Source: Kineococcus aurantiacus
GTDB lineage: Bacteria; Actinomycetota; Actinomycetes; Actinomycetales; Kineococcaceae
NCBI RefSeq assembly: GCF_013409345.1
Contig: NZ_JACCBB010000001.1
Span: 1,302,001-1,366,000 of the forward strand
Direction of reading: 5' to 3'
Length of the DNA stretch: 64,000 nt
The position numbers and the translations under genes were made by a program. Positions 1-64,000 of this stretch are shown here, piece after piece (position 1 is the stretch's first letter; each line of letters opens with the position of its first letter). Below the pieces are notes generated by a model. The model was given only the letters and a program-made list of their open reading frames with translations. It had not been told where the DNA came from and did no database searches.

Positions 1-154
1 TCGCCGTCCAGAACGTCTTGGTCCGCTTGCCGGCGGCGGTGAACGCCGCGGCCGGCCGGCGCAGGCAGTCGAGCAGGGCCCAGACCTCCAGGCCCAGCGC
101 TGCGACGCCCAGGACCAGCAGCACGCCGTTCTGCAGGTTGCTGAGGAGCTCCAC
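1..154 (-). CDS. DUF2516 family membrane protein, N-terminal part only
   Basis: The reading frame begins with GTG at 154 and runs off the left edge, so only about 51 residues are visible. It opens VELLSNLQNG, followed by a strongly hydrophobic stretch that forms one membrane helix, then a basic and aromatic segment (LRRPAAAF, KRTKTFW). A short N-terminus, one helix and a K/R-rich loop ending in a Trp are typical of actinobacterial DUF2516 proteins, which have about 100 residues and two to three helices and no known function. Assignment to the family is by recall of this pattern. It stands just upstream of the FUSC gene on the same strand. Confidence 0.6.
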   Translation of the reverse strand, partial: MELLSNLQNGVLLVLGVAALGLEVWALLDCLRRPAAAFTAAGKRTKTFWTA

Positions 155-163
155 GTCAGGACT

Positions 164-1717
164 CTACGGTCGAGGGGCCCGGTGAGTTCCGCGCTCGCCC
201 CCGTCCGCGCGCAGCAGGTCGCCCAGCCGGCGGTACCCGTCGTGCTCGTCGGCGCGCGCCGCCCGGGGCGCGGGGACGCGCCACTCGTCGTCCTCGAGCA
301 GGGTGCGCGCCTCGGCCAGCGCGAGCAGCCGCGCCCGCAGGACGTGCGGTTCGGCGGTCCCCGCGACGCTGTCGCGGGTCTGCTCCAGGGCGCGCTCCAG
401 GGCGTGGTGGGCGTACCGGTTGCGGACCAGGACCGCCACGACGACGCCGAGCGCGACGCCCAGCACGGTGTCGCCGACGCGGTCGACGACGAGGCGCTCG
501 ACGCCGGCGCCGTGCGCGCCCAGCCGCGTCAGCACCAGGGACAGCCCGGTGATGGCGACCGTCCCGAGCGCGTAGTTGCGGGGCATGCACAGCTCGACGG
601 CGAACATGCAGACGACCGTCAGGACCCAGACCCGCACGTCGTCGGTGGCCAGGTGCACCAGGAGCGCGGCCAGCACGACCCCCACGAGGGTGCCCGCCCC
701 GCGCTGCACGGCGCGCTGGGTCGTCAGGCCCGCCGACGGCGCCTGCAGGGCCGCGGCCGCCCCCACGGCGGCCCAGTAGACGTGCCCGAACCCCAGCGCC
801 GTCGCCACCAGCACGGCGGCACCGCAGGCCAGCCCCACCCGCAGCGCCGGGACGTGCAGCACCCCGGGGGTCCGCAGCGCGGTCCACACGCGCCGGCGCG
901 GCCAGGCGAGCGGGACGGGGGCGGGCCCGGATGGGGCGGCGGGGACGGGGCCCCGGCCGGCGAGCGCGGGGAGCACCGCGCGCAGCGGTGCGGCGTCGGC
1001 GCGGGCGTGCAGGACGCGCTCGGCGTGGACCAGCCAGCCCCCCAGCGGGCCCCGCGCCCGCGGCCCGAGGACGGCCCAGGCGGCGTGCAGGGCGGTGCTG
1101 GCCCGGTGCCGGGCGGAGGCGTCGTGCCCGCCGGCGCCGAGGACGGCGCCGACCGCGCGGGCGACGGCCACCCGTTCGGGGCCGTCGGTGCGCCACAGGA
1201 CGGCCGCCCCGGAGACGGCGACGCCGAGCGCCGCGCAGGCGAGCGTGACGGCGGCGACGGCCGGCAGGTCGCCTCCGCGCAGCGGTTCGGCCGTCAGGGT
1301 GCCGGCGGCGAAGACGGGGATGAGGCCGCCGGGCGGCCCGGTCCGGGCGGCGTCGGTGGTGAACTTCGCGACGGTGGCCACGAGGGCGACGACCGCGGCC
1401 GGCACGACGACGTCGGCCCAGCCGGTCAGCGGCAGCGCGGCGGCCACGGCGCCGGCGAGGACGGCCAGGGTGAGCCCGAGACCGGTCCACGCCTGGGTCC
1501 GCCACCGGCGGGCGTAGACCTCGTGGCGGCCGTAGAGGCTGGTCAGGGCCCCGAAGGTGGCGGGGGCGGCCAGCAGGGGGGCGTCGGCGGCCAGGGCGAC
1601 GGCCAGCGGCAGGGCCAGGGCGGTGGTGGCGCTGCCGGCCGCCCACCAGGGGTGGCGGCCGGGAGCGATGCGGGACCACCCGCGGACGGACCGGTGCAGG
1701 TGCGCGGGCAGGCTCAC
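164..1717 (-). CDS. FUSC family transporter-like membrane protein
   Basis: This 517-residue protein starts at GTG 1717. It has two blocks of hydrophobic helices (roughly residues 25-175 and 285-430) separated by a soluble Ala/Arg-rich linker, the two-block plan of FUSC proteins related to aromatic-acid exporters such as AaeB. The second block contains YWAAVGAAAALQ, close to the conserved FUSC motif at the start of the repeat. Members are thought to move aromatic acids or amphipathic compounds across the inner membrane; the substrate here cannot be read from sequence. It is divergent from a MarR-family gene, with 53 bp between the starts that contain a perfect palindrome, so it is probably that regulator's target. 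Confidence 0.8.
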   Translation of the reverse strand: MSLPAHLHRSVRGWSRIAPGRHPWWAAGSATTALALPLAVALAADAPLLAAPATFGALTSLYGRHEVYARRWRTQAWTGLGLTLAVLAGAVAAALPLTGWADVVVPAAVVALVATVAKFTTDAARTGPPGGLIPVFAAGTLTAEPLRGGDLPAVAAVTLACAALGVAVSGAAVLWRTDGPERVAVARAVGAVLGAGGHDASARHRASTALHAAWAVLGPRARGPLGGWLVHAERVLHARADAAPLRAVLPALAGRGPVPAAPSGPAPVPLAWPRRRVWTALRTPGVLHVPALRVGLACGAAVLVATALGFGHVYWAAVGAAAALQAPSAGLTTQRAVQRGAGTLVGVVLAALLVHLATDDVRVWVLTVVCMFAVELCMPRNYALGTVAITGLSLVLTRLGAHGAGVERLVVDRVGDTVLGVALGVVVAVLVRNRYAHHALERALEQTRDSVAGTAEPHVLRARLLALAEARTLLEDDEWRVPAPRAARADEHDGYRRLGDLLRADGGERGTHRAPRP

Positions 1718-1730
1718 CGCAAGAGGTTAA

Positions 1731-1764
1731 CAGGTGTTTCACCTGCGAAGCACTTGCGTAGACT
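1731..1764. promoter_or_regulatory. Divergent operator/promoter between FUSC and MarR genes
   Basis: A perfect 15-bp palindrome, CAGGTGTTTCACCTG, lies at 1731-1745. The half-site CAC(C/T)TGCG then occurs twice as a direct repeat at 1740-1747 and 1751-1758. A TANNNT -10 hexamer (TAGACT, 1759-1764) sits exactly 6 bases before the MarR GTG, so MarR is probably made from a leaderless transcript. MarR proteins usually bind short palindromes that overlap such promoters, so autoregulation together with control of the FUSC gene is the natural reading. Confidence 0.65.
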
Positions 1765-1770
1765 GGGCCC

Positions 1771-2319
1771 GTGACCAGCACCTCCCGCTCCCCCGCCCCC
1801 GACGGCCGGGACGACCCGGGCGACCCGGGCGACCCCGCGGACGCGGTGGACGCCGTCCGACGGGAGTGGGCCACCGTCCACCCCGACCTCGACACCGCAC
1901 CCATGGCCGTCGCGGGCCGCCTGCGCCTGGTGGCCGCGGCCCTGGCGCGCGCCACCGACCCCGTCGTCAAGGCCGAGGGCCTGACCCGGCCGGAGTTCGA
2001 CGTGCTCAGCGCCGTCCGCCGCAGCGGCCGCACGCCCCTGACCCCCACGGGCATCGCCGCCGCGACCCTGTCCTCCGGGGCCGCCACCACCAAGCGGCTG
2101 GACCACCTGACGAGGGTCGGCCACCTCGAACGGACGCCCGACGAGCGCGATGGGCGCGTCACCCGCCTGTCCCTGACCCCCGCCGGCCGCGACCTCGTCG
2201 ACCGCCTGCTGCCGCGCGTCCTCGACGCCGAGCGCGCCTTCGCGGCGCGGCTGTCCGCGCGGGAGCGGGACGACCTGACCGCGAGCCTGCGGGTCCTGCT
2301 GCGGCACGCCCCGGCCTGA
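1771..2319 (+). CDS. MarR family transcriptional regulator
   Basis: The 182-residue protein has the MarR winged-helix core at about residues 60-130: a scaffold helix with LTRPEFDVLSAVRR, a recognition region with LSSGAATTKRLDHL, and a wing with the family's D-x-R-x-x-R-type signature (ERTPDERDGR). The long N-terminal part contains a DP/GDP-rich low-complexity run that is probably disordered. GTG 1771 is chosen because a -10 box ends 6 bases upstream and no Shine-Dalgarno sequence is present. It is divergent from the FUSC permease, which suggests ligand-responsive repression of that exporter; the ligand is unknown. Confidence 0.88.
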   Translation: MTSTSRSPAPDGRDDPGDPGDPADAVDAVRREWATVHPDLDTAPMAVAGRLRLVAAALARATDPVVKAEGLTRPEFDVLSAVRRSGRTPLTPTGIAAATLSSGAATTKRLDHLTRVGHLERTPDERDGRVTRLSLTPAGRDLVDRLLPRVLDAERAFAARLSARERDDLTASLRVLLRHAPA

Positions 2320-2320
2320 G

Positions 2321-2336
2321 GGCCCGCGCGCGGGCC
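2321..2336. terminator. Convergent palindromic terminator
   Basis: GGCCCGCGCGCGGGCC is a perfect 16-base palindrome between the converging MarR stop (2319) and rsiG stop (2345). There is no U-tract, as is common in high-GC actinobacteria. Confidence 0.5.
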
Positions 2337-2344
2337 GCGGGGGG

Positions 2345-2935
2345 CTACCGCGAGGAGCGCAGCGCGTCCTCGACGGAGACGACGCCGTCGCGGTAGCGGC
2401 GGGTGATCTCGTCGGTGCAGGCGTCCATGGCCTGCTGCACGCGGTGCCGGTCGGCCGACAGCTCCTGCTCGAGCGCCACGAGCCGGGTCCGGGCGGCGGC
2501 CAGCTGGGCGTCGTCCATGGCGGTGAGGTCGGACAGGTGCGGGTCGGCGACGGCCAGCTCGGCCCGGCGCCGGTGCTCACCGACGCGGGAGGGCTCGACG
2601 GAGCTGAAGCGGCCCATGCCGTGGTCGGTGCGGCGCGGGTCGGCCAGGACGTCGGTGAGCTTGGCGACGAGCTCGGCGTCGGAACGGGCGTGCCGGACGT
2701 CGGCGGCGCCGTCGGTGCCGGCGCGGCGCTGCTCCTCGGCGCCCAGCAGGTCCAGGCGGCCCTGGATGAGCCGCCGGGCGTAGGACAGGTCGGCCTCCTC
2801 CTGCTCGGCGACGGTGCGGTGCTCGCGGAGGGTGGGCAGGTCCATGTCCTGCAGCCCGTCGAGGAAGTCGGGGGCGAGGACCTTGTCGAGGGCCCGGCGC
2901 CCACCCGCCTGGTACCCGCTGACCTGCTCGTCCAC
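2345..2935 (-). CDS. rsiG: RsiG-like c-di-GMP-responsive anti-sigma factor
   Basis: RsiG is the Streptomyces anti-sigma factor that holds WhiG (a FliA-type sigma) when loaded with a c-di-GMP dimer. Its signature, E-x3-S-x2-R-x3-Q-x3-D, occurs twice in this protein with every position conserved: E47/S51/R54/Q58/D62 (EADLSYARRLIQGRLD) and E156/S160/R163/Q167/D171 (EQELSADRHRVQQAMD), one in each of two long helices predicted to pair as a coiled coil. The central segment is variable. The chosen start, GTG 2935, has a strong GGGGGAGG site 5 bases upstream; the frame stays open to GTG 2983, which has no good ribosome site. Its length (196 aa) matches RsiG. No sigma gene is adjacent, as in Streptomyces, where rsiG and whiG are unlinked. 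Older annotation calls such proteins aerial mycelium formation proteins. Confidence 0.88.
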   Translation of the reverse strand: MDEQVSGYQAGGRRALDKVLAPDFLDGLQDMDLPTLREHRTVAEQEEADLSYARRLIQGRLDLLGAEEQRRAGTDGAADVRHARSDAELVAKLTDVLADPRRTDHGMGRFSSVEPSRVGEHRRRAELAVADPHLSDLTAMDDAQLAAARTRLVALEQELSADRHRVQQAMDACTDEITRRYRDGVVSVEDALRSSR

Positions 2936-3040
2936 GACGGCCTCCCCCGGCTCGGATGCGACTGCGCGCACTCGCTTGGTCACGAAGCGTGCGTTGGGAG
3001 AGAGTATGACGCACGCGTCAGCGGCGCGTCAGGAGGCCGC

Positions 3041-4129
3041 TCAGGGTGCGACGACGAGTTCCTGCGCGGCCGCGATCCGGCGCTGCTCGGCCCCCTCGGT
3101 GCCCGACCCGGCCACGACGTGCAGCCGGGCGTCGACCGGCAGGGACCGCTTGACGACGGCGAGGGCGACCGGGCCCAGCTCGTGGTGGCGGGCGGCGGTG
3201 GTCACCGACCCGACCGTGCGGTCGTCGAGGACGACGTCGTCGCCGTGCGCGGGCAGGTCGTGGGAGGAGCCGTCCAGGTGCAGCTGCACGAGGCGGCGCG
3301 GGGGCCGGCCCAGGTTGTGCACCTTCGCGACGGTCTCCTGGCCGCGGTAGCAGCCCTTGTGCAGGTGGACGGCCGTGCGCAGCCAGTCCAGCTCGTGCGG
3401 GATGGAGCGCTCGTCGGTCTCCAGGCCCAGCCGGGGCCGCCACGCCTCCACGCGCAGGGCCTCGCTGGCCCACGTCCCGGCCAGCCGGCGGCCGGCCACG
3501 GCGGCGACCAGGCCGTCGCGCGGGACGAGCACCTCGCGCCAGGGGCGGTCGGCGCCGGGGTGCTCCAGGGTCGTGACGGCCGCGTAGCTGGCGGTGTCGG
3601 CGCTGCCGCCCTCGTTCGCCGGGGTCGCCCCCGGCCACGGGTCGACCCAGACGGGCCCGGCGGCCGAGCCCGCGTCCCGGCTCGGCTCCCCCAGGACGGC
3701 GACCTCGGCGGAGACGTCGGCGATCTCGACGCGCAGGAGGAACCGCATGCGCTCCAGCCACGTCCGCAGGGCGTCGACGGTGCCGGGCTCGACGGTGAGC
3801 CAGGTGGCCTCGCCGTCCTCGTGCAGGTGCAGGGCGTGCTCGACGCGGCCGGTGGGGCTGAGCACGAGCGTCTCCGTGGACGTCCCCGCGGGCAGCCCGG
3901 TGAGGGCCTGGGAGGTGATGCTGTGCAGCCAGGACAGCCGGTCGGGCCCGGTCAGCCGCAGGACCCCGCGGTGGGACAGGTCGACGACGGCCTCACCGCG
4001 CACGAGGGCGCGCTGCTCGCCGTGCGGGTCGCCGTAGTGCCACGCGACCCCGGCGTCGGGCCCCTCGGCCGCGACGGCGCCGGGGCTGTCCAGCAGGGGC
4101 GAGCGCAGGGTCTGCGTCGGAGCGGTCAC
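3041..4129 (-). CDS. ygfZ: YgfZ/GcvT-like folate-binding Fe-S maintenance protein
   Basis: YgfZ proteins are tetrahydrofolate-binding relatives of glycine-cleavage T-protein that help maintain certain Fe-S enzymes. The family's diagnostic K-G-C-Y-x-G-Q-E motif is present as KGCYRGQE about two thirds along, preceded by the GcvT-like N-terminal domain (VVDLSHRGVLRLTGPDRLSWLHS). The start is set at GTG 4129 because AGGAGG lies 7 bases upstream at 4137-4142, overlapping the stop of the fur-family gene; an upstream in-frame start at 4165 lies inside that gene. The product has 362 residues, normal for the actinobacterial form. It is the last gene of the minus-strand run small membrane protein, nitrobindin-like, Fur, YgfZ. 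Confidence 0.88.
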   Translation of the reverse strand: MTAPTQTLRSPLLDSPGAVAAEGPDAGVAWHYGDPHGEQRALVRGEAVVDLSHRGVLRLTGPDRLSWLHSITSQALTGLPAGTSTETLVLSPTGRVEHALHLHEDGEATWLTVEPGTVDALRTWLERMRFLLRVEIADVSAEVAVLGEPSRDAGSAAGPVWVDPWPGATPANEGGSADTASYAAVTTLEHPGADRPWREVLVPRDGLVAAVAGRRLAGTWASEALRVEAWRPRLGLETDERSIPHELDWLRTAVHLHKGCYRGQETVAKVHNLGRPPRRLVQLHLDGSSHDLPAHGDDVVLDDRTVGSVTTAARHHELGPVALAVVKRSLPVDARLHVVAGSGTEGAEQRRIAAAQELVVAP

Positions 4130-4140
4130 GGTGGGGCCTC

Positions 4141-4566
4141 CTAGCGGTCGCGGCACCGCGCGCACCGCCCGCGCAGGGCGAGGTGGCCGGTGTCGACGAC
4201 GAAGTCGTCACGGGACAGGATCTCGGCGGCCATCTCCCGGGCGGGCCCGGGGGCGGCCTCGGCCACCGCGCCGCACCCGTCGCAGACCAGGTGCAGGTGC
4301 CCGCCGTGCTCGACGGCGTGGAAGGACGGCACCTTGCGGTCCAGCTGGGTGCGGGCGACCAGCCCGACCTCCTCCAGGACCGCGAGCGCCCGGTAGACGG
4401 TCGACGGGTCCACCCCGGGGGAACCGTCGCGGGGGGCGAGGTGTTCCGAGACCTCCTCGGCGCTGGCGTGCCCCAGGTCGCGGACGGCGTCGAGGATGCG
4501 CCGGCGCTGGGGCGTGGAGCGCAGCCCCCGCGCGTGCAGCAGGGCCGGCAGGTCGGTGGACGGCAC
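4141..4566 (-). CDS. Fur family metal/peroxide-responsive repressor
   Basis: A 141-residue Fur-superfamily winged-helix protein. The DNA-binding part carries STPQRRRILDAV and VDPSTVYRALAVLEEVGLV. The metal-binding hinge is HGGHLHLVCDGCG, and a second CxxC (CARC) ends the protein, so the structural zinc site with two CxxC pairs is complete. Whether it senses iron, zinc or peroxide cannot be decided from sequence. GTG 4566 gives a normal family length; the frame continues upstream into the preceding gene without a better start. It lies 23 bases after the nitrobindin-like gene and overlaps the ribosome site of ygfZ, so it is almost certainly cotranscribed with both. It is distinct from the second Fur protein at 20288, which lies next to catalase. 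Confidence 0.88.
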   Translation of the reverse strand: MPSTDLPALLHARGLRSTPQRRRILDAVRDLGHASAEEVSEHLAPRDGSPGVDPSTVYRALAVLEEVGLVARTQLDRKVPSFHAVEHGGHLHLVCDGCGAVAEAAPGPAREMAAEILSRDDFVVDTGHLALRGRCARCRDR

Positions 4567-4589
4567 CGTCAGGACACCCCCGGGAGCCG

Positions 4590-5132
4590 TCAGTCGACGC
4601 GCTTGAGCCGCGCCGAGGCGTAGCTGCGCAGGGGGTGACCCTCGAGCGTGACGTCCAGGGCCCACAGCAGGTCGCCCTCGACCAGGCCGTACACGCGCGT
4701 GCCCGAGGTGTACTCGTGGGCCGTCGTCGTGCGGGCCACCACGTCGGTGCTCAGGTCGATGCGCGGGCCGCGGGCGGTGCCGGCCAGGATCTCCACGACG
4801 CCGGTGGGGTGGGTCAGCAGCACCTCGAGCTCGACGGGCCGGGGGCCGTCGGCGGGAGCGGGGCTGTCGAGGTCGACGGCCTGCGGTCGCCAGTAGCCCG
4901 TCTCGACGTCGAGGGGCTCGGTCGTCTCGCCGTCCTCGTCGAGCGCCCACGTGGTCGAGGTGTAGCTGAGGAAGTCGCGCCCGTCGTGCCCGAACTCGAC
5001 GACCTGCCCGAACCGGGTGTCGCTCTCACCGCGGGCCGGGTGGCCCAGCACGCCGGCGCCCTCCCAGCGGCCCAGGAGCCACGACAGCGGGACGAGGGCC
5101 AGCGGGGTGTCGGTGCGCAGGGGGACGGCCAC
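4590..5132 (-). CDS. Nitrobindin-like (FABP/DUF1794) beta-barrel protein lacking the haem His
   Basis: This 180-residue protein has the nitrobindin G-x-W-x-G-x-G motif near the N-terminus (GRWEGAG) and the ten-stranded barrel pattern of the DUF1794/THAP4-like family. In true nitrobindins the ferric haem is bound by a His near the C-terminus in a context resembling PLxxHLxAxLR. The equivalent stretch here is PLRSYASARLKR, which puts Tyr where the His should be. UniProt recognises a subgroup of ferric nitrobindin-like proteins without this His, and this appears to be one. The role is unknown; haem may be absent or held differently. It begins 3 bases after the 35-residue membrane protein and is followed by Fur. 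Confidence 0.82.
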   Translation of the reverse strand: MAVPLRTDTPLALVPLSWLLGRWEGAGVLGHPARGESDTRFGQVVEFGHDGRDFLSYTSTTWALDEDGETTEPLDVETGYWRPQAVDLDSPAPADGPRPVELEVLLTHPTGVVEILAGTARGPRIDLSTDVVARTTTAHEYTSGTRVYGLVEGDLLWALDVTLEGHPLRSYASARLKRVD

Positions 5133-5135
5133 GGG

Positions 5136-5243
5136 TCAGCGCTGCCCCTGGTAGAGGCGGTACACGACGTACCCGGCGAACCAGGCGATCACCAGGCTCA
5201 CCACGATCAGCAGGACGAGGAAGAACGTCTCGAGGGGGTGCAC
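5136..5243 (-). CDS. Predicted 35-residue single-pass membrane protein
   Basis: A short frame from GTG 5243 to TGA 5136 encodes VHPLETFFLV, a hydrophobic helix (LLIVVSLVIAWFAGYVVY), and a basic tail (RLYQGQR). The composition fits a one-helix membrane peptide. A TANNNT box (TACGCT) lies 6 bases before the GTG, which fits a leaderless start, and the stop is only 3 bases before the nitrobindin-like start, which suggests coupled expression. No family is recognised. Evidence is hydrophobicity, spacing and promoter position only. Confidence 0.55.
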   Translation of the reverse strand: MHPLETFFLVLLIVVSLVIAWFAGYVVYRLYQGQR

Positions 5244-5297
5244 CCGCCCAGCGTACCGGCGCGCGCGCCGCGGGCCGGGGTGACGTGGGCGGGCTCA

Positions 5298-6095
5298 CTA
5301 CAGCAGGACGAGGCGCCCCACGAGGTACGCGCCGCCGCCGGCGAGGGCGACGGGCACGGCGGCCACGGCCAGGGCCGCGGGGACCGTGCCGGCCGCCGGC
5401 AGGCGCGCGGTCAGGCCCCGCCACGCCGAGACGAGCACGCCCGCGCCGACGCCGGCGACGATCCCCGCGACCGCCCAGCGGCCCTGCGAGACGACGTCCC
5501 CGGTGCCGGCGCCCAGGAGCACGGCCAGGGTCGCCGCGAGCCAGCCGGCCGCCCCGCCCACGACGAGGTTGACCGGGCCGGCCACCCGCAGCGGCCAGGT
5601 CGTGGCCGAGACGGCGGCGGTGGCGACGACGGCGGCCAGCACGACGGGGGCCAGGGTGGCCCCGGCGTAGGTGGAGGGCACGGCCACCCACGCGGCCCCC
5701 AGCACGACGACGGCCTGCGCGCCCACCGAGGCGGTGACCGACTCCACCAGCCGGGGGCGGCCGTCGCGGCGCAGGAGCTGGTGGGTGAAGGCGGCCAGCA
5801 GGGACAGCGCGGCCACGGCGGGCGAGTGGGCCAGGACCCCCGCGGCCTGGGTGCCCTCGTCGCGGGCGTGCGCGACGGCCACCGCCGCGGCCACCGCCGC
5901 GGCCACGGCCACGAGCCCGACGAGGACGGTCGTGCTGCGGCGGGCGGGCAGGTCCAGCAGCTCGGGCCAGCCGACGGCGACCAGCGCGCCGACGAGCACG
6001 ACGGCCAGGGCCCGCACGGGGGCCGGCCCGAAGGCGGCCAGGGCGAGGACCGCGGCGAGCGCCAGGGTCGTCGTCGCCGTCGCCGACCGGCTCAC
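5298..6095 (-). CDS. Polytopic membrane protein of unknown function
   Basis: This is a 265-residue, Ala/Val/Leu-rich protein with about eight predicted membrane helices and no recognised motif. A soluble loop around [14 protein letters not shown] separates helices near the middle. GTG 6095 is chosen because GGTGGGGAC precedes it and the hydrophobic sequence begins about 8 residues later; the upstream part of the frame has shadow-frame composition. It is transcribed away from glnR. A transporter or integral membrane chaperone role cannot be excluded, but nothing supports one. Confidence 0.65.
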
Positions 6096-6186
6096 GCCGT
6101 CCCCACCTGGTCCCGGTTCACGCCCCGATCCTCCCAGAGGGCCCCCGGGCGGGCGGGGGTGGTCCTGTTGCCCTCCTCGACACGCG

Positions 6187-6192
6187 TAGTCT
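6187..6192 (+). promoter_or_regulatory. Candidate -10 box for glnR
   Basis: TAGTCT matches TANNNT about 98 bases before the glnR start, implying a leader of roughly 90 bases. A TTGCCC at 6168 is too close (13-base spacer) to be a convincing -35. Confidence 0.35.
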
Positions 6193-6289
6193 GGGCACCG
6201 TTGTCCTGCACACCACCGCGGGGACGCCCCGGCCTGTCCGGCGCCCCGCCGGTGCGCGGTGTCCCGGCGGACGGAGGGCAGGAGCGCGG

Positions 6290-7129
6290 GTGGCGCAGAT
6301 CCTCGTGTTGACGAACGCACTCGCTCCTTCGACGGAGGTGCTGCCGGCCCTCGGGCTGCTCCCGCACAGCGTGCGCGTGCTGCCCGCCGAGGCCTCGGTG
6401 CTGGTGGACGAGCCGACCTCCGACGCCGTCCTCGTCGACGGCCGCCGCGAGCTGGCCGCGGCCCGCTCCCTGTGCCGCCTGCTGCGCACCACGGGCCTGT
6501 CGCAGCCGCTGCTGCTGGTGGTCACCGAGGGCGGCATGGCGGCCGTGGCGGCCGACTGGGGCGCCGACGACGTCCTGCTCGACACGTGCGGCCCGGCGGA
6601 GCTGGACGCCCGGCTGCGGCTGGCCGCGGGCCGCTCGCGCCGGCCCGCCGAGGACACCGACCCGGCCGCGCCGTCGGAGATCCGCGCCGGGGACGTCGTC
6701 ATCGACGAGGCGGCCTACTCCGCGCGCGTGCGCGGCCGCCAGCTCGACCTGACGTACAAGGAGTTCGAGCTGCTCAAGCACCTGGCCCAGCACCCCGGCC
6801 GCGTCTTCACGCGCGCCCAGCTGCTGCAGGAGGTCTGGGGCTACGACTACTTCGGCGGCACCCGCACGGTCGACGTCCACGTGCGGCGGCTGCGCGCCAA
6901 GCTGGGCGCCGAGCACGAGAACGCCATCGGGACGGTGCGCAACGTGGGGTACCGCTTCGTCTCCTCCGGCCGCGACCTCGACGACCGGCTCGACCTGGGC
7001 GCGGGCATGGGGACGGACCTGGGCCCGGACCTGGGCAGCGACCTGGAGGAGGGGTTCGACGAGGGCCCGGCCGACGACCCGGCCGCTCCGGACGTCGACG
7101 CGCCCCCCAGCCCCTCCGGCCTCCGGTGA
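6290..7129 (+). CDS. glnR: Global nitrogen regulator GlnR (OmpR-type orphan response regulator)
   Basis: The N-terminus ([20 protein letters not shown]) and the whole C-terminal winged helix ([18 protein letters not shown], then [15 protein letters not shown]) match actinobacterial GlnR as I recall it. The receiver-like domain is atypical. Asp50 and Arg52 (VLVDGRR) are kept, as in Streptomyces GlnR, where Asp50 is not phosphorylated but stabilises the dimer. GlnR controls ammonium assimilation and nitrate genes. Beyond about residue 228 there is a long acidic, Gly/Pro-rich tail ([18 protein letters not shown]) that looks disordered and is longer than I expect for the family. GTG 6290 has an AGGAG about 6 bases upstream. 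The stop overlaps the mshD start (GTGA). The order glnR-mshD followed by phosphate genes resembles the mycobacterial locus. Confidence 0.92.
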
Positions 7130-8022
7130 GCCTGGGGACCGCCGACCGCGACGACGTCCTGGCCCTGGCCGCGGCGGCCTCGGCGGCCGACGCCGCGACC
7201 GCCCTGTCCGAGGACGCCGTGCTGCGGCTCACCTCCGGCGACGACGTCCGGCACGTCCTGCGCCGCGACGGCGACGTCCTGGCCGGGTACGCCCAGCTCG
7301 CCCCGGCGGGCGGGGGGTTCGAGGGTGAGCTGCTCGTCGACCCCGCCCACCGGCGCCGCGGTCACGGGGCCGCGCTGGCCGCGCGCGTCGAGGAGCTCGC
7401 GGCGGGCCGGCCCGTGCGGCTGTGGTCGCACGGCGACACCGACGGCGCGCGGGCCCTGGCCGGGCGCCGCGGCTGGCGGCGGGTGCGCGAGCTGCTGCGG
7501 CTGGAACGGCCCGCCGAGGGCCTGGCCGACCTGCCGGTCCCGGACCTGCCCGCCGGGGTGGGGGTGCGTCCCTTCGTGCCCGGCGCCGACGACGAGGCGT
7601 GGGTCGCGCTGAACGCCGCGGCGTTCGCCACCCACCCCGAGCAGGGCCGGTGGACGGTCGCGGACCTGCGGGCCCGCCTGGCCGAGCCGTGGTTCGACCC
7701 GGCCCTGCTGCTGCTGTCGCACGAGGGCCCGGACCTGACGGGGTTCTGCTGGATGAAGGCCGAGGCCGGCCAGGGCGAGCTGTACGTCCTGGGGGTCGCG
7801 CCGGGGCGGGCCGGGGCCGGTCTGGGGCGGGCGCTGCTCGTGCGCGGCCTGCGGGCGGTGGCCCCCTCCGTGCGGGCCGTCGACCTGTACGTCGACGGCG
7901 ACAACGTCCCGGCGGTGCGGCTGTACCACCGGCTGGGGTTCGAGCGCGCCGCGGTGGACGTGCAGTACGCCTGGCCCGGCGACGACGCGGGGCACGACGC
8001 GGGGCACGGCGCGGGCGCCTGA
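7126..8022 (+). CDS. mshD: Mycothiol synthase MshD (two GNAT domains)
   Basis: MshD acetylates 1-Cys-GlcN-Ins in the last step of mycothiol synthesis. The 298-residue protein has two tandem GNAT folds. The N-terminal acetyl-CoA loop is [14 protein letters not shown] and the C-terminal one is [15 protein letters not shown], followed by [20 protein letters not shown], the strand-helix ending typical of active GNATs. The GTG start at 7126 overlaps the glnR stop by four bases, which implies translational coupling. A short [12 protein letters not shown] repeat ends the protein. The pairing with glnR is a conserved actinobacterial arrangement and supports the specific name over a generic acetyltransferase. 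Confidence 0.9.
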
Positions 8023-8034
8023 GCCCGGCCGAGG

Positions 8035-8056
8035 GTTCACCCGGTGTTCGGCGGCA
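8035..8056 (+). promoter_or_regulatory. Partial PHO box upstream of ppk1
   Basis: GTTCACCCGGT is followed exactly 11 bases later by GTTCGGCGGCA. The first unit matches the PhoP direct-repeat consensus (GTTCACC) and the second only its first half. It lies 53 bases before the ppk1 start. Confidence 0.45.
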
Positions 8057-8108
8057 GCGGCCCGGCTGCGCCTGCGGCCCCCCGCGGCCCGGTGGCAGAC
8101 TGATCGCC

Positions 8109-10250
8109 ATGACGGCAACGACCCCCCTCCCCGCGGTGGCACCGGTCGAGGAGACCGTCGACCTGCCCGAGGACCGCTTCGCCGACCGGGAGGTCTCCTG
8201 GCTGGCGTTCAACGAGCGCGTCCTGCAGATGGCCGAGGACCCCGAGGTCAAGCTCCTGGAGCGCGCCCGCTTCCTGTCGATCTTCGCGAACAACCTCGAC
8301 GAGTTCTTCATGGTCCGCGTGGCCGGCCTCAAGCGGCGCATCGCGACCGGCCTGGCCGTCACCGCGGCCAGCGGGCTGGAGCCGCGCGAGGTCCTCGACG
8401 CCATCGCCGTGCGCGCCCACGAGCTGACCGAGCGGCACGCGAACGTGTTCCTGGAGAACGTCCGCCCGGCGCTGGCCGGGGCCGGCATCACCATCGTGCG
8501 CTGGGACGAGCTGAGCCAGAGCGAGCAGGTGCGCCTGCACGGGTTCTTCCGCGACCAGGTGTTCCCGGTGCTGACGCCGCTGGCCGTGGACCCGGCCCAC
8601 CCGTTCCCGTACATCTCCGGCCTGTCGCTGAACCTGGCCGTCGTCGTGCGCAACCCCACGACCGACAAGGAGCACTTCGCCCGCGTCAAGGTGCCGCCGC
8701 TGCTGCCGCGGTTCGTCACGGTCGAGGCCGACGGCGACGGGGCGCGGTTCGTCCCCCTCGAGGACGTCATCGCGGTGCACCTGGACCAGCTCTTCCCGGG
8801 CATGGAGATCGTCCAGCACCACACGTTCCGCGTCACCCGCAACGAGGACCTCGAGGTCGAGGAGGACGACGCCGAGAACCTGCTGCAGGCGCTGGAGAAG
8901 GAGCTGCTGCGCCGCCGCTTCGGCCCGGCCGTGCGCCTGGAGGTCGCCTCCGACATCGCCCCGGAGGTCCGCGAGCTGCTGGTGCGCGAGCTCGGCGTCC
9001 ACGACCAGGAGGTCTACGAGCTGCCCGAGCCGCTGGACCTGCGCGGCCTGGGCGACATCGCCGACCTGGACCGCCCGGAGCTGAAGTTCCCCAAGTTCGT
9101 CGCCCGCACCCACCGCGACCTGACCGACGGCGCCGAGACGGCCAAGCCCTCGGACGTGTTCGCGGCGATCCGCAACCGCGACGTCCTGCTGCACCACCCC
9201 TACGACTCGTTCTCCACGAGCGTGCAGGCCTTCCTGGAGCAGGCCGCGGCGGACCCGAAGGTCCTGGCCATCAAGCAGACGCTGTACCGCACCTCCGGCG
9301 ACTCCCCCATCGTCGACGCCCTCATCGACGCCGCCGAGGCCGGCAAGCAGGTCCTGGCCCTGGTGGAGATCAAGGCGCGCTTCGACGAGCAGGCCAACAT
9401 CACGTGGGCGCGCAAGCTGGAGCAGGCCGGCGTGCACGTCGTCTACGGCCTGGTGGGGCTGAAGACGCACGCGAAGCTGAGCCTGGTGGTGCGGCAGGAG
9501 TCCGGCGGGCTGCGCCGGTACTGCCACGTCGGGACGGGCAACTACAACCCCAAGACCGCGCGCCTGTACGAGGACATGGGGCTGCTGACCGACGACCCGC
9601 AGGTCGGGGAGGACCTCACCCGGCTGTTCAACCAGCTGTCGGGCTACGCCCCCAAGACGGCGTACAAGCGCCTGCTGGTGGCCCCGCGCTCGCTGCGCAC
9701 GGGGCTCATCGACCGGATCGACCGGGAGGTCGACAACGCCCGGCAGGGCCAGCCGGCCGGGGTGAAGATCAAGGTGAACTCGATCGTCGACGAGGCCGTC
9801 ATCGACGCCCTCTACCGCGCCTCGAACGCCGGGGTCCCCGTCGACGTCGTGGTGCGCGGCATCTGCGCCCTGAAGCCGGGGGTCCCGGGGCTGAGCGAGA
9901 ACATCCGGGTCCGCAGCATCCTGGGGCGCTTCCTGGAGCACAGCCGGCTGTTCTGGTTCGCCTCCGGCGGCGACCCGGTCGTCATGATCGGCAGCGCCGA
10001 CATGATGCACCGCAACCTGGACCGCCGCGTCGAGGCCGTCGTGCGGCTGACCGACCCCCGCCACGTCCGGGAGGTCTCGACGCTGCTGGACGACTGCATG
10101 GCCGACACGACGAGCTCGTTCCACCTCGGGGCGGACGGCACGTGGACGCGCCACCACGTGGGCGCGGACGGCGAGCCGCTGCTGGACCTGCAGGAGCACA
10201 TCATCGCGACCCGCCCGGGACGCCGCCCGACCGCGCGCCGTCGCCGGTGA
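8109..10250 (+). CDS. ppk1: Polyphosphate kinase 1
   Basis: PPK1 reversibly builds inorganic polyphosphate from ATP. The 713-residue product is full length. The N-terminal domain begins [20 protein letters not shown] and contains [19 protein letters not shown]. The first catalytic domain has [13 protein letters not shown] with the autophosphorylated-type His, then [19 protein letters not shown]. The second domain carries [15 protein letters not shown]. These are the phospholipase-D-like HKD-type motifs of the family. ATG 8109 is clear; the longer open frame upstream is a shadow of mshD. A possible -10 variant (CAGACT) ends 7 bases before the ATG. The next gene overlaps by 4 bases, and the pst operon follows. 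Confidence 0.95.
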
Positions 10251-11230
10251 CCAAGCCGGCCCACCGGTCCTCGTCCCGCGCGCGGGTGGACGTCGAGGCC
10301 GCCGGGTGCGTCGTCGTGCGCGCCGGCGGCTCCGGCCCCGAGGTGCTGCTGGTCCACCGGCCCCGCACCGCCACCCGCGCGGCGGACTGGTCCTGGCCCA
10401 AGGGCAAGCTCGACCGGGTCGAGGGGGTGGTCGAGCACCCCGCGGTGGCGGCCGTGCGGGAGACGGCCGAGGAGACGGGCGTGCGCGTCCACCTCGGCGT
10501 CCCGCTGCCCGAGCAGCGGTACGAGGTGGACGGCGGCCTGCGCAAGCGGGTGCGGTACTGGCTGGCCCGGCCCGCCGGGGCGGCCGACCCGGACGTGTTC
10601 GACCCGGCCGACCCCGACGAGATCGCCGAGTCGGGCTGGTTCAGCCCCCGGGAGGCCGCGCAGCGGCTGACGCACGCCGCGGACGTGGAGCTCCTGCACG
10701 CCGCCCTCCCCGACGGCGAGCTGCCGACCCCGACGTGGACGCTGGTGGTGCTGCGGCACGCCCGGGCCGTCAAGCGCAGCGACTGGGCCGACGGGGAGGC
10801 CGTGCGCCCGCTGCTGGAGTCCGGCCACGCCCAGTCCCGCGACCTGGCCCCCCTGCTGGCCTGCTTCGACGTGCACGCGCTGCTGACCTCCCCGTGGGCC
10901 CGGTGCGTGCAGACGGTGCTGCCCGCGGCGGAGCTGACGGGGCTGCCGGTGGAGGAGGAACCGGCCCTGACCGAGGCCGCCTTCCGCGCCGACCCGGCCG
11001 CAGCCGCGGGGGTGGTGAGCGGTCTGCTCGACGCCGGGCGGGCCGTGGTCGTGTGCTCGCACGGGCCGGTCCTGCCGACCCTGCAGGCGGTCGTGTCGGC
11101 CCGGGCCCGCGACCGCGCCCAGGCGCACGCGCTGGGGGCGAAGCTGGAGAAGGCGGCCGTCGTGGTGGCCCACCTGAGCGGCAGCGGCGCGCAGGCCACC
11201 GTCGTCGCCGTGGAGCGGCACTCCTTCTGA
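10247..11230 (+). CDS. MutT1-like Nudix hydrolase fused to histidine phosphatase
   Basis: The 327-residue protein joins a Nudix domain (about 10-155) to a histidine-phosphatase domain (about 160-327), the layout of mycobacterial MutT1, which hydrolyses 8-oxo-(d)GTP and diadenosine polyphosphates. The Nudix box shows PKGKLD and RETAEETGV, keeping the catalytic RExxEExG core. However, the segment between them is about 4 residues longer than in MutT1 ([11 protein letters not shown] follows LDRVE), so the metal-binding loop is unusual. The phosphatase domain has LRHARA in place of RHG and a later SHGPVLP. The GTG start overlaps the ppk1 stop (GTGA). Linkage to ppk1 may mean a role in polyphosphate or nucleotide turnover. 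Confidence 0.88.
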
Positions 11231-11334
11231 CCTCACCCGGACGCCCAGGCTTCGTCACTCAGCGTGCACACTGTCACCCGTTCACCTGCTCGTCGACGCT
11301 CGTCCGCCGACCCGGCACGCAACCGTAGGTAGTC

Positions 11335-11389
11335 GTTCACGCCTCGTTCACCCGCGGCGAGCGAACACGTCACTCACGCTCCCTACCTT
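11335..11389 (+). promoter_or_regulatory. PHO box and promoter of the pst operon
   Basis: Two 11-base direct repeats, GTTCACGCCTC (11335-11345) and GTTCACCCGCG (11346-11356), match the Streptomyces PhoP-binding PHO box (GTTCACC units spaced 11). A TANNNT -10 box (TACCTT) follows at 11384-11389, placing the PHO box just upstream of the -35 position, the expected place for an activator. A further isolated GTTCACC occurs at 11280. The transcript would begin near 11396, giving a leader of about 53 bases. The rest of the 11231-11448 gap shows nothing else recognisable. Confidence 0.82.
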
Positions 11390-11448
11390 CGAGCCGTCGG
11401 AACCCGCGCCGGCGCCCCCCTGCGCCCGCCGAGCGAAAGGCTCTCCCC

Positions 11449-12567
11449 TTGAACCGCACGATCATCCGTCGCGCCGCCCTGCCGGCCGCCCTGGCCCTCT
11501 CCCTCGGCCTCGCTGCGTGCAGTGGCTCCAACGAGACGAGCACCGGTAGCGGCTCGAGCGACTCCGCCTCCTCGTCGGCCGCGTCGCTGAGCGGTTCCCT
11601 CAACGGCGCGGGCGCCAGCACCCAGACCGTCGCGCAGCAGACCTGGGCCGCCGGGTTCCAGGGCACCAACCCCGACGTGCAGCTGAACTACGACCCCGTC
11701 GGTTCCGGCGGCGGCCGCGAGCAGTTCCTCTCCGGCGGCGTCCCCTTCGCGGGCTCGGACGCCTACCTCAAGGACGAGGAGCTGACCCAGGCGCAGGAGA
11801 CCTGCCAGGGCGGCAACGCCATCGACATCCCGGTCTACGTCTCCCCCATCGCCGTCGCGTTCAACCTCGAGGGCGTCAAGACGCTCAACCTGTCGCCCGA
11901 CACCGTCGCCGGCATCTTCCTGGGCAACATCAAGACCTGGAACGACCCGGCCATCGCCGCCGACAACCCGGGCGTGACGCTGCCGGCCACCGCCGTGACC
12001 CCGGTGCACCGCTCCGACGACTCCGGCACCACCCAGAACTTCACCGACTACCTGCACACGGCCGCCCCGACCGTGTGGACCGCCGAGGCGGCGCAGAAGT
12101 GGCCCGTCGAGGGCGGCGAGGCCGCCCAGGGCACCTCCGGCGTGGTCCAGGCCATCAAGGGCGGCAACGGCACCATCGGCTACGCCGACGAGTCCCAGGT
12201 CGCCCCCGAGGGCCTGGGCATCGTCTCGGTCAAGGTCGGCGACGCCTTCGTCGGCCCGACCGCCGAGGCCGCCGCGGCCGTCGTCGACGCCTCCCCCGAG
12301 GTCGAGGGCCGCCCCGACGGCGACATCGCCATCAAGATCGACCGCGCCACGACCGCGGCCGGGGCGTACCCCGTCGTCCTGGTGTCCTACGACATCGTGT
12401 GCTCCAAGTACGAGGACGCCGCCACCGCCGAGCTGGTCAAGGCCTACATGACCTACGTGACCAGCGAGGAGGGCCAGGAGGCCGCGGCCAAGGCCGCCGG
12501 TTCCGCGCCGATCTCCGAGAAGCTGCGCACCCAGATCACCGCCTCCCTGGAGAAGATCTCCAGCTGA
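11449..12567 (+). CDS. pstS: Phosphate ABC transporter substrate-binding lipoprotein PstS
   Basis: This 372-residue lipoprotein binds phosphate outside the membrane for the Pst importer. The signal peptide is followed by a lipobox LAAC with Cys24 as the lipid anchor, then a Ser/Gly/Thr-rich tether. Phosphate-pocket features of the family are visible: GAGAST early (NGAGASTQTV), the PVGSGGGREQF loop, and RSDDSGTTQNF. The start is TTG 11449 with GAAAGG about 9 bases upstream; it is the only start that gives a complete signal peptide. A 19-bp hairpin follows the stop and separates it from pstC. Expression is probably induced under phosphate limitation through the PHO box upstream. Confidence 0.93.
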   Translation: MNRTIIRRAALPAALALSLGLAACSGSNETSTGSGSSDSASSSAASLSGSLNGAGASTQTVAQQTWAAGFQGTNPDVQLNYDPVGSGGGREQFLSGGVPFAGSDAYLKDEELTQAQETCQGGNAIDIPVYVSPIAVAFNLEGVKTLNLSPDTVAGIFLGNIKTWNDPAIAADNPGVTLPATAVTPVHRSDDSGTTQNFTDYLHTAAPTVWTAEAAQKWPVEGGEAAQGTSGVVQAIKGGNGTIGYADESQVAPEGLGIVSVKVGDAFVGPTAEAAAAVVDASPEVEGRPDGDIAIKIDRATTAAGAYPVVLVSYDIVCSKYEDAATAELVKAYMTYVTSEEGQEAAAKAAGSAPISEKLRTQITASLEKISS

Positions 12568-12574
12568 TCGGGCC

Positions 12575-12616
12575 GAGCGGCGGTGGCAGGTGGGTCACCA
12601 CCTGCCACCGCCGCTC
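12575..12616 (+). terminator. Strong intercistronic hairpin between pstS and pstC
   Basis: A perfect 19-bp stem (12575-12593 with 12598-12616) closes a GTCA tetraloop directly after the pstS stop. It has no U-tract and lies inside the operon, so it more likely acts as a partial terminator or 3' end stabiliser, letting the binding protein be made in excess over the permease. Confidence 0.7.
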
Positions 12617-12678
12617 CCGTTCCTCCCCGGGCCGGCCCGGGGCACCATCACTGGACACACGATTTTCGGAGGACCCGG

Positions 12679-13632
12679 GTGAGCAGTCGCACCCCCAGTC
12701 CCGCCGCCGAGGAGCGCGCCGTCATCGAGCGCGGCGCCAACCGGGCCGGGGACAAGATCTTCAGCGGCACCGCGACGGGGGCGGGCGTGGTCATCCTCCT
12801 CGTCCTGGCCGGTGTCGCGGCCTTCCTCGTCGGGCAGGCCGTCCCCGCCCTCACGGCCGACAAGGCCGAGGTCGGTGACGGCGAGGGCCTCGTCGCCTAC
12901 GTCTGGCCGCTGCTGTTCGGCACGATCCTCGCCGCGGTCATCGCGCTCGTCGTCGCGACGCCCATCGCGGTCGGCATCGCCCTGTTCATCTCGCACTTCG
13001 CCCCGCGCCGGCTCGCGCAGGGCCTGGGCTACCTCGTCGACCTGCTCGCCGCGGTGCCCAGCGTCGTCTACGGCATCTGGGGCATCGTCGTCCTGTCCAA
13101 GGCGATGGCCCCCATCTACGGCTGGCTGGCCGACAACCTCGGCTTCATCCCCCTCTTCGCCGGCCCCGCCTCCGCGACGGGCCGCACCATCTTCACCGCC
13201 GGGCTGGTGCTGGCGGTCATGGTGCTCCCCATCGTCACGGCCATCGGCCGCGACGTCTTCCTGCAGACGCCGCGCCTGCACGAGGAGGCCGCGCTGGCCC
13301 TGGGCGCCACGCGCTGGGAGATGATCAAGTACTCGGTCATCCCGTACGGCCGCTCGGGCGTCGTCAGCGCCGCCATGCTGGGCCTGGGCCGCGCGCTGGG
13401 TGAGACGATGGCCGTGGCCCTGGTGCTGTCGGTCTCCAACGTCGTCACCTTCAACCTCATCAGCGCGACGAACCCGTCGACGATCGCGGCCAACATCGCG
13501 CTGAACTTCGCCGAGGCCTCCGGGGTCGACGTCAACGTCCTCATCGCCAGCGGCCTGGCCCTGTTCGTCATCACCTTCGCGGTGAACTTCGTCGCCCGCC
13601 TGATCGTCTCGCGCTCGGGAGCCAAGGCATGA
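12679..13632 (+). CDS. pstC: Phosphate ABC transporter permease PstC
   Basis: The 317-residue inner-membrane permease has six predicted helices with the long periplasmic segment between the first two that is normal for PstC. The EAA-type loop that contacts the ATPase is EEAALALGATRWEMIKYSVI, followed by LGLGRALGETMAVALVL. GTG 12679 is chosen because GGAGGA lies 5 bases upstream; the frame is open further back but through the intercistronic region. Its stop overlaps the pstA ATG (ATGA), so the two permease subunits are translationally coupled. Confidence 0.93.
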   Translation: MSSRTPSPAAEERAVIERGANRAGDKIFSGTATGAGVVILLVLAGVAAFLVGQAVPALTADKAEVGDGEGLVAYVWPLLFGTILAAVIALVVATPIAVGIALFISHFAPRRLAQGLGYLVDLLAAVPSVVYGIWGIVVLSKAMAPIYGWLADNLGFIPLFAGPASATGRTIFTAGLVLAVMVLPIVTAIGRDVFLQTPRLHEEAALALGATRWEMIKYSVIPYGRSGVVSAAMLGLGRALGETMAVALVLSVSNVVTFNLISATNPSTIAANIALNFAEASGVDVNVLIASGLALFVITFAVNFVARLIVSRSGAKA

Positions 13633-14711
13633 CCACCACCACGAACGGCGCGGCCGGCGACCTCGCCGCCGCCATCGACCAGCCGCTGAGCCAGCGCAAG
13701 CTCCCCCGCTGGGCCCCGTGGGGTTCCCTCGCCGTGGCCGTCGTCCTCTCCCTGGCGGTGCTGCTGCCCGGCGGGACGTCCAAGGGCGCCGTCGCCGTGC
13801 TCGCGGCGCTGCTGCACCTGGTGGTCATCGGGGTCGCCTCCGGCGTGCGCGAGGGCAGCCGCAAGGCCAAGGACCGCCTCGTCACCGCCCTGGTGACGAT
13901 CGCCTTCCTCGTCGCGATGGTCCCCCTCGTCTCCGTGGTGTGGACCGTCGTCGACAACGGCCGGCACCGCCTGGACGCCGACTTCTTCACGATGTCGATG
14001 TTCCGCATCGTCGGTGAGGGCGGCGGGGCGCTGCACGCCATCTGGGGCACGATCATCATCACGCTCATCGCGACGGTGATCTCGGTCCCCATCGGCCTCA
14101 TGACCGCCGTCTACCTCGTCGAGTACGGCGCGGGCTCGCGGCTGGCGCGCGCCATCACGTTCCTCGTCGACGTCATGACGGGCATCCCCTCGATCGTCGC
14201 CGGCCTGGCCGTCGCCGCGCTCTTCGCGCTCGTCTCCGGGCCCGGGACGAAGCTGGGGATCATGGGCGCCATCGCCCTGGCGATCCTCATGGTCCCCACG
14301 GTCGTGCGCTCGACCGAGGAGATGCTCAAGCTCGTCCCGAACGACCTGCGCGAGGCGGCCTACGCCCTCGGCGTGCCCAAGTGGCGCACGGTCGTCAAGG
14401 TCGTGCTGCGCACGAGCGTGTCGGGCATCGCGACCGGCATCACGCTGGCCGTGGCCCGCGTCGCCGGGGAGACCGCCCCGCTGCTGATCACCGTGGGGAT
14501 CACCACGGGGTCGAACTTCAACCCCTTCGAGGGCCGGATGGCGACCCTGCCGGTGTACGCCTTCTACCAGTACACCCAGCCCGGCGTGCCGGCCGCGGCC
14601 GGCACCGAGCGCGCCTGGACCGCCGCCCTGGTCCTCATCGCCCTGGTGATGCTGCTGAACCTCGTCGCGCGGCTCATCTCGCGCTTCTTCGCCCCCAAGA
14701 CCGGCCGCTGA
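13629..14711 (+). CDS. pstA: Phosphate ABC transporter permease PstA
   Basis: This 360-residue partner permease of PstC starts with ATG inside the pstC stop. It has an extended N-terminus with two extra hydrophobic segments (about residues 30-85) before the usual first helix, then the six-helix core. The coupling loop is REAAYALGVPKWRTVVKVVL, with VARVAGETAPLLITVG after it, matching PstA. The C-terminus carries NLVARLISRFF. pstB begins 27 bases downstream behind a good ribosome site. Confidence 0.93.
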   Translation: MTTTTNGAAGDLAAAIDQPLSQRKLPRWAPWGSLAVAVVLSLAVLLPGGTSKGAVAVLAALLHLVVIGVASGVREGSRKAKDRLVTALVTIAFLVAMVPLVSVVWTVVDNGRHRLDADFFTMSMFRIVGEGGGALHAIWGTIIITLIATVISVPIGLMTAVYLVEYGAGSRLARAITFLVDVMTGIPSIVAGLAVAALFALVSGPGTKLGIMGAIALAILMVPTVVRSTEEMLKLVPNDLREAAYALGVPKWRTVVKVVLRTSVSGIATGITLAVARVAGETAPLLITVGITTGSNFNPFEGRMATLPVYAFYQYTQPGVPAAAGTERAWTAALVLIALVMLLNLVARLISRFFAPKTGR

Positions 14712-14738
14712 CCGTCTCAGACCAGTAAGGAGGCCGTC

Positions 14739-15518
14739 ATGGCCAAGATGATCGACGTGAGCGATCTGAACATCTACTACGGGGACTTCCTCGCGGTGGC
14801 GGACGTCAACGTGACGATCGAGCCGCGGGCCGTCACCGCGCTCATCGGCCCGTCCGGCTGCGGCAAGTCGACGTTCCTGCGCACGCTCAACCGCATGCAC
14901 GAGGTCATCCCCGGCGCCCGCGTCGAGGGCAAGGTCGTCATGGACGGCCAGGACCTCTACGACAAGGACGTCGACCCGGTGTCGGTGCGCCAGCACATCG
15001 GCATGGTGTTCCAGCGCCCGAACCCGTTCCCGACGATGTCGATCTACGAGAACGTCGCGGCCGGGGTGCGGCTGAACGCCAAGCGCATGCGCAAGAGCGA
15101 CCTCGACGACCTCGTGGAGAGCTCGCTGCGCGGGGCGAACCTGTGGAACGAGGTCAAGGACCGCCTCGACAAGCCGGGCCTGGGCCTGTCCGGTGGGCAG
15201 CAGCAGCGCCTGTGCATCGCCCGCGCCATCGCGATCCGCCCCTCGGTCCTGCTGATGGACGAGCCGTGCTCGGCGCTGGACCCGATCTCCACGCTCGCCA
15301 TCGAGGACCTCATCGGCGAGCTCAAGAGCGACTACACGATCGTCATCGTGACGCACAACATGCAGCAGGCCGCGCGCGTGTCGGACAAGACCGGGTTCTT
15401 CAACCTGGCCGGCGTCGGCAAGCCCGGCCACCTGGTCGAGATCGACGACACCTCGACGATCTTCAGCAACCCGTCGCAGAAGGCCACCGAGGACTACATC
15501 TCGGGCCGCTTCGGCTGA
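14739..15518 (+). CDS. pstB: Phosphate ABC transporter ATP-binding protein PstB
   Basis: This is the 259-residue cytoplasmic ATPase of the Pst importer. Walker A is GPSGCGKST, the Q-loop is [13 protein letters not shown], the ABC signature is LSGGQQQR, Walker B is [14 protein letters not shown], and the H-loop is [16 protein letters not shown]. All catalytic residues are present. AAGGAGG sits 8 bases before ATG 14739. It is the last gene of the operon; a 15-bp hairpin terminator follows. No phoU gene is adjacent, although the DUF47 protein at 16630 is a PhoU-like relative serving Pit. Confidence 0.95.
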
Positions 15519-15539
15519 GCCGCGCCCCGCACCGGCTCC

Positions 15540-15574
15540 GGGGAGCCCCCTCCCGCCCGGGGAGGGGGCTCCCC
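15540..15574. terminator. Bidirectional terminator after pstB and pit
   Basis: A perfect 15-bp stem, GGGGAGCCCCCTCCC pairing with GGGAGGGGGCTCCCC across a 5-base loop, lies between the converging pstB and pit genes. Confidence 0.8.
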
Positions 15575-15622
15575 TTCGTCGTCCCCCCGCCGGCCCCGAC
15601 CGGTCCCGGCCGGGGGTGGGCC

Positions 15623-16624
15623 TCACACCCCCGGGACGGCCAGGGACAGCAGCAGGTACCCCGCGGCCCCCAGCGCGGCGGCCGCGACCGGGGTGAGCAC
15701 CCAGGCCGCGACCACCGTGCGGACCACGCGCCAGCGGACGGCGGAGCGGCGCCGGGTGGCCGCGGCCCCGATGACCGCCGAGGAGACCACCTGGGTGGTG
15801 GACACGGGCGCGTTGAGCACCAGCGCCGCCACGTACAGGACCGCGGAGGAGACCGTCTCGGCCGCGAAGCCGCGGGCCGGGTCGAGCTGGGCGACCCGGC
15901 GGCCGAGGGTCCGGATGATCCGCCAGCCCCCGCAGTAGGTGCCCGCGCCCATCGCGAGCGCGGCGAGCACCGTGACCCACCAGGGGATGCCCCGGCCGGT
16001 GTGGAACCCGCCGGCCACCAGGACCAGGACGATGACGCCCATGGTCTTCTGGGCGTCCTGGAGGCCGTGGCCCAGCGCCATGGCGGCGGCCGAGACGGTC
16101 TGCAGCATCCGCAGGCGGCGCTGGAGGGGGCGGCGGTCGGCGTCGCGGGCGACCCGGTGGACGGCGAGGACGGCCAGGTAGCCGAGCCCGAACCCCAGCA
16201 GCGGGGACAGCACCATGGGGACGAGGACGAAGACGAGGACGGCGTCCCAGTGCATCGCGGCCCCGGCGGTGAAGGCCGCTCCGCACAGCCCGCCGATGAG
16301 GGCCCCGGTGCTGGAGGAGGGCAGGCCGAGCCGCCAGGTGCACAGGTTCCAGCCGATGGCGGCCACGAGGGCGGCCAGGACGACCGTGCCGGCGAGGGGG
16401 CCCGTGCCGACGTCGGCGACGTCGAAGGCGATGAAGGCCGCGACGCCGGTGCCCAGGAAGGCGCCGGCGAGGTTCAGCAGCGCCGCCATGGTCAGCGCGA
16501 CGCGGGGCGTCAGGGCGCGCGTCGAGACCGACGTCGCGATGGCGTTGGCCGCGTCGTGGAACCCGTTGGTGAAGTCGAAGGCCAGGGCCACGACGACGAC
16601 CACGAGGACGAGGGCGAGGTCCAC
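15623..16624 (-). CDS. pit: Inorganic phosphate transporter, PiT family
   Basis: This 333-residue integral membrane protein is the low-affinity, ion-coupled phosphate carrier. The PiT signature is visible twice: near the N-terminus as DFTNGFHDAANAIATSVST, and in the inverted second half as GGWRIIRTLGRRVAQLDP and FAAETVSSAVLY. The central LGLPSSSTGALIGGL and the later NAPVSTTQVVSSAVIG are the paired PSSST/PVSTT elements of the family. It starts with GTG 16624, 5 bases after the stop of the DUF47 gene, and converges on the high-affinity pst operon. Confidence 0.93.
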   Translation of the reverse strand: MDLALVLVVVVVALAFDFTNGFHDAANAIATSVSTRALTPRVALTMAALLNLAGAFLGTGVAAFIAFDVADVGTGPLAGTVVLAALVAAIGWNLCTWRLGLPSSSTGALIGGLCGAAFTAGAAMHWDAVLVFVLVPMVLSPLLGFGLGYLAVLAVHRVARDADRRPLQRRLRMLQTVSAAAMALGHGLQDAQKTMGVIVLVLVAGGFHTGRGIPWWVTVLAALAMGAGTYCGGWRIIRTLGRRVAQLDPARGFAAETVSSAVLYVAALVLNAPVSTTQVVSSAVIGAAATRRRSAVRWRVVRTVVAAWVLTPVAAAALGAAGYLLLSLAVPGV

Positions 16625-16629
16625 CCGGC

Positions 16630-17250
16630 TCAGGACTCCTTGACCGCGAGGGTCCGCACGGTGTGGGCGACGCGCTCGAAGGCGTCGGCGACGCCGTCGA
16701 GCCGGTCGACGACCTCCTTGACCCGCCAGGCCTCGAAGACGTCGCGGCCGCCGGCGAGGAGGTCGGCCAGCACCCGGCGGTGCAGCTGGTCGGCCTGGTT
16801 CTCCAGGCGGCCGACCTCGGAGCAGTAGTCGGTCAGGGTCGTCACCGACCGCAGCCGGGGCATGGCCTCGGCCGTCAGCTCGGCCTGCCGGGACAGGACC
16901 TGCACGATCTCGCCGACGGCCGGGGGCAGGGGGCCGGTCTCGACGAGGACGACGAGGTCGACGGTGGCCTGCATGAGGTCGAGGCAGTCGTCGAGGCGGG
17001 AGGTCAGCTCGTGGACGTCCTCGCGGTCGAAGGGCGTCACGAAGGTGGTGTCGAGCTTGCGCAGCAGCTCGCGGCCGGTCTCGTCGCCGCGGTGCTCGAC
17101 GTCCTCCATGGCCAGGCCGATCGCCGCGCGGCGGGGCGGCTCGCTGCCGATGGCCTCGGTCAGCAGGACGGTCCCCTCGAGCAGGACCTGCCCCATCGCG
17201 CTGAACAGGTCGAAGAAGGAGGTGTCGTGGGGGGTCAGTCGGAAACGCAC
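16630..17250 (-). CDS. DUF47 (PhoU-like) accessory protein of Pit
   Basis: The 206-residue, all-helical protein begins MRFRLTPHDTSFFDLF, the usual opening of DUF47 proteins. It contains VEHRGDETGRELLRKLDTTF, FDREDVHELTSRLDD and VGRLENQADQLHRRVL, the E/D-rich metal-binding helices related to PhoU. Such proteins are almost always coupled to Pit and are thought to modulate it. GTG 17250 is preferred over GTG 17262 because GGAG lies 5 bases upstream and because family members start at this point. A TANNNT box (TAGAGT, 17301-17306) on this strand is a plausible promoter. Confidence 0.88.
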   Translation of the reverse strand: MRFRLTPHDTSFFDLFSAMGQVLLEGTVLLTEAIGSEPPRRAAIGLAMEDVEHRGDETGRELLRKLDTTFVTPFDREDVHELTSRLDDCLDLMQATVDLVVLVETGPLPPAVGEIVQVLSRQAELTAEAMPRLRSVTTLTDYCSEVGRLENQADQLHRRVLADLLAGGRDVFEAWRVKEVVDRLDGVADAFERVAHTVRTLAVKES

Positions 17251-17300
17251 GGCATGCTCCACGGCTCGGTCCTCGGGCCGGTGCAGGGGCCCGGGCGTCG

Positions 17301-17306
17301 ACTCTA
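17301..17306 (-). promoter_or_regulatory. Candidate -10 box for the DUF47-pit operon
   Basis: On the minus strand this reads TAGAGT, matching TANNNT, about 50 bases before the DUF47 start. No GTTCACC-type PHO box was seen here, unlike at pstS. Confidence 0.35.
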
Positions 17307-17355
17307 GGCGGTCGGGGTCCCGGGACCGGACGCGCCCGGCGGCCGGTGCGGCCGA

Positions 17356-17580
17356 TCAGTCGCCGTCGACACCCAGGACGCGGTCGAGCTCACCTTCGGG
17401 CAGCGGGCCGTCACTCTCCGAGGCGGCCACGACGACGTCGGTGTAGAGCTCGATCTCCTCGGCCAGGTCGGTGTCGGCCAGGGGCGCGGCGGGGGCGGCG
17501 GAGCGGGCCCCGGGCAGGACGCGCCGACCCGGGGAGGCGTCCGGGTCGAGAGCGGGGTCCGGATCGAGCGAGTGCGTCAT
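17356..17580 (-). CDS. Small acidic conserved hypothetical protein
   Basis: A 74-residue acidic protein. The N-terminal half is a DP-rich, probably disordered region (DPDPALDPDASPG). The C-terminal half has a compact helical segment (DLAEEIELYTDVVVAASE) and ends SDGPLPEGELDRVLGV. This C-terminal pattern, aliphatic helix then GPLxxxELDxVLGV, is one I recall from small unnamed actinobacterial proteins, so the frame is probably real. ATG 17580 has GGTGG nearby. No function is known. Confidence 0.62.
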   Translation of the reverse strand: MTHSLDPDPALDPDASPGRRVLPGARSAAPAAPLADTDLAEEIELYTDVVVAASESDGPLPEGELDRVLGVDGD

Positions 17581-17651
17581 GGTGGCACCACCGTACGCCG
17601 GGGCGGGGCCCCCCGGACGGCACTTGGGCGACTACCACCCGTGCGGAGCCC

Positions 17652-19316
17652 TCAACCGCCCGTCGCCGTGCCCGTCGCCGACCCCGTCACCGAGCCCGTC
17701 GCCGAGCCCGTCGCGCCGCTCGTGGGGGACCCGCTGGGCACCACGAGCGGGGGGCGGTCCTCGTCGGTCAGGACGGTGCGCTGCAGGTTCACCTCGGCCA
17801 GCCCCAGGCCGCCGACGGTGACCTCGTCGTAGGCCAGCAGCCGGCCGGCGTCGTCGCCGGAGCGGCCGAAGTACAGCAGCGTGGCCGACAGGGGCAGCGG
17901 GTCGCCGTCGGCGAGCCGGGTCAGGCCGGCGGCGGTGATGCCCGCTCCCCCGGTCGTCCCCTCGACCATGACCCGAGTGCCGGAGGCGTCCAGCGTCACC
18001 GAGCGCTTGTGCAGGTGACCGGCCAGCACGAGCGGGACGCGCCCCAGCAGGGGCTGCAGCCCGCTGGGGTCGTGGACGAGGGCGGCGTCGACGGTCCGGT
18101 CGGGGTGGGCCCGGTCCCACGCGGCGATGCCGTCGGCGAGGACGTCGTTGGCCTGCTCCTGGACCTGCTCGGCGGTCCCGGTGGCGACCTTGCCCTCCCC
18201 GTCGGGGGTGAAGACGGGGTCGCCCTGGCCGGCGAGCACGAGGCCCGCGACCTCGGTGGTGGCCCCGGCGTCCAGGACGGTCGCGCCCTCGGCGGCCACC
18301 TGGGCCTGGGTGTCGGTGGAGTCGTGGTTGCCGCGCACCCAGACGTAGGGGACGCCGAGGTCGCGGATGCGGGCCAGGAAGCTGGACTCGACGGCGGTGC
18401 CCCACGTCGTGGTGTCGCCGGTGTCGACGACGGCCTGGACGCCGAACTGCTTGACGAGGTTGGCCGTGAGGTCGTAGCCGAGCGGGTTCAGGTGCAGGTC
18501 CGAGATGTGCAGGACGGTGGTGACGTCCTCCCCCAGGCCGCTGGTGCCGGCCCGGGCGTCGCCCAGGACGGGCAGGTTCGCCGCGGCGGCGTAGAGCGTA
18601 GAGACGCTGCGGACGATGTCGGACAGGCCGCTGCGGTAGCTCTCCAGCCGCTCGAGGGCGTTCTGGGTGCTGGAGACCAGGTAGGGGGCGCGGGACAGCA
18701 GGCCGGTGAACCGGGGCTGGCGCAGCGCGGCGGGGTCGAACGTGGCGTAGGCGCCGCCACCGGTCGCGACGACGACGACGAGCAGCGCGGCCCCGGTCTG
18801 CAGGGTGCGGCGGCGGCCGCGGAAGACGACGGAGGCGGCCAGCAGCGCCCCGGCGAACCCGCAGCCGAGGCTGTACGCGGCGGCGCGCACCGCGGCGGCG
18901 CGGACGGTGTCGGCGGCGGTCAGCTCCAGGGCCAGCAGCTGCTGGGGGGAGCGCACGAGGCGGGCCGCGGCGTCGAGGTCGACGCTGCGGATGCTGGCGC
19001 TGACGAGGACCGGCGCGCGGTGGGTGTCGAAGCGGACCTCGCCCACGGGCGGCAGGTCGACCTGCACGCCCGGGTCCAGGCTGGGCCGGACGCGGACCTC
19101 GGTCTGCAGGGGGCCGACGTAGGTGGTGGACCCGGGGGCCAGGGCGAACCCGGCGGCGGCGCCGAGCCCGCCGACCACGAGGACGGCGAGCCAGGGCAGG
19201 AGGTGGCGGCGCAGGAACCGGCCGCCGCGGCGGTCGGCGGAGGCGTCCCAGCGCGCGCGCCACCGGTGCGGGACGCGCGGCGGCCGGGGCTCGGGGCGGC
19301 GTTTCCTGTCGGACAT
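17652..19316 (-). CDS. Membrane-anchored calcineurin-like metallophosphoesterase
   Basis: The 554-residue protein has an N-terminal basic region and a membrane helix (about 40-60), a soluble region, two further helices (about 165-210), and then an outer phosphoesterase domain. All metal-binding motifs of the calcineurin-like fold are present: [26 protein letters not shown] and LAGHLHKRS. The last 25 residues are Ser/Gly/Thr repeats ([12 protein letters not shown]) encoded by a short nucleotide repeat. The domain probably faces the cell surface, since the motifs follow the last membrane helix. The substrate is unknown. ATG 19316 is used; GTG 19322, two codons upstream, is equally possible. No PHO box was seen nearby. 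Confidence 0.85.
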
Positions 19317-19387
19317 CAGCACGATCTTCGCGCAGCCGGACCCGGACCGCTGCGCGTGGCGGGCGCCGGAGAGGGTACGGGCAGGGC

Positions 19388-20236
19388 ATGACCGAGACCA
19401 CGACCAGCACCCCGTTCCGCGACCTGCGCTCCCCCTCCCCCACCGGCCGCCCCGGCCCGGCCCTGGTCACCGGCGCCGAGTCCGGCATCGGGCGGGCCGT
19501 GGCCGTCGAGCTGGCCCGCCGCGGCCACGACGTCGGCCTCACCTGGTTCCGCGACGAGGCCGCCGGGGAGGCGACGGTGCGCGAGGTGCGGGCGCTGGGG
19601 CGGCGCGCGGCGCTGCGGCACGCCGACCTGCGCGACCTGCCCGGCGCGGCCGACGTCGTGGACTCCCTGGCCGAGGAGCTCGGCGGGGTGGAGGTGCTGG
19701 TCAACGACGCGGGCACGGGCACCTCGACGCTGCTGCTGGACCTGTCCTTCGAGGACTGGCGGGAGGTGCTGTCGGTCGACCTCGACGCGGCGTTCCTCTT
19801 CCTGCAGCGCGCGGCCCGGCGGATGGTCGCGGCCGGGCGCGGGGGCCGCGTCGTGAACGTCACCAGCGTCCACGAGCACCAGCCGCGGGTGGGGGCGGCG
19901 CCGTACTGCGCGGCCAAGGGCGGGCTGGGGCTGCTGACCCGCACGGCGGCGATCGAGCTGGCCGAGCACGGCATCACCGTCAACGCGGTGGCCCCCGGCG
20001 AGATCGCGACGCCCATGACGGGGCAGGAGGACACCGACCCGCACACCGAGCACCGCCCGGGGGTGCCGCTGGGCCGTCCGGGGGACGCGCGGGAGGTCGC
20101 GGCGCTCGTGGGGTTCCTGTGCTCGGCGGAGGCCTCGTACGTGACGGGGTCGTCGTACGCGGTCGACGGCGGGATGCTGCAGATGGGCCCGATGGCCGGT
20201 TCGCACCTGACCGGGGAGGCCTGGCGCCGCCCGTAG
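19388..20236 (+). CDS. SDR family NAD(P)-dependent oxidoreductase
   Basis: This 282-residue classical short-chain dehydrogenase has the nucleotide-binding GAESGIGRA motif (TG-x3-G-x-G type), the NDAG structural motif, the catalytic Ser in [11 protein letters not shown], and YCAAK as the catalytic Tyr and Lys. The C-terminal part has [13 protein letters not shown] and SYAVDGGM, normal for SDRs of the glucose/ketoacyl-reductase type. The first 20 or so residues form an extra Thr/Pro-rich lead. The C-terminus ends in a Met/Gly-rich segment. The substrate is unknown. It is divergent from the metallophosphoesterase, with 71 bp between them. Confidence 0.85.
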
Positions 20237-20248
20237 TGAGGCCACCCT

Positions 20249-20268
20249 TTCTTGACTCGTTCCAGACT
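20249..20268 (+). promoter_or_regulatory. FurA-type operator/promoter upstream of furA-kat
   Basis: TTCTTGACTCGTTCCAGACT, about 20 bases before the furA start, closely resembles the FurA box described at mycobacterial furA-katG (CTTGACT, two bases, ATTCCAGA as recalled). It includes a TTGACT -35-like hexamer at 20252-20257. It suggests autorepression relieved by peroxide. Confidence 0.7.
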
Positions 20269-20287
20269 GGCCTGGTTGGGTCGTGCC

Positions 20288-20722
20288 GTGACCAGTGCCG
20301 ACCTCCTGCGCGCGAAGGGGCTGCGCGCCACGCAGCCCCGCGTGGTCGTGCTCGACGTCCTGGAGGCCGCCCGCACCACCTCCGAGCACCTGGCGGTCGC
20401 CCAGATCGCCGACCGCGCCCGGACCGTCCTGCCGACCGTCTCGACCCAGGCCGTCTACGACTGCCTCGAGGCGCTCAGCGGCGCCGGGCTCGCCCGCAGC
20501 GTCGAACCGGCCGGTCACCCCGCGCGGTACGAGGCGCGCGTGGGCGACAACCACCACCACCTGGTGTGCCGCGACTGCGGTCGCACCGTCGACGTGGACT
20601 GCACCGTGGGCCACGCCCCCTGCCTGTCGCCCTCCGACGCCGCGGGTTTCGCGGTCGAGGAGGCCGAAGTGGTGTTCTGGGGCCGCTGCCCCGAGTGCCG
20701 CACCCCGAAGTCCATCGCCTGA
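20288..20722 (+). CDS. furA: FurA/CatR-type peroxide-responsive Fur regulator
   Basis: A 144-residue Fur-family repressor immediately upstream of a catalase, the classical furA-kat or catR-catA arrangement of actinobacteria. The winged helix carries [14 protein letters not shown] and [18 protein letters not shown]. The metal hinge is [12 protein letters not shown], and a second CxxC (CPEC) ends the protein. GTG 20288 was chosen for family length and because the FurA box lies just upstream; the frame stays open to 20252, but that would run through the operator. FurA proteins repress catalase until oxidation of the bound metal or cysteines by peroxide releases them. Confidence 0.9.
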
Positions 20723-20751
20723 CCAGCACCACCAGATCGAGAGGAAGTGCG

Positions 20752-22410
20752 ATGACCGACGTCGCGAGCCAGCCCTCGGCCCCCGGGGACGACCGCCCGG
20801 TCCTGACCAACCGTCAGGGCCACCCGGTGTACGACAACCAGAACCAGCGCACCATCGGGGCCCGCGGCCCCGCCACGCTGGAGAACTACCAGTTCCTCGA
20901 GAAGATCAGCCACTTCGACCGCGAGCGCATCCCCGAGCGGGTCGTGCACGCCCGCGGCACCACGGCCTTCGGCTACTTCGAGGCCTACGGCACCTTCGGC
21001 GACGAGCCGATCGCGAGCAAGACCCGCGCGAAGCTGTTCCAGGAGAAGGGCAAGCGCACCGACCTGGCCATCCGCTTCTCGACCGTGGCCGGTGGCCGCG
21101 ACTCCTCCGAGGCGCTGCGCGACCCGCGCGGCTTCGCGGTGAAGTTCTACACCGAGGACGGCAACTGGGACCTCGTCGGCAACAACCTGGGCGTCTTCTT
21201 CATCCGCGACGCGATCAAGTTCCCCGACTTCATCCACTCGCAGAAGCCCGACCCGGTCACCTTCGACCGCCAGGTGCCGAACCGCGTCTTCGACTTCGCC
21301 AGCCAGACGCCCGAGTCGCTGCACATGTTCACCCTGGTGTTCTCCCCCCGCGGCATCCCGGCCAGCTACCGCACGCAGCAGGGCTTCGGCGTCAACACCT
21401 ACAAGTGGGTGAACTCCGAGGGCGAGACGCTGCTGGTCAAGTACCACTGGCACCCCAAGCAGGGCGTCAAGAGCTGGACGTCGGCCGACGCCGCGGCCGT
21501 GCAGGCGCAGGACCTCGGCCCGCACACCCGCGACCTGTACGCCGCGATCGACGCCGGCGACCACCCCGAGTGGGAACTGCTCGTCCAGACCATGAGCGAC
21601 GAGGAGCACCCCGAGCTCGACTTCGACCCGCTGGACGACACCAAGGTGTGGCCCGAGAACCTCTTCCCGCTCACCCCGATCGGGAAGATGGTCCTGAACC
21701 GCAAGCCGGTGGACTTCTTCACCGAGTCCGAGCAGATCGCGTTCGGCACCGGCGTCCTGGTCGACGGCCTGGACTTCTCCGACGACAAGATGCTCGTCGG
21801 CCGGACGTTCTCCTACTCCGACACCCAGCGCTACCGCGTCGGCCCGAACTACCTGCAGCTGCCGGTGAACCAGGCCAAGGGCGCGACCGTGCGCACCAAC
21901 CAGCGCGACGGGGCGATGGCGTACCACGTCGACGGCCGCGGGGAGAACCCGACGGTGAACTACGAGCCGTCGATCATCGGCGGTCTGCGCGAGGCCACCG
22001 CCCCCACGCACGACGAGCAGGGCCCGGTGATCTCCGGCCGCCTGACCCGCAAGCGCATCCCGGTCACGAACGACTACCAGCAGGCCGGGGAGCGCTTCCA
22101 GCTCTCCCTGGACTGGGAGAAGGACGAGCTCGTCGCGAACTTCGTCGACGCGCTGTCGCAGTGCATCCGCCCCATCCAGGAGCGGATGGTCTGGCACATG
22201 TTCATGGCCGACGACGAGTACGGCCAGCGCGTGGGCGAGGGCCTGGGCATCACCGCCGACGACGTCCGCCACCTGGAGCCGCTGCAGACGCAGACGCTGA
22301 CCGAGGAGGAGCTGGCCCGCGCGGCCAACCTCGGCAAGAACGGCCCGCGCGACGTGTCCGGTCTGGTCATGACCCACGCCGTGCCGAACGAGCGCGACGT
22401 CCGCGCCTGA
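20752..22410 (+). CDS. katA: Monofunctional haem catalase
   Basis: The 552-residue protein decomposes hydrogen peroxide. Catalase landmarks are all present: the distal His in [18 protein letters not shown], the distal Asn in [20 protein letters not shown], and the proximal haem-ligand Tyr in [17 protein letters not shown] (R-x-F-x-Y). The length and the sequence around [13 protein letters not shown] fit a clade of small-subunit catalases rather than the roughly 750-residue type. ATG 20752 has GAGGAAG 5 bases upstream. It is cotranscribed with furA (29-bp gap) and followed by a strong hairpin. Confidence 0.95.
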
Positions 22411-22430
22411 TCGAGCTCAGCGCTGGAGGA

Positions 22431-22458
22431 GGCGCCGGTCCCCGCGGGGGCCGGCGCC
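22431..22458. terminator. Terminator hairpin after the catalase gene
   Basis: GGCGCCGG pairs with CCGGCGCC, and the inner bases continue as CCCC/GGGG, giving an almost fully paired 28-base hairpin 20 bases after the stop. Confidence 0.75.
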
Positions 22459-22478
22459 TTCGTCGTCCCCCGCCCCCC

Positions 22479-22536
22479 CGTGATCGAGCACTCCCGTGAT
22501 CGAGCACTCCCGTGACCGAGCACTCCGGTGGTCACG
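22479..22536. repeat. Dispersed 16-bp repeat element, copy A
   Basis: Three consecutive 16-base units (22479-22494, 22495-22510, 22511-22526) read CGTGATCGAGCACTCC, twice exactly and once with ATC changed to ACC. The third unit's CGTGACC is mirrored by GGTCACG at 22530-22536, forming an inverted end that covers the hxlR stop codon. The same unit and layout recur at 56725-56787. Confidence 0.85.
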
Positions 22537-22915
22537 CGCGCTGGGCGTACCGCTCCCGCGCGAGCCCGACCTGGCCCGCGGACGCCTCCAGCAGCTCCGC
22601 GAGCCCCTGGAGCTTGCCGGAGACCTGCGCCCCGAGCTCGGTGAGCTCGTACTCCACCCGCGGCGGGATGGCGGTGACGACCTCGCGGGTGAGCATCCCG
22701 TCCCGCTCCAGGGCCTGCAGCGTCTGCGACAGCATCTTCTCGCTGACGCCCTCGACCTTGCGCCGCAACGCGTTGAAGCGGAAGGACCCCTCCCCCAGGG
22801 CGAGCAGGACGAGCGAGGCCCACTTGGCGGTGACGTCCTCGAACGCGGCCCGGGAGGTGCAGTCGCGGGCGAAGACGTCCGCGACGAGGTCCTGCGGCGG
22901 CGAGGCGTTCTCCAT
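22532..22915 (-). CDS. HxlR family redox-type transcriptional regulator
   Basis: A 127-residue HxlR winged helix containing FEDVTAKWASLVLLALGEG, FRFNALRRKVEGVSEKML and a wing with VVTAIPPRVEYELTELG. Cys19, in the FARDCTSR segment just before the DNA-binding core, occupies the place of the redox-sensing Cys of QorR and HypR (Cys17 and Cys14 in those proteins, as recalled). ATG 22915 is chosen; the frame is open back to 22942 but that would enter the operator. It is divergent from a QorB-like reductase with a perfect operator palindrome between them, so oxidants or quinones probably relieve repression. Its C-terminal end lies inside the dispersed repeat element. Confidence 0.88.
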   Translation of the reverse strand: MENASPPQDLVADVFARDCTSRAAFEDVTAKWASLVLLALGEGSFRFNALRRKVEGVSEKMLSQTLQALERDGMLTREVVTAIPPRVEYELTELGAQVSGKLQGLAELLEASAGQVGLARERYAQRA

Positions 22916-22940
22916 GCGGTCAAGGGTACCGCGGGAACAC

Positions 22941-22967
22941 ATGGCACTGTGGAATGGTTAGTGCCAT
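22941..22967. promoter_or_regulatory. HxlR operator between hxlR and qorB-like genes
   Basis: ATGGCACT (22941-22948) and AGTGCCAT (22960-22967) form a perfect 8-bp inverted repeat with an 11-base spacer, centred in the 82-bp divergent gap. Size, symmetry and place fit a QorR/HypR-type operator. Confidence 0.75.
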
Positions 22968-22997
22968 CGATCGCGCAGCACCCACCCAGGAGGAACC

Positions 22998-23861
22998 ATG
23001 ACCACGTACGCCGTCACCGCCGCCAGCGGCCACCTCGGACGCCTCGCCGTCGAGGCCCTGCTCGAGCGCGGCGTGCCCGCCGCCGACGTCGTCGCCGTCG
23101 TCCGCACCCCCGCCAAGGTCGCCGACCTCGCCGACCGCGGCGTCGTCGTCCGCCCCGGCGACTACTCCGACCCCGCCTCCCTGCCCGCCGCGCTCGCGGG
23201 CGTCGACCGGCTGCTGCTCGTCTCCGGCAGCGAGGTCGGGCAGCGCGTCGCCCAGCACACCAACGTCGTCGAGGCCGCGAAGGCCGCCGGGGTGCAGCGG
23301 ATCGTCTACACGTCCCTGCTGCGCGCCGACACCACGCAGAGCCCGCTGGCCCCCGAGCACAAGGCCACCGAGGAGGTCCTCGCCGCCTCCGGCCTGCAGC
23401 ACGTCGTCCTGCGCAACAGCTGGTACCTCGAGAACTACACCGAACGGCTCGGCGAGTACCTCGGCTCCGGCCAGGTCCTCGGCGCCACCCACGGCGGGAA
23501 GGTCTCGGCCGCCACCCGCGCCGACTACGCCGCCGCCGCCGCGGCCGCCCTGGTCGGCGAGGACACCACCAGCCGCACCCACGAGCTGGCCGGGACCACC
23601 TTCGACTTCACCGAGCTCGCCGCCACGATCACCGACGTCACCGGCACGACCGTCGTCTCCCGCGACCTCCCCGGCGAGGAGTACGAGCAGGCGCTGACCG
23701 GGTTCGGCCTGGACGCCGGCACGGCCGGTTTCGTCGCCGCCCTCGACGCCTCGATCGCCCGCGGGGACCTGTTCACCGACTCGCGCGACCTGGAGCAGCT
23801 CATCGGCCGCCCCGCCACCACCCTGGCCGAGGCCGTCCGCGCCGCCCACACCGCCGCCTGA
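22998..23861 (+). CDS. QorB/YtfG-like NAD(P)H:quinone reductase (NmrA-type SDR)
   Basis: A 287-residue atypical SDR. The nucleotide-binding motif is AASGHLGRLAVEALLERG, followed by AVVRTPAKVADLADRGVVVR and the NmrA-like LLLVSGSEVGQRVAQHTNVVE. It resembles E. coli YtfG (QorB), which reduces quinones with NADPH. Divergent pairing with an HxlR regulator is the known qorB-qorR organisation and strengthens the call. ATG 22998 has AGGAGGAACC directly upstream. Other NmrA-family roles, such as a redox sensor without catalysis, cannot be excluded. Confidence 0.85.
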   Translation: MTTYAVTAASGHLGRLAVEALLERGVPAADVVAVVRTPAKVADLADRGVVVRPGDYSDPASLPAALAGVDRLLLVSGSEVGQRVAQHTNVVEAAKAAGVQRIVYTSLLRADTTQSPLAPEHKATEEVLAASGLQHVVLRNSWYLENYTERLGEYLGSGQVLGATHGGKVSAATRADYAAAAAAALVGEDTTSRTHELAGTTFDFTELAATITDVTGTTVVSRDLPGEEYEQALTGFGLDAGTAGFVAALDASIARGDLFTDSRDLEQLIGRPATTLAEAVRAAHTAA

Positions 23862-23895
23862 CGCACCGGCCCGCGGGGTGGGGCACGATCGGGGG

Positions 23896-24807
23896 GTGCC
23901 CCGTCCCCTGCCCCGGCTGCCGCTGAGCGCGGTGTTCCCGCCCGCCCCCGGCCCCGGCACCCCCGGGGACCCGGGGGTCATCGCCCCCGGCGGGCCCTTC
24001 CGGCGGGTCAGCGCCGAACGGGCCGTCGTCCTCGGCGGCCCGGCGGCGATCCTCCTGCAGGTCGCGCACCCGCTGGTCGCCGAGGGCGTGGCCGTGCACA
24101 GCGACTACGCCGCCGGGCCCGCGCGGCGCCTGCTCGGGACCCTGCAGGCCGCCCTCACCGTGACCTTCGGGGACACCGATCAGGCCCGCGCCGCGGCCCG
24201 GGAGGTGGGGCGCGCCCACGCCCCCGTGCGCGGCACGACCCGCAGCGCGGTGCCGGGGACCCCGGCGGGCACCCCGTACCGCGCGAACGACCCCGACCTG
24301 GCGCTGTGGGTCCACGCCACGCTGGTGTGGACGGCGCGCCGGGTGGCCGAGCGGTACGCCGGGGTCCGGCTGACCCCGGCCGAGCGGGAAGGGCACTGGC
24401 AGGAGTCCAAACCCTTCGCGCGGCTGTTCGCCGTCCCCGACCAGGTGCTGCCCGGGACGGTCGCGGAGTTCGACGACTACGTCGCCCGCACCCTGCGCGG
24501 CCTCGTCGTCACCGACGCCGCGCGCGCCGTCGCCCGCGACGTCCTCACCCAGCGCACCTCCCCTCCCCTGCCGGGGGTCGCGGCGCTGGCCCGCAGCATC
24601 ACGGCCGACGTCCTGCCCGCCCGGATCGCCGGGGCCTACGGGCTGCCCCTGTCCCCCGGCCGGCGCGCGGCCGCCGGCCTCACCCGCGGGCTGCTGCGCG
24701 CGGCGCGCCCGGTCCTGCCGCGGGGCGTCGCGCAGTGGCCGCACGCCGAGGTCGCGCGGCGGCGCGTTCAGGCGTTGCAGCCGCGGGCGTCCACCCGCCA
24801 GGGCTGA
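23896..24807 (+). CDS. Oxygenase MpaB family (DUF2236) protein
   Basis: The 303-residue, mostly helical protein has the DUF2236 landmarks: an N-terminal VLGGPAAILLQVAHPLVAEG, a middle LALWVHATLVWTARR, and HWQESKPFARLF. MpaB and latex-clearing-protein relatives use haem to oxidise polyprenyl or similar substrates, with a conserved His in the LQVAHPLVA segment. The natural substrate here is unknown. GTG 23896 is preceded by a G-run that may serve as ribosome site. The last 40 bases overlap the 3' end of the convergent DSD1-type gene. Confidence 0.82.
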   Translation: MPRPLPRLPLSAVFPPAPGPGTPGDPGVIAPGGPFRRVSAERAVVLGGPAAILLQVAHPLVAEGVAVHSDYAAGPARRLLGTLQAALTVTFGDTDQARAAAREVGRAHAPVRGTTRSAVPGTPAGTPYRANDPDLALWVHATLVWTARRVAERYAGVRLTPAEREGHWQESKPFARLFAVPDQVLPGTVAEFDDYVARTLRGLVVTDAARAVARDVLTQRTSPPLPGVAALARSITADVLPARIAGAYGLPLSPGRRAAAGLTRGLLRAARPVLPRGVAQWPHAEVARRRVQALQPRASTRQG

Positions 24808-25775
24808 GACCCCACCACCTGCAGCTCGTCGGCCAGGTTCACGGCCGAGCACACGTGGTTGGGCACCAGGCGCACGCGCGTGCCCACCGGGGCGTCGAAG
24901 CCCGTGATGGTCGCGTGGTGCTCCGACAGCGCGCTGACCCGCGCGTCCGGGTGGTCCAGGAGCCGGCCGAAACCGCTGGCGTACCCGGGCCGGTCGGCGC
25001 CCAGGACCTTGCTGCCCGCGTCGGCGACGACCCGGCCGGGGAAGCGGGCCACGACCGTCGCCACGACGGTCAGGGCGATGTCGGCGGGGTCGGTGGTGCC
25101 CAGCTCCCACTGCTGGGCGTCGCCGAAGACGTACACCCCGGGCCGGTACTCCGTCAGGACGTCCCGGTCGGCGAAGCCCAGCGACGGCGTGGACCCGCCG
25201 CTGACGACGCGGGCCGCGACGCCCTCGGCCGCCAGCGACTCCACCGCTCGCGCCAGTTCCCGCGCCTCGTCGGCGGCCGCGGCCGCCCGGCCGTCGGGGC
25301 TGTAGGAGTGCCCGGGGAAGGCGAACACGCCGTCCACGACGAGCCCCGCGTCCCGCGCCGCCGCCGCGATCCGGCCGGCGTCGGCGGCGGGGGCGCCGCT
25401 GCGCCCCATCCCCGGGTCGACCTCGACGAGCACGTGCAGGCCCGGCAGCTGCGGCAGCGCCTCGGTCCCGCTGATCCCGACGCTGACGCGGGCGCGCTCA
25501 CCGAGCGCCCGCACCCGCGCGGTCCGCTCGGCGTCCAGGAACACCGGGTAGGCGATGAACAGGTCGTCGCAGACCTGCGCGAACACCTCGGCCTCCGAGA
25601 CCGTCGCGACGCTCAGCCCGACCGCTCCGGCCGCGAGCTGGCGGCGGGCGACCTCCAGGGACTTGTGGGTCTTGGCGTGCGGGCGGACGGCCAGCCCGGA
25701 CAGCGCGGCGTGGGTGCGGGCGAGGTTGGCCTCGACCCGCCCGGGGTCGACGAGCAGGTGCGGGGTGGCGGTCAC
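24768..25775 (-). CDS. DSD1/D-threonine-aldolase family PLP enzyme (alanine racemase fold)
   Basis: A 335-residue protein with the alanine-racemase-like barrel. The PLP lysine lies in VRPHAKTHKSLEVARRQ, the usual N-terminal PHxKTHK motif. Later motifs are VEVDPGMGRSG, VSGGSTPSL and the C-terminal metal-site segment EHHATI and PNHVCSAVNL. The His and Cys of the last two segments match the zinc ligands of eukaryotic-type D-serine dehydratase. It could be a D-serine dehydratase or a D-threo-hydroxyaspartate or D-threonine type enzyme; sequence alone does not decide. GTG 25775 starts it, divergent from a beta-lactamase-like gene. Confidence 0.85.
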   Translation of the reverse strand: MTATPHLLVDPGRVEANLARTHAALSGLAVRPHAKTHKSLEVARRQLAAGAVGLSVATVSEAEVFAQVCDDLFIAYPVFLDAERTARVRALGERARVSVGISGTEALPQLPGLHVLVEVDPGMGRSGAPAADAGRIAAAARDAGLVVDGVFAFPGHSYSPDGRAAAAADEARELARAVESLAAEGVAARVVSGGSTPSLGFADRDVLTEYRPGVYVFGDAQQWELGTTDPADIALTVVATVVARFPGRVVADAGSKVLGADRPGYASGFGRLLDHPDARVSALSEHHATITGFDAPVGTRVRLVPNHVCSAVNLADELQVVGSQPWRVDARGCNA

Positions 25776-25811
25776 GAGGCCATCGTGCCCGCCCCGGCCC
25801 GCCCGCCGGGC

Positions 25812-25817
25812 TACGGT
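25812..25817 (+). promoter_or_regulatory. Leaderless -10 box for the beta-lactamase-like gene
   Basis: TACGGT (TANNNT) ends 7 bases before GTG 25825, with no ribosome site between. The same hexamer and spacing recur before 57651. Confidence 0.55.
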
Positions 25818-25824
25818 GACCGGC

Positions 25825-27189
25825 GTGCCCGCGCTCACCGCCGAGACCGTCACCGCCGCCGCCGACGTCGCCGCCCGCTGGATCGCCTTCCGCTGCGAGC
25901 GGTCGCAGGTCCCGGGGGTGCAGTTCGCGGTCCGCCTCGGCGGGGAACTGCTGCACTCCAGCGCCCACGGGTCCGCCGACCTCGGGCGCGGTGCGCCGCT
26001 GACCACCGGCCACGTGTTCCGCGTCGCCTCGCACTCCAAGACCTTCACGGCGACGGCCGTGCTGCGCCTGGCCGAGCAGGGCCGGCTGCGCCTGGACGAC
26101 GACCTCGCCACCCACGTGCCCTGGGTGGCCGGGGAGGACGCCGAACTGGGGCGGGCGAGCCTGCGGGAACTGCTGGGCCACGCCGCGGGGGTGACCCGCG
26201 ACGGGACCGCGGGCGACCACTGGCAGCTCGCCGGGGAGTTCCCCGACGTGGCCGCGGTGCGGGCCGCGGTGCGCACCGGGGGTTCCCTGCTGCCCCGGTC
26301 CTCCCGCTTCAAGTACTCCAACGTCGGGTACGCGCTGCTGGGCCTCGTCGTCGAGGCCGTCACCGGGACCGGCTACGCCGACCACCTGCGCGAGGTCCTG
26401 GCCCCGCTGGGGTTGTCGCGCACGACACCGGACCTGCCCGCGGCCGGCGAGCTGGCCACGGGCTACTCCGCGCTGGCGGCCGGCCCGCGCCGGCCGCTGC
26501 CGCACGCCGCGACCGGGGCGATGGCACCCGCGGCGGGTTTCTGCTCCACGGCCGAGGACCTCACGGCGTGGTTCACCTCCCACGCCGAGGGCCGGGAGGG
26601 GCTGCTGTCCCCGCGCTCCCGGCGGCTCGCGCAGCGGGCGGAGTGGAGCACCGGGCCGGGGCCGGGGACCTACGGGCTGGGGTTCGGCCGCGACGAGGTC
26701 GGCGGCCGGGACCTCGTCGGGCACGGCGGCGGGTTCCCCGGCCACGCCACCCGCAGCCTGCTGGACCCGCGCAGCGGCCTGGCCGTCAGCGTCCTGACGA
26801 ACTGCGCCGACGGCCCCGCCGGTGAGTTCGCCCTGGGCGCGGTGAAGCTCGTCGACCTGTTCGCGCAGCGCTGGTCTCCCGTGCGTGCGGGCGTGACCCC
26901 GGGCGTGGACCTGGACGCCTTCTGCGGGCGCTGGGCCAGCCTGTGGGGCGTGACCGACGTCGTGCGGGCCGGCGGGAGCCTTCTGGTGCTCGACCCCGAC
27001 TCCGGCGAACCCGCCGACGCGCCCAAGGTCCTGGAGGTCCTCGACGCCCGCACGCTGCGGGTCGTCGACGACCACGGGTACGGCGAGGTCGGGGAGACCT
27101 GGCGCCTGGGTGAGCGCCCCGACGGCACGCCGACGCTGCGCGCGTCCAGCGGCGCCGTGCTGGTGCCGCTGGAGCGCTGCGCGCCCTGA
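25825..27189 (+). CDS. Serine hydrolase, beta-lactamase/class C PBP family
   Basis: The 454-residue protein has the three active-site elements of this fold: SxxK as SHSK (in RVASHSKTFTATAVLRLAEQ), YxN as YSNVGYALLG, and HGG as LVGHGGGFPG. There is no signal peptide, so it probably acts in the cytoplasm as an esterase or peptidase and not as a secreted resistance enzyme. A C-terminal domain of about 100 residues (from DLDAFCGRWASLWG) resembles the extra lipocalin-like domain found in many stand-alone members. The substrate is unknown. It is divergent from the DSD1-type gene, raising the possibility of a D-amino-acid peptide link. Confidence 0.85.
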   Translation: MPALTAETVTAAADVAARWIAFRCERSQVPGVQFAVRLGGELLHSSAHGSADLGRGAPLTTGHVFRVASHSKTFTATAVLRLAEQGRLRLDDDLATHVPWVAGEDAELGRASLRELLGHAAGVTRDGTAGDHWQLAGEFPDVAAVRAAVRTGGSLLPRSSRFKYSNVGYALLGLVVEAVTGTGYADHLREVLAPLGLSRTTPDLPAAGELATGYSALAAGPRRPLPHAATGAMAPAAGFCSTAEDLTAWFTSHAEGREGLLSPRSRRLAQRAEWSTGPGPGTYGLGFGRDEVGGRDLVGHGGGFPGHATRSLLDPRSGLAVSVLTNCADGPAGEFALGAVKLVDLFAQRWSPVRAGVTPGVDLDAFCGRWASLWGVTDVVRAGGSLLVLDPDSGEPADAPKVLEVLDARTLRVVDDHGYGEVGETWRLGERPDGTPTLRASSGAVLVPLERCAP

Positions 27190-27191
27190 GC

Positions 27192-27632
27192 TCAGGCGTC
27201 CAGCGACGCCTCGAGGGTGATCTCCACCCCGGTCAGCGCCTTGGACACGGGGCAGGTCTCCTTGGCCGCCTGGGCGGTCTTGACGAAGGTGTCGGCGTCG
27301 ATCCCGCTGACCTCACCGGTCACCTTCAGGGTGATGCCGGTGAGCTTGAACCCGCCGGCCGGGTCCGGCCCGAGGGAGACGTCGGCGACGACCTCGAGGC
27401 TCTCGGGGGTGCCGCCGGCCTCGGCGAGCAACGCCGAGAACTGCATGGCGTAGCAGGAGGAGTGCGCGGCGGCGATGAGCTCCTCGGGGCTCGTGGTGCC
27501 CCCGGCGTCGTCGGCGGCGCGCTTGGGGAAGGAGACGTCGTAGGTACCGACCTTGGAGCTGGACAGCTCGACCTGGCCGGAGCCCTGCTCGAGGGTGCCG
27601 TTCCAGGCGGTGCGTGCGGTACGGGTGGGCAT
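27192..27632 (-). CDS. osmC: OsmC family hydroperoxide reductase
   Basis: A 146-residue OsmC protein that reduces organic hydroperoxides by a thiol mechanism. Both catalytic cysteines are present: HSSCYAMQFSALLAEAG and KETCPVSKALTG. The N-terminus (TAWNGTLEQGSGQVELSS) fits the OsmC branch more than Ohr. ATG 27632 is the natural start. The gene converges on the beta-lactamase-like gene with only 2 bases between the stops, which sit inside a short palindrome. Peroxide defence links it to furA-katA. Confidence 0.92.
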   Translation of the reverse strand: MPTRTARTAWNGTLEQGSGQVELSSSKVGTYDVSFPKRAADDAGGTTSPEELIAAAHSSCYAMQFSALLAEAGGTPESLEVVADVSLGPDPAGGFKLTGITLKVTGEVSGIDADTFVKTAQAAKETCPVSKALTGVEITLEASLDA

Positions 27633-27696
27633 GCTTCCTCCACGGGTGGGTGACGTCGTGCGTCCCCCATCCTCACCTCAACCGCTCCCCCACGCC

Positions 27697-27766
27697 GCGC
27701 GAAGCACGGTTCGGGCCCCGAACGCCGACGGACCCGGGCGCGAACTGTGCTTCGCGCCCGGGTCCG
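27697..27766 (-). terminator. Helicase terminator with competing hairpin
   Basis: A perfect 15-bp stem pairs 27729-27743 with 27752-27766, right after the helicase stop. The sequence GCGCGAAGCAC at 27697-27707 can instead pair with GTGCTTCGCGC at 27747-27757, which would break that stem. A third short stem (27709-27723) lies between. It may simply be a complex terminator. Confidence 0.6.
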
Positions 27767-27798
27767 CCGGGGTGGTGCAGGTGGTGCGGTGGTGCTGG

Positions 27799-29517
27799 TC
27801 AGTCGCGCGGGGCGCTCTCGCGGCGCGGGCCGCGGGACTCGCCACCGTCGCGGCGCGGGCCGCGGAAACCGCCGTCGCGGCGCGGGCCGCCGCGGAAACC
27901 GCCGTCGCGGCGCGGGCCACCGCGACGCGGGCGACCCTCGCGGGCCTCGACCTTGCGCTCCTTGACGACGACCGGCTCACCGGACTCGGCCACGGCGCGC
28001 ACGACCTCGTCGCCGGCCAGGACGTGCTCGACGCCGTTGGCCTCGACGTTGGCGTCGCGGTGCAGCCAGCCGTACCGCCGGACCTGGTCCGGCAGCGCGA
28101 TCGCGAGGACCGTGCCCTTGGCGCCGGCGCGCGCGGTGCGGCCGGAGCGGTGCAGGTAGTCCTTGTGGTCGTTCGGCGGGTCGACGTGCACGACGAGGTC
28201 GACGTCGTCGACGTGGATGCCGCGGGCGGCGACGTCGGTGGCGACGAGGACGCGGGTCTCCCCGCGCGAGAAGGCGTCGATGGCCTTGGACCGCTGCGAC
28301 TGGCGCAGGTCGCCGTGGATGGCCTCGGCCGGGGCACCGGCCTCGCGCAGCTGGTCGGCCAGGCGCTGGGCGCCGAGCTTGGTGCGCACGAAGAAGATGC
28401 TGCGGGCCGGACGCTGGCTGATCTCGGTGAGGATCGACAGCTTGTCGTGCGGGCGGACCGCGAACACCCGGTGCTCCATGTTCGTGACGTCGTCGGCCGG
28501 GGCCGGGACGGCGTGGAACGAGGGGTTCGTGAGGAAGTCCGTCACGAGGGCCTCGACACCGCGGTCGAGCGTGGCGGAGAAGAACATCCGCTGCCCGCCG
28601 GGCTTGGTGCCCTCCAGGATGGCGCGGACGTTGGGCAGGAAGCCCAGGTCGGCCATGTGGTCGGCCTCGTCGAGGACGGCCACGTCGACCTCGCCCAGGG
28701 ACACCGCGTCGCGCTCGATGAGGTCGACGAGACGGCCCGGGGTGGCGATGAGGACGTCGATCCCGCGCTGCAGCGCGGCGATCTGGCGGCCGTACGGGAC
28801 ACCGCCGACGACGACGGACATCCGCAGGTCGAGCGAGTCGCCCAGGGGGCGCAGCGCGTCGGCCACCTGCATGGCCAGCTCGCGGGTCGGCACGAGGACC
28901 AGGCCGCGGGGGGCGCCGGTGATGCGCGGCCGCTTCTGCTGGGCCAGGCGGGCCAGCATGGGCAGGCCGAAGCCGAGGGTCTTGCCCGAGCCGGTGCGGG
29001 CGCGGCCGAGGATGTCGCGGCCGGCGATGCCGTCGGGCAGCACGCGCTGCTGGATGGCGAACGGCGCGGTCATCCCGCGGCGCTCCAGCGCCGCGACGAG
29101 CTCGTCGGGCAGGCCCAGCTCGGAGAACGTGGCGTCGACGACCTCGACGGACTCGGCCGCGGTCAGCGCCTGCTCGGTGGCCGAGGGCGCGAAGGAGCGC
29201 GGGCTGCGCGGCGGCCCGTTGCGGCGGGCACCGCCGAAGCGGCCGCCGGAGCCACCGCGACCCTGGTAGCCGCCGCGGCTGCCGTAGGAGGAACCGCCCT
29301 CGCGGTTGCCGAAGCCCCCGGAACGGGGACGGTCGTCGCGGTTGTAGCTGCCGCCGCCGGAGCCGTAGCCGCCGGAGCGGGGACGGTCGTCACGGTCGTA
29401 GGCACGGTCGGACCGCTCGTAGCGGTCGGTGTAGCCGCGGGACTCGCGGCGCTGGAAGCCGCCCTCGTCGTTGCGGGGACGGGGAGAACGGTACGAACGG
29501 TCTTCGTACTGGGGCAT
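27799..29517 (-). CDS. DEAD-box RNA helicase with RGG-type tails
   Basis: The 572-residue helicase has the complete core: Q-motif AIQQRVLP, motif I ARTGSGKT, Ia VPTRELAMQV, II DEAD in VAVLDEADHMADLG, III FFSATLD, IV IFFVRTKLG, V VATDVAARGI and VI HRSGRTARAG. The first 115 residues are Arg/Gly/Tyr/Ser-rich with two DRDDRPRSGG-like repeats, and the last 45 are RRDGGFRG repeats; both tails are likely RNA-binding and disordered. This is the DeaD/CsdA or RhlE type used in ribosome assembly and RNA decay at low temperature. ATG 29517 (MPQYEDRSYR) is chosen; the frame opens at 29553 but within the long leader. Expression is probably controlled through that leader. Confidence 0.92.
   Translation of the reverse strand: MPQYEDRSYRSPRPRNDEGGFQRRESRGYTDRYERSDRAYDRDDRPRSGGYGSGGGSYNRDDRPRSGGFGNREGGSSYGSRGGYQGRGGSGGRFGGARRNGPPRSPRSFAPSATEQALTAAESVEVVDATFSELGLPDELVAALERRGMTAPFAIQQRVLPDGIAGRDILGRARTGSGKTLGFGLPMLARLAQQKRPRITGAPRGLVLVPTRELAMQVADALRPLGDSLDLRMSVVVGGVPYGRQIAALQRGIDVLIATPGRLVDLIERDAVSLGEVDVAVLDEADHMADLGFLPNVRAILEGTKPGGQRMFFSATLDRGVEALVTDFLTNPSFHAVPAPADDVTNMEHRVFAVRPHDKLSILTEISQRPARSIFFVRTKLGAQRLADQLREAGAPAEAIHGDLRQSQRSKAIDAFSRGETRVLVATDVAARGIHVDDVDLVVHVDPPNDHKDYLHRSGRTARAGAKGTVLAIALPDQVRRYGWLHRDANVEANGVEHVLAGDEVVRAVAESGEPVVVKERKVEAREGRPRRGGPRRDGGFRGGPRRDGGFRGPRRDGGESRGPRRESAPRD
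27845..27930. repeat. In-frame tandem repeat encoding the helicase RGG tail
   Basis: A unit of about 27-30 bases (GTCGCGGCGCGGGCC, then CGCGGAAACC) occurs nearly three times in a row and encodes the RRDGGFRG repeats. Copy number is likely to vary between strains. Confidence 0.7.
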
Positions 29518-29671
29518 GGGGTAAGGAACTCCACGTGGGGCTGTCGGCCGCACGGCGGTCCGCCCCCAGAACGCCCAGACAGGCGCATCGATGCTGAGGG
29601 ATGAGACTCAAGCGACCTCGCGGGCGGCTCGCCCGCTGAGTGGACGGCATCAGGCCGTCCTGAGAATAGTA
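29518..29671 (-). promoter_or_regulatory. Promoter and long structured leader of the DEAD-box helicase
   Basis: On the minus strand a TACTAT -10 box (29666-29671) implies a leader of about 140 bases before ATG 29517. The leader opens with a perfect 7-bp hairpin (29642-29660, GGACGGC/GCCGTCC), followed by another (29620-29636, GCGGGCG/CGCCCGC), and ends with GGAG and a short spacer to the start. Long leaders that control cold-induced or self-regulated helicase expression are known in other bacteria. Confidence 0.55.
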
Positions 29672-29716
29672 ACAGGCCCGCGTCCCGGCTTCTTCCCCCG
29701 CGCCCCGGACGGTCCC

Positions 29717-31828
29717 TCAGCCGCGCGAGGCCTGGATCGCGGTGAGGGCGATCGTGTACACGATGTCGTCCACCAGCGCCCCCCGCGACAGGTCGTTCAC
29801 CGGCTTGGCCAGCCCCTGCAGCATGGGCCCCACCGAGATGACCCCCGCGTTGCGCTGCACCGCCTTGTACGTCGTGTTGCCCGTGTTGAGGTCGGGGAAG
29901 ACGAAGACCGTCGCCCGCCCGGCCACGGGCGAGCCCGGGGCCTTGGAGGCCGCGACGGAGGCGACGGCGGCCGCGTCGTACTGCAGCGGCCCGTCGATGA
30001 CGAGGTCCGGTTCGCGCTCGCGGGCGATGCGGGTCGCCTCGGCGACCTTGTCGACGCTGGACCCGGCCCCCGAGGACCCCGTCGAGAAGCTGATCATCGC
30101 CACGCGCGGTTCGATGCCGAAGGCGCGCGCCGAGGCCGCGGACTGCAGGGCGATGTCGGCGAGGTCCTCGGCGTCGGGGTCGGGGTTGACGGCGCAGTCG
30201 CCGTAGATGACGACGTCGTCGGGCAGGCACATGAAGAACACGCTCGAGACCAGCCGCGCGCCCGGCCGGGTCCGCACGACCTGCAGCGCGGGGCGGACGG
30301 TGGCGGCCGTGGTGTGCACCGCGCCCGCGACCAGCCCGTCGACGTCACCGGCCTGCAGCATGGTGGTGCCCAGCCAGATCGGGTCGGCCAGGGAGTCGCG
30401 GGCCACGTCGGGCCGCATCCCCTTGTGCTTGCGGGCCTCGACGAGGACGTCGACGTACCGGTCCACCAGCCCCGCCGGGTCGAGCACCTCCACGCCGTCG
30501 GGCAGGTCGAGCCCGAGGCCGGCGGCCACGGCGGCGACCTCGTCGGGGTGGCCCAGCAGCACGGGCCGGGCGATGCCGCGCTGGGCGCAGAGCGCGGCGG
30601 CCTGCACGGTGCGCGGTTCGGTGCCCTCGGGCAGCACGATCCGCTGGACGCGCTCGGCGGCCAGCGTCGTCAGCCGGCGCCGGAACGCGGCCGGCGACAG
30701 GCGCGGGGTGTGCGCGGCCGTGGGCAGCCCCGCCAGCCAGCGGGGATCCAGGGCGTCGGCCACCGTCGTCGTGAGCGCCACGGCGCGCTCGGCGTCGTCG
30801 GCGGGGACCTCGGGGTCCAGGCGGTTCACGGCGGTCGCGGTGGCGTAGGTGCTGCGGTCCGAGCGCAGGATGGGCAGCCCGGTGGCGGCGGCCGCGGCGG
30901 TCAGCTCCGCCACGCGCGGGTCCATCCCGACACCGGCGGTCAGCAGCAGGCCGGCCAGGCGGGTGCCGTTGAGCGCGGCCAGGCAGGTGGCCATGACGAC
31001 GTCGTGCCGGTCGCCGGGGACGAGGATGAGCCGGCCCTCGCGCAGCAGCGGGAGCATCCCGGGCACGGCCTGGGCCGCGACGACGACCTCCTTGATGCGC
31101 CGGCCCTGGTCGCCGTGGGTGATCACGTCGAGGTCCAGCCCGGGGCCGAGGTCGCGCACGAGGTCGCGCACGCGCGGCCAGGTGAGGTCGCCGCGGAAGG
31201 GCACGACGCCGACGAGCGGGATGCCGTGGTGCTCCAGGGCCCCGCGCAGCGCGGAGATGCGGGCCACGCCCGTCTCGGGGTCGTCGGCGACGGGCCAGCG
31301 GGAGACGACACCGCCGACGACGCGCAGCGACTCCCCCGTCCGGTAGGTGCCGGCGGTGACGGCCATGTCCTCGGCGATCCGTTCCGGCGCACCGGGTTCG
31401 GCTCCCAGCAGCCCCGCGGAGCCGACGAGCAGGACGTCGGCGTCCAGGGCGGTCGCCAGGGCCTGGTTGACGCGGCCGGAGAACACCTGGTCCGCCGAGG
31501 GGGCCAGCCCCTCGACGACGACGACGTCGTGGGCGGCCAGGACGCCCTCGGCGGCGGCGACGACCTCCTCCATGAGGTCGTCGACCTCGCCGCGGGAGAG
31601 CCGCTCGACGACGCGGGTCGCGGCGATCGGCTCGGCCGGGTCCAGGGCGGTGGTGAGGCGGACCAGCGCGACGGACCGGTCGGCCTCGCTCACGCGGGTG
31701 GGCTGGGCGAGGGGCTTGTGGAAGCCGACGTCCACCCCGCGCGCGTCGAGGGCCCGCACCAGCCCCAGGCAGGTCGAGGTGAGACCGGCACCGTGGCCGG
31801 TGGGGACGACGAGCAGCACGCGGGCCAT
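29717..31828 (-). CDS. pta: Phosphate acetyltransferase (long form)
   Basis: Pta converts acetyl-CoA and phosphate to acetyl phosphate. The 703-residue protein has the E. coli-type three-part plan: an N-terminal P-loop-like domain (VLLVVPTGHGAGLTSTCLG), a central DRTGG domain (around RLILVPGDRHDVVMA), and the catalytic C-terminal domain with RIVLPEGTEPRTVQAA, VAMISFSTGSSG and VFPDLNTGNTTYKAVQR. ATG 31828 is preceded by GAAGGTGG. It follows ackA on the same strand (75-bp gap). Together they make acetate or recover ATP, and acetyl phosphate couples carbon to phosphate status. Confidence 0.94.
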   Translation of the reverse strand: MARVLLVVPTGHGAGLTSTCLGLVRALDARGVDVGFHKPLAQPTRVSEADRSVALVRLTTALDPAEPIAATRVVERLSRGEVDDLMEEVVAAAEGVLAAHDVVVVEGLAPSADQVFSGRVNQALATALDADVLLVGSAGLLGAEPGAPERIAEDMAVTAGTYRTGESLRVVGGVVSRWPVADDPETGVARISALRGALEHHGIPLVGVVPFRGDLTWPRVRDLVRDLGPGLDLDVITHGDQGRRIKEVVVAAQAVPGMLPLLREGRLILVPGDRHDVVMATCLAALNGTRLAGLLLTAGVGMDPRVAELTAAAAATGLPILRSDRSTYATATAVNRLDPEVPADDAERAVALTTTVADALDPRWLAGLPTAAHTPRLSPAAFRRRLTTLAAERVQRIVLPEGTEPRTVQAAALCAQRGIARPVLLGHPDEVAAVAAGLGLDLPDGVEVLDPAGLVDRYVDVLVEARKHKGMRPDVARDSLADPIWLGTTMLQAGDVDGLVAGAVHTTAATVRPALQVVRTRPGARLVSSVFFMCLPDDVVIYGDCAVNPDPDAEDLADIALQSAASARAFGIEPRVAMISFSTGSSGAGSSVDKVAEATRIAREREPDLVIDGPLQYDAAAVASVAASKAPGSPVAGRATVFVFPDLNTGNTTYKAVQRNAGVISVGPMLQGLAKPVNDLSRGALVDDIVYTIALTAIQASRG

Positions 31829-31903
31829 GGGTCCACCTTCCCCCACCGCACCGGTGGCGGCGACGGCGGGGCGGCCCCCGCTCAGGGTGCCCTCAGCGGA
31901 CCC

Positions 31904-33118
31904 TCAGCGGTGCTGGACGAGGGCCACGGTGTCGCGGGCGATGAGCAGCTCCTCGTCGGTCGGCACGACCATCGCCAGCGGCCCGGGACCGGGCACCGTG
32001 ATGCGCCCGGCGGGCGTGGAGCCGCGGCCGTGCTCGGCGTTGGCGGCCGGGTCCTCGACGAGCCCGAGGTGGCGCAGCCGCGCCAGCAGCATCGAGCGGA
32101 CGTTCGCGGCGTTCTCCCCGATGCCGCCGGTCAGCACGAGGGCGTCGAGGCCGCCGAGGGAGACGGTCAGGCCCGCGACGTGCTTGGCCGCGCGGTGGAC
32201 GAAGACGTCGAGGGCCAGCCGCGCCCCGGCGTGCCCCTCGGCCGCCTTGCCCGACAGGGTCCGCACGTCGTTGGACAGCCCCGACAGGGCCAGCAGCCCG
32301 GAGGCGGAGTTGAGCTGCCGGACGATCTCGGTGACGCTCTCGCCGGTCCGGTCGGCGACGAGCTCGACGACGGCCGGGTCCAGGTCGCCCGAGCGGGTGC
32401 CCATGACCAGGCCCTCCAGCGGCGTCAGCCCCATCGTCGTGTCGACCGAGCGGCCCCCGAGCACGGCGGTGGCGCTGCACCCGTTGCCCAGGTGGGCCAC
32501 GACGAGCTTCAGGTCGGCCGGGTCGCGGCCGTCGGCGGCGTGCAGGACCTCCGCGGCCCGCTGGCTGACGTAGCGGTGGCTGGTGCCGTGCATGCCGTAG
32601 CGGCGCACGCCGAACTCCTCGTACCAGCGGGCCGGGACGGCGTAGCGGAAGTTCGTCTCGGGCATCGTCTGGTGGAACGCGGTGTCGAAGACGGCGACGT
32701 GCTCCAGCTCCGGCAGCACGGCGCGGGCGGCCTCGATGCCGGAGGCGTTGGCCGGGTTGTGCAGCGGGGCCAGCGCGGACAGCTCGTGGATCTGCGCCAG
32801 GACGCGGTCGTCGACGCGCACCGACCCGTGGAACACCGACCCGCCCTGGACGACGCGGTGCCCGACCCCCAGCAGCGGCGGCAGGTCCAGGTCGAGCAGG
32901 CGCTGCAGGACGTGGGCCAGGGCGCCGCGGTGGGTGGAGGCGGCCGGGGTGATGGTGCGGGTGCCCTGCGCGGTCGTCATGTGGACGACGGCGTCGGGGC
33001 TGCCGATGCGCTCCCCGAGGCAGCTGAGGGCGCGCTCGCCCGTGACGGGGTCGACGAGGGCGAGCTTGACGGAGGAGCTGCCGCAGTTCACGACGACGAC
33101 CGAACCGCTGCTGGACAA
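31904..33118 (-). CDS. ackA: Acetate kinase
   Basis: The 404-residue ASKHA-fold kinase interconverts acetyl phosphate and acetate with ADP/ATP. Signatures are the N-terminal VVNCGSSSVKLALVD, the central FDTAFHQTMPE, and MGLTPLEGLVMGTRSGDLDP with the catalytic Arg, then LTGGIGENAANVR. The start is TTG 33118; GAGGAGGGGAG lies 7 bases upstream, and no other start gives a full first strand. It precedes pta as an ackA-pta unit, the reverse of the more common pta-ackA order. Confidence 0.94.
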   Translation of the reverse strand: MSSSGSVVVVNCGSSSVKLALVDPVTGERALSCLGERIGSPDAVVHMTTAQGTRTITPAASTHRGALAHVLQRLLDLDLPPLLGVGHRVVQGGSVFHGSVRVDDRVLAQIHELSALAPLHNPANASGIEAARAVLPELEHVAVFDTAFHQTMPETNFRYAVPARWYEEFGVRRYGMHGTSHRYVSQRAAEVLHAADGRDPADLKLVVAHLGNGCSATAVLGGRSVDTTMGLTPLEGLVMGTRSGDLDPAVVELVADRTGESVTEIVRQLNSASGLLALSGLSNDVRTLSGKAAEGHAGARLALDVFVHRAAKHVAGLTVSLGGLDALVLTGGIGENAANVRSMLLARLRHLGLVEDPAANAEHGRGSTPAGRITVPGPGPLAMVVPTDEELLIARDTVALVQHR

Positions 33119-33200
33119 GACCGCTCCCCTCCTCGTGGCCCGCCCGCGCGGAGCCGTGCCGACACTCTCCCGCCCCGGCGCGGTCCGCGCCCGCGCGGGG

Positions 33201-33860
33201 TCAGGGGACGGGCCAGGTCTCGCGCCGGTGCGCGGTCTCCCAGAACAGCCACTCGTAGCGGGTGGCGACGGCGAACGCCTCGTGCATGGCCTCCTCCAGC
33301 CCGGCCGTGGCCGCGGCGTCCACGAGGGCCCGGGCCCGCTCGACGGAGGCGTGGAACTCGGGGGCGTCGTAGGCGGCGACCCACCGGGCGTAGGGGTGCC
33401 CGGGCACGAGCTCGGCGTGCGCGGCCAGCCGCCGACCGGCGTCGGCGTAGACCCAGAAGCACGGCAGCACGGCCGCCGCGGCGACGGCGTAGGGGTCGGT
33501 CGCCGCGCTGGCCACGAGGTGGGAGACGTAGCCCAGGGTGGTGGGCGAGGCGACCGGCGCGGCCGGGGCCGGCGGCAGCAGCCCGGACTCCAGCAGGTCG
33601 GCGTGCAGGGCCGACTCCACGACGACGGCGCCGTGGGCGGACTGCGCCCAGAACGTCGCGGCCGCGGTGTCGGGGGCGCGGGCGGCCAGCAGCGACAGCG
33701 CGCGGGCGTACCCGGACAGGTAGATCGCGTCCTGCTCCAGGTAGTGCCGGAACACGGCCGCGTCGAGCGTGCCCGCGCCCAGCTCGGCCAGGAACGGCGA
33801 CGCCTCGATCGCCGCGCGCACGGCCGCGGTGCGTTCCCACGCCCGGTCGGTGAAGGTCAC
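33201..33860 (-). CDS. tenA: TenA family aminopyrimidine aminohydrolase (thiaminase II)
   Basis: A 219-residue all-helical TenA. The residues that deaminate aminopyrimidine in B. subtilis TenA have clear counterparts: Asp44 (LEQDAIYL), Cys134 (LPCFWVYADAG) and Glu203 with Glu208 (RYEWLFWETA). It would salvage the HMP moiety from degraded thiamine. The GTG start overlaps the thiD stop (GTGA), so it is the last gene of thiM-thiE-thiD-tenA. Presence of the Cys places it in the TenA_C class and not the Cys-less TenA_E class. Confidence 0.92.
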   Translation of the reverse strand: MTFTDRAWERTAAVRAAIEASPFLAELGAGTLDAAVFRHYLEQDAIYLSGYARALSLLAARAPDTAAATFWAQSAHGAVVVESALHADLLESGLLPPAPAAPVASPTTLGYVSHLVASAATDPYAVAAAAVLPCFWVYADAGRRLAAHAELVPGHPYARWVAAYDAPEFHASVERARALVDAAATAGLEEAMHEAFAVATRYEWLFWETAHRRETWPVP

Positions 33861-34672
33861 GGTCGGTCCTCCCGCAGGGCGAAGGCGTGGTCGAGGGGGC
33901 CGTGCCCGGACCCGACGCGCAGGGCGGCGCCGGCGCGCAGGGCGGCCTGGAGGTAGTCGCGGGCGGGGTCGGCGAGCTGCTCCCAGCCCGCGCCGGGGTG
34001 CAGGGCGGCCTGCGCGGCCAGCGCCGAGGACAGCGTGCAGCCGGTGCCGTGGGTCGCGGTGGTGTCCACCCGGGGCCGCCGCAGGAGGAGTTCTCCGGCG
34101 TCGCCGACGAGGACGTCGACGCTGTCCGCCCCGGTCAGGTGCCCGCCCTTGAGCAGGACGGTGGTCCCGCTGCGGGCGAACAGCTCGCGCGCCTGCGCCC
34201 GGCACCCGTCGAGGTCGCGGGCCGGTTCGGCGTCCAGCAGGACGGCCGCCTCGGGCACGTTCGGGGTGACGAGGTCGGCCAGCGGCAGCAGGTCCTCGCG
34301 CAGGGCGGCGACGGCGGCCGGGTCGAGCAGGCGGTCACCGCTGGTGGCGACCATGACGGGGTCCAGGACGACGCGGCCGACGTCGCGGGAGCGCACCGCG
34401 GCGGCCACCGCGGCGACGACGCCGGCGTCGGCGAGCATCCCGATCTTCGTGGCGTGCACGGTGACGTCGTCGAGCACCGCGTCGAGCTGCTGCGCGACGA
34501 AACCGGCCGGGACGACGTGGACGCCGCGCACGCCGCGGGTGTTCTGCGCCGTCAGGGCGGTCAGGACGCTCGTGCCGTACACCCCGTGCGCCGCGAACGT
34601 CTTCAGGTCGGCCTGGACGCCCGCTCCCCCGCTGGGGTCGCTGCCGGCGACGGTGAGCGCGACGGCGCTCAC
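33857..34672 (-). CDS. thiD: Hydroxymethylpyrimidine (phosphate) kinase ThiD
   Basis: The 271-residue ribokinase-fold enzyme phosphorylates HMP and HMP-P. Motifs are the N-terminal [19 protein letters not shown], the [14 protein letters not shown] segment, [15 protein letters not shown], and the anion-hole end [14 protein letters not shown] with the catalytic Cys-containing loop. GTG 34672 overlaps the thiE stop (GTGA); the frame extends four codons upstream into thiE, which is not needed. It provides HMP-PP for ThiE. Confidence 0.94.
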
Positions 34673-35292
34673 GCGCGGTCCCACTGGTTCCGCAGCGCCC
34701 GGGCCGCGCGTCGCGGGTCGTCGGCCGCGCAGATCTCCGACACGACGCAGAACCCGGTGATCCCGGTGCCGCGCAGGGGGTCGAGGTTGTCGGGGTGGAT
34801 GCCGCCGATCGCCACGCAGGGCACGGGCGAGGCGGCCACGACGGCCCGCACGCCCTCGGCGCCGAGCGCGGCGGCGGCGTCGGGTTTCGTCGCGGTGTCG
34901 CGCACGGGGCCCACCCCGAGGTAGTCCACCACCGCGGGGTCCACCCGCTGCGCCTGCTCGACGGTGGAGACCGACAGCCCGACGAGCAGGCCCGGGGCGA
35001 TGCGGCGGACCTGCTCGGCCGGCAGGTCCGACTGGCCCAGGTGGACCCCGTCGGCGCCCGCGACGAGCGCCACGTCGACGGCGTCGTTGACGAAGAGGGG
35101 CACCCCGGTGCCGGCCAGGACGTCGCGCACGGCGACGACGAGGGCGAGGCGGTCGCGGTCAGGGCCGTGCTTGGCCCGCACCTGCACGGCGTCGACGCCG
35201 CCGGCGACGGCGGCCCGCACGACTTCGGCGACCCCGCGGTCGCCGCACAGGGCGGTGTCGGTCACCAGGTACAGGCTGGGGGTGAAGCTCAC
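34669..35292 (-). CDS. thiE: Thiamine-phosphate synthase ThiE
   Basis: The 207-residue TIM-barrel enzyme joins HMP-PP and THZ-P to thiamine phosphate. Landmarks are [78 protein letters not shown] and [11 protein letters not shown]. The usual QxRxK element reads QVRAKH. GTG 35292 overlaps the thiM stop (GTGA) and it overlaps thiD the same way, so the four thi genes form one tightly coupled operon behind a TPP riboswitch. Confidence 0.94.
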
Positions 35293-36092
35293 GCGAGCCG
35301 TCCCGCGGCCGCGCCCAGCGCCCCGGCGTCGACGGCGTCGAGCTCGTCGAGCCAGGCGGTGGCGAAGGACCCCGGCCCCGCGGCGCGCTCGGCGGCGCGC
35401 TCGGCGGCGACCGCGACGTGCAGGTGGGCCGCGACGGCCGCCACCAGCGGGTCGGGTTCGACCCCGGCGTAGGCGGCGACGAGCGCCCCCAGGGAGCAGC
35501 CCGCGCCGGTCGTGCGGGTCAGCAGCTCGTGACCGCCGGGGACGCGGACGGTGCGCCCGGCGTGCACGACGACGTCGACGGTCCCGGAGACGGCCACGGC
35601 GCCGCCGGTGCGCGACGACAGCGCCCGCGCGGCCTCGACGGCGTCCTCGACCCCGTCGGTGGCGTCGACCCCGCGCCCCCCGGCTCCGGCGCCGGCCAGC
35701 CCCAGGACCTCGGAGGCGTTGGCGCGCACCACGGTCGGGGCGTGCTCGAGCAGGTCGCGGGCCACCCGGGTGCGGAACTCCAGGCCGCCGACGGCGACGG
35801 GGTCCAGGACCCAGGGGGTGCCGTGGGCGCGGGCCGCTCCGGCCGCCAGCGCCATGGCCGTCGCCTTGACGTCGTCGAGGGTGCCCACGTTGACCAGCAC
35901 GGCCGAGGCGACGGCCGCGAACGGGGCGGCCTCGTGGACGTTGTCGACCATCGCCGGGGCGGCCCCGGCGGCCAGCAGGGCGTTGGCGGTGATGGTCTGC
36001 ACGACCGAGTTGGTGAGGCACTGCACCAGCGGTGCGCGCTGCGCCACCGCGGCCCGTGCCCGCGCGACGTCTTCCCCCGTGACGGCAGCCAT
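35289..36092 (-). CDS. thiM: Hydroxyethylthiazole kinase ThiM
   Basis: The 267-residue salvage kinase phosphorylates the thiazole alcohol. Family motifs include [62 protein letters not shown] and [17 protein letters not shown] with the catalytic Cys. ATG 36092 lies after AAGGGA, the 3' end of the TPP riboswitch, which is likely to hide the ribosome site when thiamine pyrophosphate is bound. It is the first gene of the operon. The presence of ThiM, ThiD and TenA marks this as a salvage-oriented locus; thiC and thiG are not in the window. Confidence 0.94.
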
Positions 36093-36102
36093 GCCGCGAC
36101 AT

Positions 36103-36182
36103 CCCTTCGTCAGCATTACCTGAATCAGGTTCTCCGGGTGTGATCTCAGCTGCGCGATCCGCGCGCAGCACCCCGTGTCGCG
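36103..36182 (-). ncRNA. TPP riboswitch (THI element)
   Basis: Read on the minus strand the region contains ACACGGGGTGC, then a variable stem (GCGCGC...GCGC), CTGAGATCACACCC, GAACCTGATTCAGGTAATGC and ACGAAGGGA, which are the conserved core segments of the thiamine pyrophosphate aptamer in order. It ends about 10 bases before the thiM ATG, so it probably controls translation initiation. Confidence 0.96.
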
Positions 36183-36186
36183 GCCG

Positions 36187-36192
36187 ACAGTA
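36187..36192 (-). promoter_or_regulatory. -10 box of the thi operon
   Basis: TACTGT on the minus strand (TANNNT) sits about 7 bases upstream of the riboswitch 5' end, the expected distance for the transcription start. Confidence 0.55.
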
Positions 36193-36247
36193 GCACCGCG
36201 GGGGGCCGGGCCCGTTTGCGCCGGGGACCACCGGGTAGCGGCTGCTC

Positions 36248-36703
36248 ATGAGCCAGAACTTCGCGGGGTCGGTGGAGCCGGTGCACCCGCGCACCACCGC
36301 CGGGCAGCACCTGTCGCTGGTCGTGGGGGTCCTGCTCCTGCTGCTGGGCGTGGCGGGTTTCGCGGTGTCCGGCGTCGGGGACTGGACCGGCGGGACCCAG
36401 GAGCAGCAGGTGGTCGGTTTCTCGGTCAACCCGCTCTCCAGCGCCGTGCACGTGGTGCTGGGGCTGCTGGGGCTGCTGGGCCGCACCGGCGCCCGCCGGG
36501 GGCGGTGGTTCGGGATCGTGCTGTTCGCCGCCTGCGCCGCGCTGTTCGCGTGGGGCCTGTCCAGCGAGGGGTCCGGCGACACCCCGCTGAACCTGGCGTG
36601 GCCGGTCACCACGCTGCACGGGGTCCTGGCCGCGGCGGGTCTGCTCATCGCGCTCGTGCCCGTGCGCGCGGGCCGCAGGCCCTCGACGGCCGAACTGGGC
36701 TGA
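36248..36703 (+). CDS. DUF4383 domain-containing membrane protein
   Basis: A 151-residue protein with four predicted helices: residues 22-42, 64-80, 87-105 and 120-140. It has the DUF4383 feature of an N-P-L-x(2-4)-H segment before the second helix ([19 protein letters not shown]) and a third helix followed by a short outer loop. These small actinobacterial membrane proteins have no established role. ATG 36248 starts shortly after TAGCGG, and no clear Shine-Dalgarno sequence is seen. Confidence 0.8.
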
Positions 36704-36725
36704 CCCCCCGCGGGGGGGCCAGCCC
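36697..36725. terminator. Convergent terminator hairpin
   Basis: GGGCTG pairs with CAGCCC outside CCCCCC pairing with GGGGGG, covering the DUF4383 stop and ending just before the convergent aldo/keto reductase stop. Confidence 0.7.
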
Positions 36726-36730
36726 ACGGG

Positions 36731-37765
<1,035 letters not shown>

Positions 37766-37836
37766 AGCGCGATCCTGTCACGCGGGCCGGGCCGCACGGC
37801 CGCGGCGGGGCCGGGGCCCCGGGTGGGCGGGGCGGC

Positions 37837-38559
37837 TCAGGGGACGTCGACGGGGCCCGGCGCGAGCGCGCCCTCCACGGCGAGGCCGGTGTCGGTGACG
37901 CGCAGACCGCTCAGCCGCACCTGCGCCGGCACCCCCTCCAGCGGGACGGACAGGTCATCGACCCCGGCCAGCTCCAGCAGCCGCCGCGCCCGGCTCAGCG
38001 GCACCGTCGCCCCGGCCAGCTGCGCGCTGACCGGTTCGAGGCGGACGGCCGCGCCGTCCAGGACGGGCCGGGCGGTCACGGCCAGCTCGAGCCCGGCCGT
38101 GAGGACCCGCACGGTCGTCGCGGCGCGCACCGCGTCCCCGTCCCGGGCCAGCCGCACGTCCAGGCCCGCGACGGACACCTGCCGCGCCAGGTCCGCGAAC
38201 GGCACCTGCGCCCGCAGCGTCCCGCCGGCGAGGTCCACCGTGCCTGCGCGCCCCAGGAGCACCGTGGGCGGGACGTCCACCTCCGGCACGCGCACCCGCA
38301 CGTCGTGCAGCGCGAGGGAGCCGGCCGGCAGCTGCCCGACGGTGACGGTGACGTCCTCGAAGCGCCCCCGCGCGACCTGCCACAGGAACGACCCGCCCGC
38401 GACGGTGACCCGCGGGTCCTGCGGCAGGTCGTAGCGGGTGCGCAGCTCGGTCGCGACGCGGGCGGTCGCCCAGGCGCGCGCGCCGAGGTCGGCCGCGACG
38501 GCGATCACCGCGAGCGCCGCGAGGGTCACCAGCAGCCGGAGCAGGCGCGATCGGGGCAC
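37837..38559 (-). CDS. LmeA-like DUF2993 phospholipid-binding envelope protein
   Basis: A 240-residue protein with an N-terminal hydrophobic anchor (LLVTLAALAVIAVAADLGAR) and then the DUF2993 beta-rich domain: YDLPQDPRVTVAGGSFLWQ, LALHDVRVRVPEVDVP and LELAGVDDLSVPLEGVP. Mycobacterial LmeA binds phospholipids in the periplasm and influences lipomannan elongation. GTG 38559 places the anchor about 5 residues in; in-frame starts further upstream would overlap the divergent thioredoxin promoter. The protein probably stays on the outer face of the membrane. Confidence 0.8.
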   Translation of the reverse strand: MPRSRLLRLLVTLAALAVIAVAADLGARAWATARVATELRTRYDLPQDPRVTVAGGSFLWQVARGRFEDVTVTVGQLPAGSLALHDVRVRVPEVDVPPTVLLGRAGTVDLAGGTLRAQVPFADLARQVSVAGLDVRLARDGDAVRAATTVRVLTAGLELAVTARPVLDGAAVRLEPVSAQLAGATVPLSRARRLLELAGVDDLSVPLEGVPAQVRLSGLRVTDTGLAVEGALAPGPVDVP

Positions 38560-38609
38560 CTGCGCGACGGTACGGGAAGGTCTGGGGACCCACCGTGGTT
38601 GGCAAGGGC

Positions 38610-39047
38610 ATGAGCACTCAGGCACTGACCCTGGAGACGCACGACGAGACCGTGAAGGACGGCATCGTCCTCATCGACTTCTGGGCCGACTGGTGCGGTC
38701 CGTGCAAGCAGTTCGCACCCGTGTTCGAGCAGGCCTCCACCCAGCACGAGGACATCACCTTCACCAAGGTGGACACCGAGGACCAGCAGGTGCTGGCCGC
38801 GCGCTACGGCATCACGTCGATCCCGACGCTGGTGGCCTACCGCGACGGCATCCCGGTCTTCGGCCAGCCCGGCGCCCTGCCCGGCCCGGCGCTGGAGCAG
38901 CTCATCGAGCAGGTCCGCGCCCTGGACATGGACCAGGTGAAGGAGCAGTACGCGCAGGCGCTCGCGGCCGAACAGGCCAAGCAGCAGGCCCAGCAGCAGC
39001 CGGCGCGCGAGGGCGTGCGGGCGGGCACCGACCCGGCCGCCTTCTGA
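38610..39047 (+). CDS. trxA: Thioredoxin with charged C-terminal extension
   Basis: The 145-residue protein has a complete thioredoxin fold with the WCGPC active site (DFWADWCGPCKQFAPVFEQA) and the cis-Pro loop (ITSIPTLVAYRDG). About 40 residues beyond the fold form a Gln/Ala/Glu-rich helix (EQYAQALAAEQAKQQAQQQP), typical of a common actinobacterial thioredoxin subgroup. ATG 38610 gives the usual family start MSTQALTL; GTG 38595, with GGGGA 6 bases upstream, has the better ribosome site and is an alternative. It is divergent from the LmeA-like gene and followed by a strong terminator. Confidence 0.9.
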   Translation: MSTQALTLETHDETVKDGIVLIDFWADWCGPCKQFAPVFEQASTQHEDITFTKVDTEDQQVLAARYGITSIPTLVAYRDGIPVFGQPGALPGPALEQLIEQVRALDMDQVKEQYAQALAAEQAKQQAQQQPAREGVRAGTDPAAF

Positions 39048-39065
39048 CCCGTCCCCGGTCCCCGT

Positions 39066-39100
39066 GCGGGAGCCCCGTCCGTCCCGGGCGGGGCTCCCGC
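39066..39100 (+). terminator. Terminator after thioredoxin
   Basis: GCGGGAGCCCCG pairs perfectly with CGGGGCTCCCGC around an 11-base loop that can pair further; a short GTTT follows. Confidence 0.8.
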
Positions 39101-39192
39101 GCGTTTGAGGCAGACACGGCCCCGCCGGAGTGATTCGATGGGGCCGCGAGCCGACGGGAGCGGTCGGGGACGACCAGGGGGGACGGGACAGG

Positions 39193-41352
39193 GTGACCAC
39201 CGCACCGGTCGACATGGGGGCCGTGTTCCGGGCCCTGCCGACGGCGTACACGGTGCTGAGCCCGGACTTCACCGTCGTCGACGTGAACGCCGAGTTCCTC
39301 CGCCTCACCGGCCGCGAGCGGCACGAGGTGCTGGGCCGCGACGGCTTCGAGGTCTACCCGACGTCCCCGGAGACGCTGGTCGACGGCGGGAACCCGCTGC
39401 GCGCGCTGTTCACCCGCGTCCTGGCCTCGGGGCGGGCGGAGTCGGTGCCGCTGCTGCGCTACGACGTCGCGCCGACCCTGGCGGGGTCGCCCGCGGAGCG
39501 GTGGTGGTCGCTGGCCTGCTCGCCGCTGCTGGACGACGCGGGCCGCGTCGAGCTGCTGCTGTTCCACGTCGAGGACGTCAGCCGGTACGTGCTGGACCAC
39601 CAGCGGGGGGTCCCGCACGAGGTCGAGCCGGCGCTCGGCTCCCGGCTCGTCGCCCGCCTGGAGGCCGGGCGGGTGGCGCAGGCCGCTCAGGCCCAGGCGG
39701 CGCGGCGGGTCTCGGCGCTGGCCGAGACGGCGCTGCAGCTGGCCTCGGCCCGGTCGCTGACCGACGTCGTCCACGCCCTGGCCGGCCACGGCCTGGCCGC
39801 GATCGACGCCGACGCGGCGGGCATCGCGGTGCGGGGCGAGGGCGGCTGGCAGCTGGTGGGCGTCGGTGGTCTCCACGACGAGCTGGACGAGCAGTGGGAC
39901 CGCCTGCCGTTCGACTCCCCGCTGCCGATCTGCGTGAGCGCGCGCACGGGCCAGCGCGTCCTGCTGCCCGACGCCGCGGCGGTCGACGCCTACCACCCGC
40001 TGACGGCCTCGCTGCGCAACGGCAACGGCCGGCGGGCCTGGGCCTCGCTGCCGCTGCTGGTGGGCGGGCAGGTGATCGGGGGGCTGGCGGCCGGGTGGGG
40101 CCGGGACCACCCGTTCACGGACGAGGAGCTGGAGCTGCTCGACGGCTGCGCGGCGCAGTGCGCGCAGGCGCTGGAGCGCATCACCGGGGAGCGGTCCGCG
40201 GCCGAGGAGGTGCGCGCCGTGCGCCGCATGTCCGAGACGCTGCAGCGCAGCCTGCTGACGCAGCCGCCGGTCCGGGAGGGCCTGCAGCTGGCGATGCGCT
40301 ACCAGCCCGCAGCCCGAGGCGCGGAGGTCGGCGGCGACTGGTTCGACGCGTTCGCGACCCGCTCGGGCGGCACCGTCCTCGTCGTCGGGGACGTCGTGGG
40401 GCACGACCAGGTCGCCGCGGCGGCCATGGGCCAGGTGCGGAACATGGTGCGGGGCATCGCCTTCGACGGTGACGACCGCCCGGCGACGCTGCTGGCCCGG
40501 CTGGACCAGGCGATGGCGGGCCTGGAGCTGGGGGCGCTGGCCACGGCGGTCCTGGCGGTCGTGGACCCGCCGCTGCCGGGGATCGGGTCGCGGCGGTTGC
40601 GGTGGGCCAACGCCGGTCACCTGCCGCCGCTGCTGCGCCGCGCGCGCGGCGGGGTGGACGTCCTGGACACCTGCGACGACCTCATGCTGGGGGTGGAGCC
40701 GACGTCGCTGCGGCACGAGCACGTCGTGGACCTCGACCCCGGCGACCTGCTGGTGCTCTACACCGACGGGCTCGTGGAGCGCCGCGGCCTGGACCTCGAC
40801 GAGGGCGTCGCCGCGGTCCGCGCGGCCCTGCAGGCCCGCGACGTCCTGAACGCCGGGGGGTGGGCGGACTCGCTGCTGGCCGGCACGCGCGCGAGCGGCG
40901 CCGAGGACGACACGGCCCTGCTCGTCCTGCACGTGGACGCGGTGTCGGCGGCGCGGGCGGTGCAGGCCGGGGACGGGGTGGCCGAGACGGTGCTGCCGGC
41001 CGACCCGCGCTCGGTGCGCGACGCCCGCCGGGTGGTGCAGCGCTGCTGCGGCCACCAGGGGGTCGACGACGACACGACGGAGACCGCGGTGCTGCTGGCG
41101 AGCGAGCTGGTGACGAACGCCGTCGTCCACGGCCGCAGCGACGCCCGGTTGCGGGTCGTCGCGAGCCCGCGCTCGGTGCACGTCGAGGTCGGGGACGACA
41201 ACGACCGGGTCCCGGTGCTGCAGACCCACGACGACGACGCCCTGTCGGGCCGCGGGATCTGGCTGCTGGAGACGGCCGCGACCCGCTGGGGCGTGCGGGA
41301 GGAGCCCATCGGCAAGGTCGTGTGGTTCACCCTCGAGGTGCCCGGCGCGTGA
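39193..41352 (+). CDS. PAS-GAF-SpoIIE phosphatase-HATPase multidomain regulator
   Basis: The 719-residue protein has four parts in order. A PAS domain (about 10-130) carries YTVLSPDFTVVDVNAEFLRL. A GAF domain (about 180-330) carries DADAAGIAVRGEGGW and RAWASLPLLVGGQVIGGL. A PP2C-type SpoIIE phosphatase domain (about 355-575) carries the metal-binding GAEVGGDWFDAF, VVGDVVGHD and EDDTALLVL. A C-terminal GHKL ATPase domain of the RsbW type (about 590-719) has the N-box LASELVTNAVVHG and a G-box SGRGIWLLE. Phosphatase and anti-sigma-kinase modules in one chain imply that it sets the phosphorylation of an anti-sigma-antagonist in response to PAS/GAF signals. No partner gene is adjacent. GTG 39193 follows a purine-rich GGACGGGACAGG. 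Confidence 0.9.
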   Translation: MTTAPVDMGAVFRALPTAYTVLSPDFTVVDVNAEFLRLTGRERHEVLGRDGFEVYPTSPETLVDGGNPLRALFTRVLASGRAESVPLLRYDVAPTLAGSPAERWWSLACSPLLDDAGRVELLLFHVEDVSRYVLDHQRGVPHEVEPALGSRLVARLEAGRVAQAAQAQAARRVSALAETALQLASARSLTDVVHALAGHGLAAIDADAAGIAVRGEGGWQLVGVGGLHDELDEQWDRLPFDSPLPICVSARTGQRVLLPDAAAVDAYHPLTASLRNGNGRRAWASLPLLVGGQVIGGLAAGWGRDHPFTDEELELLDGCAAQCAQALERITGERSAAEEVRAVRRMSETLQRSLLTQPPVREGLQLAMRYQPAARGAEVGGDWFDAFATRSGGTVLVVGDVVGHDQVAAAAMGQVRNMVRGIAFDGDDRPATLLARLDQAMAGLELGALATAVLAVVDPPLPGIGSRRLRWANAGHLPPLLRRARGGVDVLDTCDDLMLGVEPTSLRHEHVVDLDPGDLLVLYTDGLVERRGLDLDEGVAAVRAALQARDVLNAGGWADSLLAGTRASGAEDDTALLVLHVDAVSAARAVQAGDGVAETVLPADPRSVRDARRVVQRCCGHQGVDDDTTETAVLLASELVTNAVVHGRSDARLRVVASPRSVHVEVGDDNDRVPVLQTHDDDALSGRGIWLLETAATRWGVREEPIGKVVWFTLEVPGA

Positions 41353-41368
41353 GCGGCCGGTGAGCGGC

Positions 41369-41393
41369 GGGGTCCGGGCGCGGCCCGGACCCC
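41369..41393. terminator. Convergent terminator hairpin
   Basis: GGGGTCCGGGC pairs perfectly with GCCCGGACCCC over a 3-base loop, between the SpoIIE-type gene and the convergent APC permease. Confidence 0.8.
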
Positions 41394-41399
41394 ACCGCC

Positions 41400-42914
41400 T
41401 CACGCGTCGGTGGTGCTGCGCCCGACGGGGATGGTCCGGCCGCGGAAGAACCCGGGCCGGCGTGCGCGCTGCACGAGCATGACGACGACGCCGAGGGCGA
41501 GGACGCCGATGCCGAGCACGAACACCAGGCCGACCCCGCCGACCTGCGAGCCCGACCCGTAGGAGGGGTCCGTGGAGTCGACCGCGGTCTGGACGAAGAA
41601 CACCAGCAGCAGCACCCCGCCCACGAGGGGGGCCAGGCAGGTCGACAGGAACGCCTTGACGTCCCCGCGCCAGCTGCCGCGGAAGTACCAGACGCACGCG
41701 AGCGCGGTGACGCCGTAGTAGAAGCAGACCATCATCCCCAGCGCGGAGATGGTGTCCCACAGCACGTCCTCGGACAGCACCCGCATCACGGCGTAGAACA
41801 CCGACGCCACGACGGCCGAGACGACGGTGGCGTACCCCGGGGACTGGAACCGGCGGCTGACGTGGGCGTACCTCGGCGGCAGCGCCCCGTAGTGGCCCAT
41901 GGCCAGCAGGGTGCGGGCCGGGGAGATGAACGTCGACTGCAGCGAGGCCGCCGAGGACGCCAGGACCGACAGCGACATGAGGATCGCGACCGGTCCCATG
42001 ACGGGGCTGGCGAGGGCGGCGAAGAGGTTCTCCTGGATGTCCTCGTTGCCCAGGCCCAGCCCGTCGGTGCCGGTGCCGGAGAAGGACAGGACGGCCAGCG
42101 CCATCGTCAGGTAGAGGACGACGATGACGGCGATCGTGGACAGCGCGGCCCGGCCGGGGGTGGTGCGGGCGCCCTGGGTCTCCTCGTTCATCGTCAGGAC
42201 GACGTCCCAGCCCCAGTAGATGAACACCGACAGGGAGATCCCGGCGGCGAAGGAGGAGAAGGAGTCGACGCCGAGGGGGTTGAACCAGCCCGGGTCGAGG
42301 GTCAGCCCGGCCGGGGCGGTGCCGCGCGCGACGTGCACGAACGCGGCGACGGCGAACCAGACGAGCACGACCAGCTGGAACGCGACGAGGACGTACTGGA
42401 CGACCTTGGTCGCCTCCAGCCCGCGGTAGGAGACCCAGCAGGCCAGCGCCATGAACACCAGGCAGGTCGCCACGTTCACCGGCACGTTCGCGGCGAGGTC
42501 GGCGATCGACTCGTCCCCGGTGAGCTGGGACAGCATGAGGTAGAAGAAATCGACGGCGATGCCGGCGAGGTTGGACAGGACCAGGACGGTCGCGGCGAGC
42601 AGGCCCCAGCCGCCCATCCAGCCGATCCACGGGCCGAACGCGCGCGAGCTCCACGTGAACGTGGTGCCCGCGTCGGGCATGGCCGAGTTCAGCGCCCGGT
42701 ACCCCAGCGCGACGAGCAGCATGGGGACGAAACCCACGAGGAAGATCGCCGGGAGGTGGTCCCCGACGGCCGACGCCGTGGGCCCCAGGGCCCCGGTGAG
42801 GGTGTAGGCGGGGGCGATCGTGGAGACGCCGATGACGACGGCCCCCAGCAGCCCGACGCGGCCGTCGCCCAGGCCCTTGGCCTCGCGGGCGGTCCGCTCG
42901 GGCGCGGCGGTCAC
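41400..42914 (-). CDS. APC family permease, probable putrescine/amine importer
   Basis: This 504-residue transporter has about 12 helices and APC-fold landmarks: VGLLGAVVIGVSTIAPAYTL, ALNSAMPDAGTTFTWSSRAF, IYWGWDVVLTMNEETQ and SSAASLQSTFISPARTLLAM. The GTG start overlaps the stop of the universal stress gene (GTGA), which itself overlaps the putrescine oxidase gene in the same way. Tight coupling to an amine oxidase points to import of putrescine or a related polyamine, but the substrate is inferred only from context. Confidence 0.85.
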   Translation of the reverse strand: MTAAPERTAREAKGLGDGRVGLLGAVVIGVSTIAPAYTLTGALGPTASAVGDHLPAIFLVGFVPMLLVALGYRALNSAMPDAGTTFTWSSRAFGPWIGWMGGWGLLAATVLVLSNLAGIAVDFFYLMLSQLTGDESIADLAANVPVNVATCLVFMALACWVSYRGLEATKVVQYVLVAFQLVVLVWFAVAAFVHVARGTAPAGLTLDPGWFNPLGVDSFSSFAAGISLSVFIYWGWDVVLTMNEETQGARTTPGRAALSTIAVIVVLYLTMALAVLSFSGTGTDGLGLGNEDIQENLFAALASPVMGPVAILMSLSVLASSAASLQSTFISPARTLLAMGHYGALPPRYAHVSRRFQSPGYATVVSAVVASVFYAVMRVLSEDVLWDTISALGMMVCFYYGVTALACVWYFRGSWRGDVKAFLSTCLAPLVGGVLLLVFFVQTAVDSTDPSYGSGSQVGGVGLVFVLGIGVLALGVVVMLVQRARRPGFFRGRTIPVGRSTTDA

Positions 42915-43756
42915 TGCTCGCCCCGGGGGACGACGACGACCGGGACGGGCACGTGCCGCAGGATCCGCGCGGCGGTCGGCCCGAGGAACGTCTGGCGCCC
43001 CTGGGCCAGCCGGGAGGACCCGACGACCAGCAGACCGCCCGCCGCCCAGTCGATGGAACCCACTGCTTCGGCCATGGTGCGTCCTCGCCCCACTTCCACG
43101 CTCACCTGCGCCGGCGCGGCGCTGGTCCGGATGTCGTCCACCAGGGCCTGCACCCCGGCCACCGCCCCGGGGTCGGCCCCGGACTCCTCGTCCTGCTCGA
43201 CGAGGCTCACGACGTGCAGCGGCAGACCGGTCCGCACGGCGGCCTCCCACGCCTCGCGCAGGACGGCCGAGGCTCCCGCCCGGGTGCCGACGGCGACGTA
43301 GAGGTGGTCGACGCGCGGCGGCGGGGCGTGCCGCGGCAGCAGCAGGACCGGCACCGGGGAGACGTGCAGGAGGGTCCGCGCGACGGTGCCGACGCCGAAG
43401 GGGAGGATCCCTCCCCCGGCGCCCACGACGACGGCGGAGGCCCCGCCGGTGGCGGCGGCCTCCAGCAGCCCCTCGGGCACCGAGCCGGCGGTGCGGACGT
43501 CGGTCCGCACGTCGACGTCGGGCCCGAACGCGGTGAGCGCCTCGGCGGCCCAGCCGCGGGCCTGCTCGGTGATGACGCCGGTGACGTCACCGACGGGCGG
43601 GTAGACCCCGCCGAACGGGTCGTCGCTGCGGACGACGACCACGACGTCGACGCCGACGTCCAGGGACCGCGCGAGCACGTCGGCCCACTGCAGCGTCCCG
43701 GGGCCGCCGTCGTAGGCGACGACGTAGCGGCGTCCGCTCGTCCCCGGGGCGTTCAC
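42911..43756 (-). CDS. Tandem universal stress protein
   Basis: A 281-residue protein with two Usp domains. The first, about residues 8-140, holds the ATP-binding-type loop VVVGAGGGILPFGVGTVART. The second, about 148-281, ends with LLVVGSSRLAQGRQTFLGPT, again the G-x2-G-x9-G-S/T-type motif. It is sandwiched between the putrescine oxidase and permease genes with four-base overlaps on both sides, an unusual position for a Usp and a sign that it serves this pathway. GTG 43756 overlaps the oxidase stop. Confidence 0.88.
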   Translation of the reverse strand: MNAPGTSGRRYVVAYDGGPGTLQWADVLARSLDVGVDVVVVVRSDDPFGGVYPPVGDVTGVITEQARGWAAEALTAFGPDVDVRTDVRTAGSVPEGLLEAAATGGASAVVVGAGGGILPFGVGTVARTLLHVSPVPVLLLPRHAPPPRVDHLYVAVGTRAGASAVLREAWEAAVRTGLPLHVVSLVEQDEESGADPGAVAGVQALVDDIRTSAAPAQVSVEVGRGRTMAEAVGSIDWAAGGLLVVGSSRLAQGRQTFLGPTAARILRHVPVPVVVVPRGEQ

Positions 43757-45126
43757 CCGAGGAGTTCTTCGACGTCGGCGGCGGCGGCCCGGCCCGAGCG
43801 CAGCGCGCCGTCGACGTGCTGGTACCCCTCGGCGGCCAGGTCGGAGCAGGCCCAGTGGATGCGCCCGACGGGGGTGCGCTGGTCGGCGCCGTAGCGGGCC
43901 AGGCCCCCGAGGTCGAAGCTGGCGGCGTAGGCGCCGCGCGTCCACTCCTCGCTGCCCCAGTCGGACTCGTAGTAGGCCACCGGTTCCCGCGCCTCGTCGC
44001 CGAGGAACTGCGCGACGGAGTCCAGGACCGCGGCGCGGCGCTCGGCCTCGGGCAGCGCGAGGACGGCGTCGGCCTTCTCGTCGGCGACGAAGGCGACGAG
44101 GGTGCCGCGGTCGTCGCCGTGGAGGGTGTTGTCGTAGACCTCCTGCACGAGGGTGGAGGTCCCGAAGCAGGTGCCGGACAGCCCCGCCTCGCGCCAGAAC
44201 GGCGTGGCGTAGGTGGCGTGGACCTTGATGACCAGGCCCATGGACAGGTGCTGGTGCATCTGGTGCTGGCGGCGCGGCAGCGGCGGGTCGTAGCTGATGC
44301 GGGAGAACAGCGGCGGCGGGACGGCGACGACGACGCGCTGGGCGCGCACGGTCACCCGGTCGGACTCCACGACGACGCCGTCCCCGTCGTCACCGCTGGT
44401 CTGCCGGATCGTGCGGACCGGGGTGCTGAGGTGGACGCGGTCGCCGAGCTCGGCGGCCAGGTGCTGCGAGACGCTCTGCATGCCGCCGACGACGCGGCGG
44501 TCGAGGATGAAGCACTCGTCGGTGAGGTTGGTGAACGAGCCCGCCGAGGCGGCCATGAGCACGGCCTGCAGGGTGGAGAAGGCGTGGGCGGGTTTGGTCA
44601 GCATGGCGCCGGCGATGAACAGCTCGACGGCGGTGCGCGCCTCCTCGTCGTCGGACTGCTGCCGCAGCCAGGCCTCGAAGGAGATCGTGTCGAGCTCGCG
44701 GGCGCGCGGGTGCGCCCACGGCTGCGTCGCGCCGACGGAGGCGACGAGGTCGTCCATGAGCTCGGTGAGGCGGGTGATCTCCTTGGCGGTGGCGTCGGGG
44801 ACGGGGAAGGTCTCCCCGCGGTAGCGCGTGCGGACGCCGTCGAGGCCGATGAAGACGGACTCGCCCTCGCGGTACCGCGGGTAGGTCTCGAACCCGATCT
44901 CGTCGAGCAGGCCCAGCAGCTCGGTCTGGTCCGGGGAGATCCACTGGCCGCCGATCTCCAGGGTGACGCCGTCGTGCTCCTCGGTGTGGGTGCGGCCGCC
45001 GACGCGGTCGCGGGCCTCGAGGACGACGACGTCCCGGCCGGCCCGGGTGAGGTGCCGGGCGGCGTTGAGACCGGCGGGACCGGCTCCCACGACCACGACG
45101 TCGGCGGTGACTTCGGTGGGGCTCAC
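43753..45126 (-). CDS. puo: Flavin-containing putrescine oxidase-like amine oxidase
   Basis: The 457-residue protein has the FAD-binding VVVVGAGPAGLNAARHL and VLEARDRVGGRTHTEE, and along its length matches Rhodococcus putrescine oxidase as I recall it, including LEIGGQWISPDQTELLGLL, FIAGAMLTKPAHAFSTLQ, PPLPRRQHQMHQHLSMG and YYESDWGSEEWTRGAYAASF. It should oxidise putrescine to 4-aminobutanal and release peroxide and ammonia; a broader monoamine-oxidase role is possible. GTG 45126 has GGAGG 4 bases upstream. A near-consensus promoter and a TetR-type operator precede it. Peroxide made here would be handled by the catalase and OsmC elsewhere in the window. Confidence 0.9.
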   Translation of the reverse strand: MSPTEVTADVVVVGAGPAGLNAARHLTRAGRDVVVLEARDRVGGRTHTEEHDGVTLEIGGQWISPDQTELLGLLDEIGFETYPRYREGESVFIGLDGVRTRYRGETFPVPDATAKEITRLTELMDDLVASVGATQPWAHPRARELDTISFEAWLRQQSDDEEARTAVELFIAGAMLTKPAHAFSTLQAVLMAASAGSFTNLTDECFILDRRVVGGMQSVSQHLAAELGDRVHLSTPVRTIRQTSGDDGDGVVVESDRVTVRAQRVVVAVPPPLFSRISYDPPLPRRQHQMHQHLSMGLVIKVHATYATPFWREAGLSGTCFGTSTLVQEVYDNTLHGDDRGTLVAFVADEKADAVLALPEAERRAAVLDSVAQFLGDEAREPVAYYESDWGSEEWTRGAYAASFDLGGLARYGADQRTPVGRIHWACSDLAAEGYQHVDGALRSGRAAAADVEELLG

Positions 45127-45167
45127 GGGACCTCCAAGGTCCGATCGGCGCAAAGTGATCGGCCTTC

Positions 45168-45196
45168 ATTAATGGCCCGCGGCCGTCCGGTGTCAA
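45168..45196 (-). promoter_or_regulatory. Near-consensus promoter and operator of the puo operon
   Basis: On the minus strand a perfect TTGACA -35 (45191-45196) is spaced 17 bases from an ATTAAT -10 (45168-45173). The -10 lies inside the palindrome CATTAATG, itself flanked by GGCC on both sides. GATCGG occurs twice downstream (14 bases apart). The palindrome is the best candidate for the divergent TetR repressor. Confidence 0.7.
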
Positions 45197-45218
45197 GGTC
45201 GTGCGCGAGGATGCACCC

Positions 45219-45896
45219 GTGTCCGCGCCACCCCCACCCCCCCGGCCGCCGGCCCGGCGCGGGCGCGGTCGCCCCACCAGCCCCGTCCTCACCGGCGACG
45301 GGATCACCGCCGAGGCCGTGCGCCTGCTGGAGGAGCGCGGCCGCGACGGCCTGACGATGGCGGCGCTCGCGCGCCGGCTGGGGGTCTCCCCCAGCGCGCT
45401 CTACAACCACGTGGCGACCAAGCAGGACGTCCTGCGCGCCGTGCAGGACGACGTCAACCGCCGCATCGACTGCTCCGGGTTCGACGGCCCGCCCTGGGAC
45501 GAGGCCCTGGCCCGCTGGGCGTGGTCCTACCGCGACGCCTACGCCCGCCACCCCGCGCTCGTCCCGATCATCGCCGTCACGCCCGTGAGCAGCGCCCCGC
45601 ACACGGTCGCGATGTACGAACGGGTCAGCGCCGGCCTGCTCGCCGGGGGGTGGCCCGCGCACCTCGTCACGAACGTCGTCGTGGCGGTCGAGTCGTTCGT
45701 GCTCGGCTCGGCGCTGGACACCCAGTCCCCCGAGGACATCTTCGACCCGGGGGAACTGGACGCCCCGACGGTCCGGACGGCGAACGCCGCCCGGCCGGGA
45801 GGGGACACGGCGCGGGCGGCGTTCGACCTCGGGCTCGAGGCGCTGCTGACGGGGTTGCGGGCCGTCCTGGCGCAGCAGGGTCCTCAGGAGGGGTAG
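45219..45896 (+). CDS. TetR family regulator of the putrescine oxidase operon
   Basis: A 225-residue TetR protein. The helix-turn-helix is ITAEAVRLLEERGRDGLTM, AALARRLGVSPSALYNHVAT. The C-terminal half has a TetR_C-type core (YARHPALVPIIAVTPVS) that would bind the inducer. An Arg/Gly/Pro-rich lead precedes the DNA-binding domain. GTG 45219 is chosen because GAGG lies 8 bases upstream; GTG 45201 is a longer alternative. It is divergent from the putrescine oxidase operon, whose -10 lies in a palindrome, so it probably represses that operon and responds to a polyamine or its aldehyde. Confidence 0.85.
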   Translation: MSAPPPPPRPPARRGRGRPTSPVLTGDGITAEAVRLLEERGRDGLTMAALARRLGVSPSALYNHVATKQDVLRAVQDDVNRRIDCSGFDGPPWDEALARWAWSYRDAYARHPALVPIIAVTPVSSAPHTVAMYERVSAGLLAGGWPAHLVTNVVVAVESFVLGSALDTQSPEDIFDPGELDAPTVRTANAARPGGDTARAAFDLGLEALLTGLRAVLAQQGPQEG

Positions 45897-46018
45897 CGGA
45901 CGGCCCGGCCCCGCCCGCCGACCCGACGGGAACCCGTTCGGACGGGCCCGACCGGGGCCGGGAACTGCGCAGCAGCCCACAGCCCGTCCCTTCGCAGGTG
46001 GTCCGACGCGGTGGGCTC

Positions 46019-46024
46019 TAGGCT
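46019..46024 (+). promoter_or_regulatory. Leaderless -10 box for the AAA+ gene
   Basis: TAGGCT (TANNNT) ends 6 bases before ATG 46031 with no ribosome site between. The remaining sequence from 45897 shows nothing else I recognise. Confidence 0.55.
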
Positions 46025-46030
46025 CGCGGC

Positions 46031-47083
46031 ATGGCCCTCAACCGCAAGGCGCTCGACGACCTGCGCGACACGGTCGGGCAACTCGGCGAGCGCCTCAGCG
46101 ACCAGCTCGGACGCTCCGGTCTGCGCGGCGCGGACGAACTGGGTGAACGCCTCGGGAACCGCAGCGGGGTTCGTCCCGGGCCGGCTCGACCCCTCTCGGT
46201 GCTGCAGGCCGAACTCGACGGCCTCGTCGGCCTGGACACGGTGAAGGAACAGGTGCGGGCGCTCGTCGCCTTCCTGCAGGTGCAGGCGCGTCGCAAGACC
46301 CACGGCCTGCCCGAAGCGGCCACGTCGCAGCACCTGGTCTTCCTGGGCAACCCCGGCACCGGCAAGACCACGGTGGCGCGACTGCTCGCCGAGATGTACC
46401 GGGCGGTCGGCCTGCTGCAGAAGGGTCACCTGGTCGAGGTCGACCGCGCCGGCCTCGTCGGGCAGTACGTCGGGGAGACGGCCGTCAAGACCGACCGGGT
46501 GATCCGCCGGGCCCTCGACGGCGTCCTGTTCATCGACGAGGCCTACTCCTTGGCCCCCGAGGGTGAGGGCCGCCTCGACTTCGGGACGGAAGCCGTCGAG
46601 GTCCTGCTCAAGCGCATGGAGGACCACCGCCACCGCCTGGTGGTCATCGTGGCCGGCTACCCCCGGCTGATGGAGTCCTTCCTGCTGTCCAACCCGGGTC
46701 TGCGATCGCGCTTCGCGCGTGAGGTCGACTTCCCCGACTACTCCACCGACGAGCTCCAGGAGATCTTCGCGATCATCGCCGCTCAGCACGAGTACGAGTT
46801 GGCGCCCGGCGCCGAGGAGACGCTGCGCCGCATCCTCGCCGGTCTGCACCCCGGCGAGGAGTCCGGCAACGCCCGTTTCGCCCGCACGTTGTTCGAGCAG
46901 GCCCTCAACCGCCAAGCGCTGAGGCTGACCCGCGACGGGGCCCGCAGCGCCGACGACCTCGACCGCGCGGACGTCGTGACGCTGACCTCCGACGACATCG
47001 CCGACGCCGCCCGCGCGCTGGGCGAAGAACCCCTGCCACTGCCCGCACCCGACCCGACGGGTTGGCGACGCTGGCTGGCGTGA
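46031..47083 (+). CDS. CbxX/CfqX (SpoVK-like) AAA+ ATPase
   Basis: The 350-residue protein carries one AAA+ module of the CbxX/EccA-C type: LDGLVGLDTVKEQVRAL, Walker A FLGNPGTGKTTVARLL, GLVGQYVGETAVKT, Walker B GVLFIDEAYSL, sensor VVIVAGYP, and the arginine-finger region NPGLRSRFAREVDFPDY. A roughly 55-residue amphipathic N-terminal extension precedes it. Relatives remodel Rubisco (CbbX) or serve type VII secretion (EccA), but neither rubisco nor ESX genes are nearby, so the client is unknown. Codon use is slightly less GC-rich than that of its neighbours. It stands alone between a TetR gene and the convergent pca genes. Confidence 0.87.
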   Translation: MALNRKALDDLRDTVGQLGERLSDQLGRSGLRGADELGERLGNRSGVRPGPARPLSVLQAELDGLVGLDTVKEQVRALVAFLQVQARRKTHGLPEAATSQHLVFLGNPGTGKTTVARLLAEMYRAVGLLQKGHLVEVDRAGLVGQYVGETAVKTDRVIRRALDGVLFIDEAYSLAPEGEGRLDFGTEAVEVLLKRMEDHRHRLVVIVAGYPRLMESFLLSNPGLRSRFAREVDFPDYSTDELQEIFAIIAAQHEYELAPGAEETLRRILAGLHPGEESGNARFARTLFEQALNRQALRLTRDGARSADDLDRADVVTLTSDDIADAARALGEEPLPLPAPDPTGWRRWLA

Positions 47084-47135
47084 TCCCGCGGGGGTGTCCC
47101 GGCTCGGAGGACGTCATCGCCGCCTCGTCCGCCCG

Positions 47136-47785
47136 TCACGCGATCGTCAGACCCACCAGCAGATCACGCAGTTCGGCGACGCTCGTCCCCCAGGTCTCCT
47201 CCACGACCACCTCGCCGCCGCGCAACGAGAGCACGGCCTCCTCGCTGTAGACGCGCGAGACGCACCCCACACCCGTCAGCGGGTAGGTGCAGCGCGGGAC
47301 GAGCTTGGGGGTCCCGTCGCGCCCGCGCAACGGCATGACGACGTACACGGCCCGCGCCCCTGTGGCCAGGTCCATGGCGCCCCCGACGGCGGGGATGGCG
47401 TCGGGCGCCCCGGTGTGCCAGTTCGCCAGGTCCCCGTTCACCGCGACCTGGTAGGCGCCCAGCACGCAGACGTCGAGGTGGCCGCCGCGCATCATGGCGA
47501 AGCTGTCGGCGTGGTGGAAGTAGGAGGCGCCGGGGGTCTCGACGACGGGGACCTTCCCCGCGTTCACGAGGTCGGGGTCGACCTCGTCGCCGACGGCGGC
47601 CCGGCCCATCCCGAGCATCCCGTTCTCGGTGTGCAGCACGACGCCCGATTCTGGGGACAGGTGGTCGGCCACCAGGGTGGGGCGCCCGATGCCGAGGTTC
47701 ACGTACGCCCCCTCGGGGATGTCGCGGGCGACGCGCGCGGCCAGCTCGTCCTTCGACAGCGGCCCGCGGTCCAGGTGCTCGACGG

Positions 47786-47789
<4 letters not shown>
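47136..47789 (-). CDS. pcaJ: 3-oxoadipate CoA-transferase beta subunit
   Basis: The 217-residue subunit B of a family I CoA-transferase carries the catalytic Glu in VVLHTENGMLGMG. Further motifs are AYVNLGIGRPTLVADHL, ADSFAMMRGGHLDVCVLGAYQ and VVMPLRGRDGTPKLVPRCTY. GTG 47789 overlaps the stop of the alpha subunit (GTGA). The context, thiolase then alpha and beta subunits, matches the final steps of the beta-ketoadipate pathway; an acetoacetate CoA-transferase is the main alternative. Confidence 0.9.
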
Positions 47790-48462
<673 letters not shown>

Positions 48463-48466
<4 letters not shown>

Positions 48467-49647
48467 CGGGTCTCCCCGGCGTTCTCCAGGACGACGGCGA
48501 GCGCCTGCCCGACGCCGATGCAGATCGCGGCGACGCCCCAGCGGACCCGCTCGCGCCGCATCCGCTCGGTGAGGGTCCCCACGACGCGGCCGCCGGAGGC
48601 TCCCAGGGGGTGCCCGAGGGCGATGGCCCCGCCGCGGGTGTTGACGATGTCCGGGTCGACCTTCCAGGCGTCCAGGCAGGCCAGGGACTGCACGGCGAAG
48701 GCCTCGTTGAGCTCCACGGCACCGACCTGGTCCCAGCCGATCCCGGCCCGGGCCAGCGCCCGGTTCGCCGCCTCGACGGGGGCGAACCCGAAGTCCTGCG
48801 GGTCGAGCGCGAACGCGCCCCGGCCGGCGACGCGGGCGAGGGGTTCGCGGCCGAGCGCGGCGGAGGCCGAGCCCACGAGGACGGCGGACGCGCCGTCGCT
48901 CAGCGGGGAGGCGTTGCCCGCGGTGATGGTGCCGCCGAAGGCGGGTTTCAGGCCCGCGAGGCGTTCGACGGTGGAGTCGGCGCGGATGCCCTCGTCGCGG
49001 GCGAGCCCGTCGACGGCGACGACGAGCTCGTCGTAGAAACCCTCGTCCCAGGCGGCGGCGGCGAGGCGGTGGGAGCGGACGGCGAACTCGTCCTGGCGGT
49101 CGCGGGAGATGCCGAACCGCTGCTGCAGGAGCTCGTTGGCGCCGCCGAGGCTGACGGTCCACTCCTTCGGCATGCGCGGGTTGACCAGCCGCCACCCCAG
49201 GGTGGTGGAGGGGGCGGTGACGTCGCCGGCGGGGAAGGCGCGGGAGGGTTTGGGCAGCACCCAGGGGGCGCGGGTCATGGACTCCACGCCCCCGGCGACG
49301 ACGACGTCGGCGTCGCCGGTCTCCACGGCCCGCGAGGCGGCGAACAGGGCGTCGAGGCCGGAGCCGCAGAGCCGGTTGACGGTGCTGCCGGGGACGGAGG
49401 TGGGCAGCCCGGCGAGCAGGACGGCCATGCGCGCCACGTTGCGGTTGTCCTCCCCCGCGCCGTTGGCCAGGCCGAGGACGACCTCGTCGACGGCGGCGGG
49501 GTCCAGGCCGGGTGAGCGGTCGACGACGGCGCGCACGACGGTGGCGGCGAGGTCGTCGGGGCGGGTCTCGGCGAGGGCGCCGCCGAACTTCCCGAAGGGT
49601 GTCCGCACGGCGTCGTAGACGAAGGCTGGGGAGGCGGGCGAGGGCAC
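48463..49647 (-). CDS. pcaF: 3-oxoadipyl-CoA thiolase
   Basis: The 394-residue thiolase has the acyl-accepting Cys in STVNRLCGSGLDALFAAS, the His in NTRGGAIALGHPLGASGGRV, and the second Cys in AAICIGVGQALAVVLE. NRNVARMAVLLAGLPTSVPG and GVESMTRAPWVLPKP are typical of the PcaF/PaaJ branch. It releases acetyl-CoA and succinyl-CoA from 3-oxoadipyl-CoA. GTG 49647 begins it, divergent from a LysR gene. The upstream aromatic-ring steps are not in the window, so the locus handles only the shared lower pathway. Confidence 0.9.
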
Positions 49648-49702
49648 GGGTCCACTTTCACCCTGTCCGCGCCCATACGTCCAATATCGGTTGTGGAGCG
49701 GA

Positions 49703-49723
49703 TCGGTACTTCGCGAGTATCGA
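49703..49723. promoter_or_regulatory. Probable LysR operator between pcaF and lysR
   Basis: TCGGTACT and AGTATCGA form an imperfect inverted repeat (7 of 8 positions) around a 5-base centre. It is A/T-rich for this genome and contains a T-N11-A pattern, ending 3 bases before the LysR start. Confidence 0.55.
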
Positions 49724-49726
49724 CGG

Positions 49727-50605
49727 GTGACCCTGCGCCGCCTGGAGTACTTCGTCGCCGTCGCCGAGCAGGGCTCGTTCAGCGCGGCCGCCCGCTCGCT
49801 GCACGTGGCCCAGCCGCCGCTGTCGACGCAGGTGCGGGCGCTGGAGCGGGAGCTGGGCGCGGACCTGTTCGACCGCTCGGGCCGCACCCCGGGGCTCACG
49901 GCCGCCGGCCGGGCCCTGCTGCCCGAGGCCCGCCGGATCCTGGCCGCCTACGACCGCCTGGCCACGACCGCGCGGCACGCGCGCGAGGGCGGCGTGGGGC
50001 GGCTGCGGGTGGGGCTGGTGCCCTCGGCCACCGCCGGGGCGCTGCCGGAGGTGCTGCGGCGCGTGCGCGAGGAGCTGCCCGGGCTGGAGGTCTCCCTCGT
50101 CGAGGGCCGGCCGCCGGAGCTGCTGCGCCGCCTGGACCTGGACGACCTCGACGTCGTCCTGCTCTACGCCGTGCCCGACGGCCCGCAGCTGGCCTCCCGG
50201 GTCCTGTCGGCCGAACCGCTCGTGCTGGCGGTGCCGGCCGGTCACCGCCTCGCGGCCCTGCCCGCCGTCCCCGTCGCCGAGCTGGAGCGCGAACCGGTCC
50301 TGCTGCCGGCCCGCCACGGCGACGACGGGCTGCGCGAGCGCACCACGGCCCTGCTGTCCGGGGTGCACGTGCGCGTCGTGCAGGACGACCTGTGGATGGT
50401 GCAGACGGTGGTGGCGCTCGTGGCCGCGGGGCTGGGCTGCGCCGTCGTCCCGGCGTCCACGGCCGGTTCCCGGCCCGGGGCGGTGCAGTACCGCCCGTTC
50501 GCCGGGACGCGCACGGACCTCGAACTGGTCGCGACGTGGCGCGTCGACCGCGACCACCCGCCGGTCGCGCGGTTCCTGGCGGCGTGGAGCGCCCCGGCCG
50601 GCTGA
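49727..50605 (+). CDS. LysR family regulator of the pca genes
   Basis: A 292-residue LysR protein: N-terminal winged helix (LRRLEYFVAVAEQGSFSAA, RSLHVAQPPLSTQVRALE, LFDRSGRTPGLTAAG) and a periplasmic-binding-like effector domain (LRVGLVPSATAGALPEVLRR). GTG 49727 is the family-standard start; the frame continues upstream through the operator. It is divergent from pcaFIJ, as PcaQ- or CatR-like activators usually are, and probably responds to a pathway intermediate. The downstream ThDP operon runs in the same direction, but its separate promoter and palindromes suggest independent control. Confidence 0.87.
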   Translation: MTLRRLEYFVAVAEQGSFSAAARSLHVAQPPLSTQVRALERELGADLFDRSGRTPGLTAAGRALLPEARRILAAYDRLATTARHAREGGVGRLRVGLVPSATAGALPEVLRRVREELPGLEVSLVEGRPPELLRRLDLDDLDVVLLYAVPDGPQLASRVLSAEPLVLAVPAGHRLAALPAVPVAELEREPVLLPARHGDDGLRERTTALLSGVHVRVVQDDLWMVQTVVALVAAGLGCAVVPASTAGSRPGAVQYRPFAGTRTDLELVATWRVDRDHPPVARFLAAWSAPAG

Positions 50606-50650
50606 CCCGACCGCCGCGCGGGGTGAGCGGGGGGTGAGCGGACGGGGGCG

Positions 50651-50757
50651 GTTCACCGCCGTGCGCGGTGAACAACGCCCTGTCTTCACAGGGGTGGAAG
50701 GAGCGGGGAAGATTCCGCCGGCGGAGGCCTGCCCACCGCGCCGGGCCTCACTAGCGT
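50651..50757 (+). promoter_or_regulatory. Operator-like palindromes and leaderless promoter of the ThDP-gabD operon
   Basis: Two perfect inverted repeats lie upstream: GTTCACCGC/GCGGTGAAC around 5 bases (50651-50673), and CCCTGT/ACAGGG around CTTC (50678-50693). A TANNNT box (TAGCGT, 50752-50757) ends 7 bases before GTG 50765, implying a leaderless transcript. The first palindrome contains GTTCACC but has no 11-base direct partner, so it is probably not a PHO box. Confidence 0.55.
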
Positions 50758-50764
50758 CCCGGAC

Positions 50765-52450
50765 GTGACCGAACTCCTGGCGGCACCGTCCCCCTCCCCG
50801 AACCCACCCGGTCCCCGCGCCCCCCGCAGCGCGGGCCACGTCGTCGTGGAGGCGCTCGCCGCGCACGGCGTCGAACGCGTCTACGTCGTGCCGGGCGAGA
50901 GCTACCTCGACGTGCTCGACGGCCTGCACGACTCCGGCATCCAGACGGTCGTGACCCGCCACGAGGGCGGCGCGGCCTACATGGCCGAGGCCGACGGCAA
51001 GATGCACCGGCGCCCCGGCATCGCCATGGTGACCCGCGGCCCGGGCGCGGCCAACGCCCACGTCGGCCTGCACACCGCCTGGCAGGACGCCACGCCCATG
51101 GTGCTGTTCGTCGGGCTCATCCCCTTCGACCACCGCGACCGGGAGGCGTTCCAGGAGTTCGACGTCAAGGCGTGGTTCGACACCGGTGCCAAGCGCGTCA
51201 TGGTCCTGGACAACGCCGAGCGCGCCTCCGAGATCGTCGCCGAGGCGATGTTCGCCGCCAGCAGCGGCCGGCCCGGCCCGGTCGTCGTCGGGCTGCCCGA
51301 GGACGTCCTGCGCCACGAGGTGCACACCCCGGCCCACCCGCCCATCCCCGTCGCCACCGGCGGCATGACCGCCCGGGACGTCGACGCCCTCACCCGGGCG
51401 CTCGCGGGCGCGGCCAAACCGCTGTTCGTCACCGGCGGCAACGACTGGACCCCCGCCGCCGCGCAGCAGCTCACGGCCTGGCTGGAGAGGCACCGCATCC
51501 CCGCGGCCGCCGAGTGGCGCACCGAGGGCACCGTCCCCTTCGACTCCCCCAGCTACGTCGGCCCCATCGGCTACGGGCGGCCGAAACCGACCTACGACCT
51601 GCTGGAGGAGACCGACCTGCTCGTCTTCGTCGGCACGGTCCCCGGCGACACCATCACCGACGGTTTCGTGGTGCGCCAGGACTGGTCCCGCAAGAACTTC
51701 CTGGTGACGATGGACCCCTCGCTGCGCGGGCGCAGCGGCGCGGTGTCGTACCAGGTCGTCGCCAAACCCGACGTGTTCGTGCGCGACCTGGCCGGCATCG
51801 ACCTCGACGTCCGGCCGGAGTGGGTGGCCTGGACGCGGCGGATGCGCGCCGAGCAGGAGCGGTTCGCCGCCCTGCCGCCGGCCACCCCCTCCCCCGGCCC
51901 GGCGCGCGTGGACACCTTCATGGCGAACCTCGTGCCCGGCCTGCCCCGCGACGCGATCGTGACGTTCGGGGCCGGTGAGCACACCAACTGGGCCCACCGG
52001 TACTTCCCCACCCACGGGTTCGCCACGATGCTCAGCGCCCGCAACGGGTCCATGGGGTACTCCGTCCCCTCCGCCGTCGCGGCGTCCCTGTCGTACCCGG
52101 GCCGGCGGGTCGTGACCGTCGCCGGGGACGGCGAGTTCCTCATGAACGGCCAGGAACTGGCCACCGCCGCGCAGTACGGGGCGACACCGCTGGTCGTGGT
52201 GGTGGACAACGCCGAGTACGGCACGATCCGCACCCACCAGGAACGGCACTACCCGGGCCGGATCAGCGGGACCCAGCTGAAGAACCCCGACTTCGCGCTC
52301 GTGGCGCAGGCCTTCGGCGGGTTCGGCGTCCGCGCCGAACGCGACGCCGACGTCCCCGGCGCCCTGGCCGCCGCCCTGCGGGCCATCGACGAGGAGCACG
52401 TGTTCGCCCTCGTCCACCTCGTCGTCGAGCAGCGCACCCGCGCGTACTGA
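50765..52450 (+). CDS. Thiamine-diphosphate-dependent enzyme, acetolactate-synthase-like
   Basis: The 561-residue enzyme has the three ThDP domains: N-terminal Pyr domain with the activating Glu (VVTRHEGGAAYMAEADGK), a central domain, and a C-terminal PP domain with the Mg/ThDP motif GDGEFLMNGQELATAAQYG ending VVVVDNAEYGT. The usual second NN of that motif is DN-A. It is not a standard acetolactate synthase because no small subunit gene follows and FAD-type motifs are weak. It sits 32 bp upstream of a semialdehyde dehydrogenase, so it may be a 2-oxoacid decarboxylase feeding an aldehyde to it; the substrate is unknown. GTG 50765 follows a -10 box and has no ribosome site. Confidence 0.85.
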   Translation: MTELLAAPSPSPNPPGPRAPRSAGHVVVEALAAHGVERVYVVPGESYLDVLDGLHDSGIQTVVTRHEGGAAYMAEADGKMHRRPGIAMVTRGPGAANAHVGLHTAWQDATPMVLFVGLIPFDHRDREAFQEFDVKAWFDTGAKRVMVLDNAERASEIVAEAMFAASSGRPGPVVVGLPEDVLRHEVHTPAHPPIPVATGGMTARDVDALTRALAGAAKPLFVTGGNDWTPAAAQQLTAWLERHRIPAAAEWRTEGTVPFDSPSYVGPIGYGRPKPTYDLLEETDLLVFVGTVPGDTITDGFVVRQDWSRKNFLVTMDPSLRGRSGAVSYQVVAKPDVFVRDLAGIDLDVRPEWVAWTRRMRAEQERFAALPPATPSPGPARVDTFMANLVPGLPRDAIVTFGAGEHTNWAHRYFPTHGFATMLSARNGSMGYSVPSAVAASLSYPGRRVVTVAGDGEFLMNGQELATAAQYGATPLVVVVDNAEYGTIRTHQERHYPGRISGTQLKNPDFALVAQAFGGFGVRAERDADVPGALAAALRAIDEEHVFALVHLVVEQRTRAY

Positions 52451-52482
52451 CCCCGCACCCCGAACCCGAGGAGGACCCGGAC

Positions 52483-53943
52483 GTGAGCACCACTCCCGCG
52501 CAGCAAGTGGTCCAGACCGTGCCCAGCGGCCTGTTCATCGGCGGCCACTGGCGCGAGGGCCGCCGCGAGCACCGCATCGACGTGGAGAACCCCGCCACCG
52601 GCGAGGTCCTCACCACCGTCGCCGACGCCGACGAGACCGACGGCCGCGAGGCCCTGGACGCCGCCGTCGCCGCCCAGGCGTCCTGGGCCCGCACCCCCAG
52701 CCGCGAGCGCGCCGAGGTCCTGCGCCGCGCCTTCGACCTGCTCACGGCCCGCGCCGACGAGTTCGCGCTGCTCATGACGCTGGAGATGGGCAAACCGCTG
52801 GCCGAGGCCCGCGGCGAGGTGACCTACGGCGCGGAGTTCCTGCGCTGGTTCTCCGAGGAGGCCCCCCGGATCTCCGGCCGCTACGCGCCCAACCCCGTCG
52901 GCGGCAGCCGGTTGCTGACGACCAAGGCCCCCGTCGGCCCCACGCTGATGATCACCCCGTGGAACTTCCCGCTGGCCATGGCGACCCGCAAGGTGGCCCC
53001 CGCCGTCGCCGCCGGCTGCACCATGGTCGTCAAACCCGCCACCGCCACCCCGCTGACGATGCTGAAGTTCGCCGAGCTGATGTCCGAGGCCGGGCTGCCC
53101 GACGGCGTCCTGAACGTCGTCACCACGTCCACCACGGGCCGGGTCACCGCCCCCCTGCTGGCCGACCCGCGGCTGCGCAAGCTCACCTTCACCGGTTCCA
53201 CCGAGGTCGGCCGCAAGCTCATCGCCGCCTCCGCCGACCAGGTCCTGCGCGTGTCGATGGAGCTGGGCGGCAACGCCCCGTTCCTCGTCTTCGACGACGC
53301 CGACCTGGACAGGGCCGTCGAGGGGGCGCTCGCCGCGAAGATGCGCAACACCGGTGAGGCCTGCACGGCCGCGAACCGCTTCTACGTCCAGCGCGGCGTG
53401 GCCGCCGAGTTCACCGAGCGCTTCGCCGACCGCCTCGGGAACCTCGTCGTCGGCGACGGCGTCGAACCCGGCACGCAGGTCGGCCCGCTCATCGACGCCG
53501 GGGCCCGCGCCGACGTCGCCGCCCGCGTCGACGAGGCCGTCCTGGCCGGCGGCAAGGTCCTCACCGGCGGCGCCCCGGTCGGGGACCGCGGGTACTTCTA
53601 CGCCCCCACCCTGGTGACCGACGTGCCCGCCGGGGCCCGGCTGCTCACCGAGGAGACGTTCGGGCCGGTCGCCCCCGTCGTCGTCTTCGACACCGAGGAC
53701 GAGGCGCTGACCCTGGCCAACGCCACCGAGTTCGGGCTGATCGCCTACGCGTTCACGCGCGACCTCGACCGCGGCCTGCGGGTCGCGGAGGCCCTGGAGA
53801 CCGGCATGGTCGGCCTCAACGCCGGTGTCGTCTCCAACGCCGCGGCGCCCTTCGGCGGGGTCAAGGCCAGCGGCTACGGCCGCGAGGGCGGGTTCGAGGG
53901 GATCGAGGAGTACCTGGAGACCAAGTACGTCGGGATCGGCTGA
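52483..53943 (+). CDS. gabD: NAD(P)-dependent succinate-semialdehyde dehydrogenase (GabD type)
   Basis: The 486-residue aldehyde dehydrogenase has the general base Glu in MELGGNAPFLVFDDADLD, a wording characteristic of succinate-semialdehyde dehydrogenases, the catalytic Cys in NTGEACTAANRFYVQ, and cofactor-binding ITPWNFPLAM and FTGSTEVGRKL. C-terminal GGVKASGYGREGG also fits GabD. GTG 52483 has GAGGAGG upstream. It is cotranscribed with the ThDP enzyme. It would turn succinate semialdehyde into succinate, a fitting end for 4-aminobutanal and GABA from putrescine, although other aldehydes from the ThDP enzyme are possible. Confidence 0.9.
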   Translation: MSTTPAQQVVQTVPSGLFIGGHWREGRREHRIDVENPATGEVLTTVADADETDGREALDAAVAAQASWARTPSRERAEVLRRAFDLLTARADEFALLMTLEMGKPLAEARGEVTYGAEFLRWFSEEAPRISGRYAPNPVGGSRLLTTKAPVGPTLMITPWNFPLAMATRKVAPAVAAGCTMVVKPATATPLTMLKFAELMSEAGLPDGVLNVVTTSTTGRVTAPLLADPRLRKLTFTGSTEVGRKLIAASADQVLRVSMELGGNAPFLVFDDADLDRAVEGALAAKMRNTGEACTAANRFYVQRGVAAEFTERFADRLGNLVVGDGVEPGTQVGPLIDAGARADVAARVDEAVLAGGKVLTGGAPVGDRGYFYAPTLVTDVPAGARLLTEETFGPVAPVVVFDTEDEALTLANATEFGLIAYAFTRDLDRGLRVAEALETGMVGLNAGVVSNAAAPFGGVKASGYGREGGFEGIEEYLETKYVGIG

Positions 53944-53950
53944 CCCCGCC

Positions 53951-53982
53951 CCGTGACCGGGCATGAGCGTGCCCGGTCACGG
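53951..53982. terminator. Convergent terminator hairpin
   Basis: CCGTGACCGGGCA pairs perfectly with TGCCCGGTCACGG over TGAGCG, directly between the gabD-type gene and the convergent permease gene. Confidence 0.8.
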
Positions 53983-53989
53983 AGGACCC

Positions 53990-55504
53990 TCAGCTGCGGG
54001 TGGTCTCCCGGGCCACCACGGGCGGCTCCCCGGCCGGTGCGGCCGCGCCGCCGACCACCCGGCCGGCGAGGGCCGCGACGACGACCACGACGAGCGTGCC
54101 GACGGTGAACACCTCGAAGCTGCCGCGGCTGACGCCCCACTCGTCGAGGAAGTCGTAGTCGATGCCCAGGACCGCCTCCAGGACGCCCGGGACGACCGCG
54201 GCGATCGACCCCAGCAGGATGAACGCGTAGACGACGACGGCCATGGCGGTGTACCCGTTGCGCCCGCCGGGGACCTGGTAGGGCCGGGGCACGTCGTCGA
54301 CGCGCCGCAGCCGGATCATCGCCGGGACGATCACGACGTAGCTGATGAGCAGCGTCGACACCGCCTGCGTCAGCACCACGCCGAACACCGCCGCCGCCGT
54401 GCCGTGCACCAGCAGCGTCGCCGCGACGAGGAACACCGTGCCGACCAGACCCGACAGCACGTTCATCCGGACGGGCGTGCCGAGCCGGCGGGAGAACTCC
54501 CCGAGCTTGGCCGTGAAGAACGCGCCGTCGCCGGCCGCGACGGCCTGCATGCGGTCGGTCGCGATCATCCAGGCGCTGCCCTGGGTCATGAGGGCGTACA
54601 CGAACGCCAGGCCCGTGATCGTCAGCAGCGGCCCCGCGGCCGGCCCGAACACGGTGTAGCTCTGGCCGATCGCCTGCATGACCCCCGCGTCGGCGCTGCG
54701 GTCGGCGGGGGTGACGAGGATGATGGCCAGGACCGGCGCCAGGTAGGCCAGCAGGGTGATGCCGGCCCCGCGCGCGATGGCCACCGGGGTGTCCCTCTGC
54801 GGGTCGTGCATCTCCTCCGACGCCGCGCTCGGCGCCTCGAAGCCGACGAAGGCGAACAGCGCCACCGGGACGATGGCCAGGAACCCGGCCGCGGTGGGTT
54901 TCGCGGCCGACCAGTCCACCCCGGCCGCCCCGTGCTGGGCGACGTGCACCAGCGCCGTCACCGTGAGGCTCAGCAGCACGAACAGCTTCGCGTAGGCCCC
55001 GACGTTGATGAGCACCTTGCCGCGCTTCAGGCTCACGATCGCCAGCAGGATCGCGACCCACACGAAGACGAGCTTGACGACGAAGTCGCCGACGCCGGAC
55101 GTCGGGAACACGTACTCCGACCACACCGCACCGGCGATGAAGGCCAGCGACCCGCCCAGCCAGATCGGGTTCGTGATCCAGTACAGCATCACCGCGACGG
55201 ACGCCCACGTCTTGCCGAACGCGCGGCGGACCCACTGGTACGGGCCCCCCTCCTCCGGGTACGTCGAGGAGGTCTCGGCGAAGACGAACGCCGAGGGGAT
55301 GAGGAAGGCGACACCGATGAACGCCGACCAGACCAGCCCCTCGGGGCCACCGGAGGCCAGGACGGCGATGCTGTCGGCGCTGATGACGGCGGCGACGATG
55401 AACAGGACGATGTCGCCGCGGCGCAGCGTCTTGACCAGGCGGCTCCGCTGGACGCCGTGGGTCGCGGCGGCCGGCTCGGGGGCACCGGGGTGCTCGTGGA
55501 TCAC
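53990..55504 (-). CDS. APC family amino acid/amine permease
   Basis: This second 504-residue APC transporter is distinct in sequence from the one at 41400. Landmarks are LVKTLRRGDIVLFIVAAVIS, FVFAETSSTYPEEGGPYQWV, FAFVGFEAPSAASEEMHDPQ and ATDRMQAVAAGDGAFF, with 12 predicted helices. FVGFEAPSAASEEM is typical of glutamate/GABA or putrescine-type APC carriers. GTG 55504 starts it. It converges on the ThDP-gabD operon, which makes it a candidate importer for that pathway's substrate. Confidence 0.85.
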   Translation of the reverse strand: MIHEHPGAPEPAAATHGVQRSRLVKTLRRGDIVLFIVAAVISADSIAVLASGGPEGLVWSAFIGVAFLIPSAFVFAETSSTYPEEGGPYQWVRRAFGKTWASVAVMLYWITNPIWLGGSLAFIAGAVWSEYVFPTSGVGDFVVKLVFVWVAILLAIVSLKRGKVLINVGAYAKLFVLLSLTVTALVHVAQHGAAGVDWSAAKPTAAGFLAIVPVALFAFVGFEAPSAASEEMHDPQRDTPVAIARGAGITLLAYLAPVLAIILVTPADRSADAGVMQAIGQSYTVFGPAAGPLLTITGLAFVYALMTQGSAWMIATDRMQAVAAGDGAFFTAKLGEFSRRLGTPVRMNVLSGLVGTVFLVAATLLVHGTAAAVFGVVLTQAVSTLLISYVVIVPAMIRLRRVDDVPRPYQVPGGRNGYTAMAVVVYAFILLGSIAAVVPGVLEAVLGIDYDFLDEWGVSRGSFEVFTVGTLVVVVVAALAGRVVGGAAAPAGEPPVVARETTRS

Positions 55505-55565
55505 TTGTACTCCGAATCTCGACGGTGAGCAGAGTGTGGACGAGGGATGTTACGGGCAGGTGTCC

Positions 55566-55886
55566 TCACCGGGGGGCCGCGCGCGGTGGCGGAGCACCCG
55601 ATCGGGGCGCGCGGTGCCCCCGGTCACGAGCGTCCCGGCCCGCGTCCCGCGGCGCTCGGTCCCGCGGCCGCAGTTCCACGACGGGGACGACCCGGGACGT
55701 CCTCGCCTCGTGGGCGGCGGAACCCGGGCTGGCCGCCTCGAACGCCTCCCGCACCTCGTCGCGCTCGGCGCCGCTGCGGGCACCGGTGCGGCGCAGCAGG
55801 ACCGGGTTGCGGCCGAAGCCGTGGGTCGTCACCGTCCCGCCGTTGCCGCGGAACTCCTCGACGACCTGCTGGTCGAGGTCGGACAC
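55566..55886 (-). pseudogene. Internally deleted deazaflavin-dependent oxidoreductase remnant
   Basis: The frame starts VSDLDQQVVEEFRGNGGTVT, TTHGFGRNPVLLRRTGARSG, which is the normal N-terminus of the F420-dependent nitroreductase-like (DUF385/Ddn) family up to the GARSG element. It then jumps straight to RDEVREAFEAASPG and ARTSRVVPVVELRPRDR, which match the family's last 30 or so residues (TxRVIPVVEL). About 70 central residues, with the cofactor-binding core, are missing while the frame is kept, so an in-frame internal deletion is the simplest explanation. The last 35 residues are Arg/Pro-rich shadow sequence beyond the normal stop. It is unlikely to be functional. Confidence 0.65.
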
Positions 55887-55958
55887 GTTCCCCGTCCCCT
55901 CGCCGGGCCGGTGCGCGGACGGGGGGGGATCCCGCCACCGCGCCCGGACGCGGGACGG

Positions 55959-56630
55959 TCAGCCGGCGCGTTCGGCCGTGGCGTCGCCGTGCAGGACGGT
56001 CAGGTCCGGGTAGCGCCAGCGCAGGTACTCCACGGGGATCCCCGTGGCCCGGGCGACGTGCTCGTGCTCGGGGGTCCCGCCCGCGGCCAGCACGGCCGCC
56101 ACCTCCGCGGCGACCGCGGCGCTGCGCCGCTCGGCGCGGTCGACGAGCCGCTGCGCGAGCCCCTGCCGGCGCACGGTCCGGGCCCCGGGCGCCACCTTCC
56201 GCTTGCCGCGCAGCTGCTGCTCGCGGGCCCAGGCCCGGACCGCGCGCACGTCCACCTCCAGCTGGGTGACGAGCTCGACGGGCCCGTCGAACCGGCGCTG
56301 GGAACGCAGCCGGCGGAAGAGGTGCACGCTCACCCGGCGGCCGTACAGGTCGCCGGAGAAGTCCAGCAGGTGCGCCTCGAGGAGGCGGACGCCGTCGCGG
56401 CGGTAGAACGTCGGGCGGGTGCCGATCGAGACCGCCGCCACGAACACGTCCTCGTCGCCGTGCACCTGCACGACCCCGGCCCACACCCCGTCGGAGGGGT
56501 CCCGCGCGGGGTCCACGTCCGCCGGCAGCGACAGGTTCGCGGTGGGGAAACCCAGCGTGCGGCCACGCTCGTCGCCGCGCTCGACGACGCCGGTGACCTC
56601 CAGCGGGAGGGCGGGTCCGTGCTCGTCCAC
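55959..56630 (-). CDS. Riboflavin kinase with extra C-terminal HTH-like domain
   Basis: The 223-residue protein has a complete riboflavin kinase (flavokinase) domain at about residues 8-135: VTGVVERGDERGRTLGFPTA with Thr30 and Asn32 of the PTAN motif, the VWAGVVQVHG strand, SIGTRPTFYRRDG, the catalytic-position Glu86 in LLEAHLLDFSGDLYGRRV, and FDGPVELVTQLEVDVRAV. It lacks the FAD-synthetase (nucleotidyltransferase) domain of normal bifunctional RibF. Instead, about 80 basic residues follow, ending in a helix-turn-helix-like segment (VAAVLAAGGTPEHEHVARAT, GIPVEYLRWRYPDL). This plan recalls B. subtilis RibR, a flavokinase with a regulatory C-terminal half. GTG 56630 has GGAGAA about 9 bases upstream. 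Confidence 0.82.
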   Translation of the reverse strand: MDEHGPALPLEVTGVVERGDERGRTLGFPTANLSLPADVDPARDPSDGVWAGVVQVHGDEDVFVAAVSIGTRPTFYRRDGVRLLEAHLLDFSGDLYGRRVSVHLFRRLRSQRRFDGPVELVTQLEVDVRAVRAWAREQQLRGKRKVAPGARTVRRQGLAQRLVDRAERRSAAVAAEVAAVLAAGGTPEHEHVARATGIPVEYLRWRYPDLTVLHGDATAERAG

Positions 56631-56724
56631 TGCAGCTGTTCTCCCCCGCCGGCGGTCTGGTCCCGCCAGGTTAGCCGGGCCGCACCACCCCTCCGCCCCA
56701 CCCGCGACGGATCCCCCACCCCTC

Positions 56725-56787
56725 AGTGATCGAGCACTCCCGTGATCAAGCACTTCCGTGATCAAGCAGGAGAGTGCTTGATCACGG
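56725..56787. repeat. Dispersed 16-bp repeat element, copy B
   Basis: Two full units (56725-56740 AGTGATCGAGCACTCC, 56741-56756 CGTGATCAAGCACTTC) are followed by a third that begins CGTGATCAAGCA and is met by an inverted copy, giving 13-bp arms 56756-56768 and 56775-56787 around GGAGAG. It is the same unit as at 22479 and lies in a 205-bp gap (56631-56835) that shows no gene. Confidence 0.85.
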
Positions 56788-56835
56788 GTGGGTGGGTGGA
56801 GGTGCGGCCGGGGCGGGGCGGCTCCCCGGCCGGGC

Positions 56836-57564
56836 TCAGCGCCGGCGGCCCGCGCGACCGCCCCGCAGCGACCGCCGGACGGCCGCCACGACCACCGCCG
56901 CGGCGGTGACGGCGAGCGCCCCCCGGCCCACGGCGCGGCGGGCGCTGCCCACCGGCAGCGCCGCGTCGACGGCGTCCTTCACCCGGTCCGAGACCGCGAG
57001 CCCCGCACCGGCGACGACGTTGCCCGGGGGACGCCGGGGCACCTTCGGGTGCGGGCGGGTGGGCGAGGCGCGCCGGGCCGCCTCCCACGCCGCGCCGATG
57101 GCCCGCAGCTCCCCCACGTCGGCGACCTGCTGCAGCCGGGGCAGCAGGTCGTCCTCCTCGTCGTGCGCGTCGTGCCGGACGACCTCGAACGCGCGCCGGA
57201 CCCGCGCGTCGTAGCCGGGCGAGGCGGGGTCGGCGCGCTGCAGGTCCTGCAGCAGCTCGTTGACCTGCTGGTGGTCGCCCTCGATGTGGGCGGTCAGCTC
57301 GTCGTCGTCGCCGGGCAGGTGCCGCCGGTAGGCGGGGAACAGGACCGTCTCCTCGGCGAAGGCGTGCCGCAGCGCGCGTTCGCCGAACTCGGCCACGATG
57401 CGCCCGCGGGCGTCGGCGTCCGGTTCGGCGTCGTAGGCGTGCATGAGGGCGTCGAGGTCGGCGTGGTCGGCGCGCTGGCGCCACAGGACGCTGCCCGCAC
57501 CCCCGAGCTCGTCCTCGCTCTGGTCGGCGACCGACGTCAGGCCGTTGCGGCGGGGGTTGGTCAT
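56836..57564 (-). CDS. Hemerythrin (HHE) domain protein with C-terminal membrane segment
   Basis: A 242-residue protein. The N-terminal four-helix HHE domain (about 25-150) has iron-binding His/Glu motifs RQRADHADLDAL, LRHAFAEETVLFP, HIEGDHQQVNELL and RHDAHDEEDDLLPRL. A Pro/Arg-rich linker (PTRPHPKVPRRPPGN) leads to a C-terminal region with one hydrophobic stretch (GALAVTAAAVVVAAVRR) that could touch the membrane. Such proteins bind oxygen or sense redox or nitric oxide; the specific role is unknown. ATG 57564 is the natural start. Confidence 0.87.
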   Translation of the reverse strand: MTNPRRNGLTSVADQSEDELGGAGSVLWRQRADHADLDALMHAYDAEPDADARGRIVAEFGERALRHAFAEETVLFPAYRRHLPGDDDELTAHIEGDHQQVNELLQDLQRADPASPGYDARVRRAFEVVRHDAHDEEDDLLPRLQQVADVGELRAIGAAWEAARRASPTRPHPKVPRRPPGNVVAGAGLAVSDRVKDAVDAALPVGSARRAVGRGALAVTAAAVVVAAVRRSLRGGRAGRRR

Positions 57565-57604
57565 GCCGGGGACCTACCCCGGAACCGCCGCCCACACGCG
57601 CGGC

Positions 57605-57643
57605 GGTGCGGTCCGGCGGTGCGGTCCGGCGGTGCAGTACGGT
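57605..57643 (+). promoter_or_regulatory. 13-bp tandem repeat and leaderless promoter of the DUF202 pair
   Basis: The unit GGTGCGGTCCGGC occurs twice and then partly a third time at 57605-57635, immediately followed by a TACGGT -10 box (57638-57643) that ends 7 bases before GTG 57651. Repeats at this place could tune promoter spacing or bind a regulator. Confidence 0.5.
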
Positions 57644-57650
57644 GCCCGGC

Positions 57651-58037
57651 GTGGAGCCCGGCCGCCGCGCACCGTCCGGGCGCGGACGCTTCCCGGCGTC
57701 GGTCTACCGCCACGGCACCGAACCGGACCCGCGGTTCTCGCTGGCCAACGAGCGCACCTTCCTGGCCTGGATCCGCACCTCCCTGGCGCTGCTGGCCGCC
57801 GGGGTCGCCCTGGAGGGGCTGGACCTGCCGCTGCAGCCGCAGCTGCGGCTGGCCGCCTCCGTCGTCCTCGTCGTGTTGGGCCTGCTGGCCCCCGTGCAGG
57901 CCTGGCGCGGCTGGGCCCGCGACGAGCGCGCCCTGCGCCGCGGCGAGCCGCTGCCCTCCCCGGCGCTGGCGGCGCCGCTGAGCGCCGGGACCGTCGTGGC
58001 CGGGGTGCTCGTGCTGCTCGGGCTCCTGCTGCGGTGA
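57651..58037 (+). CDS. DUF202 (YidH-like) membrane protein
   Basis: The 128-residue protein has the DUF202 signature before its first helix, DPRFSLANERTFLAWIRTSL, then three helices (about 45-60, 70-90, 108-127). Members include yeast Vtc1 of the polyphosphate polymerase complex and E. coli YidH; the bacterial role is not established. GTG 57651 follows a TACGGT box and no ribosome site, so the transcript is probably leaderless. Its stop overlaps the start of a second DUF202 gene. Confidence 0.88.
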   Translation: MEPGRRAPSGRGRFPASVYRHGTEPDPRFSLANERTFLAWIRTSLALLAAGVALEGLDLPLQPQLRLAASVVLVVLGLLAPVQAWRGWARDERALRRGEPLPSPALAAPLSAGTVVAGVLVLLGLLLR

Positions 58038-58381
58038 CCCGGCGCGCGCTCTACGACCCGGGCCTGCAACCCGAGCGCACCGCCCTGGCCTGGCGCCGCA
58101 CGGCCCTGTCGCTGCTGGTCGCCTCCCTGGGCGCCGCGCGGCTGCTGCCCGCCCAGCTCGGTGCGGGCGCGGTCGCGCTGGGGCTGGCCGGGGCCGTGTG
58201 GGCGGTGGCGCTGCACCACCTGGCCGGGCGCCGGGCCCGGCGGACCACCGCCCGCCTGCTGCGCGCCGGCGACCTCGACCACCGGCACGGCGGGGCGCAC
58301 CTGCTGGCCGGGACGGCGCTGGTGACCGGCCTGCTGGGCCTGGGCGGGCTCGCGCTGGTGGTGCACCACGGCACCGGGTGA
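58034..58381 (+). CDS. DUF202 (YidG-like) membrane protein
   Basis: The 115-residue partner of the preceding gene begins LYDPGLQPERTALAWRRTAL, the YidG form of the DUF202 signature, and has three helices. GTG 58034 overlaps the preceding stop (GTGA). Paired yidH-yidG-like genes are common in actinobacteria and suggest a heteromeric membrane complex. Polyphosphate-related Vtc1 kinship is notable given ppk1 in the window, but the link is speculative. Confidence 0.88.
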   Translation: MTRRALYDPGLQPERTALAWRRTALSLLVASLGAARLLPAQLGAGAVALGLAGAVWAVALHHLAGRRARRTTARLLRAGDLDHRHGGAHLLAGTALVTGLLGLGGLALVVHHGTG

Positions 58382-58399
58382 CCCACCGGCGGGCGACGG

Positions 58400-61264
58400 C
58401 TACCCCGCGGACCGCGCGGCGACGACGTGGGCGAGCTGGACGCGGGAGTTGATGCCCAGCTTGGCGAAGACCGACCGCAGGTGGGTGCTGACGGTGTGCG
58501 GGGAGACGCCCAGCTGCGCCGCGACGGAGCGGTTGGTGCCCCCGCGCCCGACGCGCTCGGCGACGCGCCGCTCGGCCGCCGTCAGCGCGTCCCAGCCGTC
58601 GGGCGGGCGCGGCGCCTCCCGCCGGGCCGGCTGGGGCTCGTCGCGCAGGGCCACCGCCCGCGGGTCGACGATGACGGTGCTGGCCCCCCACGACTCCAGC
58701 GCCTCGCTCGCCCGGCGCCACGCCTCCAGGGCCTCGGGGCGCCGGTGCGCCGCGGCCAGCAGGGCGGCCAGGTCACCGGCCGCCACCGAGTGCACCGGGA
58801 CCCTCGGTCCGGTCGCCAGGACGCGCACCGCCTCGGTCAGGCCCTCGACGTCCGCGGTGAGCAGGGCACGGGCGTGCAGGGCGATGCCCTGGATGCCGGG
58901 CACGCCGGGGTTGCGCTCGGCGTAGCCGGCCGCCCCGGCCGCGGCCTCCTCGGCCAGCTCGCGCGCGCCGGCGCGCAGGGCGACGCGCACGATCTGCGGC
59001 GCGGAGTCGTAGTCGGGCCCGGCGCCGAGCAGGCCGTGCTCGCGGCGCAGCCGCAGGGCCCGGGTGAAGGCCACGACGGCGGCGTCGTCGTGACCGGCCC
59101 CCTCGGCCAGGCGCCCGTCGACCACGTGCAGGGTCAGGTGCTGCTGCACGTCGCCGGGGGCCAGCCCGCAGCGGGCGGCCTCGACGTGCCGGCGACCGGC
59201 CGCGGTGTCCCCCCGCGTGCCGACGACGCGGGCCAGCACGCAGTGCGCCTCGGCCCGGTAGAGGGCGAACTCCTCGTAGTCCTCCCCCAGCTGCAGCAGG
59301 TACTCGGCCTCGGCCCGGGCCAGGTCGGTGCGGCCGGCGAACAGCTCCAGCAGCGAGCGCCGCCAGACGTGCTCGGGCAGGGTCCGCCAGGCGTCGGAGC
59401 GGTGGACCTCGGAGGCCTCGGCCAGCAGGGCGCGCGCCTCGTCGTACCGCTCCAGCCCCGTCAGCGCCGCGACCTCCGCGGAGCGGGCCGGTCCGCCGTG
59501 GCGCAGCCGGGCGCGGCGGGCCGCTTCCAGGGCGTCGCGGTGCCGGCCCTGCCGGGCGGCGGACTCGGCGAGGGCCAGGAGGGCCGTCTCGGCGGCGTCC
59601 TGGTCCCCGAGCCGCTCGGCGTCGGCGAGCACCGACCGCGCGGCGGCGGTGGCGGCGGCGGAGCCGGGACCGCGGCTGGCGGCGAGCGCGTGCACCGCGC
59701 GCAGGCGCAGGTGCACGGGGGCGCTGACCGGGTCGTCGTCGGTCAGGTCCGCCAGGGTCCGCACCACCCCCTCGCGCAGTTCCCCGTCGCGGTGCAGGGC
59801 GCGCAGCGGCCCGGCCAGCCGCAGCCAGACGCGTCCCGCGCCGAGCGGTGTGGTCGCCTCGGCGAGCAGCGCCAGGCCGAGCTCGGCCGCGGCCTCGACC
59901 TGCAGCCCGGCGGTGGCCGCCTCCAGCGCCTCCAGCCCGGTGTCCAGCCGGTCGGGGCTGTCGGCCGGCAGCAGGCGCAGCGCGTGGGTCAGCAGCTCGG
60001 AGGCGGCGACCGGGGTGGCCCGGGTGAGCTCGGCGGCCGCGGTGCGCAGCAACCCCGCGGCCCGGCGCCGCTCGGTGGGCCCGAGGTCCTCGGGGGCGGT
60101 GTCCGTGAGCCCGCCCAGCACGTGGGGCACCACGTGCGCGGCGGGGCGTCCCCGGCGCAGCATCGTGCCGACCGCGTCGCGGTGCAGCGCGGCGCGCGCC
60201 GCCGGCGGCAGCCCCTGGTAGACGGCCTCGCGCACGAGGTCGTGCCGGAAGGCGACCCGGGCACCGTGCTGGCGCAGCAGCCCGGCGCGTTCGGCGTCCT
60301 CCAGGGGGGTGAGCAGGTGCGTGGCGGGTTCGCGGCGCAGGGCGGCGACGTCGGCCAGGTCGAAGCGGTTGCCCAGGACGGCGCCGGTGCGCAGCAGGTC
60401 CACGGAGGCCGGCGGCAGGCTCTCCAGCTGGCGCCGCACCGCCAGGACCAGCTGCCGGGGCAGCCTCGCCACGGCGCCGCCCGGCTCGTCGGGCCCCTCG
60501 GTCCCCTCGGCTGCGTCGGTCCCGTCGGGTGCGGGGCGCCACCCGCCCAGCAGCGAGCTGACCAGCAGGGGGTGCCCGGCGGCGCGGTCCAGCAGGTCCC
60601 GCAGCGCGGGGTCGGGGTCGGCGCCGAGCTCGTCGCGCACCAGGGTCCTGACGGCCTCGTCGTCCAGGGGCCGCAGCACGAGGCGGTGGACGGCGTCCGG
60701 GTGCGGGGCGGCGGCCGCCAGCCGGTCCAGGGGGCCGTCGACGTCCGGGCGAGCGGCCAGCACCCAGCAGACCGGTTGGTGGGCGAGCCGTTTGAGCAGG
60801 ACGCGCACGGCGAAGACGCTCAGCTGGTCCATCCACTGGGCGTCGTCGACCGCCACGAGCAGCGGCCCGCGGGCGGCCGGCACGGCGAGGGCGTCGGCCA
60901 GGCGCTCGACGAGCCAGGGCTGGCGGTCGTACAGCTCCCCCAGCTCGGCGAAGGCCGCCTCCGACAGCAGCGGCTCGGGACCGGCGCGCAGGACCGACAG
61001 CAGCGCGGCCAGGGGCAGCATCCGGGAGGACTCCTCACCGCCCCCGGCGCCGACGGTGAAGCCCCGTTCGCACGCCAGGCCGGTCACGGCGTGCAGCAGG
61101 GCGCTCTTGCCGATGCCGGGCACGCCCTCGACGGTGAGCAGGCTCGTGCGGCCGGAGCGGCGCGTGCGGTCCAGCAGCGCCGCGGCCTCCCGCAGTTCCC
61201 GCTGCCGCCCGTGCAGCCCGCCCACCCTCGCAACCCCCGTCGTCGCCCCGTCCGCGGTCCTCAC
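58400..61264 (-). CDS. Large ATP-binding LuxR-family (LAL) regulator
   Basis: This 954-residue STAND-type regulator has an N-terminal AAA ATPase: Walker A GVPGIGKS at about residues 47-54, Walker B LLVAVDDAQWMD, and CWVLAARPD. A long middle of tetratricopeptide-like helices rich in Ala/Leu/Arg follows (about 350-870). The C-terminal LuxR helix-turn-helix is WDALTAAERRVAERVGRGGT, VAAQLGVSPHTVSTHLRSVF, KLGINSRVQLA. LAL proteins activate catabolic or secondary-metabolite genes after ligand and ATP binding; the target is unknown. It starts with GTG 61264 and converges on the DUF202 pair. Confidence 0.9.
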   Translation of the reverse strand: MRTADGATTGVARVGGLHGRQRELREAAALLDRTRRSGRTSLLTVEGVPGIGKSALLHAVTGLACERGFTVGAGGGEESSRMLPLAALLSVLRAGPEPLLSEAAFAELGELYDRQPWLVERLADALAVPAARGPLLVAVDDAQWMDQLSVFAVRVLLKRLAHQPVCWVLAARPDVDGPLDRLAAAAPHPDAVHRLVLRPLDDEAVRTLVRDELGADPDPALRDLLDRAAGHPLLVSSLLGGWRPAPDGTDAAEGTEGPDEPGGAVARLPRQLVLAVRRQLESLPPASVDLLRTGAVLGNRFDLADVAALRREPATHLLTPLEDAERAGLLRQHGARVAFRHDLVREAVYQGLPPAARAALHRDAVGTMLRRGRPAAHVVPHVLGGLTDTAPEDLGPTERRRAAGLLRTAAAELTRATPVAASELLTHALRLLPADSPDRLDTGLEALEAATAGLQVEAAAELGLALLAEATTPLGAGRVWLRLAGPLRALHRDGELREGVVRTLADLTDDDPVSAPVHLRLRAVHALAASRGPGSAAATAAARSVLADAERLGDQDAAETALLALAESAARQGRHRDALEAARRARLRHGGPARSAEVAALTGLERYDEARALLAEASEVHRSDAWRTLPEHVWRRSLLELFAGRTDLARAEAEYLLQLGEDYEEFALYRAEAHCVLARVVGTRGDTAAGRRHVEAARCGLAPGDVQQHLTLHVVDGRLAEGAGHDDAAVVAFTRALRLRREHGLLGAGPDYDSAPQIVRVALRAGARELAEEAAAGAAGYAERNPGVPGIQGIALHARALLTADVEGLTEAVRVLATGPRVPVHSVAAGDLAALLAAAHRRPEALEAWRRASEALESWGASTVIVDPRAVALRDEPQPARREAPRPPDGWDALTAAERRVAERVGRGGTNRSVAAQLGVSPHTVSTHLRSVFAKLGINSRVQLAHVVAARSAG

Positions 61265-61317
61265 CGCCGTGTGCGGGCAGTCTGCCAGCGCAGCCGTGCG
61301 GGCCGGTGGTCAGGACC

Positions 61318-61333
61318 TCGCACGAACGTGCGA
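61318..61333. promoter_or_regulatory. Palindromic operator between LAL and XRE regulators
   Basis: TCGCACGAACGTGCGA is a perfect palindrome (7-bp arms around AA) in the 195-bp divergent gap. The rest of the gap holds TTGAGT at about 61355 as a possible -35, but no convincing -10. Confidence 0.6.
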
Positions 61334-61459
61334 TGCGCCCGCGTCGACGAGCGGGTTGAGTGCTCGTGTGCTAGCGCGACCGGGCACCCGACGAGGGTCC
61401 ACGAGACGGGAGGTGGTCGTCGTGAGGTGGGACGACGCACCCGCCGCGGGAGCGGCGCG

Positions 61460-62293
61460 GTGAGCGGCGAGGCGCGCAGCGTGGGCCGGTTCCTGCGCGC
61501 TCGCCGGGACGCGCTGCAACCGGAGGACGTCGGCCTGCGGCGCGACGCGGGGCGCCGCGTGCCGGGGCTGCGCCGCGAGGAGGTCGCGGCCCTGGCCGGG
61601 GTGAGCCTGGAGTACTACCTGCGCCTGGAGCAGGGCCGGGACCACCAGCCCTCCACCCAGGTGCTGGCGGCGCTGGCGCGGGCCCTGCGGCTGGACGCGG
61701 CCGAGCGGGAGTACCTGTCCCGCCTGGTGACCGGGTTCCTGGCCGTCCCCGCGCCCCGGGAGGCGTCGGTCGTCGTGGGTGAGCGCCTCACGTCCCTGGT
61801 GGACAGGTTCAGCCACACCCCGACGTTCGTCTCGAACGCGGTCCAGGACGTCGTGATCAGCAACCCGCTGGCGAGGGCGCTGGGTGAGGCCCTGCAGCCG
61901 GGGCGGAACCTCCTGCTGGAGCTGTTCGACCCCGAGGTGAAGCGGACGACGCCGGGGTGGGACGAGACCGCCCGCCGCGCGGTGGCGACCCTGCGCCTGT
62001 TCGCCGACCACGGCAGTTCCCGGCTGCAGGAGGTGGTGGGCACCCTGTCGGTGCGCGACGAGGACTTCCGCCGGTGGTGGGCCGGCCACGAGGTCGCCAC
62101 GACCCCCCTGCTGGGGCGTTTCTCCGCCACGGTCGACGGGTTCGGGCAGGTCGACCTGGACTACGACAACCTCGCCGTCCCCGAGCACCCGGGGTACGTG
62201 GTGACCATCCTGCGGGCCCGCGCCGGCACGGTGGCCGAGCGGGCCCTGGAAGCCCTCACCGCGCGCGTCGAGCGCAGTCCGCAACTGCTGTGA
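61460..62293 (+). CDS. XRE family regulator with MmyB-like ligand-binding domain
   Basis: The 277-residue protein has an N-terminal Cro/C1-type helix-turn-helix (FLRARRDALQPEDVGLRRDA, RVPGLRREEVAALAGVSLEY, YLRLEQGRDHQPSTQVLAAL) and a C-terminal PAS-like MmyB domain (VSNAVQDVVISNPLARALGE, LFDPEVKRTTPGWDETARRA). Such regulators commonly bind fatty acids or small metabolites and control an adjacent dehydrogenase or reductase. It lies upstream of a flavin reductase and sulfite-oxidase pair on the opposite strand. GTG 61460 is the family-typical start. Confidence 0.87.
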   Translation: MSGEARSVGRFLRARRDALQPEDVGLRRDAGRRVPGLRREEVAALAGVSLEYYLRLEQGRDHQPSTQVLAALARALRLDAAEREYLSRLVTGFLAVPAPREASVVVGERLTSLVDRFSHTPTFVSNAVQDVVISNPLARALGEALQPGRNLLLELFDPEVKRTTPGWDETARRAVATLRLFADHGSSRLQEVVGTLSVRDEDFRRWWAGHEVATTPLLGRFSATVDGFGQVDLDYDNLAVPEHPGYVVTILRARAGTVAERALEALTARVERSPQLL

Positions 62294-62333
62294 GCACCGG
62301 GTCGCCGGCGCGCGGTCCGGCCGGCTGCCCGCG

Positions 62334-63092
62334 TCAGGTGGTCCCGCCGAAGCGTTCGGTGCGGATGCGCCCGGGGTCGTGCCCCGCGTCCACGAGCAGG
62401 TCGGCCACCACTTCGACGAACGCCGCGGGACCGCACACGAAGCAGTCGGCGCCGGACTCCGGCGGCCAGCCGTGCTCGGCGAGGGCCGCCGCGTCCAGCC
62501 GCGCCGGCCGCCCGGGCCACCCCGGCGGCGCGGCCCGGGTGTAGGCGTAGTGCACGTCGAGGTCCGCGTCGCCGGACGCCAACCGCCGCAACTCCTCGCC
62601 GTAGTACAGCTCGGCGGGGCTGCGCAGGGAGTAGACGAGGCGGAACGGGTGGCGGTCGCCCAGCACGGCGCGCGTGCGGATCATCGACATCAGCGGCACG
62701 ACACCGGACCCGCCGGCCACCAGCAGCACCGGGGCGGTGCCCTGCGGGCGCCAGACGAAACGTCCCCCCACCGGTCCCCGCAGTTCGATCTGCCCCCCGA
62801 GCGGCAGGTCGTCGGTGAGGTAGGGCGAGACCTCGCCGTCGCTGAGGCGCTGGACGGTCAGCTCGAGGCGGTCCCCGTCCGGCGTCGGCCAGGAGGAGGC
62901 GATCGAGTAGCTGCGCTGGGCCTGGTACCCGTCCGGTGCCGTGAGGCGGACGTCGACGTGCTGCCCGGGCAGGTGACCGGGCCACCCGGGGACGTCCAGG
63001 ACGAGGGTCCGCGCCGAGGGGTTCTCCCACCTGGCCGCCGACAGGGTGGCGACCTGCCAGGTCAGTCGCCCTGGTACCGCTGCTCGCGCCAC
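62334..63092 (-). CDS. FAD-dependent ferredoxin-reductase-type oxidoreductase
   Basis: The 252-residue flavoprotein has a FAD-binding barrel with RSYSIASSWPTPDG and a flavin-site GQHVDVRLTAPDG, and an NAD(P)-binding part with VLLVAGGSGVVPLMSMIRTR and the terminal DCFVCGPAAFVEVVADLL. There is no [2Fe-2S] domain. It probably passes electrons to or from the molybdoenzyme encoded just before it; such pairs are common in actinobacteria. GTG 63092 is chosen because GGAG lies 5 bases upstream; this overlaps the preceding gene by 31 bases. Confidence 0.85.
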   Translation of the reverse strand: MARAAVPGRLTWQVATLSAARWENPSARTLVLDVPGWPGHLPGQHVDVRLTAPDGYQAQRSYSIASSWPTPDGDRLELTVQRLSDGEVSPYLTDDLPLGGQIELRGPVGGRFVWRPQGTAPVLLVAGGSGVVPLMSMIRTRAVLGDRHPFRLVYSLRSPAELYYGEELRRLASGDADLDVHYAYTRAAPPGWPGRPARLDAAALAEHGWPPESGADCFVCGPAAFVEVVADLLVDAGHDPGRIRTERFGGTT

Positions 63093-63661
63093 GGGTCTCC
63101 GTAGTTGTGGTATCCGACCGATTCCCAGAAACCCGGTTCGTCGGTCTCGGTGAGCTGCAGGCCGTTGACCCACTTGGCCGACTTCCAGAAGTACAGGTGC
63201 GGCACGAGGAGCCGCGCCGGGCCCCCGTGCGCGGGTTCGAGGTCCTCACCCCCGTAGGAGAAGGCGATCCACGCCTTGCCGTCCGTGAGGTCCTCCAGCG
63301 GGAGGTTCGTGGTGTACCCGCCGTAGCTGTGCGCCACCGCGTAGTCGGCGGTGGTCTCGGTGTCGGCGAGCAGGACGTCGAGCGAGACGCCCCGCCAGTC
63401 GGTCCCGAACTTCGACCACTTCGTGACGCAGTGGATGTCGACGGTGATGTCCTCGTGGGGCAGGGCCATGAGTTCCCGCCAGGTCCAGCGCTGCTGCGTC
63501 CCCGACTCGCTGGTGATGGTGAACCGCCACTCGTCCAGGGGGACGCGCGGGGTGGGTCCGTAGGACAGGACGGGGAAACCCTGCTCCTCGTACTGCCCGG
63601 GCGGCAGGTCCGCACGCGGGGTGCGCCGTCGACCGCCGAAGCCGGGGGAAACCGTCGCCAT
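63062..63661 (-). CDS. Sulfite-oxidase-like molybdopterin oxidoreductase
   Basis: The 199-residue protein is a compact sulfite-oxidase-fold catalytic domain. The molybdenum-ligating Cys78 lies in DITVDIHCVTKWS, and other family elements are the DWRGVSLDVLL, SYGGYTTNLPLEDL and PARLLVPHLYFWKSAKWVNG segments. There is no signal peptide, no haem and no dimer domain, so it resembles short cytoplasmic YedY-like or YuiH proteins. It probably works with the flavin reductase that overlaps its end. The substrate is unknown (sulfite or S/N-oxides). ATG 63661 is used; a longer frame reaches 63679. Confidence 0.88.
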   Translation of the reverse strand: MATVSPGFGGRRRTPRADLPPGQYEEQGFPVLSYGPTPRVPLDEWRFTITSESGTQQRWTWRELMALPHEDITVDIHCVTKWSKFGTDWRGVSLDVLLADTETTADYAVAHSYGGYTTNLPLEDLTDGKAWIAFSYGGEDLEPAHGGPARLLVPHLYFWKSAKWVNGLQLTETDEPGFWESVGYHNYGDPWREQRYQGD

Positions 63662-63743
63662 AGCCCGGTAGTCAAGCACACGGGCGAGCCGCCGGGAAGG
63701 AGTTCCCCCGCCGGCGGCCCACCCTCCCGCCGGTGGAGCCGGG

Positions 63744-64000
63744 TCAGCCGGCGAGTTCGCGCAACGCGCGCACGACGAGGTCGGCGACCTCCCGGGGGTG
63801 GGACAGGATGACCATGTGCGAGGAGTCGACCTCGATGGCCTCGATCCCCGCCCGGGAGTACCCGAACCGCTGCACCTCGGGGTTGATGGTGCGGTCCGCG
63901 CTCGAGACCAGGGCCCACGCCGGTCTGGTCCTCCACGCCGCGGCCGGGGCCTTCTCGCTGAACGCGGCGGCGGCCAGGGGGCGCTGGGAGACGGCCAGGA
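63744..64000 (-). CDS. Alpha/beta hydrolase, C-terminal part only
   Basis: The frame enters from the right edge and ends at TGA 63744, leaving the last 85 or so residues. It reads AVSQRPLAAAAFSEKAP, then a WALVSSADRTINPEVQRF stretch that resembles the segment before the catalytic acid of small alpha/beta hydrolases, and EVDSSHMVILSHPREVADLV with the catalytic His in SSHMV. The pattern fits the actinobacterial esterase-like hydrolase group whose members are often annotated as stress-response hydrolases. Confidence 0.8.
   Translation of the reverse strand, partial: LAVSQRPLAAAAFSEKAPAAAWRTRPAWALVSSADRTINPEVQRFGYSRAGIEAIEVDSSHMVILSHPREVADLVVRALRELAG

Follow-up and report, generated by a model that had tools for sequence, protein, structure and literature searches.

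The rsiG gene of Kineococcus aurantiacus, found in the window (the whole 64,000-nucleotide stretch of DNA analysed here), encodes a new member of a known family. It is probable that this RsiG was vertically inherited and holds a WhiG sigma factor that is freed at low c-di-GMP, with genes for type IV pili, GGDEF and EAL proteins, sensors and a WhiI orthologue as its predicted targets.

RsiG of K. aurantiacus carries two intact c-di-GMP motifs

The features of the window discussed here are as follows.
2345..2935 (-): rsiG, with a product of 196 aa
2750..2797 (-): first c-di-GMP motif, EADLSYARRLIQGRLD, residues 47-62, within predicted helix 33-71
2423..2470 (-): second c-di-GMP motif, EQELSADRHRVQQAMD, residues 156-171, within predicted helix 142-182
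3041..4165 (-): ygfZ-like gene (TIGR03317), directly upstream of rsiG
4141..4566 (-): Fur-family regulator (PF01475, 7e-19), with a homologue near in 21/80 named rsiG loci
4590..5132 (-): THAP4-like haem-binding (FABP-like) protein (PF08768, 4.1e-45), with a homologue near in 39/80 named rsiG loci

The original prediction had named the product an RsiG homologue, and the family searches bear this out. Pfam PF22802 (RsiG) matched it in two stretches with 79.3 bits against a cut-off of 27 (1.7e-22), whereas a search of NCBIfam returned no match. The open frame extends to a GTG at 2983 (212 aa), and S. venezuelae RsiG (6pfj_T) aligns over nearly its full length with residues 41-208 of this longer frame (3.8e-24). 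The relatives favour the start at 2935, as most of them begin just 5' of a conserved GGRR stretch. Single-motif RsiGs from Rubrobacter aligned with one stretch only of the protein (0.002-0.003). The genome (5.03 Mb, two contigs) contains one rsiG.

Both motifs conform to E-x3-S-x2-R-x3-Q-x3-D without substitution, as had been claimed, and all ten contact residues are intact. When the protein was shuffled 200,000 times, at least one motif arose in 146 shuffles and two motifs in none. Across 15 proteins of the order, E47, S51, R54 and D62 of motif 1 are invariant and Q58 is nearly so; in motif 2, R163 and Q167 are invariant and E156, S160 and D171 nearly so. We also ran the AlphaFold comparison that the original prediction had proposed. 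The fold obtained without an alignment was poor (pLDDT 60.8), and we used instead an AlphaFold2 model built with 40 aligned sequences (mean pLDDT 78.6, pTM 0.70). In this model each motif lies on one of two long helices, which pack antiparallel as a coiled coil and are connected by a long linker. A Foldseek search of the PDB gave four matches at E <= 0.001, with 40-41% identity and TM values of 0.75-0.78 by target length; all four are RsiG chains from 6pfv or 6pfj. The predicted fold and the motifs thus fit c-di-GMP binding, and other RsiGs are described in PMC8325347 as binding c-di-GMP specifically, with micromolar affinity that is tightened by WhiG. The protein might keep its motifs but act without c-di-GMP, as a constitutive anti-sigma factor or a structural partner, and motif-less RsiG-like proteins do exist in family f9. 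We find this hardly credible here, given ten contact residues that are all intact and invariant or nearly so across the 15 proteins, and a WhiG that retains its own c-di-GMP contacts.

Altered motifs occur elsewhere in the order. RsiGs of family f8 (L075, L079-L082, L085) have an intact motif 1 and a motif 2 in which the final D is replaced by G or S. Those of family f18 (L068, L070, L087) have H for Q in motif 1 and replacements of E and S in motif 2. An asymmetric c-di-GMP site is possible in these proteins.

WhiG is the most likely partner of RsiG

The original prediction placed a FliA/WhiG-type sigma factor under the control of RsiG. The genome encodes two FliA-family sigmas over the family cut-off, as well as 67 GGDEF matches, and the predicted target can be narrowed to WhiG as the likeliest of the two, the flagellar FliA being less likely. 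The sigma factor at C1:4030074 scored 437.7 bits against the NCBIfam WhiG equivalog NF004935 (cut-off 343), and the second sigma, FliA, scored 136.8 bits. Downstream of whiG lie genes for an M23 peptidase, for ribosomal protein S2 and EF-Ts, and for a protein of the amino-acid-kinase family at the position of pyrH, an order that we take to be that of the Streptomyces whiG neighbourhood. The divergent fliA adjoins flgK, flgL and three flagellin genes. These three genes stand in tandem (G000:C1:4334580-4337450; L021:12580-15450) and encode proteins with similar N termini, and two of them have an upstream TCAAG/TCAGG-N14-GCCGATGA site.

In crystal structures, K57, G61 and R62 of WhiG (S. venezuelae numbering) touch c-di-GMP (PMC8325347). 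The corresponding residues are K, G and R in the K. aurantiacus WhiG and G, S and E in its FliA. Because all three are kept in WhiG and none in FliA, WhiG is the likely partner, and on this sequence evidence we regard it rather than FliA as the most likely target of RsiG.

We then surveyed 198 genomes of the order. RsiG was matched in 52 of them (in 44 over the cut-off), and WhiG-type and FliA-type sigmas were present in 66 and 54, respectively. WhiG was present in 50 of the 52 RsiG genomes, the two exceptions being drafts (one 62% complete, one in 580 contigs). FliA was present in 43 of the 52, so co-occurrence alone cannot separate the two sigmas. It leaves room for a scheme in which RsiG mainly controls FliA in place of a missing FlgM, with c-di-GMP directly gating flagellar genes. 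Such a scheme could draw on the position of fliA beside the flagellins, flgK and flgL, on K. radiotolerans, for which PMC2587704 reports no flgM, and on an extra rsiG that lies ~8 kb from a FliA gene in genome G001. We nonetheless judge it very unlikely. The K/G/R combination was found in none of the 21 FliAs examined (of 54), and the K. aurantiacus FliA, with G/S/E at these positions, gave 110-114 bits against two S. venezuelae WhiG chains, compared with 383-385 for WhiG. RsiG was also missing from four of the five genomes with FliA but no WhiG, and four genomes have RsiG over the cut-off and WhiG but no FliA, all of them drafts (three 90-94% complete, one 76%).

Genome G001 (a single contig of 3.1 Mb) has three rsiG-like matches, at C1:228231, 418869 and 2743813, one of them being the copy near the FliA-type sigma. 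No RsiG was found in the Kineococcus draft G078 (700 contigs).

The c-di-GMP contacts of WhiG largely follow the presence of RsiG

The three contact positions were examined in all 66 WhiGs. Of these, 43 came from genomes with RsiG over the cut-off, one truncated, leaving 42 readable. They read K/G/R in 40 cases, K/A/R in one and S/G/R in one, and the genome with S/G/R (G088) encodes an RsiG-like protein with neither motif. K57 was thus lost in 1 of 42 WhiGs accompanied by RsiG over the cut-off, compared with 21 of 23 from genomes with a weak RsiG match (kept in 0/7) or none (kept in 2/16; Fisher p 9e-14, a statistic that ignores phylogeny). The two genomes that keep K57 without RsiG are drafts (one of 700 contigs, one 73% complete), and rsiG may therefore be absent from the assembly. 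All of the K57 losses fall within two families of the order, f9 and f10, and may for that reason represent few events.

A pattern search for RsiG-like genes in four genomes with weak or divergent matches recovered readable proteins in two (L400, L403) and none in the other two (L401, L402). Both recovered proteins belong to family f9 and have neither motif, and the WhiGs of their genomes lack K57. In two families, RsiG itself and the WhiG residues that contact c-di-GMP were lost together, which offers a natural experiment on how a sigma switch sheds its second-messenger input. Families f8 and f18, which were counted over the cut-off, speak against a simple rule linking RsiG motifs to WhiG residues, because the WhiGs read there keep K/G/R despite the altered RsiG motif 2.

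A sigma-28-type promoter motif is more frequent in Kineococcus than in genomes without WhiG

Scanning the K. aurantiacus genome with the canonical flagellar consensus TAAA-N-GCCGATAA, allowing two mismatches, gave 14 sites against 2 for the control with a 15-base gap and 24 against 9 with a 16-base gap. The form TCAAG-N14-16-GCCGATNA was picked out of these matches, so its counts are post hoc: 10 exact sites against 0 for the reversed pattern, and 55 against 6 with one mismatch. The sequence TCAAGCTCATCACCTCCATCGCCGAGCA, which resembles chemoreceptor coding sequence, recurs among the one-mismatch sites, and we therefore limited the scan of the genus to exact sites. With a gap of 14 or 15, these number 87 in 11 Kineococcus genomes (4 to 13 each, mean 7.9). 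The corresponding means elsewhere are 3.5 per genome in 55 others with WhiG and 2.0 in 132 without WhiG (range 0-8). Because as many as 8 sites turned up in single genomes that lack WhiG, the reversed pattern understates chance, and we took the 132 genomes, uncorrected for G+C content or relatedness, as the baseline. The regions preceding rsiG, ygfZ, whiG and fliA contained no good site, with scores of at best 7.5-8.5 of 11.5, and autoregulation of the switch is therefore not supported.

All 87 sites were inspected, and the genes behind them were typed by similarity among these genomes and, for chosen representatives, with Pfam and NCBIfam. A WhiI-like regulator lies behind 11 sites, one in each Kineococcus genome. 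The next most common targets are a conserved protein with DHH-like motifs (by eye; 7/87) and a BRCT-like open reading frame (by eye; 5/87), neither of which had a Pfam match at 1e-4. In six of the seven DHH-like cases the start codon stands 7 bases past the -10 box, as in leaderless mRNAs, and in four of the five BRCT-like cases an amino-acid permease (by eye) comes next. PilT or PilT-like genes account for 6 sites and other pilus genes for 4 (PilA twice, a prepilin and PilM). In the K. aurantiacus pilus cluster itself, exact sites precede pilT and the prepilin gene, and sites with one mismatch precede pilA and pilM. An EAL-domain gene and its relatives lie behind 5 sites. Flagellin (2), CheB (1), FliR (1), chemoreceptors (4) and GAF-chemoreceptor hybrids (5) also appear, and most of the remaining typed sites precede GGDEF, PAS, GAF, MASE1 or NIT sensors. 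The GGDEF domain was confirmed in 8 of 10 downstream fragments counted as such, plus two genes of K. aurantiacus. The 18 untyped sites lie before secreted enzymes, contig ends, an rRNA leader and unknowns. This refines the suggestion of the original prediction that the target could be motility or sporangium genes: type IV pili, c-di-GMP enzymes, sensors and WhiI make up most of the output that we predict, and flagellin and chemotaxis genes have a smaller share.

Three further observations concern individual sites or genes. The genes at L188 and L217, considered as chemoreceptors, proved to have a NIT sensor domain instead. Exact TCAAG-N14-GCCGATGA sites occur near contig ends at L137, L174, L189 and L218 in three Kineococcus genomes (two of the sites in G078); 16S rRNA begins ~310 bases downstream of the L174 site, L189 and L218 share its leader-like sequence, and these sites reflect either chance or a real input to rRNA transcription. 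A GGDEF match at G000:C1:378987-379346, divergent from the pilus cluster, has an in-frame TGA and is possibly a pseudogene.

The regulator behind the site shared by all 11 Kineococcus genomes is a WhiI orthologue by gene order and pocket residues

The WhiI-like regulator of K. aurantiacus (G000:C1:4293606-4294205) has a receiver and a LuxR-type DNA-binding domain, and it is 96-100% identical within Kineococcus. An exact TCAAG-N15-GCCGATCA precedes the gene in 11/11 Kineococcus genomes, although the spacers have diverged. Its receiver is atypical by eye, with VAVADP in place of the aspartate pair and CYLVTT in place of the lysine. The signature of WhiI, as described in PMC4125116, is the absence of the receiver lysine and of one of the paired aspartates. 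The gene lies between an RNase-D-like gene and hemE, an order shared by L334, L335, L342 and L343.

In three genomes of a Streptomyces group, an orthologue 49-50% identical lies between the same two genes, behind a promoter-like TAAAG-N15-GCCGAAGA. We take this Streptomyces-group gene, which no record labels as whiI, to be whiI from its signature, its promoter and the neighbourhood of SCO6029. One of the Streptomyces-group proteins is 93.4% identical to one in Streptomyces sp. BHT-5-2, with DNA identity of 81.5% over 47% of 11 kb, and the genus of the three genomes is, judged from these matches, almost surely Streptomyces. According to PMC4125116, WhiI is at least 93% identical across streptomycetes, and in S. 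coelicolor its gene is transcribed from one WhiG promoter only, apparently conserved in S. venezuelae.

Across the class, promoter scores were obtained for 28 of 29 whiI loci. A score of 10 was reached in 13 of the 28, and 26 of the 28 exceeded the 95% point of their own shuffles. No such promoter was found before the WhiI orthologue of G034, a genome without an RsiG match and without a FliA/WhiG match at 1e-40, and G241 and G224 had no good promoter before theirs. Synteny together with the pocket residues identifies this orphan atypical response regulator of Kineococcus as the WhiI orthologue. The review PMC4255298, which includes K. radiotolerans in its genome list, states that simple motile actinobacteria with WhiG lack WhiI; the Kineococcus sequences say otherwise.

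RsiG and WhiG could work together as proposed while the promoters listed above are mostly read by FliA or are partly due to chance, in which case the predicted output would be partly wrong. WhiG and FliA belong to one promoter-recognition clade (for WhiG, PMC8325347), the motif was chosen post hoc, and 18 of the 87 sites are untyped. A 14-base gap was found in 5 of 8 flagellar or chemotaxis sites and in 6 of the 56 typed sites before genes of other kinds (Fisher p 0.0026; 6 of 13, p 0.007, when GAF-chemoreceptor hybrids were counted), as if two readers overlapped. This hints, from few sites, that WhiG may read N15 and FliA N14 sites. We consider a mostly FliA-read or partly chance set rather unlikely, because the gene context of whiI and its N15 spacing are common to the Streptomyces group, where whiI needs WhiG (PMC4125116), and because the whiI site is exact in all 11 genomes despite the diverged spacers. 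The output of Rubrobacter WhiG has likewise been inferred to be pili and c-di-GMP enzymes (PMC8325347).

The neighbourhood of rsiG points to vertical inheritance

In 51 of the 80 named rsiG loci a co-oriented ygfZ gene precedes rsiG, for example in Kineosporia, Motilibacter and Amycolatopsis. A number of the loci without it are short contigs and some are not. The closest named loci are those of K. siccus, K. rubinsiae and K. xinjiangensis. PMC8325347 reads isolated cases of twin-motif RsiGs as likely horizontal transfers. For rsiG of the window we consider such a transfer less likely, since the shared ygfZ position favours an orthologous, vertically inherited gene. The ygfZ-like gene itself is an ancestral neighbour and probably no part of the switch.

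A GlnR-type regulator (window 6290-7129, +), with a PF21695 N-terminal domain and a winged helix, is divergent from the rsiG gene group. Genes for RsiG also occur in records labelled Spirochaetaceae, Streptomyces sp. NP160, Melainabacteria and Bifidobacterium breve (L227, L239, L247, L277, L289), which are perhaps misassigned or contaminating actinobacterial contigs.

Discussion

We propose that high c-di-GMP arms RsiG, which would then hold WhiG, and that falling c-di-GMP would free WhiG to read TCAAG-N15-GCCGATNA promoters. Its candidate targets comprise the type IV pilus cluster together with GGDEF and EAL genes, sensors and the WhiI orthologue, and the GGDEF and EAL products would feed back on c-di-GMP and so sharpen or reset the switch. 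With pili, c-di-GMP enzymes, sensors and WhiI as targets, the switch could determine when matrix-bound clusters give way to dispersing cells. RsiG would then be the same kind of messenger-controlled sigma brake by which Streptomyces times sporulation, in a bacterium that forms no hyphae and in which it would probably control surface pili, signalling enzymes and a protein related to a sporulation regulator. Taken further, the RsiG-WhiG-WhiI core may predate mycelial growth, with Kineococcus using it for c-di-GMP-gated dispersal through WhiI, pili, sensors and c-di-GMP enzymes and Streptomyces attaching sporulation genes later; we see the case for this history as evenly balanced.

The original prediction expected the gene to inform how this switch evolved. 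Part of that ground is already in print: PMC8325347 describes 135 RsiG homologues, 130 of them with twin motifs, and a type IV pilus role in Rubrobacter, with no Kineococcus in its main text. Among the papers listed by a literature search, with most subscription journals and supplements outside its scope, none dealt with RsiG or WhiI in Kineococcus. The newer part appears to be the presence of an RsiG-WhiG-WhiI core in a non-mycelial coccus and its wiring to WhiI and pili. PMC2587704 describes flagellar gene regulation in K. radiotolerans as not fully discerned, with no FlgM and 116 diguanylate cyclase domains, and PMC4255298 states that WhiG had not been analysed in simple motile actinobacteria. 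As an answer to the questions of both papers we propose a path that leads from c-di-GMP through RsiG and WhiG to WhiI and type IV pili.

RsiG of S. venezuelae (PDB 6pfj, 6pfv; named AmfC by the depositor) likewise carries two motifs, on its first and last long helix, and has a WhiG partner with K57, G61 and R62. Unlike S. venezuelae, Kineococcus is a coccus that forms no mycelium and that has flagellar genes and, besides WhiG, a flagellar FliA; type IV pili and chemotaxis genes are part of the output predicted for it. RsiG of Rubrobacter radiotolerans (PDB 7lq2, 7lq3, 7lq4) has the same motif, but only one, and forms a homodimer, whereas RsiG of the window has two. For the Rubrobacter WhiG, PMC8325347 infers control of type IV pilus and DGC/PDE genes, as we predict for Kineococcus. 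Streptomyces WhiI is an orphan atypical response regulator activated by WhiG, and the Kineococcus orthologue is alike in gene context, pocket residues and N15 gap, although its host has no aerial hyphae and its promoter boxes are TCAAG/GCCGATCA rather than TAAAG/GCCGAAGA.
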